From NCBI RefSeq assembly GCF_019075875.1, contig NZ_JAHOOZ010000001.1, forward strand, positions 6,053,501 to 6,117,500: a stretch of DNA of 64,000 nt. Reading direction: 5' to 3'. Of the stretch, positions 1-64,000 are shown in pieces. The notes under the pieces are model-generated. The model saw only the letters and a program-made list of their open reading frames with translations. It did no database searches and was not told the origin of the DNA. The stretch comes from Novosphingobium sp. G106. Its GTDB lineage: Bacteria; Pseudomonadota; Alphaproteobacteria; Sphingomonadales; Sphingomonadaceae. Position 1 is the first letter of the stretch. The number at the start of each line of letters is the position of its first letter. The position numbers and the translations under genes were made by a program.

Positions 1-2
1 GC

Positions 3-635
3 AAGAGCTATGCGTCGATGCTTGAGGAAGACCTCAAGATGCGCAAGTTCATCATGGAATCGCTGCCGCAGGCCGCGATCTCCAAGGTTGTCATCGAGCG
101 TCCGGCCAAGCTGTGCCGCGTGTCGATCTATGCCGCCCGCCCGGGCGTCATCATCGGCAAGAAGGGCGCCGACATCGAGAAGCTGCGCTCGCAGCTGGCC
201 AAGCTGACCAGCAGCGAAGTGAAGCTGAACATCGTCGAGATCCGCAAGCCGGAAATCGACGCCAAGCTCGTCGCCCAGGGCATCGCCGACCAGCTGGTTC
301 GCCGCGTGGCTTTCCGCCGTGCGATGAAGCGCGCCGTGCAGTCGGCGCTGCGTCTCGGCGCGGAGGGCATCAAGATCACTTGCGGCGGCCGTCTCGGCGG
401 CGCCGAGATCGCCCGTGTCGAATGGTACCGCGAAGGCCGCGTGCCGCTCCACACGCTGCGCGCGCACATCGATTACGCTGAGGCCGAGGCGCTGACCGCC
501 TACGGCATCATCGGCATCAAGTGCTGGATCTTCAAGGGCGAGATTCTCGGCCACGATCCGATGGCGCAGGACCGGCTCATGATGGAGGCCCAGACCTCCG
601 GCGTGCGTCCGGCACGCGAAGACCGCAGGAACTAA
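3..635 (+). CDS. rpsC: 30S ribosomal protein S3 (5' end outside window)
   Basis: Small-subunit head protein that lines the mRNA entry channel. The frame is open from base 3 ([16 protein letters not shown]), so about 20 N-terminal residues lie upstream of the window. The KH domain shows the GxxG loop in [15 protein letters not shown], followed by the C-terminal S3 domain ([20 protein letters not shown]). It ends 3 nt before rplP, the usual S10-spc order. Identity is clear. Confidence 0.97.
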
Positions 636-638
636 GTC

Positions 639-1073
639 ATGCTGCAACCTAAGAAAACCAAGTTCCGCAAGGCCTTCAAGGGCCGGATCAAGGGCGATGC
701 CAAGGGCGGCACCGATCTGAACTTCGGTTCCTATGGCCTCAAGGCCATGGAGCCCGAGCGGATCACCGCCCGCCAGATCGAAGCGGCCCGCCGCGCGATC
801 ACGCGTCACATCAAGCGCCAGGGCCGTCTCTGGATTCGCGTCTTCCCCGACGTGCCGGTGACGAAGAAGCCCGCCGAAGTCCGCCAGGGCAAGGGCAAGG
901 GTGCGATCGAGTACTGGGCTGCCCGCGTCAAGCCGGGCCGCATCCTGTTCGAGCTCGACGGCGTTCCCGGTCCGCTCGCCGCTGTTGCGTTCCAGCGCGC
1001 CGCGATGAAGCTGCCGATCAAGACCAAGGTCGTCGCCCGTCTTGGCGACACCTCGCACCTGGGAGCCGAATGA
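639..1073 (+). CDS. rplP: 50S ribosomal protein L16
   Basis: Large-subunit protein near the A-site tRNA elbow. It has 144 residues, the normal length, with the signature segments [20 protein letters not shown] and [17 protein letters not shown]. The ATG lies 3 nt after the rpsC stop, and the TGA overlaps the start of rpmC (ATGA), which suggests translational coupling. Confidence 0.97.
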
Positions 1074-1291
1074 TGGCCGCCAAGAACTCCAACAAGGTCG
1101 AAGACCTGCGCGTGAAGAGCGACGATCAGCTGCAGGGTGACCTCGCCGAGCTGAAGCGTGAGGCGTTCAACCTGCGCTTCCAGGCCGCGACGAACCAGCT
1201 CGAACGTCCGGCACGCATCAAGGAAGTGCGCCGCGACATCGCCCGTATCAAGACGCTGCAGACTGAGCGCACTCAGTCGCCCAAGGCGTAA
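1070..1291 (+). CDS. rpmC: 50S ribosomal protein L29
   Basis: Protein at the peptide exit, next to L23. It has 73 residues and the typical two-helix pattern ([35 protein letters not shown]). Two ATG codons are adjacent (1070 and 1073). The first overlaps the rplP stop, so either may be used and the difference is one Met. Confidence 0.95.
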
Positions 1292-1301
1292 GGAGACTAC
1301 G

Positions 1302-1571
1302 ATGCCCAAGCGTATTCTGATCGGGACCGTGGTTTCCGACAAGACCGACAAGACCGTCGTGGTCCGCGTCGAGCGCAAGGTGAAGCACCCGATGTACGGG
1401 AAGATCATCCGCCGCTCGAAGAAGTACCACGCCCACGACGAGGACAACACGTACAAGGCCGGCGAGACCGTGCGGATCGAAGAGACCCGCCCGATGTCGA
1501 AGCTGAAGACGTGGAAGGTCATCGATCGCGTCACGGCCGGCAAGACTGCCGCCGTCGAAGCGGACGTCTGA
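1302..1571 (+). CDS. rpsQ: 30S ribosomal protein S17
   Basis: Primary 16S rRNA-binding OB-fold protein of 89 residues. The ATG at 1302 is chosen because it follows an AAGGAG ribosome binding site and begins the family N-terminus [20 protein letters not shown]. The same frame is open further upstream, but that stretch only overlaps rpmC. The motif [19 protein letters not shown] confirms the family. Confidence 0.96.
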
Positions 1572-1631
1572 GCTAGATTTTTGGAACTGCCGGACTGGTT
1601 CCGGCAAGCCGACTGAGAAGGAACCGGATCG

Positions 1632-2000
1632 ATGATCCAGATGCAATCCAATCTCGACGTCGCGGACAACAGCGGCGCCAAGCGCGTCCAGTGCATCAAG
1701 GTGCTGGGCGGGTCGAAGCGTCGTTTTGCCGGCGTCGGCGACATCATCGTGGTGTCGATCAAGGAAGCGCAGCCCCGTGCTCGCGTGAAGAAGGGCGACG
1801 TTCACCGCGCCGTGATCGTGCGTACCCGCAAGGACGTGCGCCGCGCCGATGGCTCGGTGATCCGCTTCGACAGCAACGCTGCCGTGCTGATCAACAAGAA
1901 CGAAGAGCCGATCGGCACTCGTATCTTCGGGCCGGTGGTGCGCGAACTGCGCGGCCGCGGCTTCATGAAGATCATTTCGCTCGCGCCGGAGGTGCTGTGA
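1632..2000 (+). CDS. rplN: 50S ribosomal protein L14
   Basis: Large-subunit protein at the intersubunit bridge. It has 122 residues, starting [18 protein letters not shown], with the L14 core [18 protein letters not shown]. About 60 nt separate it from rpsQ, a wider gap than elsewhere in the cluster, holding a small GC-rich inverted repeat (TGCCGGACTGGTTCCGGCA). Its last base overlaps the rplX start. Confidence 0.97.
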
Positions 2001-2320
2001 TGGCTGCCGCCAAGATCAAGAAGGGTGACTCCGTCGTCATCCGTTCGGGCAAGGACAAGGGCCGTACCGGCACCGTCCTGCAGGTGCTCCCCAAGGACGA
2101 GAAGGTGCTGGTTGCCGGCATCAACGTCGCCACGCGCCACCGCAAGCCGACCCAGGACAACCCGCAGGGTGGCATCGACCGCCGCGAGGCTCCGATGCAC
2201 ATCTCGAAGGTGAGCCTGGCCGACCCCAAGGACGGCAAGGCGACCCGCGTCCGTTTCGAAACCAAGGACGGAAAGAAGGTCCGCGTGGCCGTCAAGTCCG
2301 GGGAGACGATCGATGGCTGA
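2000..2320 (+). CDS. rplX: 50S ribosomal protein L24
   Basis: Assembly-initiator protein near the exit tunnel, 106 residues with an N-terminal KOW motif ([20 protein letters not shown]). The ATG at 2000 overlaps the rplN stop (TGATGG context). The frame stays open upstream within rplN, but the family N-terminus starts here. The 3' end overlaps rplE by 8 nt. Confidence 0.96.
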
Positions 2321-2894
2321 CAATTACGTTCCGCGCATGCGGAAGAAGTACGACGATCAGATCGTCGCCGCGATGACCGAGAAGTTCGGTTACAAGAACG
2401 CGATGGAAGTGCCGAAGATCGAGAAGATCACGCTCAACATGGGCGTCGGCGAAGGCACGCAGGACCGCAAGAAGGTCACCACGGCCGTCGAGGAAATGCA
2501 GCTGATCGCGGGCCAGAAGCCCGTCGTCACCAAGGCGAAGAAGTCGATCGCGCAGTTCAAGCTGCGCGAGGGCATGGCGATCGGTTGCAAGGTCACCCTG
2601 CGCCGTGAACGCATGTACGAATTCCTCGACCGCCTGATCACCGTGGCCATGCCCCGCATCCGCGACTTTCGCGGCCTGAACCCGAAGAGCTTCGACGGGC
2701 GTGGCAACTACGCGATGGGTCTCAAGGAGCAGATCATCTTCACCGAGATCAGCTACGACCAGATCGAAAAGGTGCGCGGCATGGATATCATCGTGACCAC
2801 CACCGCAAAGACCGACGACGAAGCGCGCGAGCTGCTCCGCCTGTTCGGTTTCCCGTTCCCGCTGGATGCTGCTGAACAGCAGCAGGCCGCGTAA
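2313..2894 (+). CDS. rplE: 50S ribosomal protein L5
   Basis: 5S rRNA-binding protein of the central protuberance. It has 193 residues, with the signatures [12 protein letters not shown] and [16 protein letters not shown]. It starts inside the end of rplX, so it is probably coupled. The short C-terminal tail (DAAEQQQAA) is not conserved. Confidence 0.97.
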
Positions 2895-2924
2895 GTGAAG
2901 CTTTGAAGAAGAGAGCTTAAGTCC

Positions 2925-3230
2925 ATGGCGAAACTGAGTTCGATCAACAAGAATGAGCGTCGCAAGAAGCTCGTTAAGAAGTATGCCGCGAAGTATGCGG
3001 CTCTCAAGGCCCAGGCCGACGATGAATCGCTCGACGATACCGAGCGTCTCATTGCGCGTCTGAAGCTGGCTGAGATCCCGCGTAACGCTAACCCGACCCG
3101 GGTGCGCAACCGCTGCGCCACCACCGGCCGCCCGCGCGGCTATTATCGCAAGTTCGGCCTGTGCAGGATCGAGCTGCGGGATAAGGGCAACAAGGGCCTT
3201 ATCCCCGGTCTGACCAAGTCGAGCTGGTAA
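2925..3230 (+). CDS. rpsN: 30S ribosomal protein S14 (zinc-free form)
   Basis: 101-residue long-type S14. The zinc-ribbon CxxC pairs of the short form are absent; the conserved block is [20 protein letters not shown]. Located between rplE and rpsH as in other alphaproteobacterial spc clusters, preceded by an AGAGAG-type ribosome binding site. Confidence 0.97.
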
Positions 3231-3239
3231 GGAAAAGCG

Positions 3240-3635
3240 ATGGCACTGACCGATCCCCTGGGTGATATGCTCACCCGCATCCGCAATGGCCAGCGGGCGA
3301 AGAAGGACACGATCCTCTCGCCGGCTTCGAAGCTGCGCGCCCGCGTGCTCGAAGTGCTGCAGCGGGAAGGCTATATCCGCGGCTACAGCGAGGACGCCAC
3401 CGGCCTCCACCCGCAGCTGCGCATCGAGCTGAAGTATTTCGAAGGCGAGCCGGCGATCAAGCACGTCGCTCGCGTCTCCAAGCCGGGCCGCCGCGTCTAC
3501 TCGGGTTCCAAGGAACTTCCGGTGATCCGTAACGGCCTTGGCATCACCATCGTCTCGACGCCCAAGGGCGTGCTCTCGGATGCCGAAGCACGCGCCCAGA
3601 ACGTCGGCGGCGAAGTGCTTGCGGAGGTGTTCTGA
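3240..3635 (+). CDS. rpsH: 30S ribosomal protein S8
   Basis: Primary 16S rRNA binder; in enterobacteria it is also the spc-operon translational repressor. It has 131 residues, starting [18 protein letters not shown] and ending with the conserved [26 protein letters not shown]. Its last base is the first base of the rplF ATG. No obvious S8-binding mimic was identified in the rplX-rplE region. Confidence 0.97.
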
Positions 3636-4168
3636 TGAGCCGCATCGGTAAAGTACCGGTTCCGGTGCCCGCGGGCGTGACCGCGGACATCGCCGATGGC
3701 AAGCTGACCGTAAAGGGCCCCAAGGGCACCCTGACGCTCAACCTGCGCGACGAGATCAGCTATGCGGTCGAAGACGGCCGTATCCTGGTCAAGCCGGCGA
3801 ACGACACCAAGGCCGCTCGCGCGTTCTGGGGCATGCAGCGTACGCTGGTCAGCAACCTCGTCACCGGCGTGACCGAGGGCTACACCAAGACGCTGCTGAT
3901 CACCGGCGTCGGCTACCGCGCCAATGCCCAGGGCAAGAACCTGAAGCTGCAGCTCGGCTACAGCCACGACGTCGATTTCGCGATCCCGGAAGGCATCGAG
4001 ATCAAGACCCCGGATAACACCACGGTCGAGATCAGCGGTATCGACAAGCAGCAGGTCGGCCAGGTTGCCGCCGAGATTCGTCGCTGGCGCAAGCCCGAAC
4101 CCTACAAGGGCAAGGGTATCAAGTACCGCGGCGAGTACATCTTCCGCAAGGAAGGGAAGAAGAAGTAA
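3635..4168 (+). CDS. rplF: 50S ribosomal protein L6
   Basis: 177 residues with two L6 folds ([12 protein letters not shown] at the N-terminus, [17 protein letters not shown] at the C-terminus). It binds near the sarcin-ricin loop and supports elongation-factor binding. TGATG/TAATG-type one-base overlaps link it to rpsH and rplR. Confidence 0.97.
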
Positions 4169-4518
4169 TGGCCAAGCTCTCTCTGTTCGATCGCCGCAAG
4201 CGGCGTGTTCGCACCGCGCTGAAGGCTCGTGCCGGTGGGCGTCCGCGCCTGTCGGTCCACCGTTCGGGTCGCCACATGTATGCCCAGATCATCGACGACA
4301 GCGAAGGCCGCACCGTGGCCTACGCATCGACGCTGACCAAGGGCAGCAAGGGCCCCGGCGCCACGACCGAGGCGGCTGCCAAGGTTGGCAAGGAGCTCGC
4401 CGAGCTCGCCAAGAAGGCTGGCGTGACCTCCGTCGTGTTCGATCGCGGCGGCTTCCTGTTCCATGGCCGCGTCAAGGCGCTGGCCGACGCCGCGCGTGAA
4501 GGCGGGCTGGAGTTCTGA
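4168..4518 (+). CDS. rplR: 50S ribosomal protein L18
   Basis: 5S rRNA-binding partner of L5, 116 residues. The conserved blocks are [20 protein letters not shown] and [25 protein letters not shown]. It overlaps rplF and rpsE by one base at each end. Confidence 0.97.
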
Positions 4519-5273
4519 TGATGGCTGACGAAAACAACAACGGCACCGAAGTGATCGACACGCCGGTCTCGGCCGATGCGCCGGCCGGTGGTGACACCCG
4601 CGAGGGCCGTGGCCCTGGTGGCGGTCGCGGCCGTGGCCGTGGCGGCAACGACCGTGGCGGCGGCAACGATCGTGGCGGCCGTGGCGGCCGCCGGGACGAC
4701 CGCAACAATCGTGGCCGTGGTGGCGAGGATGAGGGCGGCGAGGAGCTCATTGAAAAGCTCGTCCACATCAACCGCGTCTCCAAGACGGTGAAGGGCGGCA
4801 AGCGCTTCGGTTTCGCGGCGCTGGTCGTCGTGGGCGACGGCAAGGGCCGCGTCGGCTTCGGTCATGGCAAGGCCCGCGAAGTGCCCGAGGCCATCACCAA
4901 GGCGACCGCTTCGGCCAAGAAGAAGATGGTCCGCGTTCCGCTCAAGGAAGGCCGCACGCTGCACCATGACGGCAAGGGCCACTTCGGCGCCGGCAAGGTC
5001 AACGTCCGTTCGGCTCCGGCCGGTACCGGCATCATCGCGGGCGGCCCGATGCGCGCCGTCTTCGAGAGCCTGGGCGTTGCCGACGTGGTGACCAAGTCGG
5101 TCGGCACCTCGAACCCCTACAACATGATCCGCGCCACCTTCGACGCTCTGGTCAACCAGACCTCGCCGAAGTCGGTCGCCCAGCGTCGCGGCAAGAAGGT
5201 CGCCGACCTGCTGGGTCGCGGCGGTGCCACTGCGGTGGAGGCTGAGGCCGCCGCCGACGCGATTGCGGAGTAA
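4518..5273 (+). CDS. rpsE: 30S ribosomal protein S5 with RGG-rich N-terminal extension
   Basis: S5 acts in translational accuracy and 30S assembly. It has 251 residues against roughly 165 in E. coli. The conserved part starts near residue 75 ([23 protein letters not shown]) and runs through dsRBD-like and S5 C-terminal domains. Residues about 25-75 form an RG/RGG/ND-rich low-complexity tail ([12 protein letters not shown] repeats). I recall similar tails in other sphingomonads, so it is probably a lineage trait. ATG codons at 4518 and 4521 are both possible starts. Confidence 0.95.
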
Positions 5274-5278
5274 GCGAG

Positions 5279-5455
5279 ATGGCAAAGATCAAGCTCAAGC
5301 AGATCGGCTCGCCGATCCGCCGTCCCGAAGCGCAGAAGAAGATCCTCATCGGCCTCGGCCTCGGCAAGATGCACCGCGTCGTCGAGCTCGAGGACACCGC
5401 CGAGGTTCGCGGTGCGATCGCCAAGCTGCCGCACATGGTGGCCGTGATCGACTGA
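5279..5455 (+). CDS. rpmD: 50S ribosomal protein L30
   Basis: 58-residue L30 ([20 protein letters not shown], ending LPHMVAVID). The ATG lies 5 nt after the rpsE stop, with the ribosome binding site in the rpsE end (GGAGTAAGCG). It is the last gene before a strong terminator, although rplO normally follows directly. Confidence 0.96.
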
Positions 5456-5480
5456 TCGCTCTGGCGACGACCCAACACGG

Positions 5481-5507
5481 AAAGCCCCGGCGAAGCCGGG
5501 GCTTTTT
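5481..5507 (+). terminator. Rho-independent terminator after rpmD
   Basis: An 11-bp perfect stem (AAAGCCCCGGC / GCCGGGGCTTT) closes a GAA loop and runs into a T5 tract, 25 nt after the rpmD stop. A second smaller hairpin (GGCCGT-CGCA-ACGGCC, 5515-5530) with a downstream T5 follows. Together they should separate rpsC-rpmD from rplO. Confidence 0.85.
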
Positions 5508-5685
5508 GCGTTGGGGCCGTCGCAACGGCCTGTCGCATTTTTACAAATTTTTGGTTGGCTGTGGTCACTAGTGATTAGTCGGCGCGATGGGATTGGCGTA
5601 CCGTCAGCCGTCGCCAGCCTAACCCTCGGCGTGCTGACGATTGAGATCGCCTTGTAGCGCTCCCGCCCGATGCAGGAGACCCGCA

Positions 5686-5916
5686 ATGCCCCTCTTCAGG
5701 ATCTTCCCGACCGACCAGACGTTCTCGTCCGCCGAGATCATCGCGGACGATCCCGCGGCGGTCTTCCAGATCGTCGGCGGGCTTGCCTGCCGCGAAGCCG
5801 ATGTGATCGCGGACGGCGCCTACGCCTTTTCGCTGCGTCTCGGCGACAACGGCCTCTGGACGATCTTTCAGCGCGATCGCGAGGAAGAAGAGGAATTGAT
5901 CCCGGCCTTCGGCTAG
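5686..5916 (+). CDS. conserved small hypothetical protein
   Basis: 76-residue acidic soluble protein (MPLFRIFPTDQTFSSAEIIA, ending in an E5 cluster and LIPAFG). The ATG at 5686 follows an AGGAG site at 5674-5678; an upstream in-frame ATG at 5641 has no such site. No signal peptide or domain is recognised. It lies in the rpmD-rplO gap, just upstream of the acyltransferase. Function unknown. Confidence 0.7.
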   Translation: MPLFRIFPTDQTFSSAEIIADDPAAVFQIVGGLACREADVIADGAYAFSLRLGDNGLWTIFQRDREEEEELIPAFG

Positions 5917-5951
5917 CCGTTCATTAACCATATCCGCGGTATCGCCCTGCA

Positions 5952-7097
5952 ATGGGCATGCTGCGGGTCTTGCTGGCGATGGCGGTGCTGCTGGGACATA
6001 CCGGCGGCTTCGGCGGCTACATGCTCACTGGCGGGCCAGTGGCGGTCCAGGCCTTCTACATCATCTCGGGCTTCTACATGGGGCTTGTGCTCAACGAGCG
6101 CTACGATCGGCCTGCCTTGAACTGTACGTTCTACCTGAACCGGGCGATCCGCATCTATGCGATCTACCTGTTCTTTCTCGCGCTCTACCTGGCGGTGATG
6201 GCGGCGGTGCAGATCCAGACCGGCAGTTCGCCGCTCGCGCCCTATCTGACCGATACCGTGTCGCTGCCCGAGAAGCTGTTCATGGGCCTGCTCAACCTCA
6301 CCGTTGCCGGGCAGGACCTGACGCTGCACCTGGGGGTGCAGGGCGGGCACCTGGCCTGGACTAGCCATCCCTTCAAACTCGACGGCAATGACGTCTTCCA
6401 TTTCATGCTGATCCCGATGGCTTGGTCGCTGGCGCTCGAGATCTATTTCTACGCGCTCGCGCCCTTCATCGCACGGCGGCCGGCGAGGCAGATCGCGCTG
6501 CTGATGTCCGCGTCGATCGTGGCGCGGATCGTGGCGGCGCTGATGGGCTACAGCGGCGATCCTTACTCTTATCGCTTCTTCCCCTTCGAACTGGCGTTCT
6601 TCCTGGCCGGCGTGCTGGCCTACAAGGCCTGGGCGGCACGGCCCGAGCTGTGGCAGCGCCCTGCGGCGCGGCTGCTGGCGCTGGCGGTGCCCGTCGTGCT
6701 CGCCGCCTATCCCTGGCTGCGTGGCGACTGGCCGGACGCGGCCTTCTTCTCGCCCGCGCGGATCGGCACGCTGCTGCTGGTCGCCGTCGCCCTGCCGGCG
6801 ATCCATGGCTGGAGCCGCCATTCGCGGCTCGACCGGACCGTGGGCGAGTTGTCCTACCCGGTCTATCTCTCGCACTTCCTCGTGACCGCGATCATTCCTG
6901 CGGCCGGCGTCTTCGCGGGCCGGTCAGGGTTGCGGACCCTGGCGGTGATCGCGGTTACCCTGGCGCTGTCCTGGGTCGTCGTGCGCTTCCTCGACGACGG
7001 TATCGAGGCCTGGCGCCGCCGCATCGCGCGGCGGGCGGGCGCGACGGGCGAGGGCGACGAGTCAAAAGGGGGTGACAGCACGCCACGCTTCGCCTAA
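5952..7097 (+). CDS. acyltransferase family 3 (OafA/YrhL type) membrane protein
   Basis: 381-residue multi-pass membrane protein. The family marks are an N-terminal helix with the catalytic-type histidine (AMAVLLGHTGG), the PVAVQAFYIISGFYMGL segment, the NRAIRIYAIY basic motif, and about ten hydrophobic segments. Such enzymes O-acylate surface polysaccharides or lipids on the outer face of the inner membrane. The gene sits between rpmD and rplO and ends 51 nt before rplO, so rplO may be read from the same transcript. The substrate cannot be inferred. Confidence 0.85.
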   Translation: MGMLRVLLAMAVLLGHTGGFGGYMLTGGPVAVQAFYIISGFYMGLVLNERYDRPALNCTFYLNRAIRIYAIYLFFLALYLAVMAAVQIQTGSSPLAPYLTDTVSLPEKLFMGLLNLTVAGQDLTLHLGVQGGHLAWTSHPFKLDGNDVFHFMLIPMAWSLALEIYFYALAPFIARRPARQIALLMSASIVARIVAALMGYSGDPYSYRFFPFELAFFLAGVLAYKAWAARPELWQRPAARLLALAVPVVLAAYPWLRGDWPDAAFFSPARIGTLLLVAVALPAIHGWSRHSRLDRTVGELSYPVYLSHFLVTAIIPAAGVFAGRSGLRTLAVIAVTLALSWVVVRFLDDGIEAWRRRIARRAGATGEGDESKGGDSTPRFA

Positions 7098-7148
7098 GGG
7101 GCCGCCTTTCCAACCAAGCGCGACTAAAGCGAAAGCGAGTGCACGACC

Positions 7149-7682
7149 ATGACTTTCAAACTCAACGAACTCCGTGACAACGATGGCGCCCGCAAGGGCC
7201 GCATGCGCGTCGGCCGTGGTATCGGCTCGGGCAAGGGCAAGACCGCCGGCCGCGGCCAGAAAGGCGCCAAGGCGCGTTCGGGCGTCAGCGTCAACGGTTT
7301 CGAGGGCGGCCAGATGCCGCTCCACATGCGTATCCCGAAGCGCGGCTTCAACAACATCTTCGCCAAGGACTATGCCGAGGTGAACCTGGGCCTCGTCCAG
7401 AAGGCGATCGACGCGGGCAAGCTCGACGCCAAGGCGGAGATCGACCACGCCGCGCTCAAGGCCGCTGGCCTGGCCCGCGGCGGCAAGGACGGCGTCCGCC
7501 TCCTCGCCAAGGGTGAGTTCACCGCGAAGGCCAGCTTCCTGGTCGCCGGCGTGTCGAAGGGCGCGCGCGAGGCGGTCGAGAAGGCTGGCGGTTCGGTGAC
7601 CGTGCCCGAGGCCGGGCCGAGCGAGCACGAGAAGAAGACCGCTCGCCGCGAGGCGAACAAGGCCGCCAAGGCCGCCAAGTAA
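7149..7682 (+). CDS. rplO: 50S ribosomal protein L15
   Basis: 177-residue L15. The glycine-rich N-terminus ([20 protein letters not shown]) and the [17 protein letters not shown] block are diagnostic. The C-terminus carries an extra Lys/Ala-rich tail ([17 protein letters not shown]). It is separated from rpmD by 1.7 kb holding two unrelated genes and a terminator. Confidence 0.96.
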
Positions 7683-7690
7683 GCATCGGG

Positions 7691-7712
7691 GCCCTCGCGG
7701 AAGCGGGGGCCT
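7691..7712 (+). terminator. hairpin after rplO
   Basis: A 9-bp stem (GGCCCTCGC / GCGGGGGCC, one G-T pair) with a GGAA loop lies 8 nt after the rplO stop. Only a short T4 occurs 8 nt further on, so it may be an attenuator or RNA-stabilising hairpin rather than a full terminator. Confidence 0.45.
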
Positions 7713-7767
7713 CAAGCTTTTCGGTAAGAGCCTCTGCGGCCGCGCGGACAAAGTTGGACGTCAGGGG

Positions 7768-7795
7768 TTCGACATCCGCCCTTCGGCATTATATG
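7768..7795 (+). promoter_or_regulatory. candidate sigma-70-type promoter for secY
   Basis: TTCGAC (7768-7773) and TATATG (7790-7795) are spaced 16 nt apart, about 50 nt before the secY start and after the rplO hairpin. The elements are near consensus, but no transcription start evidence is available. Confidence 0.4.
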
Positions 7796-7847
7796 GGCAG
7801 AGGCTAGCCGGTAGCACACCGGCAATCATGCAAGGCTCACCACCCCG

Positions 7848-9197
7848 ATGGCATCACGCGCCGACAATATTGCGAGCAATCTGAATCTCGCCAACTTTTC
7901 CAAGGCGACCGAGCTCAAGAAGCGGATCTGGTTCACGGTCGGTGCGCTGATCGTGTTCCGTTTCCTGACCTTCGTGCCGCTGCCGGGGATCAACCCCGTG
8001 GCGCTGAAGCAGTTCCTCGATCGCAGCGCGGGCGGCATCCTCGACTTCTTCAACATGTTCTCGGGCGGCGCGCTGTCGAACTACAGCCTGATCAGCCTGG
8101 GCGTGATGCCCTACATCACCGCCTCGATCGTCGTGCAGCTGGCCTCGTCGCTGCACCCGTCGCTGGCAGCGCTCAAGAAGGAAGGCGATTCGGGGCGCAA
8201 GAAGCTCAATCAGTATTCGCGCTACGGTGCCGTGCTGCTGGCCGTGGTCCAGGGCTTCGCCATCCTCAAGAACGCCGAGGTCCAGGGCTTCGCAGTCAAT
8301 CCCGGCCCGCTGTTCTATGTCGCGGGCATCATCTCGCTGGTCGGCGGCACCATGTTCCTGCTGTGGATCGGTGAGCAGATAACCTCGCGTGGGATCGGCA
8401 ACGGCACGTCGCTGATCATCATGGCGGGCATCGTCGCGCAGATGCCGAAGTCGCTCGTCAACCTGTTCGAGGGCGGCCGCACCGGTTCGGTCAACGGCTT
8501 CGTCGTCGTCGCGATGGTGGGGTTGCTGATCGGCATGGTTCTGCTGATCTGCTTCATGGAACGCGCCCAGCGCCGTCTGCTGATCCAGTATCCCAAGCGC
8601 GCGACCCAGCGCGGCATGATGCAGGCCGATCGCAGCCACCTGCCGCTGAAGCTCAACACCGCCGGCGTCATCCCGCCGATCTTCGCCAGTTCGCTGCTGC
8701 TGCTGCCGCTGACGATCACCCAGTTCGCCGGCAGCGGGCTCTCGCCCGAGAGCAAGGTGGGCCAGTTCGTCGTGGCGCTGAACCAGTACCTGGGCCACGG
8801 CAAGCCGGTCTACATGCTGCTCTATGCCGCGGGCATCATCTTCTTCAGCTTCTTCTACACCGCCGTGGTGTTCAACCCGGAGGAAACCGCGGAGAACCTC
8901 AAGAAGAACGGCGGGTTCATCCCCGGCATCCGTCCGGGCAAAAACACCGAGAATTATCTCGACTACGTGCTGACCCGCATCACGGTGATCGGCGCCGCCT
9001 ACCTGACGATCGTCTGCGTCCTGCCGGAATGGGTCATCGCCGAGACGGGCATGCATTTCCTCGTCGCCGGCGGCACCAGCCTGCTGATCGTCGTCAACGT
9101 GACTGTGGATACGATTACCCAGATCCAGTCCCATCTGCTCGCGCATCAGTATGGTGACCTCATCAAGAAAGCCAAACTGAAGGGCCGTCTGCGCTAA
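7848..9197 (+). CDS. secY: protein translocase subunit SecY
   Basis: Central pore of the Sec translocon in the inner membrane. It has 449 residues with ten hydrophobic segments. Landmarks are the N-terminal RIWFTVGALIVFRFLTFVPLPGI, the plug region (FFNMFSGGALSNYSL), and the cytoplasmic loop before the last helices (GFIPGIRPGKNTENYLDYVL). It precedes adk, as in many bacteria. Confidence 0.97.
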   Translation: MASRADNIASNLNLANFSKATELKKRIWFTVGALIVFRFLTFVPLPGINPVALKQFLDRSAGGILDFFNMFSGGALSNYSLISLGVMPYITASIVVQLASSLHPSLAALKKEGDSGRKKLNQYSRYGAVLLAVVQGFAILKNAEVQGFAVNPGPLFYVAGIISLVGGTMFLLWIGEQITSRGIGNGTSLIIMAGIVAQMPKSLVNLFEGGRTGSVNGFVVVAMVGLLIGMVLLICFMERAQRRLLIQYPKRATQRGMMQADRSHLPLKLNTAGVIPPIFASSLLLLPLTITQFAGSGLSPESKVGQFVVALNQYLGHGKPVYMLLYAAGIIFFSFFYTAVVFNPEETAENLKKNGGFIPGIRPGKNTENYLDYVLTRITVIGAAYLTIVCVLPEWVIAETGMHFLVAGGTSLLIVVNVTVDTITQIQSHLLAHQYGDLIKKAKLKGRLR

Positions 9198-9244
9198 GCT
9201 CGAGAGGACTTAGGACGCGCCAAGCAAGATAAGGGGCGATAAGA

Positions 9245-9889
9245 GTGAATATCATCCTGCTGGGCCCGCCGGGAGCGGGCAAGGGCACCCAGGCACAGCG
9301 GCTCGTGGAAAGCCGCGGCATGGTCCAGCTGTCGACGGGCGACATGCTGCGCGAGACCCGCAAGGCCGATACCCCGCTTGGCCGCCAGGTCGCCGAGGTC
9401 ATGGATTCGGGTGCGCTCGTTTCGGACGAGATCGTCTCGGCGATGATCGATGAGAAGCTTGCCAGCCTGCCGGCCGAAACCGGCGTGATCTTCGACGGTT
9501 ATCCGCGCACCGCCGCGCAGGCCCATTCGCTCGACGACATCCTGGCCGGCCGTGGCCGCAAGCTTGACAGCGTGATCGAGCTCGAAGTGAACGAGGACGC
9601 GCTCGTCGAGCGCATCACCGGCCGCTACACCTGTGCCACCTGCGGAAAAGGCTATCACGACAAGTTCGAGAAGCCCAAGGTCAAGGGCACCTGCGACAAG
9701 TGTGGTGGCCACGAGTTCAAGCGCCGGCCTGACGACAACGAGGAAACCGTACGCACGCGCATGGCCGAGTATCGCGCCAAGACTGCGCCGATCCTGCCGA
9801 TCTATGACGCGCGCGGCATCGTCGCACGCGTCGATGGCATGGCCGACATGGACGCGGTGACCCAGTCGATCGAAAAGATTCTCGGCTAG
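9245..9889 (+). CDS. adk: adenylate kinase with zinc-binding lid
   Basis: Converts ATP + AMP to 2 ADP. It has 214 residues. The P-loop is GPPGAGKGTQA; the NMP-binding motif is FDGYPRT. The lid carries four cysteines (CATCGKGY and CDKCGG), the structural zinc-site type otherwise typical of Gram-positives but common in this order. The start is GTG at 9245, preceded by GGGGCGATAAGA. Confidence 0.96.
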   Translation: MNIILLGPPGAGKGTQAQRLVESRGMVQLSTGDMLRETRKADTPLGRQVAEVMDSGALVSDEIVSAMIDEKLASLPAETGVIFDGYPRTAAQAHSLDDILAGRGRKLDSVIELEVNEDALVERITGRYTCATCGKGYHDKFEKPKVKGTCDKCGGHEFKRRPDDNEETVRTRMAEYRAKTAPILPIYDARGIVARVDGMADMDAVTQSIEKILG

Positions 9890-9912
9890 CTCGAACGACG
9901 GGGGGAGGGCAG

Positions 9913-10533
9913 ATGCGGAGCTTCGCAATCGCCGCCCTCGCGCTGTGCCTCGCCGCGCCTGCGGGCGGCGAAGTCATCGCCCGCAGCGACAACGGCTTCG
10001 TCGTGCGCCATGTCGCCGAAGTCACCGCCAGCCCCGCGGACGCCTGGAAGCAGCTCGTCGTCCCTGCCGACTGGTGGAACGGCGTCCACACTTTCTCGGG
10101 CGACGCCAAGAACCTCAGCCTCGATGCGCGCGCCGGCGGCTGCTTCTGCGAAGTGCTGCCGGGAGAGGGGGAGAAGGGTTGGCTCCACCCGCGCGGCGGC
10201 GTCGAGCACATGCGTGTGGTCTTCGTCGACCAAGACAAGGCGCTGCGCATGACCGGTGCGCTCGGCCCGCTGCAGTCGGAGGCATTGCAGGGCACGCTCA
10301 CCGTCACGCTCAAGCCGATCGATGGCGGTACGCGGTTGACCTGGGAATACGTCGTCGGCGGCTTCATGCGCTACAAGCCCGAGCAGATCGTTCCTGCGGT
10401 CGACAAGGTGATCGGTGAGCAACTGACGCGCCTAGCCGAGAAGCTGGGCCCCAAGGCATCCGCCGAGACACCGGCCCCAAAGCCGCCCGGCGAGGAGCCC
10501 AAGCCGCAGCCGGGCATGGAAAGCGGCCGCTAA
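9913..10533 (+). CDS. exported SRPBCC (START-like) family protein
   Basis: 206-residue protein with a cleavable signal peptide (MRSFAIAALALCLAAPAGG). It has the helix-grip pattern of SRPBCC/AHSA1 proteins: VRHVAEVTASPADAWKQLVVPADWW at the front and GTRLTWEYVVGGFM near the end. The C-terminal tail is Pro/Lys-rich. Probably periplasmic ligand binding; the ligand is unknown. GGGGGAGGG upstream is a strong ribosome binding site. Confidence 0.75.
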   Translation: MRSFAIAALALCLAAPAGGEVIARSDNGFVVRHVAEVTASPADAWKQLVVPADWWNGVHTFSGDAKNLSLDARAGGCFCEVLPGEGEKGWLHPRGGVEHMRVVFVDQDKALRMTGALGPLQSEALQGTLTVTLKPIDGGTRLTWEYVVGGFMRYKPEQIVPAVDKVIGEQLTRLAEKLGPKASAETPAPKPPGEEPKPQPGMESGR

Positions 10534-10850
10534 GTCCGCCATCGAGCGCAACGCTTCTCGCTTTGACCTCGCCCGAGCGATCCTGTATGGGAATGCCATC
10601 AAGCTGGGCTGCGTCGAAGCCGTTCGACGGGCATTGGCTTTTCGTCATCGCGGCGTTGACACTGCCTGCGAATCATTTTAAGCGCGCCCTTCATTCGACA
10701 GAAACGGTTGAGTCCGGCCGGCGATTGCTTCGATGCGCGCCAACCGGGCTTTTTGCCTTTGTGTTCCTGTCGGTGAGCAACGCGATGAGATGGGGATGCG
10801 CCAGTCCGGTTTCGGACCTGATGTCAGCCCTGTGGAGCATGGAGATTTAA
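10534..10850 (+). promoter_or_regulatory. rpsM-operon leader with candidate promoter
   Basis: 317 nt without a credible gene. A perfect -35 hexamer TTGACA (10656-10661) is followed 15 nt later by TTTAAG (10677-10682), a plausible though short-spaced promoter. A weaker pair, TTGACC (10563) and TATGGG (10586), lies upstream. A CCGGCCGG run and CCAACCGGGCTTTTT (10739-10753) suggest a structured, possibly attenuating, leader for rpsM-rpsK-rpoA-rplQ. Confidence 0.45.
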
Positions 10851-11219
10851 GTGGCTCGTATTGCCGGGGTGAACATCCCCACCAACAAGCGCGTGATCAT
10901 CGCGCTGACCTATATTCACGGTATCGGTCCCGCCAAGGCGAAAGCGATCGTCGACAAGCTGGGTATCGATCACAGCCGCCGGGTTCAGGACCTGTCCGAC
11001 CAGGAAGTGCTGCACATCCGCGAGACGATCGACGCCGATCACACGGTGGAAGGCGATCTTCGCCGCGAGACCGCGATGAACATCAAGCGTCTGATGGACC
11101 TGGCCTGCTATCGCGGCCTGCGTCACCGCAAGGGCCTTCCGGTCCGCGGCCAGCGCACGCACACCAACGCCCGCACCCGCAAGGGCAAGGCCAAGCCCAT
11201 CGCCGGCAAGAAGAAGTAA
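10851..11219 (+). CDS. rpsM: 30S ribosomal protein S13
   Basis: Head protein contacting the P-site tRNA and the 50S subunit. It has 122 residues ([20 protein letters not shown], ending with a Lys-rich tail). The start is GTG at 10851 after GGAGATTTAA; no better ATG exists in frame. The block [20 protein letters not shown] is diagnostic. Confidence 0.97.
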
Positions 11220-11273
11220 GCTTCGGCTCCAAACCGAACGCTTTCCCTTACCGAGACACGACAGGATACGATC

Positions 11274-11663
11274 ATGGCACGCGAACCCCAGCGCATTAAA
11301 AAGCGGGAGCGCAAGAACATCAGCAGCGGCATCGCTCACGTGAATGCCAGCTTCAACAACACGATGGTCACCATCACCGACGCCCAGGGCAATGCGATCA
11401 GCTGGTCCTCGGCCGGCATGATGGGCTTCAAGGGCAGCCGCAAGTCGACGCCGTACGCAGCGCAGGTCGCTGCCGACGACGCCGGCAAGAAGGCCGCCGA
11501 GCACGGCGTCCGCACCCTCGAGGTCGAGGTCAAGGGCCCCGGCTCGGGCCGCGAGAGCGCGTTGCGTGCCCTCCAGGCCGTTGGTTTCACGATCACCTCG
11601 ATCCGCGACGTTACGCCGATCCCGCACAACGGGGTTCGGCCTTCCAAGCGCCGCCGCGTCTGA
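11274..11663 (+). CDS. rpsK: 30S ribosomal protein S11
   Basis: 129-residue platform protein. The conserved segments are [19 protein letters not shown] and the C-terminal [20 protein letters not shown]. Next after rpsM with a 54-nt gap. Confidence 0.97.
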
Positions 11664-11784
11664 TCGAGCTTTACGGCGGGAGGTTCGCTTCCGCCGCATT
11701 TCGGATCGGCCGCGGACCCATTCGGGAACGCGGCCGCTGCCGGTTCAAAATGCCCCAGGGCCCAAAATTCATTAGGGGACACCT
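11664..11784 (+). promoter_or_regulatory. rpsK-rpoA spacer with two strong hairpins
   Basis: The 121-nt spacer contains an inverted repeat CGGCGGGA / TTCCGCCG (about 11674-11697) and a perfect 8-bp pair CGGCCGCG / CGCGGCCG around 11709-11738. No T tract follows either. They may stabilise the mRNA or tune rpoA relative to the ribosomal genes. Confidence 0.35.
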
Positions 11785-12846
11785 ATGACTGTCAACATCA
11801 AGAACTGGCAGGAACTGAAGAAGCCCAACAACCTCGAGGTGAAGGCGGGCAACGACCCCAAACGCCGCGCCACCTTCGTTGCTGAGCCGCTCGAACGCGG
11901 TTTCGGCCTGACGCTGGGCAACGCCCTGCGCCGCGTGCTGCTCTCCTCGCTGCAGGGTGCGGCGATCACCTCGATCAAGATCGAGAACGTCCTTCACGAG
12001 TTCTCGTCGCTCGCCGGCGTGCGCGAGGACGTGACCGACATCGTCCTCAACGTGAAGCAGATCGCGCTCAAGATGCAGGGCGAAGGCCCGAAGCGTCTCC
12101 AGCTCTCGGCGACCGGTCCGGCCGAAGTCACCGCGGGTGACATCGCCGTCTCGGGTGACATGGAGGTGATGAACAAGAACCTCGTGATCTGCCACCTCGA
12201 CGAGGGTGCGACGCTCAACATGGAGCTCACCGCCGACACCGGTAAGGGCTATGTCCCCGCCGTGGGCAACCGCCCGGTCGACGCGCCGATCGGCCTGATC
12301 CCGATCGACTCGCTCTATTCGCCGGTCCGCCAGGTCTCCTACAAGGTCGACAACGCGCGTATCGGCCAGGAGCTGGACTTCGACAAGCTGAGCCTGACCG
12401 TCGAGACCGACGGTACGGTGACCCCCGAGGACGCCGTGGCCTATGCCGCGCGCATCCTGCAGGATCAGCTCGCGCTGTTCGTCCACTTCGAGGACGTCAC
12501 GCCGATGGGTGCCTCGCCGATGATCGGCATGGCGGCTTCGGCTCCGGCGGAAGAGGGCGACACCAACCAGCTCAACCGTTACCTGCTCAAGAAGGTCGAC
12601 GAGCTCGAGCTGTCGGTGCGTTCGGCCAACTGCCTGAAGAACGACAACATCATCTACATCGGCGACCTGGTCCAGAAGACCGAGGCCGAGATGCTCCGCA
12701 CGCCGAACTTCGGCCGCAAGTCGCTCAACGAGATCAAGGAAGTGCTCTCGTCGATGGGCCTGCGCCTCGGCATGGACATCCCGGGCTGGCCGCCTGAGAA
12801 CATCGAAGAAATGGCCAAGAAGCTCGAGCAGGAACTGCTCGGCTGA
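11785..12846 (+). CDS. rpoA: DNA-directed RNA polymerase subunit alpha
   Basis: 353 residues. The N-terminal dimerisation domain shows [22 protein letters not shown]. The C-terminal domain (from about residue 270, [18 protein letters not shown], then [16 protein letters not shown]) contacts UP elements and activators. Standard position between rpsK and rplQ. Confidence 0.98.
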
Positions 12847-12968
12847 TGGCTCAAGGTCTCACCCCGGCGACGGTCGGGGTGGGAACTGCAAAGGTGTTTG
12901 GCGGCCACCTCAAGCGCTGCCTGGTCTGGGCTACCTGATACGGGCCCTTAACGAACGGAGTAGAGAAT

Positions 12969-13391
12969 ATGCGTCACAAGGTTGGCCATCGTAAGCTGCA
13001 GCGCACCTCGTCGCACCGCAAGGCGCTTCTGCGCAACATGTCGGCGGCGCTCATCAAGCACGAACAGATCACCACCACCGTCTCGAAGGCCCGCGAACTC
13101 GCGCCCTACGTCGAGAAGCTGATCACGCTCGGCAAGCGCGGCGGCCTGTCGAACCGCCGTCTGGCTCACGCCCGTCTGCTCGACGATGCGCAGCTCACGA
13201 AGCTGTTCGACGTTCTCGCCCCGCGCTACGCTTCGCGCGCCGGCGGCTACACCCGCATCATCAAGGCCGGCTACCGCGCTTCGGACGCCGCGCCGATCGC
13301 CGTGATCGAGCTGGTCGACCGTGACGTGTCGGCCAAGGGCCAGGATTCTGGTCCGGTCTACAGCGAGGAAGAGGATTTCGCCGAGGCGTGA
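12969..13391 (+). CDS. rplQ: 50S ribosomal protein L17
   Basis: 140-residue L17 ([20 protein letters not shown], then [16 protein letters not shown]). The rpoA-rplQ spacer (12847-12968) holds a 7-bp hairpin, CACCCCG / CGGGGTG. Last gene of the alpha-type operon. Confidence 0.97.
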
Positions 13392-13481
13392 TCCTTCCCT
13401 GCGGCTTCGGCCTCGGACATGACATTGCAAAGGCGGTCGCGAGTGCTAGGCTCGCGGCCGCTTTTGCATTTGGAGAAGAGG

Positions 13482-15630
13482 ATGCCCCGGTTCCCGCTCG
13501 CGCCGCTCGCTGCGGCGTGGCTGACCCTAGCCGCAGGTGCATCCGCCCAGGACATGACATCCATCCAGTACCCGGAAACCCGCCGCGGCGACGTCGTCGA
13601 AACCCTGTTCGGTGAGAAGATCGCCGATCCCTACCGCTGGCTCGAGAACGACGTCCGCACCGATCCCGAAGTTGCCGACTGGGTAACGCGCGAGAATAAG
13701 GTCACCCGCGCCTATCTCGACGGCCTGCCGCAGCACGCCTGGTTCGAGACGCGCATCCGAGCGCTGATGGACTATGAGCGTTTCGGTCTGCCGATGAAGG
13801 CCGGGGGGCAACTATTTCTACACGCGCAACTCGGGGCTGCTGAACCAGGCGCAGCTCTATGTCCGCAAGGGGCTGCGCGGCAAGCCGCGGTTGCTGCTCG
13901 ATCCCAATGGCTGGGCCAAAGACGCCGCCACCGCGCTCGACGCCTGGAAGCCCTCGGACGGCGGCAGGTACCTGCTCTATTCGGTCCAGGACGGCGGCAG
14001 CGACTGGCGCATCCTGCATGTGCTCGACGTCGCCTCGGGCCAGGTCCTGCCCGACGAGATCCGCTGGGCCAAGTTCACCGATCTCGCCTGGGTGGGCGAG
14101 GAAGGCTTCCTCTATTCGCGCTTTCCCGCGCCGAAGGAAGGCGAGGCCTTCCAGGCGCGCAACTACAACCAGACGGTCTATTTCCACCGCCTCGGCACCC
14201 CGCAGGCCGAGGACCAGCTCGTCTATGCGACGCCCGATCATCCCGAGCGCGGCCACAGCGCCGCGGTGACGCAGGACGGCCGCATCGCCGTCATCACCAG
14301 CTCGCTGGGCACCGATGCCCGCTATGAGCTGCACACGATCGATCTGGCTCGCCGTTCGCGCGATGGCTGGAAAGCCAAGCCGCTGGTCGAGGGCTTCGAG
14401 CACGACTGGAAGCTGGTCGACGGCATGGGCACGGTCCTCTGGTTCGTCACCAACAGCGAGGCGCCGCGCTACCGACTGATGGCGATCGACATCGGCGCGA
14501 AGCAGCCAGAATGGCGCGAGCTCGTCCACCAGTCGGCCGAGACGCTGCAGCAGGGCACGATCATCGGCAACCAGCTCGTCCTGCAATATCTCAAGGACGC
14601 GTCGAGCCGGGCGCTGATCTTCGACCTCAAGGGCAAGTCGGTGCGCGGCATTTCGCTCAACGGCATAGGCACCGCCGCGGGCTTTGGCGGCAAGCCCGGC
14701 GATCCCGAGACCTTCTATGCCTTCACCAGCTTCAACCGGCCGCAGACGATCTACCGGATGAACCTGGCGAGCGGCGAATCCACGCCCTTCGCCGAGCCGA
14801 AGCTGGACTTCGATCCGCGCGATTTCGACGTCGATCAGCGTTTCTACACTTCGAAGGACGGCACCCGCGTGCCGATGTTCATCGTCCGCAAGAAGAGCAT
14901 CGCCGCGGCGGGCAAGCCGGTGCCGACGCTGCTCTACGGCTACGGCGGCTTCGATGTCGCGCTGACGCCGGCCTTCTCCTCGATCCGCATGGCCTGGCTC
15001 GAGGCGGGCGGCGCCTTCGCGCTCGCCAACCTGCGCGGCGGCGGCGAGTATGGCCGCGACTGGCACGATGCCGGCCGGCTCGACAACAAGCAGAACGTGT
15101 TCGACGATTTCATCGCCGCGGGCGAGTACCTGATCGCCCAGGGTATCACGCCGAAGGACGCGCTAGCGATCCAGGGCGGCTCGAACGGCGGCCTGCTCGT
15201 GGGGGCGGTGGTCAATCAGCGGCCCGATCTCTTCGCTGCGGCCAATGCCCAGGTCGGGGTCATGGACATGCTGCGCTTCGACCGCTTCACCGCGGGGCGC
15301 TACTGGGTCGACGACTACGGCTATCCCGACCGCGAGAAGGATTTTCGAATTCTGCGTTCCTATTCGCCCTACCACAACATCAAGCCGGGTACGTCCTATC
15401 CCGCCATGCTGGTGACCACGGCCGACACCGACGACCGCGTCGTTCCCGGGCACAGCTTCAAGTATACGGCGGCGCTGCAGGCGGCCCATCTGGGCACGCG
15501 GCCGCAGCTGATCCGCATCGAGACCCGCGCCGGCCACGGTTCGGGCAAGCCGACCGACAAGGCGATCGAGGAGGGTGCCGACATCCTGGCCTTCCTCGCG
15601 GAATGGACCGGGCTGAAGGTTAGGCCGTGA
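13482..15630 (+). CDS. prolyl oligopeptidase (S9A), exported; frameshifted as given
   Basis: Serine peptidase cleaving short peptides after proline. It carries a signal peptide (LAPLAAAWLTLAAGASAQ). The beta-propeller is followed by an alpha/beta-hydrolase domain with the nucleophile in QGGSNGGLLVG, acid in TADTDDRVVPGHS, and histidine in RAGHGSGKP. The reading frame breaks at a G6 run (13803-13808). With five G the protein continues PMKAGGNYFYTRNSGLLNQ and is 715 residues long, the family length. As given, it yields a 5' fragment and a 3' ORF from about 13891. The break is probably a homopolymer error (see findings). The end overlaps the opposite hydroxylase gene by 11 nt. Confidence 0.88.
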
Positions 15631-16372
15631 TCGCTTCGGCCTGGGCGGGCGTCTCGCCGGTCTGGCTGTAGTAGAGCGGCCAGGCGATCAGCTCGGCCAT
15701 GTTCTGCGGCGCGCGGGCGAGGCCGGTCGGCGGGAAGCCGTCGGGCCGGTAATAGCTGCCGCAGATCACGTCGAAAATCGGGAAGATCGCGGCGAAGTTG
15801 CTGTCGTAGTGTTCGGGCAGGCTCGAATGGTGGCGGCGGTGATAGGCCGGCGTGTTGATCAGCCACGACCAGCGGCCGATGTCGATCCGCAGCCGCGAAT
15901 GGGTGACGAAGCTCCACAGCGAGGCCAGCCCCGTGGCGCCGGCGATCTCCGGCGTGGGTGCGATGATCAGAGCGGTCGCGGCCCAGATCGTGACCTTTTT
16001 GATCAGCGGATCGGCCCAGTAATGGCGCTGCGTCGTCAGCGCCGACATGTCGGGGTCCGAGTGGTGCAGCGAATGCATCGCCCAGAGCAGCGGGATGCGA
16101 TGCTGCGCGCGGTGGAACAGGTATTCGCCCAGGTCGCTGACGATCAGGAAGGCGGGAAAGCCGATCCAGAAGGGCAGGGCGGCACCGTCGATCAGCGACG
16201 GGCTGGCGGGCAGCTCAAAAGGCCAGTGGACGGCGATTCCGGTGAAGAGCAGCAGCGCCCAGGCCTGCAGGTTGATCCACCAGTCGCTGCGCGCGCGCTG
16301 CGCGACGCGCTCGATTGCGGTCAAGGCCAGCACCGTGCCGATCAGCGGCGAGAAGGGAAGCGCCAATACCAT
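15620..16372 (-). CDS. fatty acid hydroxylase / sterol desaturase family membrane protein
   Basis: 250 residues with about four hydrophobic helices and the di-iron histidine clusters HRAQH, HSLHHSD and HRRHHSS. Members hydroxylate or desaturate lipids, carotenoids or sterol-like compounds at the membrane; the substrate here is not evident. Convergent with the prolyl oligopeptidase gene. Confidence 0.85.
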   Translation of the reverse strand: MVLALPFSPLIGTVLALTAIERVAQRARSDWWINLQAWALLLFTGIAVHWPFELPASPSLIDGAALPFWIGFPAFLIVSDLGEYLFHRAQHRIPLLWAMHSLHHSDPDMSALTTQRHYWADPLIKKVTIWAATALIIAPTPEIAGATGLASLWSFVTHSRLRIDIGRWSWLINTPAYHRRHHSSLPEHYDSNFAAIFPIFDVICGSYYRPDGFPPTGLARAPQNMAELIAWPLYYSQTGETPAQAEAITA

Positions 16373-16494
16373 CGTCCCGTCTTACCGGGCGCGTAGTTAA
16401 CACCGGGTATTTGCCTTCGCCTTCAATCGGTTCAGACTTGCGAAAGCGACTCTGTGCGAGTCGTGATACCTTGGGCATCAAGGGGTTGCTGGCC

Positions 16495-17028
16495 ATGATC
16501 ATTCTTCGCTCGCGTGCCGCCGCTGCGCTCGCCGCAGCCGCGGCGCTTTCGCTCACCGCCACGCCGGCCATGGCGCGCGGATGGCATCGTCACGGCGACG
16601 GGATCGACGGTGGCGATGTCGTAGCCGGACTGCTGATCTTCGGCGGCATTGCGGCGATTGCGGCTGCCGCGAGCAGCAAGTCGAACAAGGATCGCCAGGC
16701 GCGCGCGGACGACGGTTATCGTGACGACGGCTACCGGGATGACGGTTACCGCGACGACCGGGACTATCGCGATGACGGACAGCACTATGTGCCGCCGGCG
16801 AGCCGGTACAGCCCCGGTACCAGCAACTGGCGCTCCGGCGTCAGCGTCGACGGTGCGGTCGATGCCTGCGTCGGCGAGGTCGAGCGCGGGACGCGTTCGA
16901 TCGACAGCATCGAGGCGGTCAACCGCGACGGCGATGGCTGGCGCGTTTCGGGCCGCGTCCGCGGCGGCAACGACTTCGCCTGTTCGGTCGCCGGCGATGG
17001 CCGCGTGCGGAGCGTCAGCGGGCTCTAA
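16495..17028 (+). CDS. exported protein with DDGYR repeats
   Basis: 177 residues with a signal peptide (ALAAAAALSLTATPAMA), a hydrophobic segment (GDVVAGLLIFGGIAAIAAAAS) that may form a membrane helix, a tandem acidic repeat (YRDDG/DDGYR, four to five copies near residues 73-98), and a C-terminal domain (SVDGAVDACVGEVERG, then GGNDFACSVAGDGRVRS). Similar proteins are known to me as sphingomonad hypotheticals. The ATG at 16495 is chosen because it begins the signal peptide. It overlaps the next gene by 4 nt tail to tail. Confidence 0.7.
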   Translation: MIILRSRAAAALAAAAALSLTATPAMARGWHRHGDGIDGGDVVAGLLIFGGIAAIAAAASSKSNKDRQARADDGYRDDGYRDDGYRDDRDYRDDGQHYVPPASRYSPGTSNWRSGVSVDGAVDACVGEVERGTRSIDSIEAVNRDGDGWRVSGRVRGGNDFACSVAGDGRVRSVSGL

Positions 17029-17660
17029 TCGGCCTTCCTGCCGCCATAGACCGGTAGCGCCAGATCCCAGTGCATCGCCGCGCCGCGCAGGGCGAAGCCG
17101 GCCAGCGCGGCAAAGGCCCATACCAGTGCGGCCGGTAGGTGTAGCAGTGTGCCGACCACAGCCAACGTTGCAGTCAGCGCGGCCGCTGTCACGTAGAGTT
17201 CGCGCCGCATCAGGATCGACGGCTCGCCGGCGAGCACGTCGCGGATGATCCCGCCGACGCAGGCCGTGATCACACCCATCAGTGCTGCCGCCACGGGCGG
17301 CACGCCATAGCCGAGCGCCTTGACCGTCCCCAGCACCGAATAGGCGGCGAGGCCCGCGGCGTCGGCCCATTCGAGCAGGCGGCCCTGCCACCAGACATGC
17401 GGCGTGAACCAGGCGAGCAGCGGCACGGCGAGGCAGACGGGTGCCACCAGCGGATCATGGATCCAGAACACCCGCGCACCGATCAGCAGGTCGCGCACCG
17501 AGCCGCCGCCGACGCCGGTCACCAGTGCGAAGAAGCACATGGTAACGAAGTCCTGCCGCAGCCGCGCCGCGAGCAGCGCGCCGGTCAGTGCGAAGACGGC
17601 GATGCCGGACAGATCGAGCACCCGGACGAGCTCGGCGAGGGCGGGGACGGTCGGCGGCAT
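17025..17660 (-). CDS. TRIC/YicG (UPF0126) family membrane protein
   Basis: 211 residues, two repeated halves of three helices, each with a GGGSVRD/GGIIRD-type motif (TGVGGGSVRDLLIG and CVGGIIRDVLAGEPSILM). The family includes bacterial trimeric intracellular cation channel homologues; several members have been linked to small-molecule or glycine transport. The start ATG at 17660 begins MPPTVPALAELVRVLDLSG; the frame is open further upstream but without a plausible N-terminus. Confidence 0.82.
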   Translation of the reverse strand: MPPTVPALAELVRVLDLSGIAVFALTGALLAARLRQDFVTMCFFALVTGVGGGSVRDLLIGARVFWIHDPLVAPVCLAVPLLAWFTPHVWWQGRLLEWADAAGLAAYSVLGTVKALGYGVPPVAAALMGVITACVGGIIRDVLAGEPSILMRRELYVTAAALTATLAVVGTLLHLPAALVWAFAALAGFALRGAAMHWDLALPVYGGRKAD

Positions 17661-17704
17661 CGTGCCGCCTATAGCATCATCCGCATGGAAGCGCAGGTCC
17701 GCTC

Positions 17705-17821
17705 CTACGGGCGCTGCGCAGGCTCGTTCGCGATGAGCGTCACGCAGCCGAGCGTGGCGGCGAACAGGCCGAAGCCGACGAGGACGAGCGCTTCGAAGTG
17801 GGAAGCGATAAAGTCGAACAT
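17705..17821 (-). CDS. 38-residue single-helix membrane peptide
   Basis: The ATG at 17821 follows a good ribosome binding site (GGAGAAGACC). The peptide starts MFDFIASHFEALVLVGFG and continues with a hydrophobic helix to a short polar tail (NEPAQRP). It lies between lpd and the TRIC-like gene, 44 nt from the latter, and downstream of a perfect FNR/FixK box. I do not recognise the family. Size and topology resemble small accessory subunits of membrane enzymes, but that is inference only. Confidence 0.5.
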   Translation of the reverse strand: MFDFIASHFEALVLVGFGLFAATLGCVTLIANEPAQRP

Positions 17822-17874
17822 GGTCTTCTCCAGAACGGGACGGCTCTTCCTGCCGCCCGCCTGGTTGCGAGGCT

Positions 17875-17888
17875 TTGATCGGGATCAA
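17875..17888 (-). promoter_or_regulatory. FNR/FixK-type operator
   Basis: TTGATCGGGATCAA is a perfect match to the TTGAT-N4-ATCAA consensus of FNR/FixK/Anr regulators. Its centre is 60 nt upstream of the 38-residue peptide start, and the other side is only the 3' end of lpd. It therefore probably gives oxygen-dependent control of the peptide gene, perhaps with the TRIC-like gene. No clear -10 was found at the classic class II distance. Confidence 0.6.
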
Positions 17889-17895
17889 AATCGAA

Positions 17896-17919
17896 CGCGG
17901 GCGCCGAAAAACGCCCGCG
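17896..17919 (-). terminator. hairpin after lpd
   Basis: On the minus strand CGCGGGCG and CGCCCGCG form an 8-bp stem around a TTTTTCGG loop, 12 nt past the lpd stop. The run after the stem (TTCGATTTT) is weakly T-rich. Likely ends the TCA-cycle operon. Confidence 0.5.
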
Positions 17920-17929
17920 CATCCGGTGC

Positions 17930-19345
17930 CTACATATGGATCGGCTTGCCGCGTACCGCCATCGCCGCTTCCTTGACCGCTTCGGAGTGCGTCGGGTGGG
18001 CGTGGCAGGTATAGGCGATGTCCTCGCTGGTCGCGCCGAATTCCATCGCCTGCGCGGCCTGGGCGATCATAGTGCCGGCGACCGAGGCGATCATCCAGAC
18101 GCCGAGCACGCGGTCGGTCTGGGCGTCGGCGATGACCTTGACGAAGCCATCGGTCTCGCGGTTGGTCTTGGCGCGGCTGTTGGCGAGCATCGGGAACTTG
18201 CCGACCTTCACCTCGCGCCCCTTGGCGGCCATGGCTTCCTTCGCCTGCTCTTCGGTCAGGCCGACGCCGGCGATCTCGGGCATCGTATAGACTACGGAGG
18301 GGATCACGTCGTGGTTCACGACGCCGATCTGCCCGGCGATGTTCTCGGCCACCGCGATGCCCTCGTCCTCAGCCTTGTGCGCGAGCATCGGGCCCGGGAT
18401 GACGTCGCCAATCGCCCAGACGCCTGGGACCTTGGTCGCGAAGTCATGGCCGGTTTCGATCTGGCCGCGCTTGTTGAGCTCAAGCCCGATCTGATCGAGC
18501 CCGAGGCCTTCGGTGTTCGGCCGCCGCCCGATCGAAACGAGTACGCAGTCGGCTTCCAGCATTTCGGCTGCACCGCCCGCGGCGGGTTCGAGCGTCAGCG
18601 TGACCTTCTTGCCCTTGACCACGGCCTTGGTGACCTTGGTCGAGAGCTTGAACTCCATGCCCTGCTTCTTGAACAGCTTGCCGGCTTCCTTGCGGACCTC
18701 GCCGTCCATGCCGGGCAGCAGCTGGTCCAGGAATTCAACCACGGTGACCTTGGCGCCGAGCCGGCGCCAGACCGAACCCAGCTCGAGCCCGATCACGCCG
18801 CCGCCGATCACCACCATGTGCTCGGGCACGCGATCGAGCGCCAGCGCGCCCGTGCTGTCGACGATCAGGCCCTTGGCATTGTCGACTTCGACGCCGGGCA
18901 GCGGCGTCACCGACGAACCCGTGGCGATGACCACGTTCTTGGCGGTCACCGTCTTGCCAGCGACGGCGACGGTATGGGCATCGCGGAAGGCGGCGTGGCC
19001 CTGCAGCCAGTCGACCTTGTTCTTCTTGAACAGGAAGGCGACGCCGCCGGTCAGGTCCTTGACCGCATTGGCCTTCTCGCCCTGCAGCGCAGGCAGGTCG
19101 AGCTCGACGCCGCTGGTCTTGACGCCGAACTTGGCGAGCGTGCCGTGCGCGGCTTCCTCGAACAGTTCGGAGCCGTGGAGCAGCGCCTTCGAGGGAATGC
19201 AGCCGACGTTGAGGCAGGTACCGCCCAGCGTCTCGCGGCTTTCGGCACAGGCGGTCCTGAGCCCGAGCTGCGCTGCGCGGATCGCCGCGACATAGCCGCC
19301 CGGGCCAGCACCGATGACGAGGACGTCGTAGTCGTATTCAGCCAT
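17930..19345 (-). CDS. lpdA: dihydrolipoyl dehydrogenase (E3)
   Basis: FAD enzyme that reoxidises dihydrolipoamide of 2-oxoacid dehydrogenases. It has 471 residues: FAD fold (VIGAGPGGYVAAIRAAQLG), redox disulfide GGTCLNVGCIPSK, NAD fold (IGGGVIGLELGSVW) and the active-site histidine region CHAHPTHSEAVKEA. Last gene of the mdh-suc operon, so it likely serves 2-oxoglutarate dehydrogenase. Confidence 0.97.
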   Translation of the reverse strand: MAEYDYDVLVIGAGPGGYVAAIRAAQLGLRTACAESRETLGGTCLNVGCIPSKALLHGSELFEEAAHGTLAKFGVKTSGVELDLPALQGEKANAVKDLTGGVAFLFKKNKVDWLQGHAAFRDAHTVAVAGKTVTAKNVVIATGSSVTPLPGVEVDNAKGLIVDSTGALALDRVPEHMVVIGGGVIGLELGSVWRRLGAKVTVVEFLDQLLPGMDGEVRKEAGKLFKKQGMEFKLSTKVTKAVVKGKKVTLTLEPAAGGAAEMLEADCVLVSIGRRPNTEGLGLDQIGLELNKRGQIETGHDFATKVPGVWAIGDVIPGPMLAHKAEDEGIAVAENIAGQIGVVNHDVIPSVVYTMPEIAGVGLTEEQAKEAMAAKGREVKVGKFPMLANSRAKTNRETDGFVKVIADAQTDRVLGVWMIASVAGTMIAQAAQAMEFGATSEDIAYTCHAHPTHSEAVKEAAMAVRGKPIHM

Positions 19346-19369
19346 GATATCTCCGTCGGCCGCCGCCGC

Positions 19370-19711
19370 TTACTCTTGCATGGAAAACTGCTGCCCGGTG
19401 CGCGCTTCCCACTTCTTGCGATAGTCGTAGGGCGACGTTCCGGGCACCAGATAGGTGTAGAAGAACTTGATTGCATCGGTGCTCTGCGGGAAGCGGCCGA
19501 TGTCGAACCAGCCGCCGCGCTCGGTATAGGTCACCAGCCACTCGCCATCCTGCCGGAACAGGCAGAGGCAGTTGTCGATCGGCTGGACGATCTCGCTGCG
19601 ATCATAAGTCGCGGACCAGCGATGGCGGTCGACGCGCGACGCTTCGAGCGCGAAAGCCAGCAGGCTCAGCGTCTTGCGGTCTTCGCGCTCGATGATGTGG
19701 GGCGGCGTCAT
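19370..19711 (-). CDS. hypothetical protein in suc operon
   Basis: 113-residue soluble protein (MTPPHIIEREDRKTLSLLAF, later GGWFDIGRFPQSTDAIKFFY). No signal peptide, membrane segment or known motif. It lies 24 nt upstream of lpdA and 10 nt downstream of the lipoprotein gene, so it should be co-transcribed with the 2-oxoglutarate dehydrogenase genes. Function unknown. Confidence 0.7.
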   Translation of the reverse strand: MTPPHIIEREDRKTLSLLAFALEASRVDRHRWSATYDRSEIVQPIDNCLCLFRQDGEWLVTYTERGGWFDIGRFPQSTDAIKFFYTYLVPGTSPYDYRKKWEARTGQQFSMQE

Positions 19712-19721
19712 GGCTTGTCGA

Positions 19722-20024
19722 TCAGCTGCTCGGGCTGGCAGCAGGCGGCTGCACCGTCTTCAGGCACTCGGCCATGATCGGGTTGGCCTGGCTCTCCGAC
19801 ATCGTCAGCTTGTCGCGCGCCGAATACTTCTTGTTGATCTCGGCGATCGTGCAGCCGCAGACCTTGCCGGCAATGTCGTTCGGCACGCCCGTCCGCGTCG
19901 CCGAGGCGACGCAGGACGAGACGAAGTTCTGGTCGAACTTCTCGCTGAACGCCTGTTCGCTCTTCTTCCCGCAAGCCGCCAGCGGCAGCGAGAGACACAG
20001 CAGAGCGAGCAGGGTTCCGCGCAT
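19722..20024 (-). CDS. small lipoprotein in suc operon
   Basis: 100 residues with a lipoprotein signal (LLCLSLPLAACGKKS, lipobox LAAC). The mature part has three further cysteines (SSCVASATRT, KVCGCTIAEI, AECLKTV) and looks like a compact helical domain. It sits between sucB and the 113-residue hypothetical. Envelope-located; role unknown. Confidence 0.72.
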   Translation of the reverse strand: MRGTLLALLCLSLPLAACGKKSEQAFSEKFDQNFVSSCVASATRTGVPNDIAGKVCGCTIAEINKKYSARDKLTMSESQANPIMAECLKTVQPPAASPSS

Positions 20025-20049
20025 CGGTACGTTCCTTTGGGCCGGTTCC

Positions 20050-21330
<1,281 letters not shown>

Positions 21331-21377
21331 CGTGGACCTTTCCTAGACCGCCCGACTTGAGCTGATACGGCCTGCGA

Positions 21378-24201
21378 TCACTTCTTGCCGGAACGGCGGC
21401 GGATTTCGGAGCGGACCGACAGGCCCAGCGCATCGGCGACGAGCGCGCCCTGCTCGGCCTCGTGTCGCTTGGCGAGCCCGGTCGCGGGCGAGGCGCTGGC
21501 CGAGCGGCCGGCATAGCGGATCGCGCGGACCTTGCTCTTGGCTTCCTTGAGCGAGTCCTCGATCAGGTGCTCGACGAAGAACCAGGCCCCCCTGGTTCTT
21601 CGGCTCTTCCTGGCACCAGACCACCTCTTCAAGATTGGTCAGCTTGGCCAGGCGCAGCGCCAGCGGCTCGCCGGGGAACGGATAGAGCTGTTCGAGCCGG
21701 ACCACGGTGACGTCCTTGAGCTCGGCCGCGTCGCGCGCTTCCATCAGGTCGTAGCCGACCTTGCCCGAGCAGAGCACGAGCTTCTTCACGGCCTCGTCGG
21801 CCGGCGGGGTGCGGTCCGACATGATGCGGCGGAAGTGGCTTGGGCCGACGAAATCCTCGAGCTCCGACTTCGCCAGCGGATGCCGCAGCAGCGACTTCGG
21901 CGTCATGATGATCAGCGGCTTGCGGAACGAGCGGTGCATCTGCCGGCGCAGCACGTGGAAGTAGTTCGACGGCGTCGTGATGTTGCAGACCTGGATGTTG
22001 TCCTGCGCGCAGAGCTGCAGGAAGCGTTCCAGGCGCGCCGACGAGTGCTCGGGGCCCTGGCCCTCGTAACCGTGCGGCAGCAGCAGGACGAGGCCGTTGG
22101 CGCGCAGCCACTTGGCTTCGGCCGCGGCGATGTACTGGTCGATGATGATCTGTGCGCCGTTGGCGAAGTCGCCGAACTGCGCTTCCCAGCAGACCAGCGT
22201 CTTGGGATCGGTCATCGCATAGCCGTACTCGAAGCCGAGCACGCCATATTCCGAAAGCGGGCTGTCGAGCACTTCGAAGCGGCCGTGCGGCACGGTCGCC
22301 AGCGGAATGTACTTGTTCTCGGTGTTCTGATCGACCCAGACCGCGTGGCGCTGGCTGAACGTGCCGCGGCCCGAGTCCTGGCCCGACAGGCGGACGCCGT
22401 AGCCTTCGGAGATCAGGCTGCCGAAAGCCAGCGCCTCGCCGGTCGCCCAGTCGAAGCCTTCGCCGGTCTTGAACGCCTGGCGCTTGCCGTCGAGCACGCG
22501 GTTCAGCGTCTTGTGGATCTCGAGCCCTTCGGGAACCGTGGTCAGCGTGCGGCCGAGGCTGTCGAGCAGCTTGGTCTCGATGCCGGTGGGCACGTTGCGG
22601 CGCGCGTTCTCGGGGTCGTTCGGCTTGTTGAAGCCGCTCCAGCGCCCGGCGAACCAGTCGGCCTCGTTGGGCTTGTAGCTCTTGGCCGCCTCGAACTCGG
22701 TTTCGAGCGTGGCGACGAAGTTCTCGGAGTATTCGCCGAGGTAGCCCGCGTCGATCACGCCTTCCTCGACCAGCCGCTTGGCATAGATCTCCGACACCGG
22801 CGGATGCTGGCGGATCTTGGCGTACATCAGCGGCTGGGTGAAGCTGGGCTCGTCGCCTTCGTTGTGACCGAAGCGGCGATAGCACCACATGTCGATCACC
22901 ACGTCCTTGTCGAACTTCTGGCGGAAGTCGATGGCGAGCTTGCAAGCGAAGGTCACCGCCTCGGGATCGTCGCCGTTGACGTGGAAGATCGGCGCCTGGA
23001 CGCCCTTGGCGACGTCCGACGGGTAGGGGCTGTTGCGCGCGAACTGCGGACTGGTGGTGAAGCCGATCTGGTTGTTGATGATGAAGTGCAGACAGCCGCC
23101 GGTGGCATAGCCGCGGATGCCCTGGAAGCCGAGGCATTCCCAGACGATGCCCTGGCCGGCGAAGGCGGCGTCGCCGTGCAGCAGCACGGGCAGAACCTGG
23201 TCCTTCTCGCCGAGGTCGTCGCGCATGGTCAGCGTGGCGCGGACCTTGCCGAGCACGACGGGATCGACCGTCTCGAGGTGCGAGGGGTTGGGCACAAGAC
23301 TCATGTGCACCTTGATCCCGTCGAACTCGCGGTCGGTCGAGGTGCCGAGGTGGTACTTGACGTCGCCCGAGCCGCCGACGTCCTCGGGGTTGGCCGAGCC
23401 GCCCGAGAATTCGTGGAAGATCACGCGGTAGGGTTTGGCCATGACATTGGCGAGGACGTTGAGGCGGCCGCGGTGCGACATGCCGACGACGATCTCGCGC
23501 ACGCCCATCTGGCCGCCGCGCTTGATCACGGCTTCGAGCGCCGGGATCATCGATTCACCGCCGTCGAGGCCGAAGCGCTTGGTGCCGACGTACTTGCGGC
23601 CGAGGAACTTCTCGTACTGCTCGCCGCGGACGACGGCCTGGAGGATCGCCTTCTTGCCGAGAATGGTGAAGTCGATCGACTTGTCGGCGCCTTCCATGCG
23701 GTCCTGGAGGAAGCGGCGTTCCTCCACGTCCGAGATGTGCATGTATTCGAGGCCGACCTTGCCGCAGTAGTTGGCGCGCAGGATCGCGACGAGCTCGCGG
23801 ATAGTCGACCATTGCAGGCCGAGGAAGCCGCCGACGAAGATCTTGCGATCGAGCGCGGCGCCCGAGAAACCGTGATATTCGGGCGAGAGATCGGCCGGGA
23901 TTTCCTCGCTGGCCAGGCCCAGCGGATCGAGATCGGCCGCCAGGTGGCCGCGCACGCGGTAGGTGCGGATCAGCAGCATCGCGCGCAGCGAGTCCGACGC
24001 CGCGGCTTCGAGCGCACCTTCGTCAAGCGGCGCGCCGGCCTTCTCGGTGGCGGCCTTGACGGCGGCCTTCATCACGGTCGGGTCGAGCGCCTGGGTCAGG
24101 TCGTCCTCGTCCGCTCCGCCGACCAGCGGCCAGCCGGCACGCTGCCAGCTCGGACCCGGCTGGGGATCGTCGGGAAGGAAGTCGAAGTTTTCGTTACCCA
24201 T
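21378..24201 (-). CDS. sucA: 2-oxoglutarate dehydrogenase E1; frameshifted near C-terminus as given
   Basis: Thiamine-diphosphate E1 that decarboxylates 2-oxoglutarate. Start at ATG 24201 (MGNENFDFLPDDPQPG), which has a GAGG site; an in-frame ATG at 24216 does not. The conserved parts are GMSHRGRLNVLANVMAKPY, GDAAFAGQGIVWE and QEEPKNQGAW. At 21587-21592 a C6 run (G6 on the coding strand) shifts the frame right after EEPKNQG. With five G the protein continues AWFFVEHLIEDSLKEAK and ends RSEIRRRSGKK, 940 residues. As given, the frame runs on with unrelated sequence to 21343. Because the enzyme is central to metabolism, a sequencing error is most likely. Confidence 0.93.
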
Positions 24202-24254
24202 AGCGCGCAACCTCATGTGCCCCCGCGCGGCGCGGGAGCCTCAGGTATTTGCAG

Positions 24255-24277
24255 GGGAGCGCGAGTGCCGCGCTCCC
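24255..24277 (-). other. intercistronic hairpin between sucD and sucA
   Basis: An 8-bp perfect inverted repeat GGGAGCGC / GCGCTCCC with a 7-nt loop, no T tract. A second inverted repeat, CCCGCG / CGCGGG, lies at about 24221-24235. Possibly a processing or mRNA stability element that sets the sucD:sucA ratio. Confidence 0.35.
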
Positions 24278-24305
24278 ACGGATGTACCTCCAGAAACGGG
24301 AGGTG

Positions 24306-25196
24306 TTATGCGAGTTCCTTGAGCAGGCCCGAAAGCGTCGTGCCGAGCTCCGAAGGCGAGGGGCTCACGCGGATGCCCGCGGCTTCCATCGCCGCGATTT
24401 TGTCCTCGGCGCCGCCCTGGCCGCCCGAGACGATCGCGCCGGCGTGGCCCATGCGGCGGCCCGGAGGCGCCGTGCGGCCGGCGATGAAGCCGACCATCGG
24501 CTTGCGGCGGCCCTTCTTGGCCTCGTCGCGCAGGAACTGCGCGGCTTCTTCCTCGGCCGAACCGCCGATCTCGCCGATCATGATGATCGACTTGGTCGCG
24601 TCGTCCGCGAGGAACAGCTCGAGCACGTCGATGAAGTTGGTGCCGTTGACCGGGTCGCCGCCGATGCCGACCGCGGTGGTCTGGCCGAGGCCTTCGTTGG
24701 TCGTCTGGAACACGGCTTCATAGGTCAGCGTGCCCGAACGCGAGACGACGCCGACCGAGCCCTTCGAGAAGATCGAGCCGGGCATGATGCCGATCTTGCA
24801 TTCGCCGGGGGTCAGGACGCCGGGGCAGTTCGGGCCGATCAGGCGCGACTTCGAGCCCGACAGCGCGCGCTTGACGCGGACCATGTCGAGCACCGGAATG
24901 CCCTCGGTGATCGCGACGATCAGCTCGATCTGCGCGTCGATCGCCTCGAGGATCGCGTCGGCGGCACCCGCCGGCGGAACGTAGATGCAGCTCGCCGTGG
25001 CGCCCGTTGCGGCCTTCGCTTCGGCGACGGTGTCGAACTGCGGCAGGTTCAGGTGGCTCTGGCCGCCCTTGCCGGGGGTCACGCCCGCGACCATCTGCGT
25101 GCCGTATGCCAGCGCCGCTTCGGTGTGGAAGCTGCCGGTCGAGCCGGTCATGCCCTGGGTGATGACCTTGGTGTTCTTGTCGACGAGAATGGACAT
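24306..25196 (-). CDS. sucD: succinyl-CoA ligase subunit alpha
   Basis: 296 residues. CoA-binding N-terminal domain ([20 protein letters not shown], then GVTPGKGG), and the phosphohistidine loop near the C-terminus ([19 protein letters not shown]). The partner sucC, usually directly upstream, is not present here; mdh precedes instead. Confidence 0.96.
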
Positions 25197-25252
25197 TCAG
25201 TGCTCCTGGGGAGGAAGTTTGGGTCCTTGGGCCGAATTCTATCGGCCCCTGA

Positions 25253-26456
<1,204 letters not shown>

Positions 26457-26491
26457 TCATTTCATGGCCGCGGCCATGGCAGATTTGTGAC

Positions 26492-28468
26492 TTAGCCGCG
26501 CCGCCGAGTCTTGCCGCTGGCGCTCTCGCGTTCCTTGGCGAGCAGCATGGCGGCGAGGTAGTCGGGCACCGGGCGGCTGAAGTAATAGCCCTGGCCGAGC
26601 GTACAGCCGGCTTCGGAAACGGCGCGGACCTGCTCGATCGTCTCCAGACCCTCGGCGACGATCTCCATGCCCAGCGTCGCGCCCATGCCCGAGACCGCGC
26701 GGATAATCGCGTCGCTCTTCTTACCCTGGTTGATGCCCGAGACGAAGCTGCGGTCGACCTTGATCTTCGAGAACGGATACTTGTTCAGATAGCCCAGCGA
26801 GGAGTAGCCCGTGCCGAAATCGTCGAGCGCGAAGCGCACGCCGGCGTCGGCCAGCTCGTTTATGAAGTTCTCGGTGTTCTGGCTGTGGTCGAGCAGGACG
26901 GTCTCGGTGATCTCGAGCTCGAGCCGCGCGGGGGATAGCTTGGCGTCGCGCAGCGCCGAGAGGATGCCCAGCGCGGCGCCCGGCGCCTTGATCTGCAGCG
27001 GCGAGAGGTTGACCGCGATCGTGATGTCCTCGGGCCACTGCGCCGCGGCCTTGGCCGCCTGGGCAGTGATCCAGTTGCCCAGCGTGATGATCGCGCCGGT
27101 TTCCTCGGCAACGGGGATGAATTCGTCGGGGCGCAGTTCGCCCTTCTCGGGATGGAACCAGCGCACCAGCGCCTCGAAGGCGCGGATGCGGCCGGTCTCG
27201 AGATCGACCAGCGGCTGGAAGAAGATCGACAGCTCGTCGCGCTGGAGCGCGAGACGCAGCTCGGTCTCGATCTCGCGGCGGCGGACGAGGTTGCGCGTCA
27301 TCGACGGGTCGAAGAAGGTGACCTGCTTGCGGCCGTTGACCTTCGAGCGATAGAGCGCGAGGTCCGCGCCCTGCATCAGCGTGTCGAAGTCCTCGCCGTC
27401 GTCGGGGAGCAGGGCGATGCCCATCGAGCTGGCGATTTCGAGCCGATCGTCGTCGATGCGGATCGGCCGGCTGATCTCGTCCATCATGCGGCTGGCGAGT
27501 TGCTCGACCTCGCGGCGGCCGGTCATCTCGCAGGCGACGATGAATTCGTCGCCGCCGAAGCGGGCGACGGTGGCTTCGCTGGGGGCGCAGGCCTTCAGGC
27601 GGCTGGCGATTTCGGCGAGGAGCTTGTCGCCGGTCTGGTGGCCCAGGGAGTCGTTGACCTCCTTGAAGCGGTCGAGGTCCATCCAGAACAGCGCGAATTT
27701 CTTGTCCGGATCGATCTTTGGAAGTTGTTCGGCGAGATGGTGGTTCAGGCCGGCGCGGTTGAGCAGGCCGGTGACCACGTCCGAGCGGGCAAGCACCTGC
27801 ATCTTTTCGGCGAGGCGGGAGCTGGTCTCCGCGGCAGCGATCGAATTGCGCAACACCCTGAAAACATTGACCGCGATGGAAATCATCGCCAGCGCAAAGA
27901 GTGCCAGCGACGCCGCCAGGAACCTGGGGGCGATGCCTGGCTTGCTTATCAGCACGATGCAGGCGGGCGTGATGGAAAGCATGAGCTGGCCGATGGCGAT
28001 CGGCAGCCTGCCTGCATTGCGCGCGCTGATGCCCGCGCCGTAGCCAATGGCGGCGGTAAAGGTCATCAGCTGGATTATGGTCGGCGCATCCAGGGCGATG
28101 CAGGCGGCGGCGAGCGTGCCGAGCGCCGTTGCATAACTGAAGGCGCCGGTCTCGAATACCCGTTCGAGCAGCTTGGTGTTGCCCTGCTTTCGATAGGGCA
28201 ACGAATAGGCGACAATCACGCGCGATATGGCGACGGCAGCAACGATGGCCGCAATCACGGTAATGGTGGGATTTTTGGAGTCGTGAGCGGCAACGGCGCT
28301 GGTCGTCACGCCAACCATCGCGCCCATCGCAAGGCTCGAAGGATTTTGATACAGGCTCTCGACCAGAATCCGGCGGACCCTGTCGTCTATAGCATCGGTG
28401 CCGAGCCGCACCCGCTTCTTATTGAAGTAGCCTTTAATCGCGCGCTCCAGACTTGCACCACGATCCAT
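26492..28468 (-). CDS. membrane GGDEF-EAL protein (c-di-GMP turnover)
   Basis: 658 residues. Five to six hydrophobic segments (residues about 45-215) precede a GGDEF domain with intact RFGGDEFIVAC and an EAL domain with FEALVRW, the metal/catalytic segment ALDDFGTGYSSLGYL, and ending VPDYLAAMLL. Both catalytic motifs look intact, so it may make and degrade c-di-GMP. No PAS or other cytoplasmic sensor is visible; the membrane part probably senses. Transcribed alone. Confidence 0.9.
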   Translation of the reverse strand: MDRGASLERAIKGYFNKKRVRLGTDAIDDRVRRILVESLYQNPSSLAMGAMVGVTTSAVAAHDSKNPTITVIAAIVAAVAISRVIVAYSLPYRKQGNTKLLERVFETGAFSYATALGTLAAACIALDAPTIIQLMTFTAAIGYGAGISARNAGRLPIAIGQLMLSITPACIVLISKPGIAPRFLAASLALFALAMISIAVNVFRVLRNSIAAAETSSRLAEKMQVLARSDVVTGLLNRAGLNHHLAEQLPKIDPDKKFALFWMDLDRFKEVNDSLGHQTGDKLLAEIASRLKACAPSEATVARFGGDEFIVACEMTGRREVEQLASRMMDEISRPIRIDDDRLEIASSMGIALLPDDGEDFDTLMQGADLALYRSKVNGRKQVTFFDPSMTRNLVRRREIETELRLALQRDELSIFFQPLVDLETGRIRAFEALVRWFHPEKGELRPDEFIPVAEETGAIITLGNWITAQAAKAAAQWPEDITIAVNLSPLQIKAPGAALGILSALRDAKLSPARLELEITETVLLDHSQNTENFINELADAGVRFALDDFGTGYSSLGYLNKYPFSKIKVDRSFVSGINQGKKSDAIIRAVSGMGATLGMEIVAEGLETIEQVRAVSEAGCTLGQGYYFSRPVPDYLAAMLLAKERESASGKTRRRG

Positions 28469-28605
28469 AGCCAGTGGGGGTGATCGAATGGTTAATGGCC
28501 GGTGGAAAAACAGGTTAGCGTTACGCCTTGCTGATCGCCAGAATTAAGCCTGGTTGTCCGCAGAAACAGCTTGCCCTGGATTCGTATGGTTAATATTTCC
28601 TCAAT

Positions 28606-29520
28606 ATGGGCACTCAGGCGCAAGAGCAGCTAAAAGGTCGGGCGGTTCCGCCGCTAATTGGCGGCGAGGCCCGATCATCGCCCGAAGAACACGGGCTGAT
28701 CGTTCGCGATGACCGATTTTGCCGAACCGACCGGCCCTCGCGCTGGTGGATGAAGGGCGATCCGGTCGCGACGGCCTGGTTCAATTCCGTATCCGCCAGC
28801 CTGCCCCGCGGCGAGGCGTTCTTCATCGACACGATGAAGAATTTCCGTGACGAAATGCCGCCGGGCCTCGCAACCGAAGTTCGCGATTTCATCCGTCAGG
28901 AAATCAACCACACCCGCGAACACGTCGCCTTCAACCGCATCGTTGCCGACCATGGATACGATGTCGAATCCATTGAGCGCGGGATCGCCGACATGCTCTC
29001 GCTCGCCGAGGGCCGGCCGCGCGAAGTCAATCTTGCAGTGTCGATCGCTCTCGAACACTTCGCCGCCTCGATCAGTCACGAGTTGCTGGCCGATCCCTCC
29101 TATCTTGCTGGCGCCGAGCATGAGCCGGCCGAGCTGTGGCGCTGGCATGCCGCGGAGGAAATCGAGCACAAGGGCTTGGTTTTCGACGTCTGGCTCCACG
29201 TCACGCGCGACTGGAGTGCGTGGAAGCGCTGGAAGACGATGGCGCTGGTCGCTCTGCTCATCACCCGCAAGTATTTCCGCAATCGCGTGCGTGACGCGCT
29301 GGGACTGATGGCCCAGGACGGGTTGACCGGCTGGCGGGCACGGACGCGGCTCTACTGGTACCTGTGGGGCAACCCCGGAATGATCCGGCGGCTGTTGCCG
29401 CATTGGGGCCGCATCCTTCTGCCCGGTTTCAAACCTTGGGATCTGGACAATAGCGGCCTGATCCGGCTCTATCGCCAGCGGGACGAGACGGCTGCGCCCG
29501 CGCTGGTTCAGGCGGAATAG
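28606..29520 (+). CDS. PF10118-type metal-dependent hydrolase family protein
   Basis: 304 residues. Helical protein with ferritin-like metal ligands: RQEINHTREHVAFN, SIALEHFAASISHE and WHAAEEIEHKGLVFDVW. This is the pattern of the family annotated as predicted metal-dependent hydrolases (PF10118). In sphingomonads these are widespread; no firm substrate is known. Start ATG at 28606 after an AT-rich promoter-like leader (28500-28600). Confidence 0.78.
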   Translation: MGTQAQEQLKGRAVPPLIGGEARSSPEEHGLIVRDDRFCRTDRPSRWWMKGDPVATAWFNSVSASLPRGEAFFIDTMKNFRDEMPPGLATEVRDFIRQEINHTREHVAFNRIVADHGYDVESIERGIADMLSLAEGRPREVNLAVSIALEHFAASISHELLADPSYLAGAEHEPAELWRWHAAEEIEHKGLVFDVWLHVTRDWSAWKRWKTMALVALLITRKYFRNRVRDALGLMAQDGLTGWRARTRLYWYLWGNPGMIRRLLPHWGRILLPGFKPWDLDNSGLIRLYRQRDETAAPALVQAE

Positions 29521-29585
29521 AGCGGGCGGTTCAGCGGTTTCGGCTTTCCGGTTCTTGCGCTAGCTGACCGCCGTCGAGGCGCTAT

Positions 29586-29897
29586 TCAGCCGTGGTTCGC
29601 CGCGTCCTGGCGGGCGGCGACGGCATCGGCCATGCGCCGGTCGAGCATCCGGCAAATGCCCAGCCACCAGCGGTACTGGCTGTTGTCGCCGGCGAAGAAA
29701 GCGGTCTCGGCCATGTCGCGAGCGGCATTGGCGGCGCCGAGGCCATGCGCGGCGAAATGGCGCAGCGCCGCGCGCAGCATCCGGTCGTCGCCGAGGCCGC
29801 CGGCGTTGTCGTTCACCGCCTCGCGGGGAAAAGCGCCGCCGAGCACGTTGCGCAGATGGCTGTCTCCAGGGTCGGCGGCAGCGTAACGGATCATCAT
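29586..29897 (-). CDS. hypothetical protein
   Basis: 103 residues from the ATG at 29897 (MMIRYAAADPGDSHLRNVLGG); a GTG four codons upstream is an alternative start. Helical, Ala-rich, with AETAFFAGDNSQYRWWLGIC. No signal peptide or known motif. Probably conserved only in close relatives. Confidence 0.6.
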   Translation of the reverse strand: MMIRYAAADPGDSHLRNVLGGAFPREAVNDNAGGLGDDRMLRAALRHFAAHGLGAANAARDMAETAFFAGDNSQYRWWLGICRMLDRRMADAVAARQDAANHG

Positions 29898-30037
29898 TGC
29901 GGCAAGCACTCCGGCAAATTCTTGCCGCCTTACCTAGAGGCCCACACCTAAGCCTTGGTTCTGGCCTATGGTTGCCGCACTGTTCACCATATTGTCAGTT
30001 AGCGCCAATCGGTTGGCGCCAATTGTTGGATGGGCTG

Positions 30038-31186
30038 TCAGTTGCCCGGCTCGGCGATCCAGCGGCCGCTCTGTTCGTACTCGGGAAGCACGCCGGTGGA
30101 AGCGGGTAGGCCGTCGCCGCGATAGAGCGCATCGCCGCCGCGGCGCTGGAGTTCGGCCGAATAGACCGGCGCCGCATAGACAGGCGCCGCTGCCTTGGCC
30201 GCGACCAGGCCTGCGGGGGCATTGGTCTGGGCCAGCTTGAGCCCGGCATCGTAGGCGCGCTGGATGGCGACCGGATCGGGCGCGGCCGCTTCGACGGCGT
30301 CCAACACCGCGCCGCGCTGGTGCGGCTGGGCCAGCGGCTCGCCGCCGGCATAGGCGAAACGGAAGGTCCCGGGCGCCCCGGCTGCGCCGCCGAAGCGGTA
30401 GAAGCGGTGCGCGCCGATCGTCCCGAGGTAGGTCAGCGTCGGCGCCCAGTAGGGATGGACCGCGACCGTGTGGTAATGCGTGGCGAGGCCGACCGGCGCA
30501 TAGACGTAGCCCGACAGGGCATCGCGCGCGACATCCTCGGCGCGCTGCCAGAACATGCGGACAGGCACGCGTGCCAGCGATCCGTCGCAGGTGAAGCTGA
30601 ACTGGCAGCCGGTGTTCTTCTCCGACCCCTGATAGACCACGCCGCAGACCGTCTTGGGATAGGCCGGATGCGCGACGCGGTTGAGCACGACCTGCGCCAC
30701 GGCGCGCTGGCCGGCGTCGGGCTCGCTCGCCGCTTCGTAATAGATCGCCGCGGTCAGGCATTGCAGTGCGCGGCTGCGGTCGACCCCGCTGTTGTCGACG
30801 CGCAGCGCCCGCGCGGCGGGACCGACCGGATCGAGCAGGGTCGGAGCGGCCTCGGCATCCGAATGGACGCCCTGGTCCAGCCGTGCGGGCGCCGGATCGT
30901 TCGACAGGTAATAGAACGCCGCGCCGGGAAAGCTGTCGCCCGGCCGCTCGAAAGGCATCGGGGTTACCGCCTGCTCGGCGCGGCCGGCGGGGTCGATCTC
31001 GAAACTCCAATCGGCTGGAGCCGCAAAGGCCGGCAGCGCGACGGCTGCCGCCAGGACGACCGCGCGCCGCCCATAGTGCCGAGGCGCCTTGACCGCGCGC
31101 AGGCTGCGCACGCGCGACCGCCGGATCCGCGCGGAGAAATCGCGCGGGGGCAGATCGTTCAGAGTCATGGCATCGGTCGGGTTCAT
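30038..31186 (-). CDS. cell wall hydrolase (SleB/CwlJ family)
   Basis: 382 residues. An N-terminal basic cytoplasmic stretch is followed by a signal-anchor (RAVVLAAAVALPAFAAPA) and the hydrolase_2 domain: CLTAAIYYEAASEPDAGQRA (catalytic Glu), VVLNRVAHPAYPKTVCGVVYQG, then GCQFSFTCDG and GLATHYHT. Probable peptidoglycan hydrolase acting in the periplasm. The C-terminal region is Ala-rich and poorly conserved. Confidence 0.87.
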   Translation of the reverse strand: MNPTDAMTLNDLPPRDFSARIRRSRVRSLRAVKAPRHYGRRAVVLAAAVALPAFAAPADWSFEIDPAGRAEQAVTPMPFERPGDSFPGAAFYYLSNDPAPARLDQGVHSDAEAAPTLLDPVGPAARALRVDNSGVDRSRALQCLTAAIYYEAASEPDAGQRAVAQVVLNRVAHPAYPKTVCGVVYQGSEKNTGCQFSFTCDGSLARVPVRMFWQRAEDVARDALSGYVYAPVGLATHYHTVAVHPYWAPTLTYLGTIGAHRFYRFGGAAGAPGTFRFAYAGGEPLAQPHQRGAVLDAVEAAAPDPVAIQRAYDAGLKLAQTNAPAGLVAAKAAAPVYAAPVYSAELQRRGGDALYRGDGLPASTGVLPEYEQSGRWIAEPGN

Positions 31187-31398
31187 CGGCCTCGCTGGTC
31201 GCTACGCGCGGGAACCCGCGTATCGTCTCGGGCGCCGCTCCGCAGCCGGGGATTTCCCGGCGTACCGAAGCGGCACAGTGCCAGCTCATAGCCTTAAGGG
31301 TTTAACCAATCGCCCTCGGAGACCCTGCGGCAAGGTGCGCAGGACGCGCAAAGGCCTCTCCGCGGGGGCGAAGAGGCTGTGTTCAATGGAAGTGCGGT

Positions 31399-31560
31399 TC
31401 AGAGTTCGGGGAACAGCCGGGTCTTGTGCGGCTCGGTCGATTCCGTGCCCATCTTGCGCCGCAGGTTGCGGTGCAGATCGAACAGCAGCGAGCCCGTGGC
31501 GAACCTTTCGTCGCGGCCAAAGAAGCGGCGGCGATAGCGGGCGAGGGTGCCTAGGGACAT
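31399..31560 (-). CDS. 53-residue basic small protein
   Basis: ATG at 31560 preceded by GAGAGGAAGGATC, a strong ribosome binding site. Sequence MSLGTLARYRRRFFGRDERF, then LLFDLHRNLRRKMGTE, ending FPEL. Arg-rich, no membrane segment. It lies alone between the SleB and Slam genes. No family recognised; the case rests on the ribosome binding site and the protein-like composition. Confidence 0.5.
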   Translation of the reverse strand: MSLGTLARYRRRFFGRDERFATGSLLFDLHRNLRRKMGTESTEPHKTRLFPEL

Positions 31561-31766
31561 GATCCTTCCTCTCGGCGGTGGTCGAATTGCGACCCCTTTC
31601 CAGCGCGGCGGGGGGTGGGGGAGGAGCGCCGGAAAGGGATCGTCGATCCTGTAACGCGGACAGGGCGGGAGAGTTCCTGCAGGCTATGATGATCGGGTCC
31701 GGTTGCCGCTGCTGGTAATGTCGGTGGTGGATGCTTTGGCGGCTTTCCAAGTCCGCGGCGATTGCT

Positions 31767-33149
31767 ATGAGCCGCAGCGGAAACAGAGGTTCGGGGAAGG
31801 GGCAGGTCATTCTTCGCTATTCGACGGCGGTCGCCGCCCTGCTGCTCGCGCCCGGCGCGCAGGCGGCGGACGCACCGCCTGCCTCCCGACCGGCTCCATC
31901 GCAGTCGGTCACGCTGTCGCCGGCCCAGCTGTTCGAGCTGGCGGACCGCGCGCGCGACGCCGGCGATTTCGCCGTGGCCGAGACCGCCTATCGCGCGCTC
32001 GCGGAAAATCCCGACATCGAGCTGCGCAGCGAAGCGCGTTTCCGGCTTGGCCTGATGCTGGCCGACCGCATGGGCAAATACCGCGACGCGGCGGTGATCT
32101 TCCGCCAGATCCTCGACGAGAAGCCCAAAGCCGCGCGTGTCCGGCTCGAGCTGGCGCGGATGCAGGTGCTGATGGGCAATGCCGGCGCGGCCGAGCGCGA
32201 GTTCCGCGCGGTCGAGGCGACGACCACGCTGCCGCCCGATGTCGAGCGCATGGTCCGCTTCTACGCCAATGCGATGGGTGCCCGGAAGCCCTTCGGCGGC
32301 TCGATCGAGGTTGCGCTCGCGCCCGACAGCAACGTCAACCGCGCGACGCGTTCGGACACGCTGGGCACGGTGATCGGCGACTTCACGCTCGACGACAATG
32401 CCAAGGCGCGCTCGGGCGTGGGGCTCGACCTGCGCGGCCAGGCCTATGTCCGCCTGCCCGCGAGCAATGCCATGGACCTGCTGGCCCGCGTCGGCGGCAG
32501 CGGCAGCTTCTACCGCGCGCACGAATTCGACGACTATGCCCTGTCCCTCCAGGCCGGTCCCGAATTCACCGTCGGCCGCGACACCATCGCGCTGTCGGCC
32601 GGGCCAGCCTGGCGCTGGTACGGCACCGATCCCTACACGCTGGCGCTGGGCGGCAGTGCCAGCTGGCAGCATCCCTACGGCAAGCGTGCGGAGATCCGCG
32701 TCGAGGGCGGCTACACCTACGTCGACAACCGCCGCAACGACCTCCAGGATGCAGACAACTTCTCGCTCTCGGCCCAGCTCGACCGCGCCTTCACCGCGCG
32801 CGCCGGCGGCGGTCTGCAGCTTTATGCCAACCGCGAGGCGGCGCGCGACCCCGGCTATTCGACGACCAGCGGCGGCGTCAGCCTCTACGCCTTCCGCGAG
32901 CTGGGGCGGACGACGGCCGTGGTCTCGGCCGGCTACAGCCACCTCGAAGCCGACGATCGCCTGTTCCTCTATCCGAAGCGACGCATCGAAGACCGCTTTA
33001 CCGCCAGCCTCGCCGGTACCTTCCGTTCGCTCCGCATCCGTAGTTTCGCGCCCTTTGCAAGGCTGCGCTGGGAACGTAACAAATCGACCATAGAGATATA
33101 CGATTACAACCGGATAAGCGGTGAATTCGGTCTGACATCGGCGTTTTGA
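31767..33149 (+). CDS. Slam-type surface lipoprotein assembly modifier
   Basis: 460 residues from ATG 31767 (an in-frame ATG at 31731 exists). Signal peptide (STAVAALLLAPGAQA), a TPR-like periplasmic domain (residues about 60-170, ARDAGDFAVAETAYRALAEN), then a C-terminal outer-membrane beta-barrel beginning at FGGSIEVALAPDSNVNRAT and ending with the barrel signature NRISGEFGLTSAF. This is the Slam/DUF560 layout; Slam proteins move lipoproteins to the cell surface. Two TbpB-like lipoprotein genes follow 10 and about 110 nt downstream and are the probable cargo. Confidence 0.82.
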   Translation: MSRSGNRGSGKGQVILRYSTAVAALLLAPGAQAADAPPASRPAPSQSVTLSPAQLFELADRARDAGDFAVAETAYRALAENPDIELRSEARFRLGLMLADRMGKYRDAAVIFRQILDEKPKAARVRLELARMQVLMGNAGAAEREFRAVEATTTLPPDVERMVRFYANAMGARKPFGGSIEVALAPDSNVNRATRSDTLGTVIGDFTLDDNAKARSGVGLDLRGQAYVRLPASNAMDLLARVGGSGSFYRAHEFDDYALSLQAGPEFTVGRDTIALSAGPAWRWYGTDPYTLALGGSASWQHPYGKRAEIRVEGGYTYVDNRRNDLQDADNFSLSAQLDRAFTARAGGGLQLYANREAARDPGYSTTSGGVSLYAFRELGRTTAVVSAGYSHLEADDRLFLYPKRRIEDRFTASLAGTFRSLRIRSFAPFARLRWERNKSTIEIYDYNRISGEFGLTSAF

Positions 33150-33159
33150 CGGGGGTGCC

Positions 33160-34066
33160 ATGGGTATCAGGCGTTCGTGGGCGGAACGGGCGCCTGCTCT
33201 GATGATCGGTCTCATGCTGACGGGGTGCGGGAGTGGCGAAAGCGGTAGCGTGGTGAGCACGCCAACGCCGACCCCTGCCAGCTACACCAAGCTCTCCGAC
33301 ATGTCGGGCGACAGAACTCTCCAGACGGCGGGGGTGCAGTATTCGCAGACGGTTGCGACAGGCGTGACCAACAGTACGTCGCAGCCGCTCGGCAGCGGAT
33401 TTAGTCTAGCCTATACCGCATCGTCCGATTCCTATAAGCTCACCGCTTCCGACGGCACATCGGTCACGTTTTTGCCATTGGATCGTCAGCCTACATCGCC
33501 GTCGATGCCGAATGTCCAGCATTGGGCCCAGCGAACCCTGGCCTGCCTGGACAATTTTTTCCTTACCGCCCCCACGGTAGGAGGTGTGGCGCTCAGCTAT
33601 ACGGTCATCGCGAACTGGCAGCATAGTCCTGACCTAGCGGTGGCTGATGTCCGGCTTGCGGTGGGCGGTGTGCCGACGCTTGCCAGCGACATGCCGCGCA
33701 CGGGAAGCGCGACCTATGTGGCGGCACTCGACGGCTTTGCCCAAGGCGGAAGCTATTTGCTTGGCGACGGAAGCACGGCGGCCTTCTCGGCCGACTTTGC
33801 ACACAACTCGGTGTCGACCGCGATGACGCTGGCCGGGACTCCAGTGCTTCCAGGTGGATCGATCACGCCATTTGGCACCTTCAACGGAACGGGCACGATC
33901 AGCAGCACCAGTCCGGGATTCACGGGAACGCTGAACGGCAATGGCGCGACCGGCTTGTTCTCGGGCGCTTTCTTCGGGCCGAAGGCGGGGGGAGATGGCT
34001 TATGCCTGGTACCTCAACGGCGCCAATTTCAATGGCGCGGGAACCGTGGTCGGGCGCAAGCAGTAA
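33160..34066 (+). CDS. TbpB-like surface lipoprotein; frameshifted at C-terminus as given
   Basis: Lipoprotein signal with lipobox LTGC near residue 25, a short TPTPTPAS linker, then a beta-rich domain ending in the TbpB/fHbp-type barrel handle (FNGTGTISSTSPGFTGTLNG, LFSGAFFGPKA). The frame breaks at G6 33987-33992. With five G it ends EMAYAWYLNGANFNGAGTVVGRKQ at 34066, matching the next gene's corrected end; total 301 residues. As given, the frame runs to 34128. Likely cargo of the upstream Slam; ligand unknown. Confidence 0.82.
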
Positions 34067-34176
34067 GGCGCACCCAAGGCTCGTCGAAGTGTAATAAAAC
34101 CACAACAGAACTGTCGGACCCGAACTGATCGCAGGCGCATTTCCGAATCGCGTCCGCATTCTGACAGGGGCTTGGG

Positions 34177-35161
34177 ATGAACGTGCACGGATGGCGGGCG
34201 GTGCAGGCTTCTGCGCTGGCCATGGGCCTTGCCTTGGCCGGCTGCGGTGCTGGGAGCAGTGGAGGCGGCGTGGCGAGTACGCCCACTCCGACGCCGAGCG
34301 GAACGCCGACACCCAGCCCGTCGCCAACGCCGAGTTCTTCGCCCACCCCAAGCCCCAGCCCGACTCCGACACCAGCGGCCTACACGAAGGTCGTCGAAAT
34401 GACCGGAGACCGCACCTTGCAGAGCGCGGGCGTACGCTTCGTTTCTACGGGGGCCACCATGGGTGTTGCCGCCGCATTCGGCGGGTCGCAAACTCTCGGC
34501 ACAGGCGTGACATTTGCCTACAAGGCATCGACCGATTCCTACGAACTGACCGCGCCCGACAAGTCCACGGTCACGTTCATTCCGGCCGATCGCCTGCCGG
34601 AGGAATCCAACGTCCAGGAATGGGACAAGCGGAATGGCGCGGTTCGTGACAGCTTGGTCCTAACCACACCGACGATCAACGGCGTTGCCATGAGCTATAC
34701 GCTGATCGGCTGGTGGGGCCATTTCGACGGTAGTCAGACCGTCAATCGTATTGCCGTTCTCGGCGCGCCGACGCTCACCGGTGACATGCCGCGCACTGGG
34801 ACGGCAACCTATTCCGCGATAGTCGGCGGCAGTGGCTCCCGTGCGAGCGTGATCTACGCCCTCGATCCCAGCAGCGCTACGTTTTCAGCCGATTTCGCTA
34901 GCAACGCGGTGACAACGGTTTTGACGATGGCAGGAACGCCGATCGCCGGCGGAAGCACGGTCACGTCGTTTGGAACCTACGGCGGAACCGGAACGATCAG
35001 TGGGGTGGGCTTCTCAGGAAGTTTCACCGGCACCGGGGTGAATGCGTCCGGGTTTTCCGGCGCGTTCTTCGGGCCGCAAGCCCTGGAAATGGCCTACGGC
35101 TGGTACATTCACGCCACGGATTTCAACGGAGGGGGGTATAGTAGCTGGTGTGAAGCAGTAG
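34177..35161 (+). CDS. TbpB-like surface lipoprotein, paralogue; frameshifted at C-terminus as given
   Basis: Paralogue of the preceding lipoprotein. The lipobox is LAGC, followed by a 45-residue Pro/Thr/Ser linker (PTPSPSPTPSSSPTPSPSP) that would hold the domain away from the membrane. The barrel handle is GFSGAFFGPQALEMAYGWYI. A G6 run at 35131-35136 breaks the last 13 codons. With five G the end is TDFNGGGIVAGVKQ and the stop is at 35161, parallel to NGAGTVVGRKQ of its neighbour. As given, the frame continues to 35181. Second probable Slam cargo. Confidence 0.82.
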
Positions 35162-35177
35162 GGACCAGCCGCAGACC

Positions 35178-35672
35178 CTAGCGATTGGGCCGGCACGGCT
35201 TCCCCTCGTACTGGAAGCGGTTCAGCGCATAGGCGCGGCCGTTCCAGCGCCAGACCGGGAAGCAGAAGCCGGGGCCGCCAAGTTCTACATCCGGCCAGCC
35301 TGTCGGCGTGCGGCGCGGCAGGAAAGTGGGGACCGCCACTTCGTTGAACACCAGCTTCCAGGTGCCGCCGGCCTGCTTGCTGACCAGCCAGAAGCTCTGC
35401 CCGGTCATGCCGTAGCAAGCGGCGCTGCCTTCCGTGATCACCGCATCGGGCAGGCCGTCGCCGTCGATGTCGCGCACCTGCTCGACCGTGCCCGGCGTAT
35501 AGCTGCCGGATGAGCCCCCTTCCTCACAGGACTTCTACTGCCGGCCGACCTTCTTGAACCCCGCGGCGCGGAAGGCGGCAGCCTCGTCGACGGGAGTGAG
35601 GCGTGTCTGGGCAAGTGCGGGAGTGGCGGAGACGAGGCAGGCGAGGGTTACGGCGGCAACTGTCGAGCGCAT
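35178..35672 (-). pseudogene. exported protein with in-frame amber stop
   Basis: Reading from ATG 35672: a signal peptide (AVTLACLVSATPALAQ), then AAFRAAGFKKVGRQ, a TAG at 35535-35537, and an intact continuation KSCEEGGSSGSYTPGTVEQV, RDIDGDGLPDAVITEG (an EF-hand/VCBS-like loop) to a stop at 35178; 164 codons in total. The residue at the stop fits tryptophan (TGG to TAG). It is either a genuine nonsense mutation or a base error; unlike the other breaks here, it is not in a homopolymer. Confidence 0.7.
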
Positions 35673-35772
35673 GCAAATCTCCGGTCCGGGCGGCTTTGGG
35701 GCAGGCTATCACAAGCGCCGGGCCCGGCAAGCCGAATGCCCCTACCCGCATGGGCCGGGACGGACTGATCTC

Positions 35773-38700
35773 TCAGGCGAAAGTGGTATCCGCGATCTGG
35801 ACCTTCCATTCGTTGGGCAGGACATTCCAGGCATTGGCGTCGTTACTGACGAAGCCGCCGGTGGGGAGGGCGAGCCAGTCGGTAGAGGCGCCGTTGTCGT
35901 TGCGCCAGGTGATGTCGGTGCGGCCGTCGCCGTTGTAGTCGCCGGTCCCGGCCACCTTCCAGCTCGCCGGAAGGACGGCCCAGGCATTGGCATCGTTGCT
36001 CGCGAAGCCACCCGAGGACTGCCCGAGCCATTCGGTGAAAGCGCCGTTGTCGTTGCGCCAGACGATGTCGTCGCGGCCGTCGCCGTTGAAATCGCCGGTC
36101 CCTACGACGTGCCATGCCGTTGGCACGGTATTCCACGCGTTGGCGTCGTTGCTGGTGAAGCCGCCGCTTTTCTGGCCGAGCCACTCGGTGAAAGAACCAT
36201 TGTCGTTGCGCCAGATGAGATCGTCGCGGCCGTCGCCGTTGAAATCGCCGGTGCCGGCGACATGCCAACTTGTCGGGACATTGTTCCAGGCGTTGGCGTC
36301 GTTGCTGACGAAACCGCCGTTCGGTTGACCGAGCCAGCTGGTGAAGCTGCCGTTGTCGTTGCGCCAGACGAGATCGTCGCGGCCGTCGCCGTTGAAATCG
36401 CCGGTGCCGGCGACATGCCAACTTGTCGGGACGTTGTTCCAGGCGTTGGCGTCGTTGCTTACGAAGCCGCCGTTCGGTTGACCGAGCCAGCTGGTGAAGC
36501 TGCCGTTGTCGTTGCGCCAGACGAGATCGTCGCGCCCGTCGCCGTTGAAGTCGCCAGCCCCGGCGACGTGCCAACTCGTCGGCAGATTGGCGAAGGCATT
36601 GGCGTCATTACTGACGAAGCCGCCGCTCTTCTGGCCGAGCCAGTCGGTAAAGGCACCGTTGTCATGGCGCCAGACCAGATCGTCGCGGCCGTCGCCGTTG
36701 AAGTCGCCCGAGAGGCCGTTGTTGGTGTACGACGGCAGATCGGCCGCGAGAGTAAGGTCCACCCCGCCGCCGCCCGCGGCGCTGGCTACCAGGTGGTAGT
36801 GGTCTGGAAGCGCCGCCTGCAGCGTCAGCGAGCCGCCGGTGTATGTCAGCGTGGATCCGGAGAGCGCAAAAGCGAAGCCGGCAAGGCTGGCGTCGGTGAT
36901 GTGGATCTTGTCGCCGACCAGAAGATCCTCGATCGTATCGCCGTTTAGGCCCGCCGCGGTATCCTCGAACACGTCGTTGCCATTGCCGCCGATGAGGTCG
37001 TCGTTGCCGTCTTTCCCGGTCAGTACGTCGTTGCCGTCGCTGCCGAAAAGCAGGTTCGCCAGTGCATTGCCCGTCAGCACGTTGGCCAGTTCGTTACCAT
37101 AGCCCGAAACGACGTTTCCGCCCAGGATCATGTTCTCGACCGCGGCAGGCAGGAAATAACCATCGACGGTCACCAGGACATTGTCGATGCCTTCGTTCGG
37201 CCGCTCGACGATCACATCGCTGGTGGAATCGACGATGTAAGTATCGTTTCCGCGGCCGCCGATCATTGTGTCGTCGCCGGCCTTGCCGTTGATCGTATCA
37301 TCGCCGTCGAAGCCGTAGATAGTGTTGTTGGCGCTGTCGCCCACCAGCGTATCGTTGGCGTTGGTCCCGCCATTGCTGACCGCGAGCGACAGGTCGATGA
37401 TCTGGACGCCCGCCGCACCCGAGACCGACAGGTAGCGACCGTCGCTGCTCACGACCAGCGCATCGCCGAAGCTCTGGCCAGTGCTGGAGACTGCGGCGCC
37501 TACCGGATAGCCGCCCGCAGGCGACCAGTCCGAGGTATTGAGCGCAAAGACCTCCTGCGAGGTGGAATCGAGAACATAAAGCTTGCTGCCGTCCGGGCTG
37601 AAGGCGAGGCCGGTGACGGCGCTGTTGAGGAAATATCGATCGTAAAGGCTGGTGATGTAGTGAAGGCTGCCGTCGTAGACGTTGAGCCCTACACCCTGGA
37701 CCACGAGACTGCCCGACGGCGAAATTGCCTGCACGCCGAAGTTGTATCCCATGACATTGTCGGCGTAGTTCTGGTGCGAGGCAATAACGGCGCCTGACGC
37801 GTCATGGATGAAAAGCGGTGCGTCGGAGATGTTCGAGGGCAGGTGCAGGATTTCGGACTTGTTGGGCGTCGCCGTCAGCGTTCCGTTCTGGGCGAAGATT
37901 TGTGCGCCGCGGGTGAAGGTGCCTGCCGCAAAATCGAGCGTCGTAACCGGTTCCCAACCGGAGCCCGGGTAGTTCTGTGTGAGGAGAACTTTTCCATTCG
38001 GCAGGAACGAGGCGTCGAAGAAATAGCTGTCACCAGTAGTGGTGTATGTGGTGCTCGTTCCCGTGGTCAGATTGAGCCGATAGACGTAGGTTTCCACGAC
38101 CGAGCCGTTCGCCGGCCCGACCGCCATTTCGGTGGCCACCAGATAGTGACCGTCCGCTGATATATCCATTCCGCCGAGCTTCGTGCCAAGAACCCAACTG
38201 CCAGTCGTCGCCCCGCTGACGGCGTCGTAGGCCGTCAGCGTTCCGCCACGCGACACGTAGAGCGTATGTCCGTTCGGAGCGAAGACCGTGTCGTTCGCGG
38301 CTCCCGTGGCCAAGCCCTTTATGGCACCGTCGGGTTGCTCCACACCCCATCCGGCAGTTGCATTCGATCCGTCCTGGGCAAGTGTCAGTTCGACACCGCC
38401 GGCCGCGCTCGCAAAGGCGGTCAGATGAAAGCCGGTCGGCAGATTCTGCAGGGTGAGCGAACCGCCCGTATAGTTAAGCGTCGAACCCGTCAGCGAAAAG
38501 TTGAAGCCGGTGATGTTGGCATTGCTGACGCGAATCCGGTCGCCGAAGGAGAAGTCGGTGATCGTGTCGCCGCTCAGCCCGGCTGCGGTATCCGTGAAGA
38601 CGTCGTTGCCGCCGCCGCCCGTCAGCGTGTCGTTGCCGCCGGCACCGGTGAGGCGATTATCCCCCCGCATTACCGATGATGACGTTGGCCAGCACATTGC

Positions 38701-40279
38701 CCGTACCGGCCAGGGAAGCCGATCCGGCCGCCAAGGTCAGCCGCTCTACATTCGCCGCCAGGGTGTAGCTGACCGTGGTGACGACGAGATCGTTACCTTC
38801 GCCCGGGAGCTCGACCACGACATCGCCGCTGCTTTCGACATAGTAGGTATCGTCGCCGTTTCCGCCGATCATCTTGTCGTTGCCGCCGTAACCGAACAAC
38901 TGGTTCGCCGTGCTATTGCCGGTCAGTAGATTGTCACCTGCATTGCCGTAGCCAGTTATGGCGCTTCCGGTCAGCGTCAGGTTCTCGACCTCCGAGGGCA
39001 GGCTGTAGGAGTCAACGCTGGTCGTGACGGTATCGGTGCCTTCGCCGGCACGCTCGACGACCTGATCTCCCAGAGAGTCGACGACATAGCTGTCGTTTCC
39101 TCGGCCGCCGGTCATGACGTCGTTACCGGCTCCGCCATTGATCGTGTCGTTGCCGTCGAACCCGTAGATATTGTTGTTCGCGCTGTCGCCGGTGAGGGTG
39201 TCGTTGGCGCTGGTTCCAGCGTCGCTAACGGCGAGCGATAGATCGATGATCTGGACGTTTGTCGGACCGGTGACCGACAGATAACGGCCGTTGCTGCTTA
39301 CGCGCAGACTATCCCCGAAGCTCTGGCCGGCTTGATTGACTTCGCTGCCCACCGAATAGCCGCCCGCAACCGACCAATCGGCAGTGTTGAGTACGAAGAC
39401 CTCTCGTGCGTTGGCATCCAGCAGGTAGAGCTTGCTGTCGTCCGGGCTGAAAGCAAGCCCGGTGACATTGGTGAATTCGGGATAGAACCTCTGGAGGCTA
39501 CGGATGTAGTGCAGGCTACCGTCGTAGACATTGAGCCCGACGCCCTGGACAATCAGGTTGCCCGACGAAGAAATCGCCTGAACGCCGCCGTTGTAGCCGG
39601 AGACATTGTCGGCGTAGCCCTGGTGCGAGGCGATGACGGCGCCTGATGCGTCATGAATGAACAGTGGCGCATCGGAAATGTTCGAGGGCAGGTGGAGTAT
39701 CTCGGACTTGTTGGCCGTTGCAGTCAGCGTCCCATCCTGGGCGAAGCTCGACGTGTCGCGGGTGAAGGTGCCGGTAGTGAAATCCAGCGTCGTCAGGGGC
39801 ATCCAGCCCGAGCCCAGGAAATTCTGGGTCAGCAGGACTTTGCCCGTCGAAGTGAACGAAGCATCGAAGAAGTTGGCGTCGTAGCCCTCGGCCTTGGTAG
39901 TGAAGGTCGTGGTCACGCCCGTCGTCAGGTCCAGCCGATAGACCGAAACGTCGCGCGCGGTTCCCCAAGGATTGTCGGTGCTGGAAACCGTAGGGCCATA
40001 GGTAAGTTCGGTCGCGACGAGGTAATGGCCGTCGGTCGACACGTCCATGCCGCCGAGTTGTGTGCCGACGGCCCATGTCGCCGTCACGGCACCGCTGGCC
40101 ACGCTGTAGGCAGTGACCGTCCCACCGCTGGATACGTAAAGCTTGCTGCCGTCCGGGGAGAAGACCACGTCTTTCTCCGCCCCTGTTGCCAGACTCACAA
40201 TTGCTCCGCTCGGCTGAACCACCGCAGCGCTCCCCCTGATTTTAGGCCCGTTTTTGGGGCTAACGAAGCGGTCAGTCAT
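35773..40279 (-). CDS. giant RTX / beta-propeller / VCBS-repeat protein; split by a frameshift as given
   Basis: The frame from ATG 40279 meets a stop at 38657 only because of a C6 run (38661-38666, G6 on the coding strand). With five G it reads [20 protein letters not shown] and joins the next frame, giving 1501 residues. Order: beta-propeller 1 (about 12-330), RTX-type GGxGxDxxx repeats (345-590, e.g. [17 protein letters not shown]), beta-propeller 2 (about 620-950), RTX repeats (970-1160), and six 51-residue VCBS/FG-GAP repeats ([16 protein letters not shown]) to the end. No N-terminal signal peptide; RTX content suggests type I secretion or a surface protein. No T1SS genes are nearby. Upstream in-frame sequence lies antisense to uvrA and is excluded. 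Confidence 0.82.
35795..36720 (-). repeat. six tandem 153-bp VCBS/FG-GAP coding repeats
   Basis: The C-terminus of the RTX protein holds six 51-codon units with the core [20 protein letters not shown]. Units 2 and 3 are almost identical even in DNA (about 36250-36560), which implies recent duplication or homogenisation. Each unit has a Ca2+-loop-like D-x-D/N-x-D-G pattern. Confidence 0.85.
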
Positions 40280-40385
40280 TCGCAATGCCAAAGTCGCCGT
40301 CACATGCGTGTTGCATCCATTCCGGAGCCTTCCCACATAGGTTCCGGCCGCCTCGCCCGCCGCGCCGCCGCCCCTTGCCCGAATC

Positions 40386-40400
40386 GAACAAATCTGGAAC
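40386..40400 (+). promoter_or_regulatory. LexA (SOS) box of uvrA
   Basis: GAACAAATCTGGAAC is GAAC-N7-GAAC, the reverse complement of the alphaproteobacterial LexA consensus GTTC-N7-GTTC. It ends 11 nt before the uvrA ATG, so LexA would block transcription or early elongation. This predicts SOS induction of uvrA. Confidence 0.75.
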
Positions 40401-40411
40401 ACCGCCACGCT

Positions 40412-43342
40412 ATGTCGCTGACTCACATTACCGTGCGCGGTGCGCGCGAGCACAATCTCAAGGGCATCGACGTGGCGCTGCCGCGCGAGAAGCTGATCGT
40501 CATCACCGGGCTGTCGGGCTCGGGGAAGTCGAGCCTGGCTTTCGACACGATCTATGCCGAGGGGCAGCGGCGCTATGTCGAGAGCCTGAGCGCCTATGCG
40601 CGCCAGTTCCTCGAGATGATGCAGAAGCCCGATGTCGAGCATATCGACGGCCTCTCGCCCGCGATCTCGATCGAGCAGAAGACCACGAGCCGCAACCCGC
40701 GCTCGACCGTGGCGACGGTGACCGAGATCTACGACTACATGCGCCTGCTCTGGGCGCGCGTCGGCATTCCCTATTCGCCGGCCACGGGCCTGCCGATCCA
40801 GGCGCAGACCGTGAGCCAGATGGTCGATCGGGTCATGGCGCTGCCCGAAGGTACGCGGCTCTACCTGCTCGCGCCCGTCGTGCGCCAGCGCAAGGGCGAG
40901 TACCGCAAGGAATTGGCCGAGTGGCAGAAGGCCGGCTACACGCGCGTGCGCATCGACGGCGAGATGTACGAGATCGAGGCCGCACCGGCGCTCGACAAGA
41001 AGTACAAACACGACATCGAGGTCGTGGTGGATCGCCTCGCCGTGCGCGAGGGCATCGAGACGCGTCTGGCGGACTCATTCGAGCAGGCGCTGAAGCTGGC
41101 CGAGGGGCTGGCCTATGTCGATCTCGCCGAGGGCGTCGTGCCGGGGCGCGAGGAAGAGCAGGCCGGCGGTGCCAACGTCACGGGCGGGGCGATGAAAGGC
41201 ACCGGCCTACCGCCCAACCGCATCGTCTTCAGCGAAAAGTTCGCCTGCCCGGTCTCGGGTTTCACGCTGGAATCGATCGAGCCGCGGCTGTTCTCGTTCA
41301 ACGCGCCGATGGGCGCCTGCCCGGCCTGCGACGGGCTCGGCGAGAAGCTGCTGTTCGATCCGCAGATGGTCGTGCCGAACGAGGCGCTGACGCTCAAGCA
41401 GGGCGCGATCGTGCCCTGGGCCAAGTCGAACCCGCCGAGCCCCTATTACATGCAGGTGCTCGCCAGCCTGGCCAAGGCCTATGGCTTCGACCTGACCACG
41501 CCCTGGCAGGACCTGCCGGGCGAGGTGAAGCTGATCATCCTCCACGGCACCGGCGGCAAGAAGATCCCGCTGACTTTCATCGACGGCAAGAAGAGCTACA
41601 CGGTCGACAAGGCCTTCGAAGGCGTCATCGGCAATCTCAACCGCCGCCTGCTCCAGACCGAGAGCGCCTGGATGCGCGAGGAGCTGTCGAAGTACCAGAC
41701 CGCGCAGCCCTGCGAGACATGCCACGGCGCGCGGCTCAAGCCCGAGGCGCTGTCGGTCAAGATCGCCGGCGAGGACATCTCGATGTCGACGCGGCGCTCG
41801 GTCGCCGATGCCTATGCCTGGTTCTCGACGCTCGCGGAAAAGCTGAACCCGACGCAGAAGCAGATCGCTCATGCCATTCTCAAGGAAATCAACGAACGCC
41901 TTGGTTTTCTTAACAATGTCGGGCTCGACTACCTGAACCTCGACCGCACTTCAGGTACGCTCTCGGGCGGCGAGAGCCAGCGTATCCGGCTGGCCAGCCA
42001 GATCGGTTCGGGCCTGTCGGGCGTGCTCTACGTGCTCGACGAACCCTCGATCGGCCTCCACCAGCGCGACAACGACCGGCTGCTCGAAACCCTGAAGCGC
42101 CTGCGCGATCTCGGCAACACGGTGATCGTCGTCGAGCATGACGAGGACGCGATCCGCCATGCCGACCACGTGGTCGACCTTGGCCCCGGTGCGGGCGTCC
42201 ACGGTGGCGAGATCGTCGCCCAGGGCACGCTGCAGGATATCCTGTCGAACCCGAACAGCCTGACCGGCCAGTACCTGACCGGCGCGCGGGCGATCGAGAT
42301 CCCGGCCAAGCGGCGCAAGGGCAACAAGAAGAAGATCACGGTCGAGGGCGCGCGGGCGAACAACCTGCGCAACGTCACTGCGAGCATCCCGCTCGGCACC
42401 TTCTGCTGCATCACCGGCGTCTCGGGCTCGGGCAAGTCGAGCTTCACGATCGACACGCTCTATGCCGGCGCCGCGCGCACGCTCAACGGCGCGCGCGTGA
42501 TCGCGGGCCCGCACGACCGCATCACCGGGCTCGAGAACTGCGACAAGGTGATCGAGATCGACCAGTCGCCGATCGGCCGCACCCCGCGCTCGAACCCCGC
42601 GACTTACACGGGCGCCTTCACCCAGATCCGCGACTGGTTCGCCGGCCTGCCCGAAAGCCAGGCGCGCGGCTACAAGCCGGGGCGGTTCAGCTTCAACGTC
42701 AAGGGTGGCCGCTGCGAGATGTGCCAGGGCGATGGGCTGATCAAGATCGAGATGCACTTCCTGCCCGACGTCTACGTCACCTGCGAGGAATGCGGCGGCA
42801 AGCGCTACAACCGCGAGACCCTGGAAGTGAAGTTCAAGGGCCACTCGATCGCCGACGTGCTCGACATGACGGTCGAGGATGCCGAGGAGTTCTTCAAGGC
42901 CGTCCCGCCGATCCGCGAGAAGATGCACATGCTCAACGAGGTCGGCCTGGGCTACGTCAAGGTCGGCCAGCAGGCGACGACCTTGTCGGGGGGCGAGGCG
43001 CAGCGGGTCAAGCTGGCCAAGGAGCTCAGCCGGCGCTCGACCGGGCAGACGCTCTACATCCTCGACGAGCCGACTACCGGCCTGCACTTCGAGGACGTGC
43101 GCAAGCTGCTCGAAGTGCTGCAGCGGCTGGTCGACCAGGGCAATTCGGTCGTGGTGATCGAGCACAACCTCGACGTCATCAAGGTCGCCGACTGGATCAT
43201 CGACCTCGGCCCCGAAGGCGGCGTGCGCGGCGGCGAGATCGTCGCCGAGGGCACGCCCGAGCAGGTCGCCGCCAACCCGCGCAGCTTCACCGGCCACTAC
43301 CTCGCGCCGCTGCTGGAACGGGGCAGGGTGGCCGCGGAGTAA
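40412..43342 (+). CDS. uvrA: excinuclease ABC subunit A
   Basis: DNA damage sensor of nucleotide excision repair. It has 976 residues with two ABC ATPase modules: Walker [15 protein letters not shown] and [14 protein letters not shown], signatures [12 protein letters not shown] and [12 protein letters not shown], and zinc-finger cysteines ([24 protein letters not shown]). The ATG at 40412 gives the family N-terminus [18 protein letters not shown]. Divergent from the RTX gene with a LexA box in between. Confidence 0.97.
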
Positions 43343-43345
43343 GAA

Positions 43346-43470
43346 CCTCCCCTGCAAGGGGAGGGGGACCGCCCGCGAAGCGGGTGGTGGAGGGGTGTCC
43401 CGCTCTCAGGATAGGGTGATACCCCTCCGTCAGTCGCGACGCGACTGCCACCTCCCCCTCGCAGGGGAGG
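43346..43470. repeat. palindromic intergenic repeat (CCTCCCCT type)
   Basis: About 125 bp with nested inverted repeats: CCTCCCCTGCAAGGGGAGG at the left, CTCCCCCTCGCAGGGGAGG at the right, inner GACCGCCCGCGAAGCGGGT and a central GGAGGGGT / ACCCCTCC pair. I recognise this as a dispersed element common in sphingomonad genomes; it sits directly after uvrA and can also fold as a terminator. Confidence 0.7.
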
Positions 43471-43591
43471 ATCAAAGGAACCGAACCTACCCCCGCGCGT
43501 TATCGCGTCAGGCCGGCGCGATCCCCCGCATCGATCTTCCGCAAGGACCCCATATCCGCGCGGCGCCGGCCACTTCCGAGGAGGGGAGTCC

Positions 43592-44047
43592 ATGAGACAG
43601 CCTATCGCGATGATCGCCCTTGCCGGCGCGCTGGCCACCGCACCCGCGGCGGCCCAAAGCCCGGTCGCACCCGCCAGCGACATTCCCGCGGCGGTGTTCA
43701 ACGCCACGCTTACCGGCGCTTCCGAAGTCCCGCCCGCCGACGCCGACGGCACCGGCACTTTCACCGCCAAGCTCAATGCCGCGCACAACCAGCTCTGCTA
43801 CGAGCTCAAGGCCGACAAGATCGACACCGCCACCGCCGCGCACGTCCATTCGGGCGCGGTCGGGGTCAGCGGCCCGCCGGTGGTCATGCTCGACCCGCCC
43901 ATCAACGGCGTCGCGGTCAAATGCGCCGCGGTGACGATGGACCTCGCGATGAAGCTGATGGACAACCCAACCGGCTACTACGTCAACGTCCACAACGCCG
44001 CTTTCCCGAACGGCGCGATCCGCGGTCAGCTCCACAAGGCGCCCTGA
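43592..44047 (+). CDS. exported CHRD-domain protein
   Basis: 151 residues, signal peptide (MIALAGALATAPAAAQ) and a CHRD domain: TGASEVPPADADGTGTFTAK, AAHVHSGAVGVSGPPVVMLD, ending YYVNVHNAAFPNGAIRGQL. CHRD domains occur in chordin and many bacterial exported proteins of unknown function. A paralogue lies at 49614. Ribosome binding site GAGGAGGGG upstream. Confidence 0.85.
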   Translation: MRQPIAMIALAGALATAPAAAQSPVAPASDIPAAVFNATLTGASEVPPADADGTGTFTAKLNAAHNQLCYELKADKIDTATAAHVHSGAVGVSGPPVVMLDPPINGVAVKCAAVTMDLAMKLMDNPTGYYVNVHNAAFPNGAIRGQLHKAP

Positions 44048-44057
44048 CCGTCCCAGG

Positions 44058-44085
44058 CAAGAGGATAGCGTTCACTATCCTCTTG
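44058..44085 (+). terminator. perfect 11-bp hairpin after CHRD gene
   Basis: CAAGAGGATAG and CTATCCTCTTG pair perfectly around CGTTCA, 11 nt after the CHRD stop. No T tract follows, so it may be a weak terminator or a 3'-end stabiliser. Confidence 0.45.
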
Positions 44086-44170
44086 CTCCGGCTCCCCGGA
44101 TGACCCATCTTCCCGTGCGATAGCGCCGGGCGGAAAACCGCAGGCGCGGATGGCTTCCCGGGAGAGCACC

Positions 44171-45550
44171 ATGAACATCGACACCCTTAACCGCCGCGCC
44201 GCGCTTGGACTCATGGGCGCGGGCGTAGCCGCCACCGCCTTGCCGCCGCTAAGCCTCGCCGCCGCCACCGCACAACCCTGGCTCGCCACCCCCGCGCAGG
44301 TCGCGGCCGAGCGCATGCTGCTCGAACTGCTGAAAGATCCCGAGCTCAAGCGCATCCAGGGCGAAATCCGCGCCAAACTGGCCGACAGCCCGCGGGCGAA
44401 GAACATCCCCGATGCCATGGCCACGCTCGACGGCGCCATCGCCCAGTGGACCAATTCGCTGATCTTCGCCGAGCTGATGAAGGACACCGCGCGCCCCGGC
44501 TTCCTCTGGGCGACCGACGACACCCCGCGCGACTGGCTCGGCCACCATCTCGGCGGCGTCGGCACCTCGGGCGACAACCCCGACAACATCTACCGCACCG
44601 CCGGGATCGAGGGCGGCGGCCGCTACGAGATTCTCGGCCAGTACCACCCCGACAGCCGGCCGACCCAGCTGCTGATCGAGATCCACGGCGTCGATCTCGC
44701 CCAGCCGAGCACGATGATGACGCCGACCGCCAAGGGCGGCGGCAAGGCGCCCGATCCGCAGGCCTCGTCGCAGATCAACCAGGACGCGCTCGTCGTCGAT
44801 GCCCAGGGGCGGTTCCGCATCACCGTCGGCGGTGAGCCTTCCGGCCCGAACCATCTGGCGATCCCGCCAGCGGGCTTCGTCTCGGTCGGCGTGCGCGACG
44901 TGCTGTCGGACTGGAAGCAGCGCGCCGCCGGGCTGACGATCAACCGGCTCGACCGTGTCGACGCGCCCGCGTTCGGCCTCGAACAGGCGCGCGCGCTCGT
45001 CCACCGCGACTTGCCCGGCTATATCGATTTCTGGTCGAACTTCCCGAACATCTGGTTCGGCGGCCTCGCGCCCAACACCATATCGAAGCCGCAGCAGCGC
45101 CCCGGCGGCTGGGGCTTCGTCGCGGGGATCAACTACCACCTCGCGGCGGACGAGGCGCAGGTGATCACGCTCGATCCGGGCGGCTCGAGGTACACGGGCT
45201 TCCAGATCAACGACCCCTGGATGATCGCGCCTGACGCGCGCGCCCGGCAGGTCTGCCTCAACGGCAGCCAGGTGACGCCCAATGCCGACGGCACCGTGAC
45301 CTACGTGATCGCCGCGAGCGACCCGGGCGCGGCCAACTGGCTCGACACCACCGGCTACCACGACGGCCTCGCCATCCTCCGCTGGCAGGCGATCCCGCCG
45401 GGGCTCAAGGGCGATGGCCTGATCCGCGAGTTCAAGGTGGTGAAGCTGAGCGAGCTTGCGGCGATCAAGGGCCTGCCGCGGGTAACGCCGGCCGAGCGCC
45501 GCGCGCGGGTGGCGGCGCGGAAGGCGGACTATGAGACTAGGGTGCGGTGA
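44171..45550 (+). CDS. exported DUF1214-like protein with possible Tat signal
   Basis: 459 residues from ATG 44171. N-terminus NRRAALGLMGAGVAATALPP has a twin-arginine and hydrophobic stretch, suggesting Tat export. The C-terminal third (ADEAQVITLDPGGSRYTGFQ, DGTVTYVIAASDPGAANWLDT) resembles DUF1214 proteins. Preceded by GGGAGAGCACC. Function unknown; family assignment moderately sure. Confidence 0.65.
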   Translation: MNIDTLNRRAALGLMGAGVAATALPPLSLAAATAQPWLATPAQVAAERMLLELLKDPELKRIQGEIRAKLADSPRAKNIPDAMATLDGAIAQWTNSLIFAELMKDTARPGFLWATDDTPRDWLGHHLGGVGTSGDNPDNIYRTAGIEGGGRYEILGQYHPDSRPTQLLIEIHGVDLAQPSTMMTPTAKGGGKAPDPQASSQINQDALVVDAQGRFRITVGGEPSGPNHLAIPPAGFVSVGVRDVLSDWKQRAAGLTINRLDRVDAPAFGLEQARALVHRDLPGYIDFWSNFPNIWFGGLAPNTISKPQQRPGGWGFVAGINYHLAADEAQVITLDPGGSRYTGFQINDPWMIAPDARARQVCLNGSQVTPNADGTVTYVIAASDPGAANWLDTTGYHDGLAILRWQAIPPGLKGDGLIREFKVVKLSELAAIKGLPRVTPAERRARVAARKADYETRVR

Positions 45551-45578
45551 GGGTTTTCTAAGGCACCGGGCGTGGGTA

Positions 45579-47880
45579 CTACAGACTACGTGCTGCGATT
45601 AATAGAGCATCTGTCGATGTGTTCGGACCATTTATGATAGACAAGGCCGTGCTGCTCCGCCCTCGATTTGGTATGATGATTTTGCGTCTGTCTAAATGAA
45701 TTTCTTCAGCAAAATTATGAGATTTTATCAATGAAACAATGTCTTCGACATACTTAGAGGCTGACGCTGGAAGTCCCCGGTTGAGCGCGCTGTACTGTCT
45801 TCCGGATCCTCTTTGTAGGAACAGTTTTCTAAGTACTGTAAGGAGTACTTTGACAGCGGGCGGTAATGTCGATTCTAGAATGGCGTTGTTAGTTCCAGCA
45901 AATGCCGCGTATCTTTCAACCGTTGTGTCTCCGCGTAACACATCACTTGGGAGATCTTGCCTGGAAACAACCCCCTCTAACGTATCGATTACGCAATCCA
46001 GAAATGTCGGGTAGTTCTCCTCTTCAAGTTTGGAGCTGTCTCGACCCATTTCGACTCGCGAAAAAACACATGATTTAAATGTTAAAGATGAAAAGTTTAT
46101 ATTTGCATCCACGGTTATAGAATCAAAATTTGCATCGGATATTATAATGGGATCACCTTTATAGGCGCTTCCTTTTTCGGTAATTATTGCGATAATGTCC
46201 GATGCAGTAATTGATAGTTTGGGGTTTTTGCTCGCCTGAGAAAGGGCGATAGATAACTTGCTTTCCGCATCAGCGATTTTTTCTGAGGTTAAAGAAAGAC
46301 CCAGTGGCTGGAGGCTTCGTTTTATATCTTCTAGGCCGGCGTGCTCAACGAATGGTGACTCGATAAAGCGCTTCAAGTCACCGCTTCCCGCTGCGTCAGC
46401 AAAATCTATATCGATGAATTCGCGTGCTCCGACGCGTCCTGGTACCGCCCCCAGTCCCGGAAGTCGTCCAGCAAGTAGGTTGGCGGGTTCGTCAGCATCT
46501 CGTCCAAAGACGGCCCGAAATACCGCTTTAATATCGCTCTCCTGTAATCCTTTGCTACCCTCTGCGCTTTGCCTTGCTTTTGTAGATAGGCCTTCAATGA
46601 ATAGGCGCAATTCCAAAGCCTCTGCGCCAGCGCCCCAAATTTGCTTAACTTCGCGCTCGCAAATACTATTTAAAAGGTGGTCCCAGCCAGAGGTAGGATT
46701 GAGCGCAGCTAATTCTTCGCTATCTTTCAATAGGCCGCTATTAGCTAGGTATCCAAGCAGGAGCGGGCGGGTCGGTAGCCAATTGGGCAGCATATTTGAT
46801 TTGAGTTTGAGGTATTTTGCAATTTGCTCATCATTAAATCCGGCAAGTTCTAGAACAGTGTCTTTCGTACTGTAGCCTATGGCCTGTCTAGATTCATCTC
46901 TACTGTCAAAATAGTTCTCGCGACCTGCGAGAAATATGGATGCATTTCCTGGGGTCTGCTCAAAAAACTTTTTCACTAACTCGACGGCTAATCGACGGGC
47001 ATGCTTGAGATTTGAAATGGAAACGCCAAATTGCGGAGGGGTTAGCTCATCGAATCCGTCGAGAAAAAGTGTTACAAAGCCCGCTCTCCATGCGGAAATC
47101 AGTCGGTTTGGATCTTCAAATCCAATTAGTTGAGCGTGACGGAATAGCGCCTCATCAGGATTAAGTTGAGCTATGTGTTTTCGAAGATTTAGATATATCG
47201 GACATTGTATTGTTTTGTTTTCCGAAAATCTATCGCGACACCTTGAGTAAATATCTCTCAAGGTCATGCTTTTTCCAGATCCATAATCACCATAAATTAT
47301 AAATCGTTGACCGCCGATCGTCTGCTCGGAAAGTTTAAGGGCTGTTTTGTTTTCGCCTGTTAGGACGTTATTAAGGGCTGTTTGTATATAGGATGAAGGT
47401 GGAACATTATAGTCATTGTCATCGGCTGGATTTCTAATGCTTCCAAAAAAATGATCTCCCCGCAATCTGATATAATGCCTGCCGTCAAAAAGTCGGGAGA
47501 ACAGCGTTGAAAACGAAATAATCTCTTTTGGGCAATTTACTTTATATGATCGAACTACGTCGTTTTGATCGGCTGTTGGTTCGTCCAATGTTATCAATAT
47601 AATTCGAAAGTTATATTCAGAAAATCGCGGAGATAATTTGAGTTGTCTTACCAAATCTCTGCATTTTATTAAATCATATTCGGTCTTATTCTTTTTTTCG
47701 CTCTTTAGTTGCCTCGATAACGATCAATTCGGTGCCTGTGTCGATAATTTCGTCACGTTCACGGCCATCGAGAATGATCGAACCGGTGGCTGCTGCGCCT
47801 CGGTAAAGGTGGCGAGCGACCTGCCGTACCGAAGCTTCAAAGTGCTCACCGGAAAGTGCATCGGCATGAAAATCGGGCAT
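45579..47880 (-). CDS. nuclease-NACHT (STAND) NTPase, candidate anti-phage protein; frameshifted as given
   Basis: As given, two frames meet at an A7 run (T7 on the plus strand, 47692-47698). With six A the frame reads ATKERKKNKTEYDLIKCRDL and joins them into about 766 residues from ATG 47880 (MPDFHADALSGEHFEASVRQ). N-terminal 110 residues carry a PD-(D/E)xK-like core (RERDEIIDTGTELIVIEATK). The NACHT module has Walker A YGDYGSGKSMT and Walker B TLFLDGFDEL, with the sensor FLAGRE. The C-terminal part includes a short pentapeptide-like stretch (DANFDSITVDANINFSSL). The gene is far AT-richer than its surroundings and stands alone, typical of acquired defence genes. The effector assignment is inference. 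Confidence 0.72.
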
Positions 47881-48077
47881 TGGCTCAGGATGGATTGAGG
47901 CAGGTCTGTTCGTCAAGATCGTTAATTGCAAAGCGACCGAAACAGATCTTTTTCGTTTGGGGGCATTCTGTCGCAAGCTCTTATTGGTCTCGCTCAGCCC
48001 ACCATGAAAAAGGAGTTGGCCGATTTGGAACCCCCGACGTACCCACATCGATTTATGGGAAGATTTGGAGCGGGACA

Positions 48078-48518
48078 CTATGAACTCACCAACCCAAACT
48101 CCAACGTCCCAATCCCCTCGAACACCCGCCGCGTGAACTTCCAGCCCTCGGGCGTCCGCACCAGCGTGTCGGCGTAGATGCCGAGGTATTCGACGCTCTC
48201 GGCCTTGCCCTTGTACTTGCCGCCCTCGCGGATGCCCGAGCGGGCCGTGGCCTCGTCGCCCGCCACATCGATCACCGCGGGGGCATTGTGCTGGAGGACG
48301 AATTCGAGCGGCTCCGACAGCATCGCGAGCGCGCCGCGGATCGCCTCGAGCCCGGCGAAGCGCAGCCCCAGGTGCGGGATCTCCCAGACCGCGTCGGCGG
48401 TGAACAGCGCCAGCACCGGCGCCCAGTCGCCGCGGCCGGTCAGCGTGGCATAGGCGCTGATCACCCGCTGCACGGCCAGCTGGTCGGCCAAATCGGCCAG
48501 GTTTTGGTCATTCGGCAT
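48078..48518 (-). CDS. SnoaL-like (NTF2 fold) protein
   Basis: 146 residues (MPNDQNLADLADQLAVQRVI, then TGRGDWAPVLALFTADAVWE and GLRFAGLEAIRGAL). SnoaL_4-type cone fold, often small-molecule isomerase or hydrolase; no substrate evident. ATG 48518 chosen over an upstream in-frame ATG because it begins the fold. Divergent from the next gene; the 269-nt spacer (48519-48787) shows no further gene. Confidence 0.75.
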   Translation of the reverse strand: MPNDQNLADLADQLAVQRVISAYATLTGRGDWAPVLALFTADAVWEIPHLGLRFAGLEAIRGALAMLSEPLEFVLQHNAPAVIDVAGDEATARSGIREGGKYKGKAESVEYLGIYADTLVRTPEGWKFTRRVFEGIGTLEFGLVSS

Positions 48519-48787
48519 CGCACGCTTCCTCTCGTTTCGCATTTTCCTACTCATGCCAAATCTGCCTAGTCTTGGCGCGTCCAATCTTCACGAGCGCCGT
48601 CATGACGTCATCCACCCGCAACCCCCTGATTTCACCGGACCTTCTCGCGCAAAACCGCGACTCACCGAAACATTTTTGCCTGCGCGACATGGGTGACCTT
48701 CCTGAACTTCGCGGGCTTCATCCGGCGCTTTACAAGCCCGCCGCCCCGCCGCATTCTCGCGCCGTCCGCACGAGGGGAGAGCGTGCC

Positions 48788-49192
48788 ATGAGTACCAGCG
48801 CCGATCCGGTAGACGTCGTCACGACCTTCCTCGCGCTATGGGAGCAGCCCGGCGGGCTCGACCAGTCGGTGCGCGAATATTTCCTGCCGACGACCGTCTG
48901 GGAGAACGTCGGCCTCGCCACGACCACCGGGCAGGACGAGGCGATCGCGCTCAACGCGCAGCTCTGCGCTGCGGTCGGCATGGCGACGATCCGCGTCGAC
49001 AACCTCGCGGTCGCCGTGACCGGCAACAAGGTGCTGACCGAGCGGATCGACCATATGGTCAATGCCGCGGGCGAAACGACCTACTCGGCGCCGGTCATGG
49101 GCATCTTCGAGATCGAAAACGGTAAGATCGCCGCCTGGCGCGACTATTTCGACAGCGCCGGCGCCGCCGCGCTGATGCAGGGGAAGGCGTGA
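48788..49192 (+). CDS. limonene-1,2-epoxide hydrolase-like protein 1
   Basis: 134 residues. NTF2-fold protein with the Asp-Arg-Asp pattern of limonene-epoxide hydrolases: R-x-D in VLTERIDHM and Asp in GKIAAWRDYFD. Start ATG 48788 after GAGGGGAGAGCG. Coupled with the next gene, its paralogue (overlap at the stop). Epoxide hydrolase activity is suggested but not certain. Confidence 0.78.
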   Translation: MSTSADPVDVVTTFLALWEQPGGLDQSVREYFLPTTVWENVGLATTTGQDEAIALNAQLCAAVGMATIRVDNLAVAVTGNKVLTERIDHMVNAAGETTYSAPVMGIFEIENGKIAAWRDYFDSAGAAALMQGKA

Positions 49193-49578
49193 TGCAAAGC
49201 CCGGCCCAGATCGTCTCGGACTTCATCGCGCTGTGGGAGGAGCCCGACGGCTTCCCCCAGGCGGTCGACACCTATTTCACCCCCGACACGGTCTGGGAGA
49301 ACCACGGCCTGATCACCACGCGCGGGCCCGAGGAGGCGATCGGCTTCTACGACCAGTTCGGCGCGGCCACGGGCATGAAGGGGATGCGGATCGACGTCCT
49401 CGCCATTGCCGAGACCGGCGCGAAGGTGCTGACCGAGCGGGTGGACTACATTCTCGGCGCCGGGGGTGAGACGGTGATGACCGTGCCGGTGATGGGGATT
49501 TTCGAAGTGGAAGGCGGGCGGATAACCGCCTGGCGCGACTATTTCGATACAGTCGCAAATTCGCCGCCCGCGGGTTGA
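49192..49578 (+). CDS. limonene-1,2-epoxide hydrolase-like protein 2
   Basis: 128 residues, paralogue of the preceding protein, with VLTERVDYILG and GGRITAWRDYFDT keeping the R-x-D and Asp residues. The ATG at 49192 overlaps the previous stop (TGATG); a GTG at 49189 is an alternative. Tandem arrangement suggests gene duplication with divergent or heteromeric function. Confidence 0.78.
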   Translation: MQSPAQIVSDFIALWEEPDGFPQAVDTYFTPDTVWENHGLITTRGPEEAIGFYDQFGAATGMKGMRIDVLAIAETGAKVLTERVDYILGAGGETVMTVPVMGIFEVEGGRITAWRDYFDTVANSPPAG

Positions 49579-49613
49579 GGCAGGCGAAGGCGATAATACA
49601 GGAGGGTAAAGCC

Positions 49614-50033
49614 ATGAAGTACAAGGTTCTGACTATCGCGATGCTGGCCGCGGTTTCGCTGGGGGCCTCGGGCGCCCAGGCCGCAACCGTAAAGCTCGGC
49701 GCGACCATGACCGGGCCGAACGAGCCCGCGGGCGGCGATCCTGACGGCACGGGGACTTTCGTGGTCGAGATCGATCCCGATGCCGGCGACTTCTGCTACA
49801 CGATCACCTCGGCCAAGATCGCCGCGCCGACCATGGCCCACGTCCACAGCGGCGCGACCGGGGTGAACGGGCCGCCGGTCGTGACGATCGACCCCAAGGG
49901 CAACGACGAATGCATGGCGGTCGAGCCCGGCGTGCTCAAGCCGATCGTCGCCAATCCCGAGAACTACTACGTCAACATCCACAACGCCGAGTTCCCCGGC
50001 GGCGCGATCCGCGGGCAGCTGGTGAAGAAGTAG
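49614..50033 (+). CDS. exported CHRD-domain protein 2
   Basis: 139 residues. Signal peptide (TIAMLAAVSLGASGAQA) and CHRD domain (GPNEPAGGDPDGTGTFVVEI, AHVHSGATGVNGPPVV, YYVNIHNAEFPGGAIRGQL). Paralogue of the gene at 43592, with a different central loop holding two cysteines. The ribosome binding site is GGAGGG. Confidence 0.85.
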   Translation: MKYKVLTIAMLAAVSLGASGAQAATVKLGATMTGPNEPAGGDPDGTGTFVVEIDPDAGDFCYTITSAKIAAPTMAHVHSGATGVNGPPVVTIDPKGNDECMAVEPGVLKPIVANPENYYVNIHNAEFPGGAIRGQLVKK

Positions 50034-50086
50034 GGGAGGGGGCGCGTAAAGGGGAAGTCCAGAGCGTGATCGCCCGACACTGGCAC

Positions 50087-50178
50087 CGTCATCCCGGACC
50101 TGATCCGGGATCCCGCTGCCTTTTCGATCTCACGTCCGCAGGCGATGAGCGGGATCCGGGATCAAGTCCGGGGTGACG
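50087..50178. repeat. REP-like inverted repeat (CGTCATCCCGG type)
   Basis: Outer arms CGTCATCCCGGACCTGATC and GATCAAGTCCGGGGTGACG pair, with inner GGGATCCCGCT / AGCGGGATCC, around a 30-nt centre. The GTCATCCCGGACxTGATCCGGGATC motif is a dispersed palindrome known from many alphaproteobacteria. It lies downstream of the CHRD gene. Confidence 0.75.
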
Positions 50179-50221
50179 AACTGGAGGCAGGCAAAGTCGG
50201 GCGGGCTCCAGGCCCCAAAAC

Positions 50222-50254
50222 AGGATGGGGCCGGCATTGCTGCCGGCCCCGCTG
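50222..50254 (-). terminator. Rho-independent terminator facing leftward
   Basis: GGGGCCGGCA / TGCCGGCCCC form a perfect 10-bp stem (50227-50250). On the minus strand it is followed by ATCCTGTTTT, so it would end a leftward transcript from the unexplained 50.25-51.0 kb segment. On the plus strand no T tract follows. Confidence 0.6.
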
Positions 50255-50984
50255 TCGTCGCCTACCGCTGTCTACGCAGCTTCCGCTTCCTCGGTTGCCC
50301 GACGATCCCAGTTCGAACAGGAGCCTGGCCGCTGTGATGCTTCACCGAGCACCCCGAATGCGTTCCGCACCGTCGGGTACTGCTGCATCGTGATGCTCGT
50401 CGCATCGAGCCCGACCGTTTGGTTCCAACCCGCCTGGGACAAGTCCCCGCGCGAAGACCTTCGCGATCGTTACGCCTGTCGCCCTGGTCGGTCTGTCAGT
50501 GCCCGAAGGCCATCCGGACCGGCAAAGCTCCGACCCCGACAATGGGAGCCGGCGATGGGTCCCGTCAGGCGGGTGGTCGGGGTCCGAGAACCCGTTCCGT
50601 CCGCCTGGCGGTTCCAACCGATCGCTGCATTCCGTCAGGTCCGCATTTCCTTCGGGATTGCTCCCTCGGGAAAGCTTCGCTGCCGTGCCTTCCGGAGTTG
50701 TCGTCCGTCCTGCCGAAGCAGGCCTTCCGTCGCTCCTTCCGGGCCGCGGCGATTCGGCCAACGGCTGCGCGCCACTCACTGCATCTGCGGTTCGCCAGGT
50801 TCGTTCCGAAGAACTCCCGAGGCGCGTTTTCCGACGCTGCTGCGGGCATCGCTGTCGCTTCGTTTGGGTTGAATTTCTCCAACTCTTTCAGGGGTTTATT
50901 CCTTCCAGAGAGGGGAAGTTCTTCCCTTCCGATGGACAGAAGCTGCGCCCACGAACCGAGTCGTGCAAGTATTTTTTATGACAC
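50255..50984 (-). ncRNA. candidate large structured RNA (no credible protein)
   Basis: About 730 nt between the palindromic repeat and argG. No frame on either strand gives a recognisable protein, and third-position GC is well below that of neighbours. On the minus strand local hairpins are dense: GGGAAG-AA-CTTCCC, GTTC-TTCG-GAAC, CCTGC-TTCG-GCAGG, CCGCC-A-GGCGG, CGCGAAG-GT-CTTCGCG, GGGAC-TT-GTCCC, two GGTTGGAACC, and a longer GACCCCGAC / GTCGGGGTC pair. Two have UUCG loops. A leftward terminator closes the segment. An alternative is an unrecognised coding gene with indels: one minus frame is open 50469-50272, ending just before the terminator. Confidence 0.4.
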
Positions 50985-50993
50985 TTATCCACA
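50985..50993 (+). other. DnaA-box-like 9-mer
   Basis: TTATCCACA is a perfect DnaA box, with related TGTGGACA and TGGATAAG fragments 20-35 nt downstream. The cluster is too small for an origin. It may regulate the leftward unit that starts nearby, or be chance. Confidence 0.35.
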
Positions 50994-51081
50994 GATCGCC
51001 GTAATGCCTGTGGACAGCGCTGGATAAGTCCGTCAAGTGCTTGGATTCTGCGCTGAACGGATCGGCGCGCTCCCCAAATTT

Positions 51082-52296
51082 TTATCGATCGCGCTGGGCC
51101 AGCAGCCTCAGGCGAAGCGCGTTTAGCTTGATGAAGCCCGCGGCGTCCTTCTGATCGTAGGCGCCGGCGTCGTCCTCGAAAGTGACGTGGCGTTCCGAAT
51201 AGAGGCTGTTCGGGCTCTTGCGGCCGACCACCGAAGCCATGCCCTTGTAGAGTTTGAGCCGGACGGTGCCCGCCACCTTCTCCTGGCTGTGGTCGATCGC
51301 CGCCTGCAGCATCTCGCGCTCGGGGGCGAACCAGAAGCCGTTGTAGATCAGCTCGGCATAGCGCGGCATCAGTTCGTCCTTGAGATGCGCGGCGCCGCGG
51401 TCGAGCGTGATCTGCTCGATGCCGCGGTGGGCGCGCGCATAGATCTCGCCGCCCGGGGTCTCGTACATGCCGCGGCTCTTCATGCCGACGAAGCGGTTCT
51501 CGACGAGGTCGAGCCGGCCGATGCCATGCTTGCGGCCAAGTTCGTTGAGCGCGGTGAGCAGGGTGGCGGGGCTCATCGCCTCGCCATTGAGCGCGACGCC
51601 GTCACCCTTTTCGAAGTCGACCGTGATGTACTCGGGCTGGTCGGGCGCATCCTCGGGATTGACCGTGCGGCTGTAGACGTAGTCGGGCACTTCCTCCCAC
51701 GGATCCTCGAGCACCTTGCCCTCGGACGAGGTGTGCAGCAGGTTCGCGTCGGTCGAGAACGGGCTCTCGCCGCGCTTGTCCTTGGGGACGGGGATCTGAT
51801 GCTTCTCGGCCCAGGCGATCAGCGCGGTGCGGCTGGTCAGGTCCCACTCGCGCCAGGGGGCGATGACCTTGATCGAGGGTTCGAGCGCATAGGCCGAAAG
51901 CTCGAAGCGGACCTGGTCGTTGCCTTTGCCGGTAGCGCCGTGGGCGACGGCATCGGCGCCGGTCTCGCGGGCGATCTCGATCAACCGCTTCGAGATCAGC
52001 GGCCGCGCGATCGAGGTGCCGAGCAGGTAGTCGCCCTCGTAGCGGGCATTGGCGCGCATCATCGGGAAGACGAAGTCGCGGACGAATTCCTCGCGCAGGT
52101 CGTCGATGTAGATGTTCTCGTCGGGCAGGCCCATCAGCTTGGCCTTGGCGCGCGCGGGTTCGAGCTCTTCGCCCTGGCCGAGGTCGGCGGTGAAGGTCAC
52201 GACCTCGCAGCCGTAGGTGACCTGCAGCCACTTCAGGATGACCGAGGTGTCGAGGCCGCCCGAATAGGCGAGTACGACCTTCTTGATGTCCGACAT
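51082..52296 (-). CDS. argG: argininosuccinate synthase
   Basis: Joins citrulline and aspartate with ATP in arginine synthesis. It has 404 residues. PP-loop [15 protein letters not shown] at the N-terminus, then [13 protein letters not shown] and [18 protein letters not shown]. Single leftward gene; the downstream region is the hairpin-rich segment. Confidence 0.97.
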
Positions 52297-52356
52297 GATG
52301 CAGGCTCCGCTTGATTGCGGGGCGCGCCTAACAACTACAGGTTGTCACCGCAACCG

Positions 52357-53658
52357 TTACTCGGCCGCTTCCCGGCTCTCCGGCCGAAACTTCGGATCGA
52401 GATGCCACTCCGGCGCCTCATCGAGCGCCGAGAGCCGCGCGGCCTCGTGGATGATGTAGTCTCGCGTTATCGGCACGGCATCGCGACGCTTCACCGACTG
52501 GATCTGGAAGTTGACCATTCCCGCGCCGCGGAAGCTCTGCTCGGCGCCGACCAGGTAGAACTGCCACATGCGGTAGAAGCGTTCGTCATAGAGGTCGACG
52601 ATCTCGTCGCGGTGCAGCTTCACGCGGCGGTACCATTCCTCGAGCGTGTGCGCGTAGTGGTAGCGCATCACTTCGACGTCGGAGACTTCCCAGCGCGTAC
52701 GCTCCATCGCCGCGACCATCTCGCTCATCGCGGGCAGGTGATGGCCGGGGAAGATGTACTTGCGCGACCAGGGATCGTCGCCGCCGGGCGCACCCTTGCG
52801 GCCGATCGTGTGGGTCAGCATGATCCCGTCGGGGGCGAGCAGCTCGCTGGTCTTGGCGAAGTACTCGTCGTAGTGGCGCGCGCCGACGTGCTCGAACATG
52901 CCGACGGAGCTTATGCGGTCGAACGGGCCTTTGACGTCGCGATAGTCGATCAGCTGGAACTTCACCTTGTCGGCGACGCCGGCGGCCTCGGCGCGCTCGT
53001 TGGCGAACTTGACCTGGTCGGGGGCAAGGCTGACGCCGAGCACTTCGCAGCCGAAATGGCGGTTGTAATAGAGCCCGAGCCCGCCCCAGCCGCAGCCGAT
53101 GTCGAGCAGCCGCATCGGGCTGCCGTCGGGGTTGGTGGCGCCGAGCCGCAGCTTGGCCGCGATCAGCGCCTTCTTGTCGATCTGCGCGCGCTCCAGGCTG
53201 TTCGCCGGATCGCGGTAATAGGCCATCGAATATTGTCGATCCTCGTCGAGGAACAGCTCGTAGAATTCGCGGGTGAGGCCGTAGTGGTGGACCACGTTCT
53301 TGCTCGCGCGGTCGCGCTTGTTCTGCTCCCACTTGTAGGCCAGCGTGTCGAAGGTCTTGCGCAGCGCGCCCTTTGGCTTGCCGATACCGCCACCGCGGTT
53401 GGCCTGGCCCATGATGTAGAGCACGAAATCGCGGATGTCGTGCGGCGCCTCGACCACCAGCCGGCCGTCGGTATAGGCCTCGCCGGCGCCCATGCGCGGG
53501 TCCTTGGCGATGTGCAGTGCGGCGCCCTTGTCGGTCAGGCGGACCATCAGGATATCGCCGCCACCGGGGCCGTATTCGTAAACCTTGCCGTCATGATCCG
53601 TGACGACCAGCCGACCCTCGCGGATCAGCGCCTTGAGCATTTTATCGAGCAACCACAT
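52357..53658 (-). CDS. cyclopropane-fatty-acyl-phospholipid synthase 1
   Basis: SAM-dependent methylation of unsaturated phospholipid acyl chains at the membrane. It has 433 residues: N-terminal substrate domain, SAM fold LDIGCGWGGLGLYYNRHFGC, and C-terminal AHTLEEWYRRVKLHRDEIVD. Tandem with a close paralogue 45 nt upstream of its start; likely an operon. Confidence 0.92.
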   Translation of the reverse strand: MWLLDKMLKALIREGRLVVTDHDGKVYEYGPGGGDILMVRLTDKGAALHIAKDPRMGAGEAYTDGRLVVEAPHDIRDFVLYIMGQANRGGGIGKPKGALRKTFDTLAYKWEQNKRDRASKNVVHHYGLTREFYELFLDEDRQYSMAYYRDPANSLERAQIDKKALIAAKLRLGATNPDGSPMRLLDIGCGWGGLGLYYNRHFGCEVLGVSLAPDQVKFANERAEAAGVADKVKFQLIDYRDVKGPFDRISSVGMFEHVGARHYDEYFAKTSELLAPDGIMLTHTIGRKGAPGGDDPWSRKYIFPGHHLPAMSEMVAAMERTRWEVSDVEVMRYHYAHTLEEWYRRVKLHRDEIVDLYDERFYRMWQFYLVGAEQSFRGAGMVNFQIQSVKRRDAVPITRDYIIHEAARLSALDEAPEWHLDPKFRPESREAAE

Positions 53659-53703
53659 GTGCTTGACCCTAGCTCCTGTTTTGTGGCTGGCAAGTGAACA
53701 GGC

Positions 53704-55005
53704 TTACTCCGCTGCGGCGCGTGCCTCCGGCGCGAGGTGCCATTCGGGCGCCACGTCGCTGGCGCGCAGTCGGGCGCTTTCCTCGTAGACGTAGTCGCCG
53801 GTCATCGGGATCGCGTCGCGCCGCTTCACATATTGGAGCTGCCAGTTGACCATGCCGCCGTGGCGGAAGGCCTGTTCGGCGCCGGCGAGGTAGAACTCCC
53901 ACATGCGGTAGAACCGCTCGTCGTAGAGCGCGGTGATCTCCTCGCGATGCAGCTGCGTGCGGCGGTACCATTCCTCGAGGGTGTGCGAGTAGTGGAAGCG
54001 CATCGCCTCGACGTCCATCACCTGCCAGCCGGCCTTCTCGCTTTCGGTGACGAGTTCGGACAGGGCAGGGATATAGCCGCCGGGGAAGATGTATTTGCGC
54101 GTCCAGCCGTCGGTCACGCCGGGCCCTCGTGCACGGCCGCAGCAGTGCGAGAACATCACGCCGTCGGCCTTGAGCAGCCGGTGGGTGTGCTGGAAGAAGG
54201 CCGGATACTGCGGCGTGCCCACGTGCTCGAGCAGGCCGACCGAGGTGATCCGGTCGAACTGACCCTCGACGTCGCGATAGTCCATGAGCTCGAACTTGAC
54301 GCGGTCCGAGACACCCGCTTCCGCCGCGCGCTCGCGGCAGAACTCGATCTGGTCGGGCGCCAGCGCCACGCCGAGCACGTCGACGTCGTAATGCTTGTGC
54401 AGGTAGAGCGCGAGCCCGCCCCAGCCGCAGCCGATGTCGAGCACTTTCATGCCCGAGCTCTTGCCCTTCTGCAGGTAGAGCTTGGCCGCGATATGCGCCT
54501 TCTTGTCGAGCTGGGCCTGCTCCAGGCTGATGTCCGGATCGCGGTAATAGGCCATCGTGTACTGCCGGTCCTCGTCGAGGAACAGCTCGTAGAGCCGGCG
54601 GGTCAGGTTGTAGGTATGCTCGGCATTGCGCCGTGCGGCGCGCTGGTTGTTGTAGCTGTCGATCTTCGAGGCGAGGTGGAAGCCCAGCTTGCGCAGCGGT
54701 CCGCGCGGGCGGAGATGGGCCTCGGGATCGGCCTCGGCATTGAGCCCGACGAAGTGGACGAGGTCGCGGATATCGTTGGGCGGTTCGATCACCAGGCGCC
54801 CGTCCATATAGGCTTCGCCTGCGCCGACCTGCGGATAGCGGCCGACATGCAGCGCCGCGCCCTTGTCGGTGAAGCGAATACGGATCGCCTCGCCGAAACC
54901 CACGTCGCCGCCGGGACCATAGGCGTATTCGCGCCCATCATGGTCGGTGACTATCAGCCGGCCCTTGCGGACCAGGCGGCTCAGCATCTTGTCAAGCAAC
55001 CACAT
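53704..55005 (-). CDS. cyclopropane-fatty-acyl-phospholipid synthase 2
   Basis: Also 433 residues, same architecture: LDIGCGWGGLALYLHKHYDV, EHVGTPQYPAFFQHTHRLL, and SHTLEEWYRRTQLHREEITA. It has a CCGRARGPGVTDG segment where copy 1 has IGRKGAPGGDDP. The two copies differ enough to be old paralogues, perhaps with different substrates (cyclopropanation against methyl or other modification). Confidence 0.92.
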   Translation of the reverse strand: MWLLDKMLSRLVRKGRLIVTDHDGREYAYGPGGDVGFGEAIRIRFTDKGAALHVGRYPQVGAGEAYMDGRLVIEPPNDIRDLVHFVGLNAEADPEAHLRPRGPLRKLGFHLASKIDSYNNQRAARRNAEHTYNLTRRLYELFLDEDRQYTMAYYRDPDISLEQAQLDKKAHIAAKLYLQKGKSSGMKVLDIGCGWGGLALYLHKHYDVDVLGVALAPDQIEFCRERAAEAGVSDRVKFELMDYRDVEGQFDRITSVGLLEHVGTPQYPAFFQHTHRLLKADGVMFSHCCGRARGPGVTDGWTRKYIFPGGYIPALSELVTESEKAGWQVMDVEAMRFHYSHTLEEWYRRTQLHREEITALYDERFYRMWEFYLAGAEQAFRHGGMVNWQLQYVKRRDAIPMTGDYVYEESARLRASDVAPEWHLAPEARAAAE

Positions 55006-55066
55006 GAGGGCGAGAGACTACCGCCGCTTCGGCGGTGCGCAAGCGGTAATGATACTGAGGCCCGAG

Positions 55067-55645
55067 TCAGCCCATCCAACCGAGCGCGCTGGCGAGTTGC
55101 CACAGGCCGAGCGCCAGGAACAGCAGGGCCGCCGCGGTGCGCGTCGCCTTGAGCGAGATGCGCTTGACCAGTTCCTCGCCGAGGAAAACCGCCGGGCCGT
55201 TGGCGAGCATCATGCCGATCGTCGTGCCCGTCGCGACCGCCAGGACGTTGTGGTACTGCGCGCCGAGCGCGATCGTGGCGACCTGGGTCTTGTCGCCCAT
55301 CTCGACGAGGAAGAACGAGACTAGCGTCGTCAGGAAGGCGCCGCCGCGCTGCTTGAAGCCTTCCTCGTCGTCGTCGAGCTTGTCGGGGATCAGCGTCCAG
55401 GCGGCCATGGCGATGAAGCCCAGCGCAACCGCGATGCGGAACCAGGGGGCGTTGACCAGCCCTGCCACTTCACTGCCGACGAAGGCGGCGAAGGCATGGT
55501 TGACGATCGTCGCGCAGAAGATGCCGGCGAGGATCTGCCAGGGCGCGCGCAGTTTGGCGGCCAGAACGATCGCCAGCAGCATGGTCTTGTCGCCGATCTC
55601 GGCAAAAGCGACCACAGCGGTGGAAGTGAGCAGGGCTTCGAGCAA
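55067..55645 (-). CDS. GDT1/TMEM165 (UPF0016) family Mn2+ exporter
   Basis: 192 residues, two homologous halves of three helices with the ExGDKT motifs AFAEIGDKTMLL and FLVEMGDKTQVA. Bacterial members export manganese. The start is TTG at 55645 (LLEALLTSTAVV), because a GGAG site lies 7 nt upstream and no ATG fits the family start. A yybP-ykoY riboswitch just upstream supports the Mn2+ function. Confidence 0.87.
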   Translation of the reverse strand: MLEALLTSTAVVAFAEIGDKTMLLAIVLAAKLRAPWQILAGIFCATIVNHAFAAFVGSEVAGLVNAPWFRIAVALGFIAMAAWTLIPDKLDDDEEGFKQRGGAFLTTLVSFFLVEMGDKTQVATIALGAQYHNVLAVATGTTIGMMLANGPAVFLGEELVKRISLKATRTAAALLFLALGLWQLASALGWMG

Positions 55646-55715
55646 GTTAGATCTCCGGGCCGGGCGATGGACAAGACAACGACATCGCGGATCCCGCCCA
55701 GCCAGGCGGAGCCGC

Positions 55716-55838
55716 AATGCCATTGGTCTCGCCTGAACGGTGTCCCGTCCTCCCTGCGCCATGGCCTCTCGACCAAGTATGTTGACGCAGGGTTCCGTCT
55801 TGCGACGGCTGGCTACTCCCCAGATGACGCCTGGCAGT
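55716..55838 (-). promoter_or_regulatory. yybP-ykoY manganese riboswitch
   Basis: On the minus strand: P1 arm TGCCA (55836-55832), GGGGAGTAGCC (55821-55811), the second-loop CATACT (55781-55776) after CGTCAA, then GGCGAGACC (55733-55725) and the closing TGGCA (55722-55718). These are the class's conserved parts in the right order. It ends about 70 nt before the UPF0016 start, so Mn2+ binding should turn on the exporter. Confidence 0.82.
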
Positions 55839-55865
55839 TAGGTGACGCGCGCCCAGAAAGCAAGG

Positions 55866-56615
55866 TCATTCGCGTGCCAGAAACAGCACGTCGCGGGGCA
55901 GCGAGAGCAGGTGCTGGCCCGAATCGACGAACAGCGTCTCGCCGCTCGCCAGCCAGCCCTCGGCTAGGAACAGCGCGGCGTCGGCCAGTTCCTGCGGATC
56001 GGTCAGCCGTTCGAGCAGGTTCATCCGGCCGCTTTTCAGGTGCTCTTCGGGAAGCTGGTCGAAGCTCGGCAGCATGGCGCCGGGGGCGAGGCCGTAGATG
56101 CGGTCGGCGGTGCTTTCCTGCGCCATCGCCATCATCCGCACGGTCGCGTCGAAGGCATGCTTGGCCATCGTGTAGGAGAAGAAATCGGGGTTGGGATTGG
56201 CGATCTTCATGTCGGTAACATCGATCACTCGGCGCCCGCCCTTGGCCTTGGCCCCGGCGAGGAACACCTGGGCCATGCGCGCCGGCGTCGCGGCGTTGAC
56301 TGTGACCGCTTCCTCGAACACCGCGGGATCGAGCCGGCGCACCGTGTCCTCGTGAAACACCGCGGCGCAGTTGACCAGCACGCGCCAGTCGTCGAGCCGC
56401 GCGGTCAGCACCTCGATCATCGCGGCAGAAGCCTCGATATCGCCGAGATCGCACTGCACGACTTCGGCCGTGGGCAGTTCGGCCGCGAGCGCTTCGGCCT
56501 CGTCGTGCGAATCCTTGTGGTGGATCACCACGTGCCAGCCGGCGAGGCCGAAGCTTCGCGCGATCGTGGCGCCGATGCGCCGGGCACCGCCGGTGACTAG
56601 AACGGATGGAAGCAT
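55866..56615 (-). CDS. SDR oxidoreductase, pteridine-reductase/FolM-like
   Basis: 249 residues from ATG 56615. NADPH fold VLVTGGARRIGATIARSFGL with the TGxxxRxG arginine typical of pteridine reductases; NCAAVF, catalytic YTMAK, and LAPGAMLPS. FolM-type dihydrobiopterin/dihydrofolate reduction is a reasonable guess. Ends 28 nt before the Mn2+ riboswitch. Confidence 0.8.
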   Translation of the reverse strand: MLPSVLVTGGARRIGATIARSFGLAGWHVVIHHKDSHDEAEALAAELPTAEVVQCDLGDIEASAAMIEVLTARLDDWRVLVNCAAVFHEDTVRRLDPAVFEEAVTVNAATPARMAQVFLAGAKAKGGRRVIDVTDMKIANPNPDFFSYTMAKHAFDATVRMMAMAQESTADRIYGLAPGAMLPSFDQLPEEHLKSGRMNLLERLTDPQELADAALFLAEGWLASGETLFVDSGQHLLSLPRDVLFLARE

Positions 56616-56696
56616 CGGCTTACCGAAGCATAGAACGTGCTGGCGGGAAACCGGAAAACGGCTCCGGCGCATGATGCACCGGAGCCGTGTGGGGGC

Positions 56697-57074
56697 TTAG
56701 CGGCAGCTCACGCCCCCGCGGTCGATCTCGCGGCCCAGCAGGGCACCGCCGGTACCGCCGAGCAGCGTGCCAAGCAGACGATCGCCGCGCGTGTCGATGG
56801 CGCGGCCCAGCAGGGCACCGGCCGCGGCACCAACGATCAGGCCGGTCGTGCCGTTGTTACGCTTGCAGTAATAGCGGCCGTCGTTGCCACGCCAGACCTG
56901 GTCGTTGCGGCCCAGGCGGTGCGGTTCGCGGTAGCGCCCGCTGGAGTCATACATCGACTGCTGCTCGTGCGCACGTCGGCCATGGGCAGGGGCCCAAGGC
57001 GGCGGATCGGCGGCGGCGGGCAGGGCGGGAATGGCGACGGCGGCGAGCGTCGCCGCGATGAGTAGCTTGCGCAT
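56697..57074 (-). CDS. exported glycine-zipper protein
   Basis: 125 residues, signal peptide (LLIAATLAAVAIPALPAAA), a YDSSGRYREPHRLGRND linker and a C-terminal glycine-zipper hairpin (GLIVGAAAGALLGRAIDTRG, LLGGTGGALLGREID) of the 17-kDa surface antigen/2TM type. Probably envelope-associated. ATG 57074 after AGGAGGACGC. Confidence 0.8.
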   Translation of the reverse strand: MRKLLIAATLAAVAIPALPAAADPPPWAPAHGRRAHEQQSMYDSSGRYREPHRLGRNDQVWRGNDGRYYCKRNNGTTGLIVGAAAGALLGRAIDTRGDRLLGTLLGGTGGALLGREIDRGGVSCR

Positions 57075-57217
57075 GATTGCGTCCTCCTGGTGTTGTCGTT
57101 CTGGTAGCCGAAGCAACTCAGCGCATTGCCGAAGGCTCCACAACGCCAGATTAACGGGCCGTTGTGTTCACAAATGTACGGTGGGGCGGGCCGCTGGCGC
57201 GACGAATCGCCATTTTC

Positions 57218-58471
57218 TCAGCCCAGCGCGGCCTGCTTTTCGGCGTAGAGCCGGTCAAGCTCGGCACGGCTCTTTTTCTCGGCGGCGGTCTTGAGCTGAC
57301 CGCAGGCGGCATCGATGTCGCGCCCGCGCGGGGTGCGCACCGGTGCGCTGATCCCGGCCTGGAAGACGATCTCGGAGAACTGCCGGATGCGCTCGGGCGT
57401 CGAGCATTCGTAGGGCGCGCCGGGCCAGGGGTTGAACGGGATCAGGTTCACTTTGGCGGGCAGCTTGTACTTCTTGATCAGCCGGATCAGTTCGCGCGCG
57501 TCCTCATCGCTGTCGTTCTTGTCCTTGAGCATGACGTATTCGAACGTGATCCGCCGCGCGTTCGAGGCGCCGGGATAATCGGCGCAGGCCTGGAGCAGGT
57601 CCTCGAGGCCGAACTTCTTGTTGATCGGCACGATCTCGTCGCGCACTTCCTTGGTCACCGCGTGGAGCGAGACCGCGAGATTGACCCCGATCTCCTCGCC
57701 GCAGCGTGCCATCAGCGGCACGACGCCGCTTGTCGACAGCGTGATACGCCGCTTCGACAGCGCCAGGCCTTCGCCGTCCATGACGAGCTTGAGCGCGTCG
57801 CGGACATTGTCGAAATTGTAGAGCGGCTCGCCCATGCCCATCATGACGATGTTGGTCAGCAGGCGCCCGTCGGCGCGGTAGTCACCGCCTTCCTCGTCCT
57901 CGTCCGCGAAGACGAAATCCATCCGCCCCTTCGGCCATTCACCCAGCGCATCGCGCGCCAGCATGACCTGACCGACGATCTCGCCGGGCGTCAGGTTGCG
58001 CACCAGCCTCATCGTGCCGGTGTGGCAGAAGCGGCAGTTGAGCGTGCAGCCGACCTGGCTCGAGACGCAGAGCGTGCCACGGTCAGCGTCGGGGATGAAG
58101 ACCATCTCGAAGTCGTGGCCGTCGTCGGTGCGCAGCAGCCACTTGCGCGTGCCGTCGGTCGAAAGCTGCGCCTCGACCACTTCGGGGCGGCCGATGACGA
58201 AGTGTTCGGCCAGCCAGGGGCGCATGGTTTTGGCGATGTCGGTCATCGCCTCGAAATCGGTGACGCCGCGGTGGTAGAGCCAGTGGTAGACCTGCTTGGC
58301 GCGCAGCTTGGCCGCCTTGGCGTCGAGCCCGGCCGCCTCGAACAGCGCGGCGATGTCCTTCTTGGGCAGGCCCATGACATCGACGCGGCCATCCTCGCGC
58401 GGGGTGATGTCGCGCGCGACGGGAAGCGGGTCGATATGCCCGGGGATCTGCATCAGCTGGGTGTCTGCCAT
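57218..58471 (-). CDS. rlmN: 23S rRNA (adenine2503-C2) methyltransferase
   Basis: Radical-SAM enzyme methylating A2503 of 23S rRNA and A37 of some tRNAs. It has 417 residues: [11 protein letters not shown] (CxxxCxxC cluster), [12 protein letters not shown], and the methyl-carrier cysteine in [12 protein letters not shown]-terminal helical domain precedes it. Confidence 0.96.
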
Positions 58472-58507
58472 GGGAGCGGCGCATATAGGCGCATCTTCGC
58501 GAAAATT

Positions 58508-59005
58508 CTACCGCGACTGCACACAGCCGATCGAGGCGGCGTCCATCGCGGTCGCCGCGCCTTCCAGCGCCCAGTTGTTGGCGAAGTTCCGCCCCGCCGC
58601 GTCGCGCGCCGAAACGGTCATACGCTGGGCCGAACGCATGGCCGCGACGATTGCGGCGTCCATGCGGCGGTCGACCGCCCAGGCATCGCCGCCGCCGCCC
58701 GTCAGCTGGAAGCGGTCGCGGCCGATCGAGAGGGTGATGCGGGAATTTGGTGCGAGTTTGCGCGACAGGCGGAAATGGACCTGTCCGCGCACCCCGCGTC
58801 GCGGCCAGGTGCCGACCGCGGCGTAAGGTTGATAGTCGCGCTGCTTGGTACTCGGCTCGGCCATGGCGATGGCATAGCAGCGCGGCACGACCGGGTCGCG
58901 GAACGCCCCCCAGGCCGCGAACATGCCGAGACTGTCGCGGGCATGCGCGGGCATGGCCAGCAATGCCGCCGCTGCGATGCAGATGACGATGAAACCCCGG
59001 CCCAT
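58508..59005 (-). CDS. exported protein, IalB-like (tentative)
   Basis: 165 residues with a signal peptide (FIVICIAAAALLAMPAHA). The layout (FAAWGAFRDPVVPRCYAIAM, later LSIGRDRFQLTGGGGDAW, DAAIVAAMRSAQRMTVSARD) resembles invasion-associated locus B proteins, including a lone pair of cysteines. The assignment is weak. Leftward, 36 nt upstream of rlmN. Confidence 0.6.
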   Translation of the reverse strand: MGRGFIVICIAAAALLAMPAHARDSLGMFAAWGAFRDPVVPRCYAIAMAEPSTKQRDYQPYAAVGTWPRRGVRGQVHFRLSRKLAPNSRITLSIGRDRFQLTGGGGDAWAVDRRMDAAIVAAMRSAQRMTVSARDAAGRNFANNWALEGAATAMDAASIGCVQSR

Positions 59006-59064
59006 TGCGCCCGGGCTATTCGCAGAAAGCCGGGCGCCTGGGAAGGTCGATGTAACCGCGGGGC

Positions 59065-60048
59065 TCAGGCAACCTCGCGATAGACCTCGCCGATCTTCTT
59101 GCCGTCCTCGAAATAACCGAGGCCGTAGTCGCCCTTGATCGTCGTGCGCAGCGTCTGGCGCTCGTGCTTGGCGTCGCAGCCTTCGACCGCGTGGACCATC
59201 CGCCAGTTGTCCCAGATCACCAGGTCGGTCGGGCTCCAGTCGTGCCAGTAGGCGGCGTTGCCGGTCCCTAGGCGATTGATCGTGTGGCAGATCTCATCAT
59301 AGACCGCTTCGAATTCCGGGGTCTCGTTGTGCTCGACGCCGACCGACATCCAGGGGCCGATGTGCAGTACTTTTTCTCCTGTCTGGCGCGTCCAGACCGC
59401 CGGATGCATCGCCCGCGGGAAGATCGCGACTTCCTTGAGCAGTGCCATGACCGGCGGCGAGGTGTCCTCGAATGCCTTGAAGTTCACCCCGAAGCGCTGC
59501 TTGGTCAGCCGCGTGTCGAGCGTGTAGATAATGTTCAGGCCTTCGATCTGGTCGCGCAGATCCTGCGGGAAGTTCTTGTAGAGCTCGATCCCGTCCATGA
59601 AGCCGGTGCGGCCGCCTTCGGGTGCGATGATGGGCGAGCGCAGCACGCCGGCGCGGTTGAGCTCGTTGTTGTAGCAGTGGTCGAAATGCCAGGGCGAGAA
59701 ACGCGCGAGCACCTGGCCGTCGATCTCGACGAGGCTGCCGGCGTCGCTGTTGCCCTTCTTGGGGTCGTAATGCATGTCGATCACGCCCTCGGCTTCATCG
59801 CCGGTTTCACCGTCGCGCGGGGTCGACTTGGTCGGGTGGTCTTTGAGCGGGCCGAAGATCTTGCTGACCGCGACCTGCATCTTGGCGCTCGATTCCATGT
59901 CCTTGAACACGATCATGCCGCGGTCCTCGAACACCGCATTGATCTGGTCGCGGACGGCCGCGTCGTCGATGTTGTCCCAGTTCAGGCCCTCGATCTGGGC
60001 GCCGAAATTGTGCTCGCTGCTGAGGTCTTTGACCTTGATGCCGGCCAT
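59065..60048 (-). CDS. TauD/TfdA-family Fe(II)/2-oxoglutarate dioxygenase
   Basis: 327 residues from ATG 60048 (MAGIKVKDLSSEHNFGAQIE) after GGGAGATAG. Iron ligands H-x-D in SPWHFDHCYN and the distal His in RMVHAVEGC; the 2-oxoglutarate Arg in RQTLRTTIKGD. The substrate is unknown. Divergent from the MHS transporter, which might import the substrate. Confidence 0.88.
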   Translation of the reverse strand: MAGIKVKDLSSEHNFGAQIEGLNWDNIDDAAVRDQINAVFEDRGMIVFKDMESSAKMQVAVSKIFGPLKDHPTKSTPRDGETGDEAEGVIDMHYDPKKGNSDAGSLVEIDGQVLARFSPWHFDHCYNNELNRAGVLRSPIIAPEGGRTGFMDGIELYKNFPQDLRDQIEGLNIIYTLDTRLTKQRFGVNFKAFEDTSPPVMALLKEVAIFPRAMHPAVWTRQTGEKVLHIGPWMSVGVEHNETPEFEAVYDEICHTINRLGTGNAAYWHDWSPTDLVIWDNWRMVHAVEGCDAKHERQTLRTTIKGDYGLGYFEDGKKIGEVYREVA

Positions 60049-60262
60049 GAAACTATCTCCCGCTTGTCCTGCGCCCCTGACAGGGCGCGGCTGATGACGA
60101 TGCCTCCCGCATTTTTGCATAAGGCGACGAACAAAGCCTAACCCGAGCGCAAGGCCGCGACAATATCCCTTTGCGGGCATTTTGAACGCTTGATCAGCAA
60201 GGCTAAATCGCGCCAAGACGGCGCCAGAAGGCCTTGGGGAACGAGGGGGGAACCGGAAGAGC

Positions 60263-61528
60263 ATGCAGCCGCTGCGCGACAATGCCCGCATCCTGGCCGC
60301 CGCGATGGTGGGCACGGCGGTCGAATACTATGACTTCTTCATCTACGCGACCGCGGCCGCCCTCGTCTTCGGGCCGCTGTTCTTCCCTTCCGAATCGGCA
60401 ACGGCGCAGACGCTGCTCGCTTTCATGAGCTTCGGCATCGCATTTATCGCCCGGCCGATCGGTGGCGTGGTCTTCGGCCATTTCGGCGACCGCATCGGCC
60501 GCAAGTCGACCCTGGTGGTCTCGTTGATGCTGATGGGCGGCTCGACCCTGGCGATCGCCTTCCTGCCGACATACCAGATGGTCGGCTGGGTCGCGCCGGT
60601 ACTGCTTTACGTGATGCGCTTCGGCCAGGGCTTCGGGCTCGGCGGAGAGTGGGGTGGGGCGGCGCTGCTCGCGGTCGAGAATGCGCCCAAGGGCTGGGAA
60701 GCCCGCTTCGGCGCGGCGCCGCAGTCGGGCGTGCCGATCGGTTTCTTCGCCGCCAACGGGCTGTTTCTCGCCATCGGTTTCTGGCTGTCCGACGCCGAAT
60801 TCGCCGCATGGGGCTGGCGTATCCCATTCGCGGCGAGTTCGGTGCTGGTCGCGCTCCGCCTGTGGATGCGCCACAAGATCGGCGAGACGCCGCAGTTCCG
60901 AGCCGCGCTCGAGCGCGAGCCGCCCGTGCCCGTCCCGCTGGCGCAGGTATTGCGCCATCACTGGGGCGCGGTGCTGGCAGGCAGCGCCGGCGTGGTCGTG
61001 GTCTTCGCCACCTTCTACCTCGGCACGGCCTGGGCGCTCGCCGAACTCACTGGCGCGCAGCACCAGCCGCGCGAGGCGGTGCTGGGCATCCAGTTGATCG
61101 CCAACCTGACGTTGACCGCGGGCATCTTCCTAGCCGCCTGGATTGCCGATCGTACGCGCCCGGCGACGGCGATCTCGATCGGTTCGCTGGGCGTGGTCGT
61201 CATGGGGATCGCCTTCGGTCCGGGTCTCGCCTCGGGCTCGCTGGCGCTGGCCGGGCTGACGCTCTGCGTGACGATGTTCTTCATGGGCATGACCAACGGG
61301 CCGCTCGGCTCCTGGCTGATCAGCCTGTTCCCGGTGCGGCTGCGCTACAGCGGCGTTTCGTTCGCGTTCAACTTCGGTGGAATACTCGGCGGGGCAGTGA
61401 CGCCGATTCTGGCTCAGCTCTTGAGTGGAGCGGGTGGCGGCGTCTATACGGGGCTTCTGCTCTCGGGCGCGGCAGTGCTGTCACTGCTGGGTCTGCAACT
61501 CGCGAGACCCCAAACGACCGGAGAATAA
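60263..61528 (+). CDS. MFS transporter, metabolite:H+ symporter (MHS) type
   Basis: 421 residues, 12 hydrophobic segments. Signature start TAVEYYDFFIYATAAALVF, loop motif GHFGDRIGRKSTLV, and GFGLGGEWGGAALLAVENAP. Relatives carry shikimate, proline/betaine, citrate or dicarboxylates. Divergent from the dioxygenase gene. Confidence 0.9.
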   Translation: MQPLRDNARILAAAMVGTAVEYYDFFIYATAAALVFGPLFFPSESATAQTLLAFMSFGIAFIARPIGGVVFGHFGDRIGRKSTLVVSLMLMGGSTLAIAFLPTYQMVGWVAPVLLYVMRFGQGFGLGGEWGGAALLAVENAPKGWEARFGAAPQSGVPIGFFAANGLFLAIGFWLSDAEFAAWGWRIPFAASSVLVALRLWMRHKIGETPQFRAALEREPPVPVPLAQVLRHHWGAVLAGSAGVVVVFATFYLGTAWALAELTGAQHQPREAVLGIQLIANLTLTAGIFLAAWIADRTRPATAISIGSLGVVVMGIAFGPGLASGSLALAGLTLCVTMFFMGMTNGPLGSWLISLFPVRLRYSGVSFAFNFGGILGGAVTPILAQLLSGAGGGVYTGLLLSGAAVLSLLGLQLARPQTTGE

Positions 61529-61534
61529 CGCATC

Positions 61535-61578
61535 AAATGAATGACGCCTTAGATGAGTGACGCCTCAAATGAGTGACG
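61535..61578 (+). repeat. three 16-bp tandem repeats carrying successive ATG codons
   Basis: Units AAATGAATGACGCCTT, AGATGAGTGACGCCTC and AAATGAGTGACGG lie head to tail. Their ATGs (61537, 61553, 61569) fall in three different frames: the first two open mini-ORFs of 7 codons, the third starts the YqeY-like gene. Confidence 0.7.
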
Positions 61579-61847
61579 GGGCCACGGCGCTCAAGATCAG
61601 ACTCCGCAAGGCCCTCGAAACCGCCAGGCAAGCCCGGCGCGTCGAGGAGCGCAAGCTCCACGCGATCCGCGACGGGGCCCAGGCCTCGCTGCGCGACCTG
61701 TCGGTGCAGGAACTGATGTCGTTGCTCGAAGACGAGATCATCGCCTGGCGGGCGGCGGCGGCCGAGTACGATAGGCTGGGCTATCCCGAGGATGCCCGGC
61801 GCCTGCAGGCGCAGGCTGCGCTCGTCATGAGCTATCTCGCGGACTGA
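61569..61847 (+). CDS. small YqeY/GatB-like helical protein
   Basis: 92 residues from ATG 61569 (MSDGATALKIRLRKALETAR); a GTG at 61557 is an alternative. Pattern of the N-terminal YqeY domain: RKLHAIRDG, DEIIAWRAAAAEYDRLGYPEDARRLQ, VMSYLAD, shorter than full YqeY (about 150). Possibly tRNA amidotransferase related, but the role is uncertain. Close behind the MHS gene. Confidence 0.6.
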   Translation: MSDGATALKIRLRKALETARQARRVEERKLHAIRDGAQASLRDLSVQELMSLLEDEIIAWRAAAAEYDRLGYPEDARRLQAQAALVMSYLAD

Positions 61848-62270
61848 TCACAAGCCGAAGGTAACGCGCCCTTCGGCATCGATCGGCCAGGCAGGATTGA
61901 AGGCGATCTCCCAGACATGCTCGTCGGGATCGGCGACATAGCCGCGGTAGCCGCCATGCGGCGGGGCGTCGGCAGCGCGCAGCAGCCTACCGCCGGACTT
62001 TACGAGACGGCCTATCACCGCATCGACCTCGGCCTCGCTCGGCACGTTGTGGCCATAGCTGGCGGCGCAGGGCGGTGCGTTCGCCGTCTGCTGCATGTCC
62101 GCCTCCAGGCTCACCTGCAGCCAGGTGCCGAGCATCAGCCCGTTCATCTGGTAGAATACGACCTCCTCGTTCTCGAACACCGGCTGCCAGCCGAAGCCCG
62201 CGGCATAGAACCGCTTCGAGCGGGCGATCTCGGCGATGCCGAGCGTGACGACGGAAATCTGTTGCTGCAT
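61848..62270 (-). CDS. VOC-family (glyoxalase-like) protein
   Basis: 140 residues from ATG 62270 (MQQQISVVTLGIAEIARSKR). Two beta-alpha-beta modules typical of VOC: RFYAAGFGWQPVFENEEVVF and GGYRGYVADPDEHVWEIAFN. Convergent with the YqeY-like gene, no gap. Confidence 0.85.
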   Translation of the reverse strand: MQQQISVVTLGIAEIARSKRFYAAGFGWQPVFENEEVVFYQMNGLMLGTWLQVSLEADMQQTANAPPCAASYGHNVPSEAEVDAVIGRLVKSGGRLLRAADAPPHGGYRGYVADPDEHVWEIAFNPAWPIDAEGRVTFGL

Positions 62271-62308
62271 GGCCGTCCCAATGCGTGGGGGCGCCGTTCG
62301 GTTCCGGC

Positions 62309-62788
62309 TCAGGGGTAGGCGATCGCCACCACTTCCCATTCCTTCTCGCCGCCGGGCAGGCGGACGCGGCGCAGGTCGCCGATCGCGGCACCACGCAGCG
62401 CGCGGGCGAGGGGCGCGCTCCAGCCGATGCGGCCCTGGCCGGCATCCTGCTCGTCGTCGCCGACCAGCGTGAGCACGCGCTCATTGTCGTCCTCGTCGGC
62501 GATCGTCACGGTCGAACCGAACCAGGCGCGGCTCTTGTCGGCCTGCGCCGTCGGGTCGATCACCCGCACCGCTTTCATCCGCCGCGCGAGGAAGGCGAGC
62601 TCGCGGTCGATCTCGCGCATGCGCTTGCGGCCGTAGATGTAATCACCGTTTTCCGAGCGGTCGCCGTTCCCCGCCGCCCAGCTGACGATCGCGACGATCT
62701 CCGGCCGTTCGGTACCGAGCAGGTGGTCATAGCGTGTGCGTAGTGCCGCAAGACCGGCTGGGGTGATCGGGGGGCCGTCGGGTTTCAT
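62309..62788 (-). CDS. greB: transcription elongation factor GreB
   Basis: 159 residues. N-terminal coiled coil with PPITPAGLAALRTRYDHLL and GreB's NGDYIYGRKRMREIDRELAFL, then the C-terminal domain. It rescues backtracked RNA polymerase by stimulating transcript cleavage. A G6/C6 run (62769-62774) near the start is in frame, unlike other such runs in the window. Confidence 0.93.
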   Translation of the reverse strand: MKPDGPPITPAGLAALRTRYDHLLGTERPEIVAIVSWAAGNGDRSENGDYIYGRKRMREIDRELAFLARRMKAVRVIDPTAQADKSRAWFGSTVTIADEDDNERVLTLVGDDEQDAGQGRIGWSAPLARALRGAAIGDLRRVRLPGGEKEWEVVAIAYP

Positions 62789-62864
62789 GGGGACGCTCTA
62801 GGTCATGCTTCGAGCGAGGGGAATGGTCCGAAGAGTGTTGAGATCGTTCGCCTTCGTACAAGCC

Positions 62865-63509
62865 TCAGCACTTCAAAGCGACCGGCCTCAACACGCGCTG
62901 CCGCCGCGCAGCCGCACCGATCAGGCCGAGCCCGACGATCATCAATGCCCAGCTGACGGGCTCGGGCACCGGCGCCCAGGTTCCTACACTGTAGCCGAAG
63001 CTGTTCGCGCTGGGACCGGTAACTTTGATGTCTATCGTCATAGCGTTCGGCGATTTCCAAGTATAGCCGCACTTGTTCTGAATGCCGGACACGCGATCGG
63101 CCTCTGGAAGATCGAAGCAAATAAATGCATCGTTGGACTTGGACCAGTCTACGAAAATCTCGTTTGCGACAACCTTGATATCGAGCGTGGCAAAGAGCGA
63201 TATCGGATAAGCGGGGCTCTGAGTGAAAAATTCGTCATGGCATGTACCATCTTTGACAGCGCACTCGACGATCGTGCCTCCATTGTAGTCGTAGATCCAC
63301 TTGCCCCTATCAAATTCCCACCAATAATGATTGAAGTATCCGGAGTTGCCGGAGACATCGACTACATCGCTATCGGTCAAGCCGGTCAGGGTGATTTTCT
63401 GATGCACACCCTGACTGGAGGCGGTGCTGCTCAGCGTGATCGTCGTCACGGCTGCGGCGGGCATCGTCCATAATGCGGCCAGAGCGGCCATTAACCAACC
63501 GAATCGCAT
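62865..63509 (-). CDS. PEP-CTERM sorting-domain exported protein
   Basis: 214 residues from ATG 63509. Signal peptide (MRFGWLMAALAALWTMPAAA), a beta-rich middle with cysteine pairs, and a C-terminal PEP-CTERM tail (VPEPVSWALMIVGLGLIGAA followed by RRQR). Such proteins are processed by exosortase and often link to EPS or biofilm. AT-richer than neighbours. Confidence 0.85.
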   Translation of the reverse strand: MRFGWLMAALAALWTMPAAAVTTITLSSTASSQGVHQKITLTGLTDSDVVDVSGNSGYFNHYWWEFDRGKWIYDYNGGTIVECAVKDGTCHDEFFTQSPAYPISLFATLDIKVVANEIFVDWSKSNDAFICFDLPEADRVSGIQNKCGYTWKSPNAMTIDIKVTGPSANSFGYSVGTWAPVPEPVSWALMIVGLGLIGAAARRQRVLRPVALKC

Positions 63510-63609
63510 GATCGAGCCTCCTGAAGGGCGGAGAACGTCCATCTTGGGAAGCCAGATGTCGATTCAAACTCGATCCAAATTCAATGTCTTGGAACGGACA
63601 TGAAGCGCA

Positions 63610-64000
63610 TCACCCCGGCGTGCGCTTGCCGATGAAGTGGCTCAGCGGCGCATTGCCGGTGTAGCGCGCCCGCGTCGGGTTCATCGCTTCGTAGACCACG
63701 GCATTCTCGAGCACGCGCTGGACGTAGTTGCGCGTCTCGCTGATGTCGATCCGCTCGATCCAGTCGACCCAGTCGACCGAACCCGTTCGCGGGTCGCCGT
63801 TGTTGCGCAGCCACTTGTTCACGTTGCCCGGACCGGCGTTGTAGGCGGCCACCGCGAGCGGATAGGAGCCGCCGTAATAGTCCATCATCCGCGCGAAATA
63901 GGCGTCGCCCAGTCGCAGGTTGTAGCTGGGATCGGCCATCAGTGCGCTGGCGTCGAATGCGAGGCCGATCTTGCCCGCCTGCTCGCGCGCCGTGCCCGGC
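63610..64000 (-). CDS. soluble lytic murein transglycosylase (5' end outside window)
   Basis: C-terminal part only; the frame is open to the window edge. The SLT motifs are SYNLRLGDAYFARMM and YPLAVAAYNAGPGNVNKWL, followed by ETRNYVQRVLENAVVYEAM. Cleaves peptidoglycan glycan strands. The catalytic Glu lies outside the window. Confidence 0.88.
   Translation of the reverse strand, partial: PGTAREQAGKIGLAFDASALMADPSYNLRLGDAYFARMMDYYGGSYPLAVAAYNAGPGNVNKWLRNNGDPRTGSVDWVDWIERIDISETRNYVQRVLENAVVYEAMNPTRARYTGNAPLSHFIGKRTPG

Follow-up and report, generated by a model that had tools for sequence, protein, structure and literature searches.

Bacterial NACHT proteins with a nuclease at the N-terminus have already been described as anti-phage receptors. 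For bNACHT25 and bNACHT32, which belong to clade 6, the published account reports N-terminal PD-(D/E)XK DNase domains that are required for defence, with a D48A substitution that abolishes defence and an infection that leads to DNA degradation (PMC12169576). The report on DefensePredictor describes DS-8, a NACHT anti-phage protein with a metallophosphatase effector, and finds PD-(D/E)XK domains in 13 out of another 31 systems that were validated (PMC13092281), while an eLife survey of 2020 treats REase effectors in NTP-dependent conflict systems (PMC7159879). The locus examined here lies in a 64-kb stretch of the Novosphingobium sp. G106 genome (7.2 Mb, five contigs), referred to below as the window, and is best explained, with a probability of about 0.78, as a horizontally acquired, solitary gene for a NACHT (NLR-related) anti-phage receptor that is now interrupted in this strain. 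In relatives whose gene is intact, the receptor would detect a cue of infection through its C-terminal region and respond by a switch and oligomerisation of its NACHT ATPase; the REase-like N-terminus would then cut DNA, stopping the infected cell. By analogy with the described nuclease-NACHT proteins, members of the family would be expected to confer anti-phage defence.

The gene occupies positions 45579–47880 on the minus strand (Table 1). Its ATG at 47880 opens a frame of 64 codons that stops just beyond an A7 run, and a second frame of 707 codons continues without stops to the end of the gene. Across 45551–48077 the GC content is 45.2%, whereas 500-base windows over the rest of the 64 kb average 65.4% (sd 3.2); third-codon-position GC is 0.38 in the long frame but 0.92 and 0.88 in the genes on either side. 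Homopolymers of at least seven bases occur only twice in the window, both times within this gene. A preliminary description made from the sequence had placed an AT-rich single gene at these coordinates and had located a frame break at the A7 run, and both observations were reproduced. The only other area in which 500-base windows fall below 56% GC, a second and milder dip (52–56%), lies near the right end of the window at 62801–63700.

Table 1. Positions of predicted and observed features of the locus (window coordinates; blank cells, no entry)
Feature	Position	Strand	Basis
N-terminal frame, 64 aa; first part of predicted REase-like domain	47689..47880	-	sequence, profile comparison
Helix with FE, in N-terminal frame	47803-47841	-	
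GRERD motif, in N-terminal frame	47746-47766	-	
VIEAT, in N-terminal frame	within 47692-47721	-	
A7 tract (T7 on plus strand), site of frame interruption	47692..47698	-	
C-terminal open frame, 707 aa; rest of predicted REase-like domain, NACHT, helical region, sensor-like C-terminus	45579..47702	-	
Walker A GDYGSGKS, NACHT domain	47268..47291	-	
Walker B LFLDGFDEL	47043..47069	-	
Short beta-solenoid-like (pentapeptide-like by eye) stretch FSSLTFKSCVF ... DCVIDTLEGVVS	45963..46094	-	sequence inspection
C-terminal block VKVLLTVLRKLFLQRGSGRQYSALNRGLP, winged-helix-like by eye	45768..45854	-	several columns (near-)invariant, 59 rows
Low-GC segment, probably acquired	45551..48104	.	edges of homology with gene-free relatives

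A NACHT domain (PF05729) was matched at an E-value of 1.8e-8 and 34.9 bits, above the curated cut-off of 26.7, and both Walker motifs were found (A, GDYGSGKS; B, LFLDGFDEL), in agreement with the NACHT NTPase of the preliminary description. In an alignment of 59 rows the columns G199, G201, K202, S203 and D273–E277 are invariant, and a profile search found NACHT at E ≤0.1 in 41 of 42 relatives. No other Pfam family reached its cut-off in the window protein, the C-terminus included, and no named C-terminal NACHT-associated Pfam domain was found either in this protein or among the 25 families matched by the 42 relatives. Searches with the models of PADLOC 2.0.0 gave the window protein no convincing match (best E 0.012). 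The PADLOC model mad8 was weakly matched by 23 of the 42 relatives (best E 1e-5) and the NCBIfam model ATPase_Sll1717 by 17 (best E 4.2e-5), presumably through the NTPase in both cases. A sequence search of solved structures returned chance-like matches only and no relative, and a search of PHROGs gave a weak match to a family of unknown function.

The preliminary description had pointed to presence or absence in sister strains as informative, and the locus proved to be patchy. Only five of 195 genomes of the genus, that of G106 included, have a match at E ≤1e-3, leaving 190 without one. The sole close match within the genus is in genome G144, at 52–63% identity; among the others, two reach 26–28% identity over the greater part of the length and one covers part of the NACHT domain only. 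At the family level, a match at E 1e-20 was found in two of the 397 genomes sampled, again counting G106, and in the other one it starts at residue 163. Two genomes of the genus that are not among the five with a match, G127 and G003, have the corresponding site but not the gene. Between the two flanking genes, which encode the 466-aa protein and the SnoaL-like protein, G127 has other content, namely a CHRD gene and a 316-aa ORF, and in G003 the SnoaL-like gene stands 1.0 kb from the end of the 466-aa gene, with a CHRD match inside the interval. A check for two NACHT motifs, which detected both in the gene of the window and in that of Novosphingobium album, found neither of them in these two stretches. 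The flanking genes are direct neighbours, in swapped order, in a third genome, G116. Homology with the gene-free relatives stops at 45546–45553 and restarts at 48105. These gene-free sites indicate that a variable intergenic site either gained the gene in G106 or lost it in other genomes, and horizontal acquisition is supported; the site may be a small insertion hotspot. Integration of a site-specific element was considered and rejected, as the window contains no tRNA and the two edges carry no direct repeat; the only feature of the edges is a 14-base inverted pair (45766/48132, 86%), which looks like chance. As a separate observation, the 316-aa ORF of G127, of unknown function (L054:3568-4518; G127:C20), has 53.5% GC, with 67–71% in its flanks.

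The surroundings of the gene agree only in part with the preliminary description, which had set it between housekeeping genes: uvrA and argininosuccinate synthase, the clear housekeeping genes, stand further out, whereas the nearest neighbours look accessory and comprise the gene for a 466-aa protein (with a sub-threshold DUF1214 match) as well as SnoaL-like, LEH-like and CHRD genes. A scan of ten proteins for a defence island (nine window ORFs and one from L054) yielded a single PADLOC match at E 0.001, a methyltransferase matched by mad2 and classed by Pfam as a cyclopropane synthase, and thus no defence genes among the scanned neighbours; this is a weak test, covering a small part of the window ORFs, with one of the ten (41951-43354, minus strand) antisense to uvrA. 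Several other features of the window were recorded. The CHRD-domain gene at 43592–44044, upstream of the 466-aa gene, has a DNA-similar copy in the right flank at about 49.7–50.0 kb, and its place relative to the 466-aa gene varies among relatives. A tandem pair of limonene-epoxide-hydrolase-like genes lies at 48572–49575, and a manganese (yybP-ykoY) riboswitch scores 62.7 bits at 55657–55834 on the minus strand.

Outside the genus, relatives of about 765 aa in one open frame are distributed across several phyla, which by record titles include Pseudomonadota, Actinomycetota, Planctomycetota, Gemmatimonadota and Nitrospirota, among others. At least 140 homologues were found, of which 120 were listed, with scoring applied to the 8000 candidates that share most words. 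The gene has lower GC than its flanks in all 23 loci from named genomes, by at least 0.10 in 16 of them (flanks of 413 bases to 19 kb). At 14 loci for which ORFs were called crudely, the neighbours vary from locus to locus; judged by eye from their first residues, they include lepA for N. album and, for Pseudoduganella, flagellar genes. By the same calls the members seem to stand alone. Mobile carriers are also represented. Pseudomonas phage Haddon, the only match among 50,697 phage records, encodes a complete member of 766 aa that is annotated as hypothetical (PQ571161.1:13749-16049; L110:5740-8040) and is 33% identical to the window frame and 42% identical to P0108. On one side it has the lysis and tail genes and on the other, beyond two small genes, an integrase-like gene; its GC is 46.6%, compared with 64.3% over the remainder of the 14-kb stretch. 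The plasmid collection yielded a single match in 72,556 records, a member of 27% identity from Erwinia persicina that has a site-specific integrase gene close by. Among viral contigs, 98 stretches fitted a pattern and included no relative. These occurrences describe a widespread and mobile family of seemingly solitary genes.

The effector assignment turns on the N-terminal domain, which the preliminary description had called PD-(D/E)xK-like. Card1 is a CRISPR-associated protein that is not known to have a NACHT domain. All Pfam matches to the N-terminal domain lay below threshold; the most informative of them, Card1_endonuc, had an E-value of 0.0078 for one N-terminal piece out of six and 0.043 for one of 42 relatives. 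Profile–profile comparison with Card1 (PF09002) gave probabilities of 73% (14 rows) and 61% (58 rows), for which a comparison of Card1 with NA-iREase1, at 93%, serves as a yardstick; the Card1 profile was built from 17 of 22 Card1 matches, four near-identical ones having been left out and one being too short. The 58-row score of 33.4 exceeds the maximum of 16.1 among 100 controls, which are column shuffles rather than real unrelated profiles. The alignment spans residues 38–103 (P0006 numbering, as in what follows) and brings the GRERD aspartate and the VEAT glutamate onto the Card1 D and E; these residues, D42 and E55, are kept in all 58 rows that reach them. The Card1 lysine aligns with position 57, a threonine in 58 of 58 rows. 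Similarity to NA-iREase1 (PF22722), the NACHT-associated inactive restriction endonuclease of Pfam, is weaker: profile comparison gave 20% and 5%, with a score of 21.2 against 19.1 for the best shuffle, from a profile of 21 of 25 loci cut on the assumption of 1500-base flanks, so that some rows may be miscut. The Pfam cut-off for this family was not reached (best E 0.042 in one of 42 relatives and 0.09 in one of six N-terminal pieces), and the window genome contains no match to it at E 0.001. That the N-terminal domain is catalytically dead, serving for DNA binding or as a scaffold while the effector acts otherwise, would accommodate both the invariant threonine and the sub-threshold NA-iREase1 matches, but this reading is doubtful: besides the invariant acidic pair, K64 (57 of 59 rows) and K71 (59 of 59) lie further on and fit an active site with a displaced lysine, and displaced catalytic lysines occur in such active sites. 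The preliminary assignment is thus supported as regards a nuclease-fold-like N-terminus, by a Card1 score above all 100 shuffles, and qualified as to the motif. With moderate probability the domain has the REase fold and a modified active site, and its nuclease activity is predicted only, because the lysine of the ExK motif is a threonine in all 58 aligned relatives. This replacement is a testable oddity of the effector.

The state of the gene copies bears on whether the receptor acts in this strain. The interruption might be a homopolymer artefact of assembly, the gene of the strain being intact and working, since the break falls on an A7 run in a five-contig assembly and the 707-codon frame downstream has kept free of stops; however, the N. 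album copy (L007) is interrupted too, at another A-tract (an A8 where the NACHT domain ends), its assembly having Platanus, a short-read assembler, in the title, and a close metagenomic relative is found as separate N- and C-terminal pieces. The N-terminal piece, P0122, is 97% identical in that part, passes the break point of the window copy and stops as an ORF at residue 85, and the C-terminal proteins P0003 and P0004, 93% identical, begin at residue 95; these pieces likely stem from one organism. P0123 (84% identical) ends at residue 84, and it and P0122 were recovered as N-terminal ORFs of 84–85 aa in a search limited to short ORFs. An assembly artefact is accordingly a possible but unlikely source of the break. 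Programmed frameshifting throughout the family was rejected, because most relatives have a single frame (18 of 23 loci in named genomes have one open frame over the match, with L011, L022 and L025 apparently truncated by contig ends; 101 of the 120 listed proteins, which include the fragment of G106 itself, are near full length) and because the A7 that N. album has in the corresponding stretch does not break its frame. The five interrupted loci are those of N. album, of Rhodocyclales (L026) and three weaker loci of one Planctomycetota MAG. It is improbable, in turn, that the A-tracts form a phase-variable or slippage-expressed switch by which a costly suicide receptor is kept off in most cells. 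Both in-genus copies that are more than 50% identical, those of the window and N. album, are interrupted at A-tracts, and A7 runs recur in the same lysine-bearing stretch (about residues 61–71) in the window, N. album and the Rhodocyclales MAG; yet N. album breaks elsewhere, the Rhodocyclales break is away from any homopolymer of at least six, runs of at least seven are absent from 9 of 18 loci and A-runs of that length are present in only 4 of 18, while such runs are expected from an AT-rich, lysine-rich composition and are favoured by decay. Less probable still is a bet-hedging version, in which the lysine-rich active-site segment of an NLR-like suicide nuclease would be written in A-tracts and slippage would turn the receptor on in a minority of cells. 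The papers listed in literature searches included none on point that links NACHT or defence genes with slippage or phase variation.

Recurrent decay of a costly gene most simply accounts for the interruptions. Because the window copy is interrupted and its relative in the genus is interrupted elsewhere as well, the window copy may not act at all; it is probably non-functional, whether silent or decaying. The remaining listed proteins are short at the N-terminus (11), at the C-terminus (7) or at both (1). Eight of the 11 N-terminally short ones, including P0002 of the window itself, start at residues 58–97 (P0006 numbering). Together with the short N-terminal ORFs P0122 and P0123 this is suggestive of a two-gene, split system, a reading that was considered and not adopted, because these members may instead reflect breaks in the nuclease domain or truncation at contig edges. 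P0005, P0009, P0027, P0089 and P0111 are among the proteins that start in this interval.

As a single protein with an N-terminal nuclease of predicted PD-(D/E)XK type, a central NACHT domain and a C-terminal region predicted to sense, the family resembles bNACHT25 and bNACHT32 as these are described, and differs in that their C-terminus is NCH1, a Pfam family found neither in the window protein nor in its 42 relatives. The preliminary description held that a nuclease-NACHT protein with such a C-terminus is little described; the nuclease-NACHT combination is in fact known from the available account of these two proteins (PMC12169576), and the part that stands is a C-terminus that reaches the cut-off of no Pfam family. 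DS-8 (NF053861) also contains NACHT and its model is matched by two of the 42 relatives (best E 0.0023), but its effector is described as a metallophosphatase. Card1 is the better profile match of the two nuclease families compared, with coinciding D and E columns, and departs from the nuclease-NACHT family in having E-C-K where the latter has E-x-T. NA-iREase1 is by name a NACHT-associated REase-like domain, with weak partial similarity over the later part, and is set apart by the low profile probabilities and the lack of a match in the window genome given above. The family adds to the nuclease-NACHT receptors a widespread group whose member in the window has no convincing PADLOC 2.0.0 match and, at its predicted sensor end, no Pfam match at cut-off; since its members seem solitary, they would often be overlooked by searches that depend on defence islands. 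The gene of Novosphingobium sp. G106 is a further member of the known nuclease-NACHT receptor kind, and not a new type of system.
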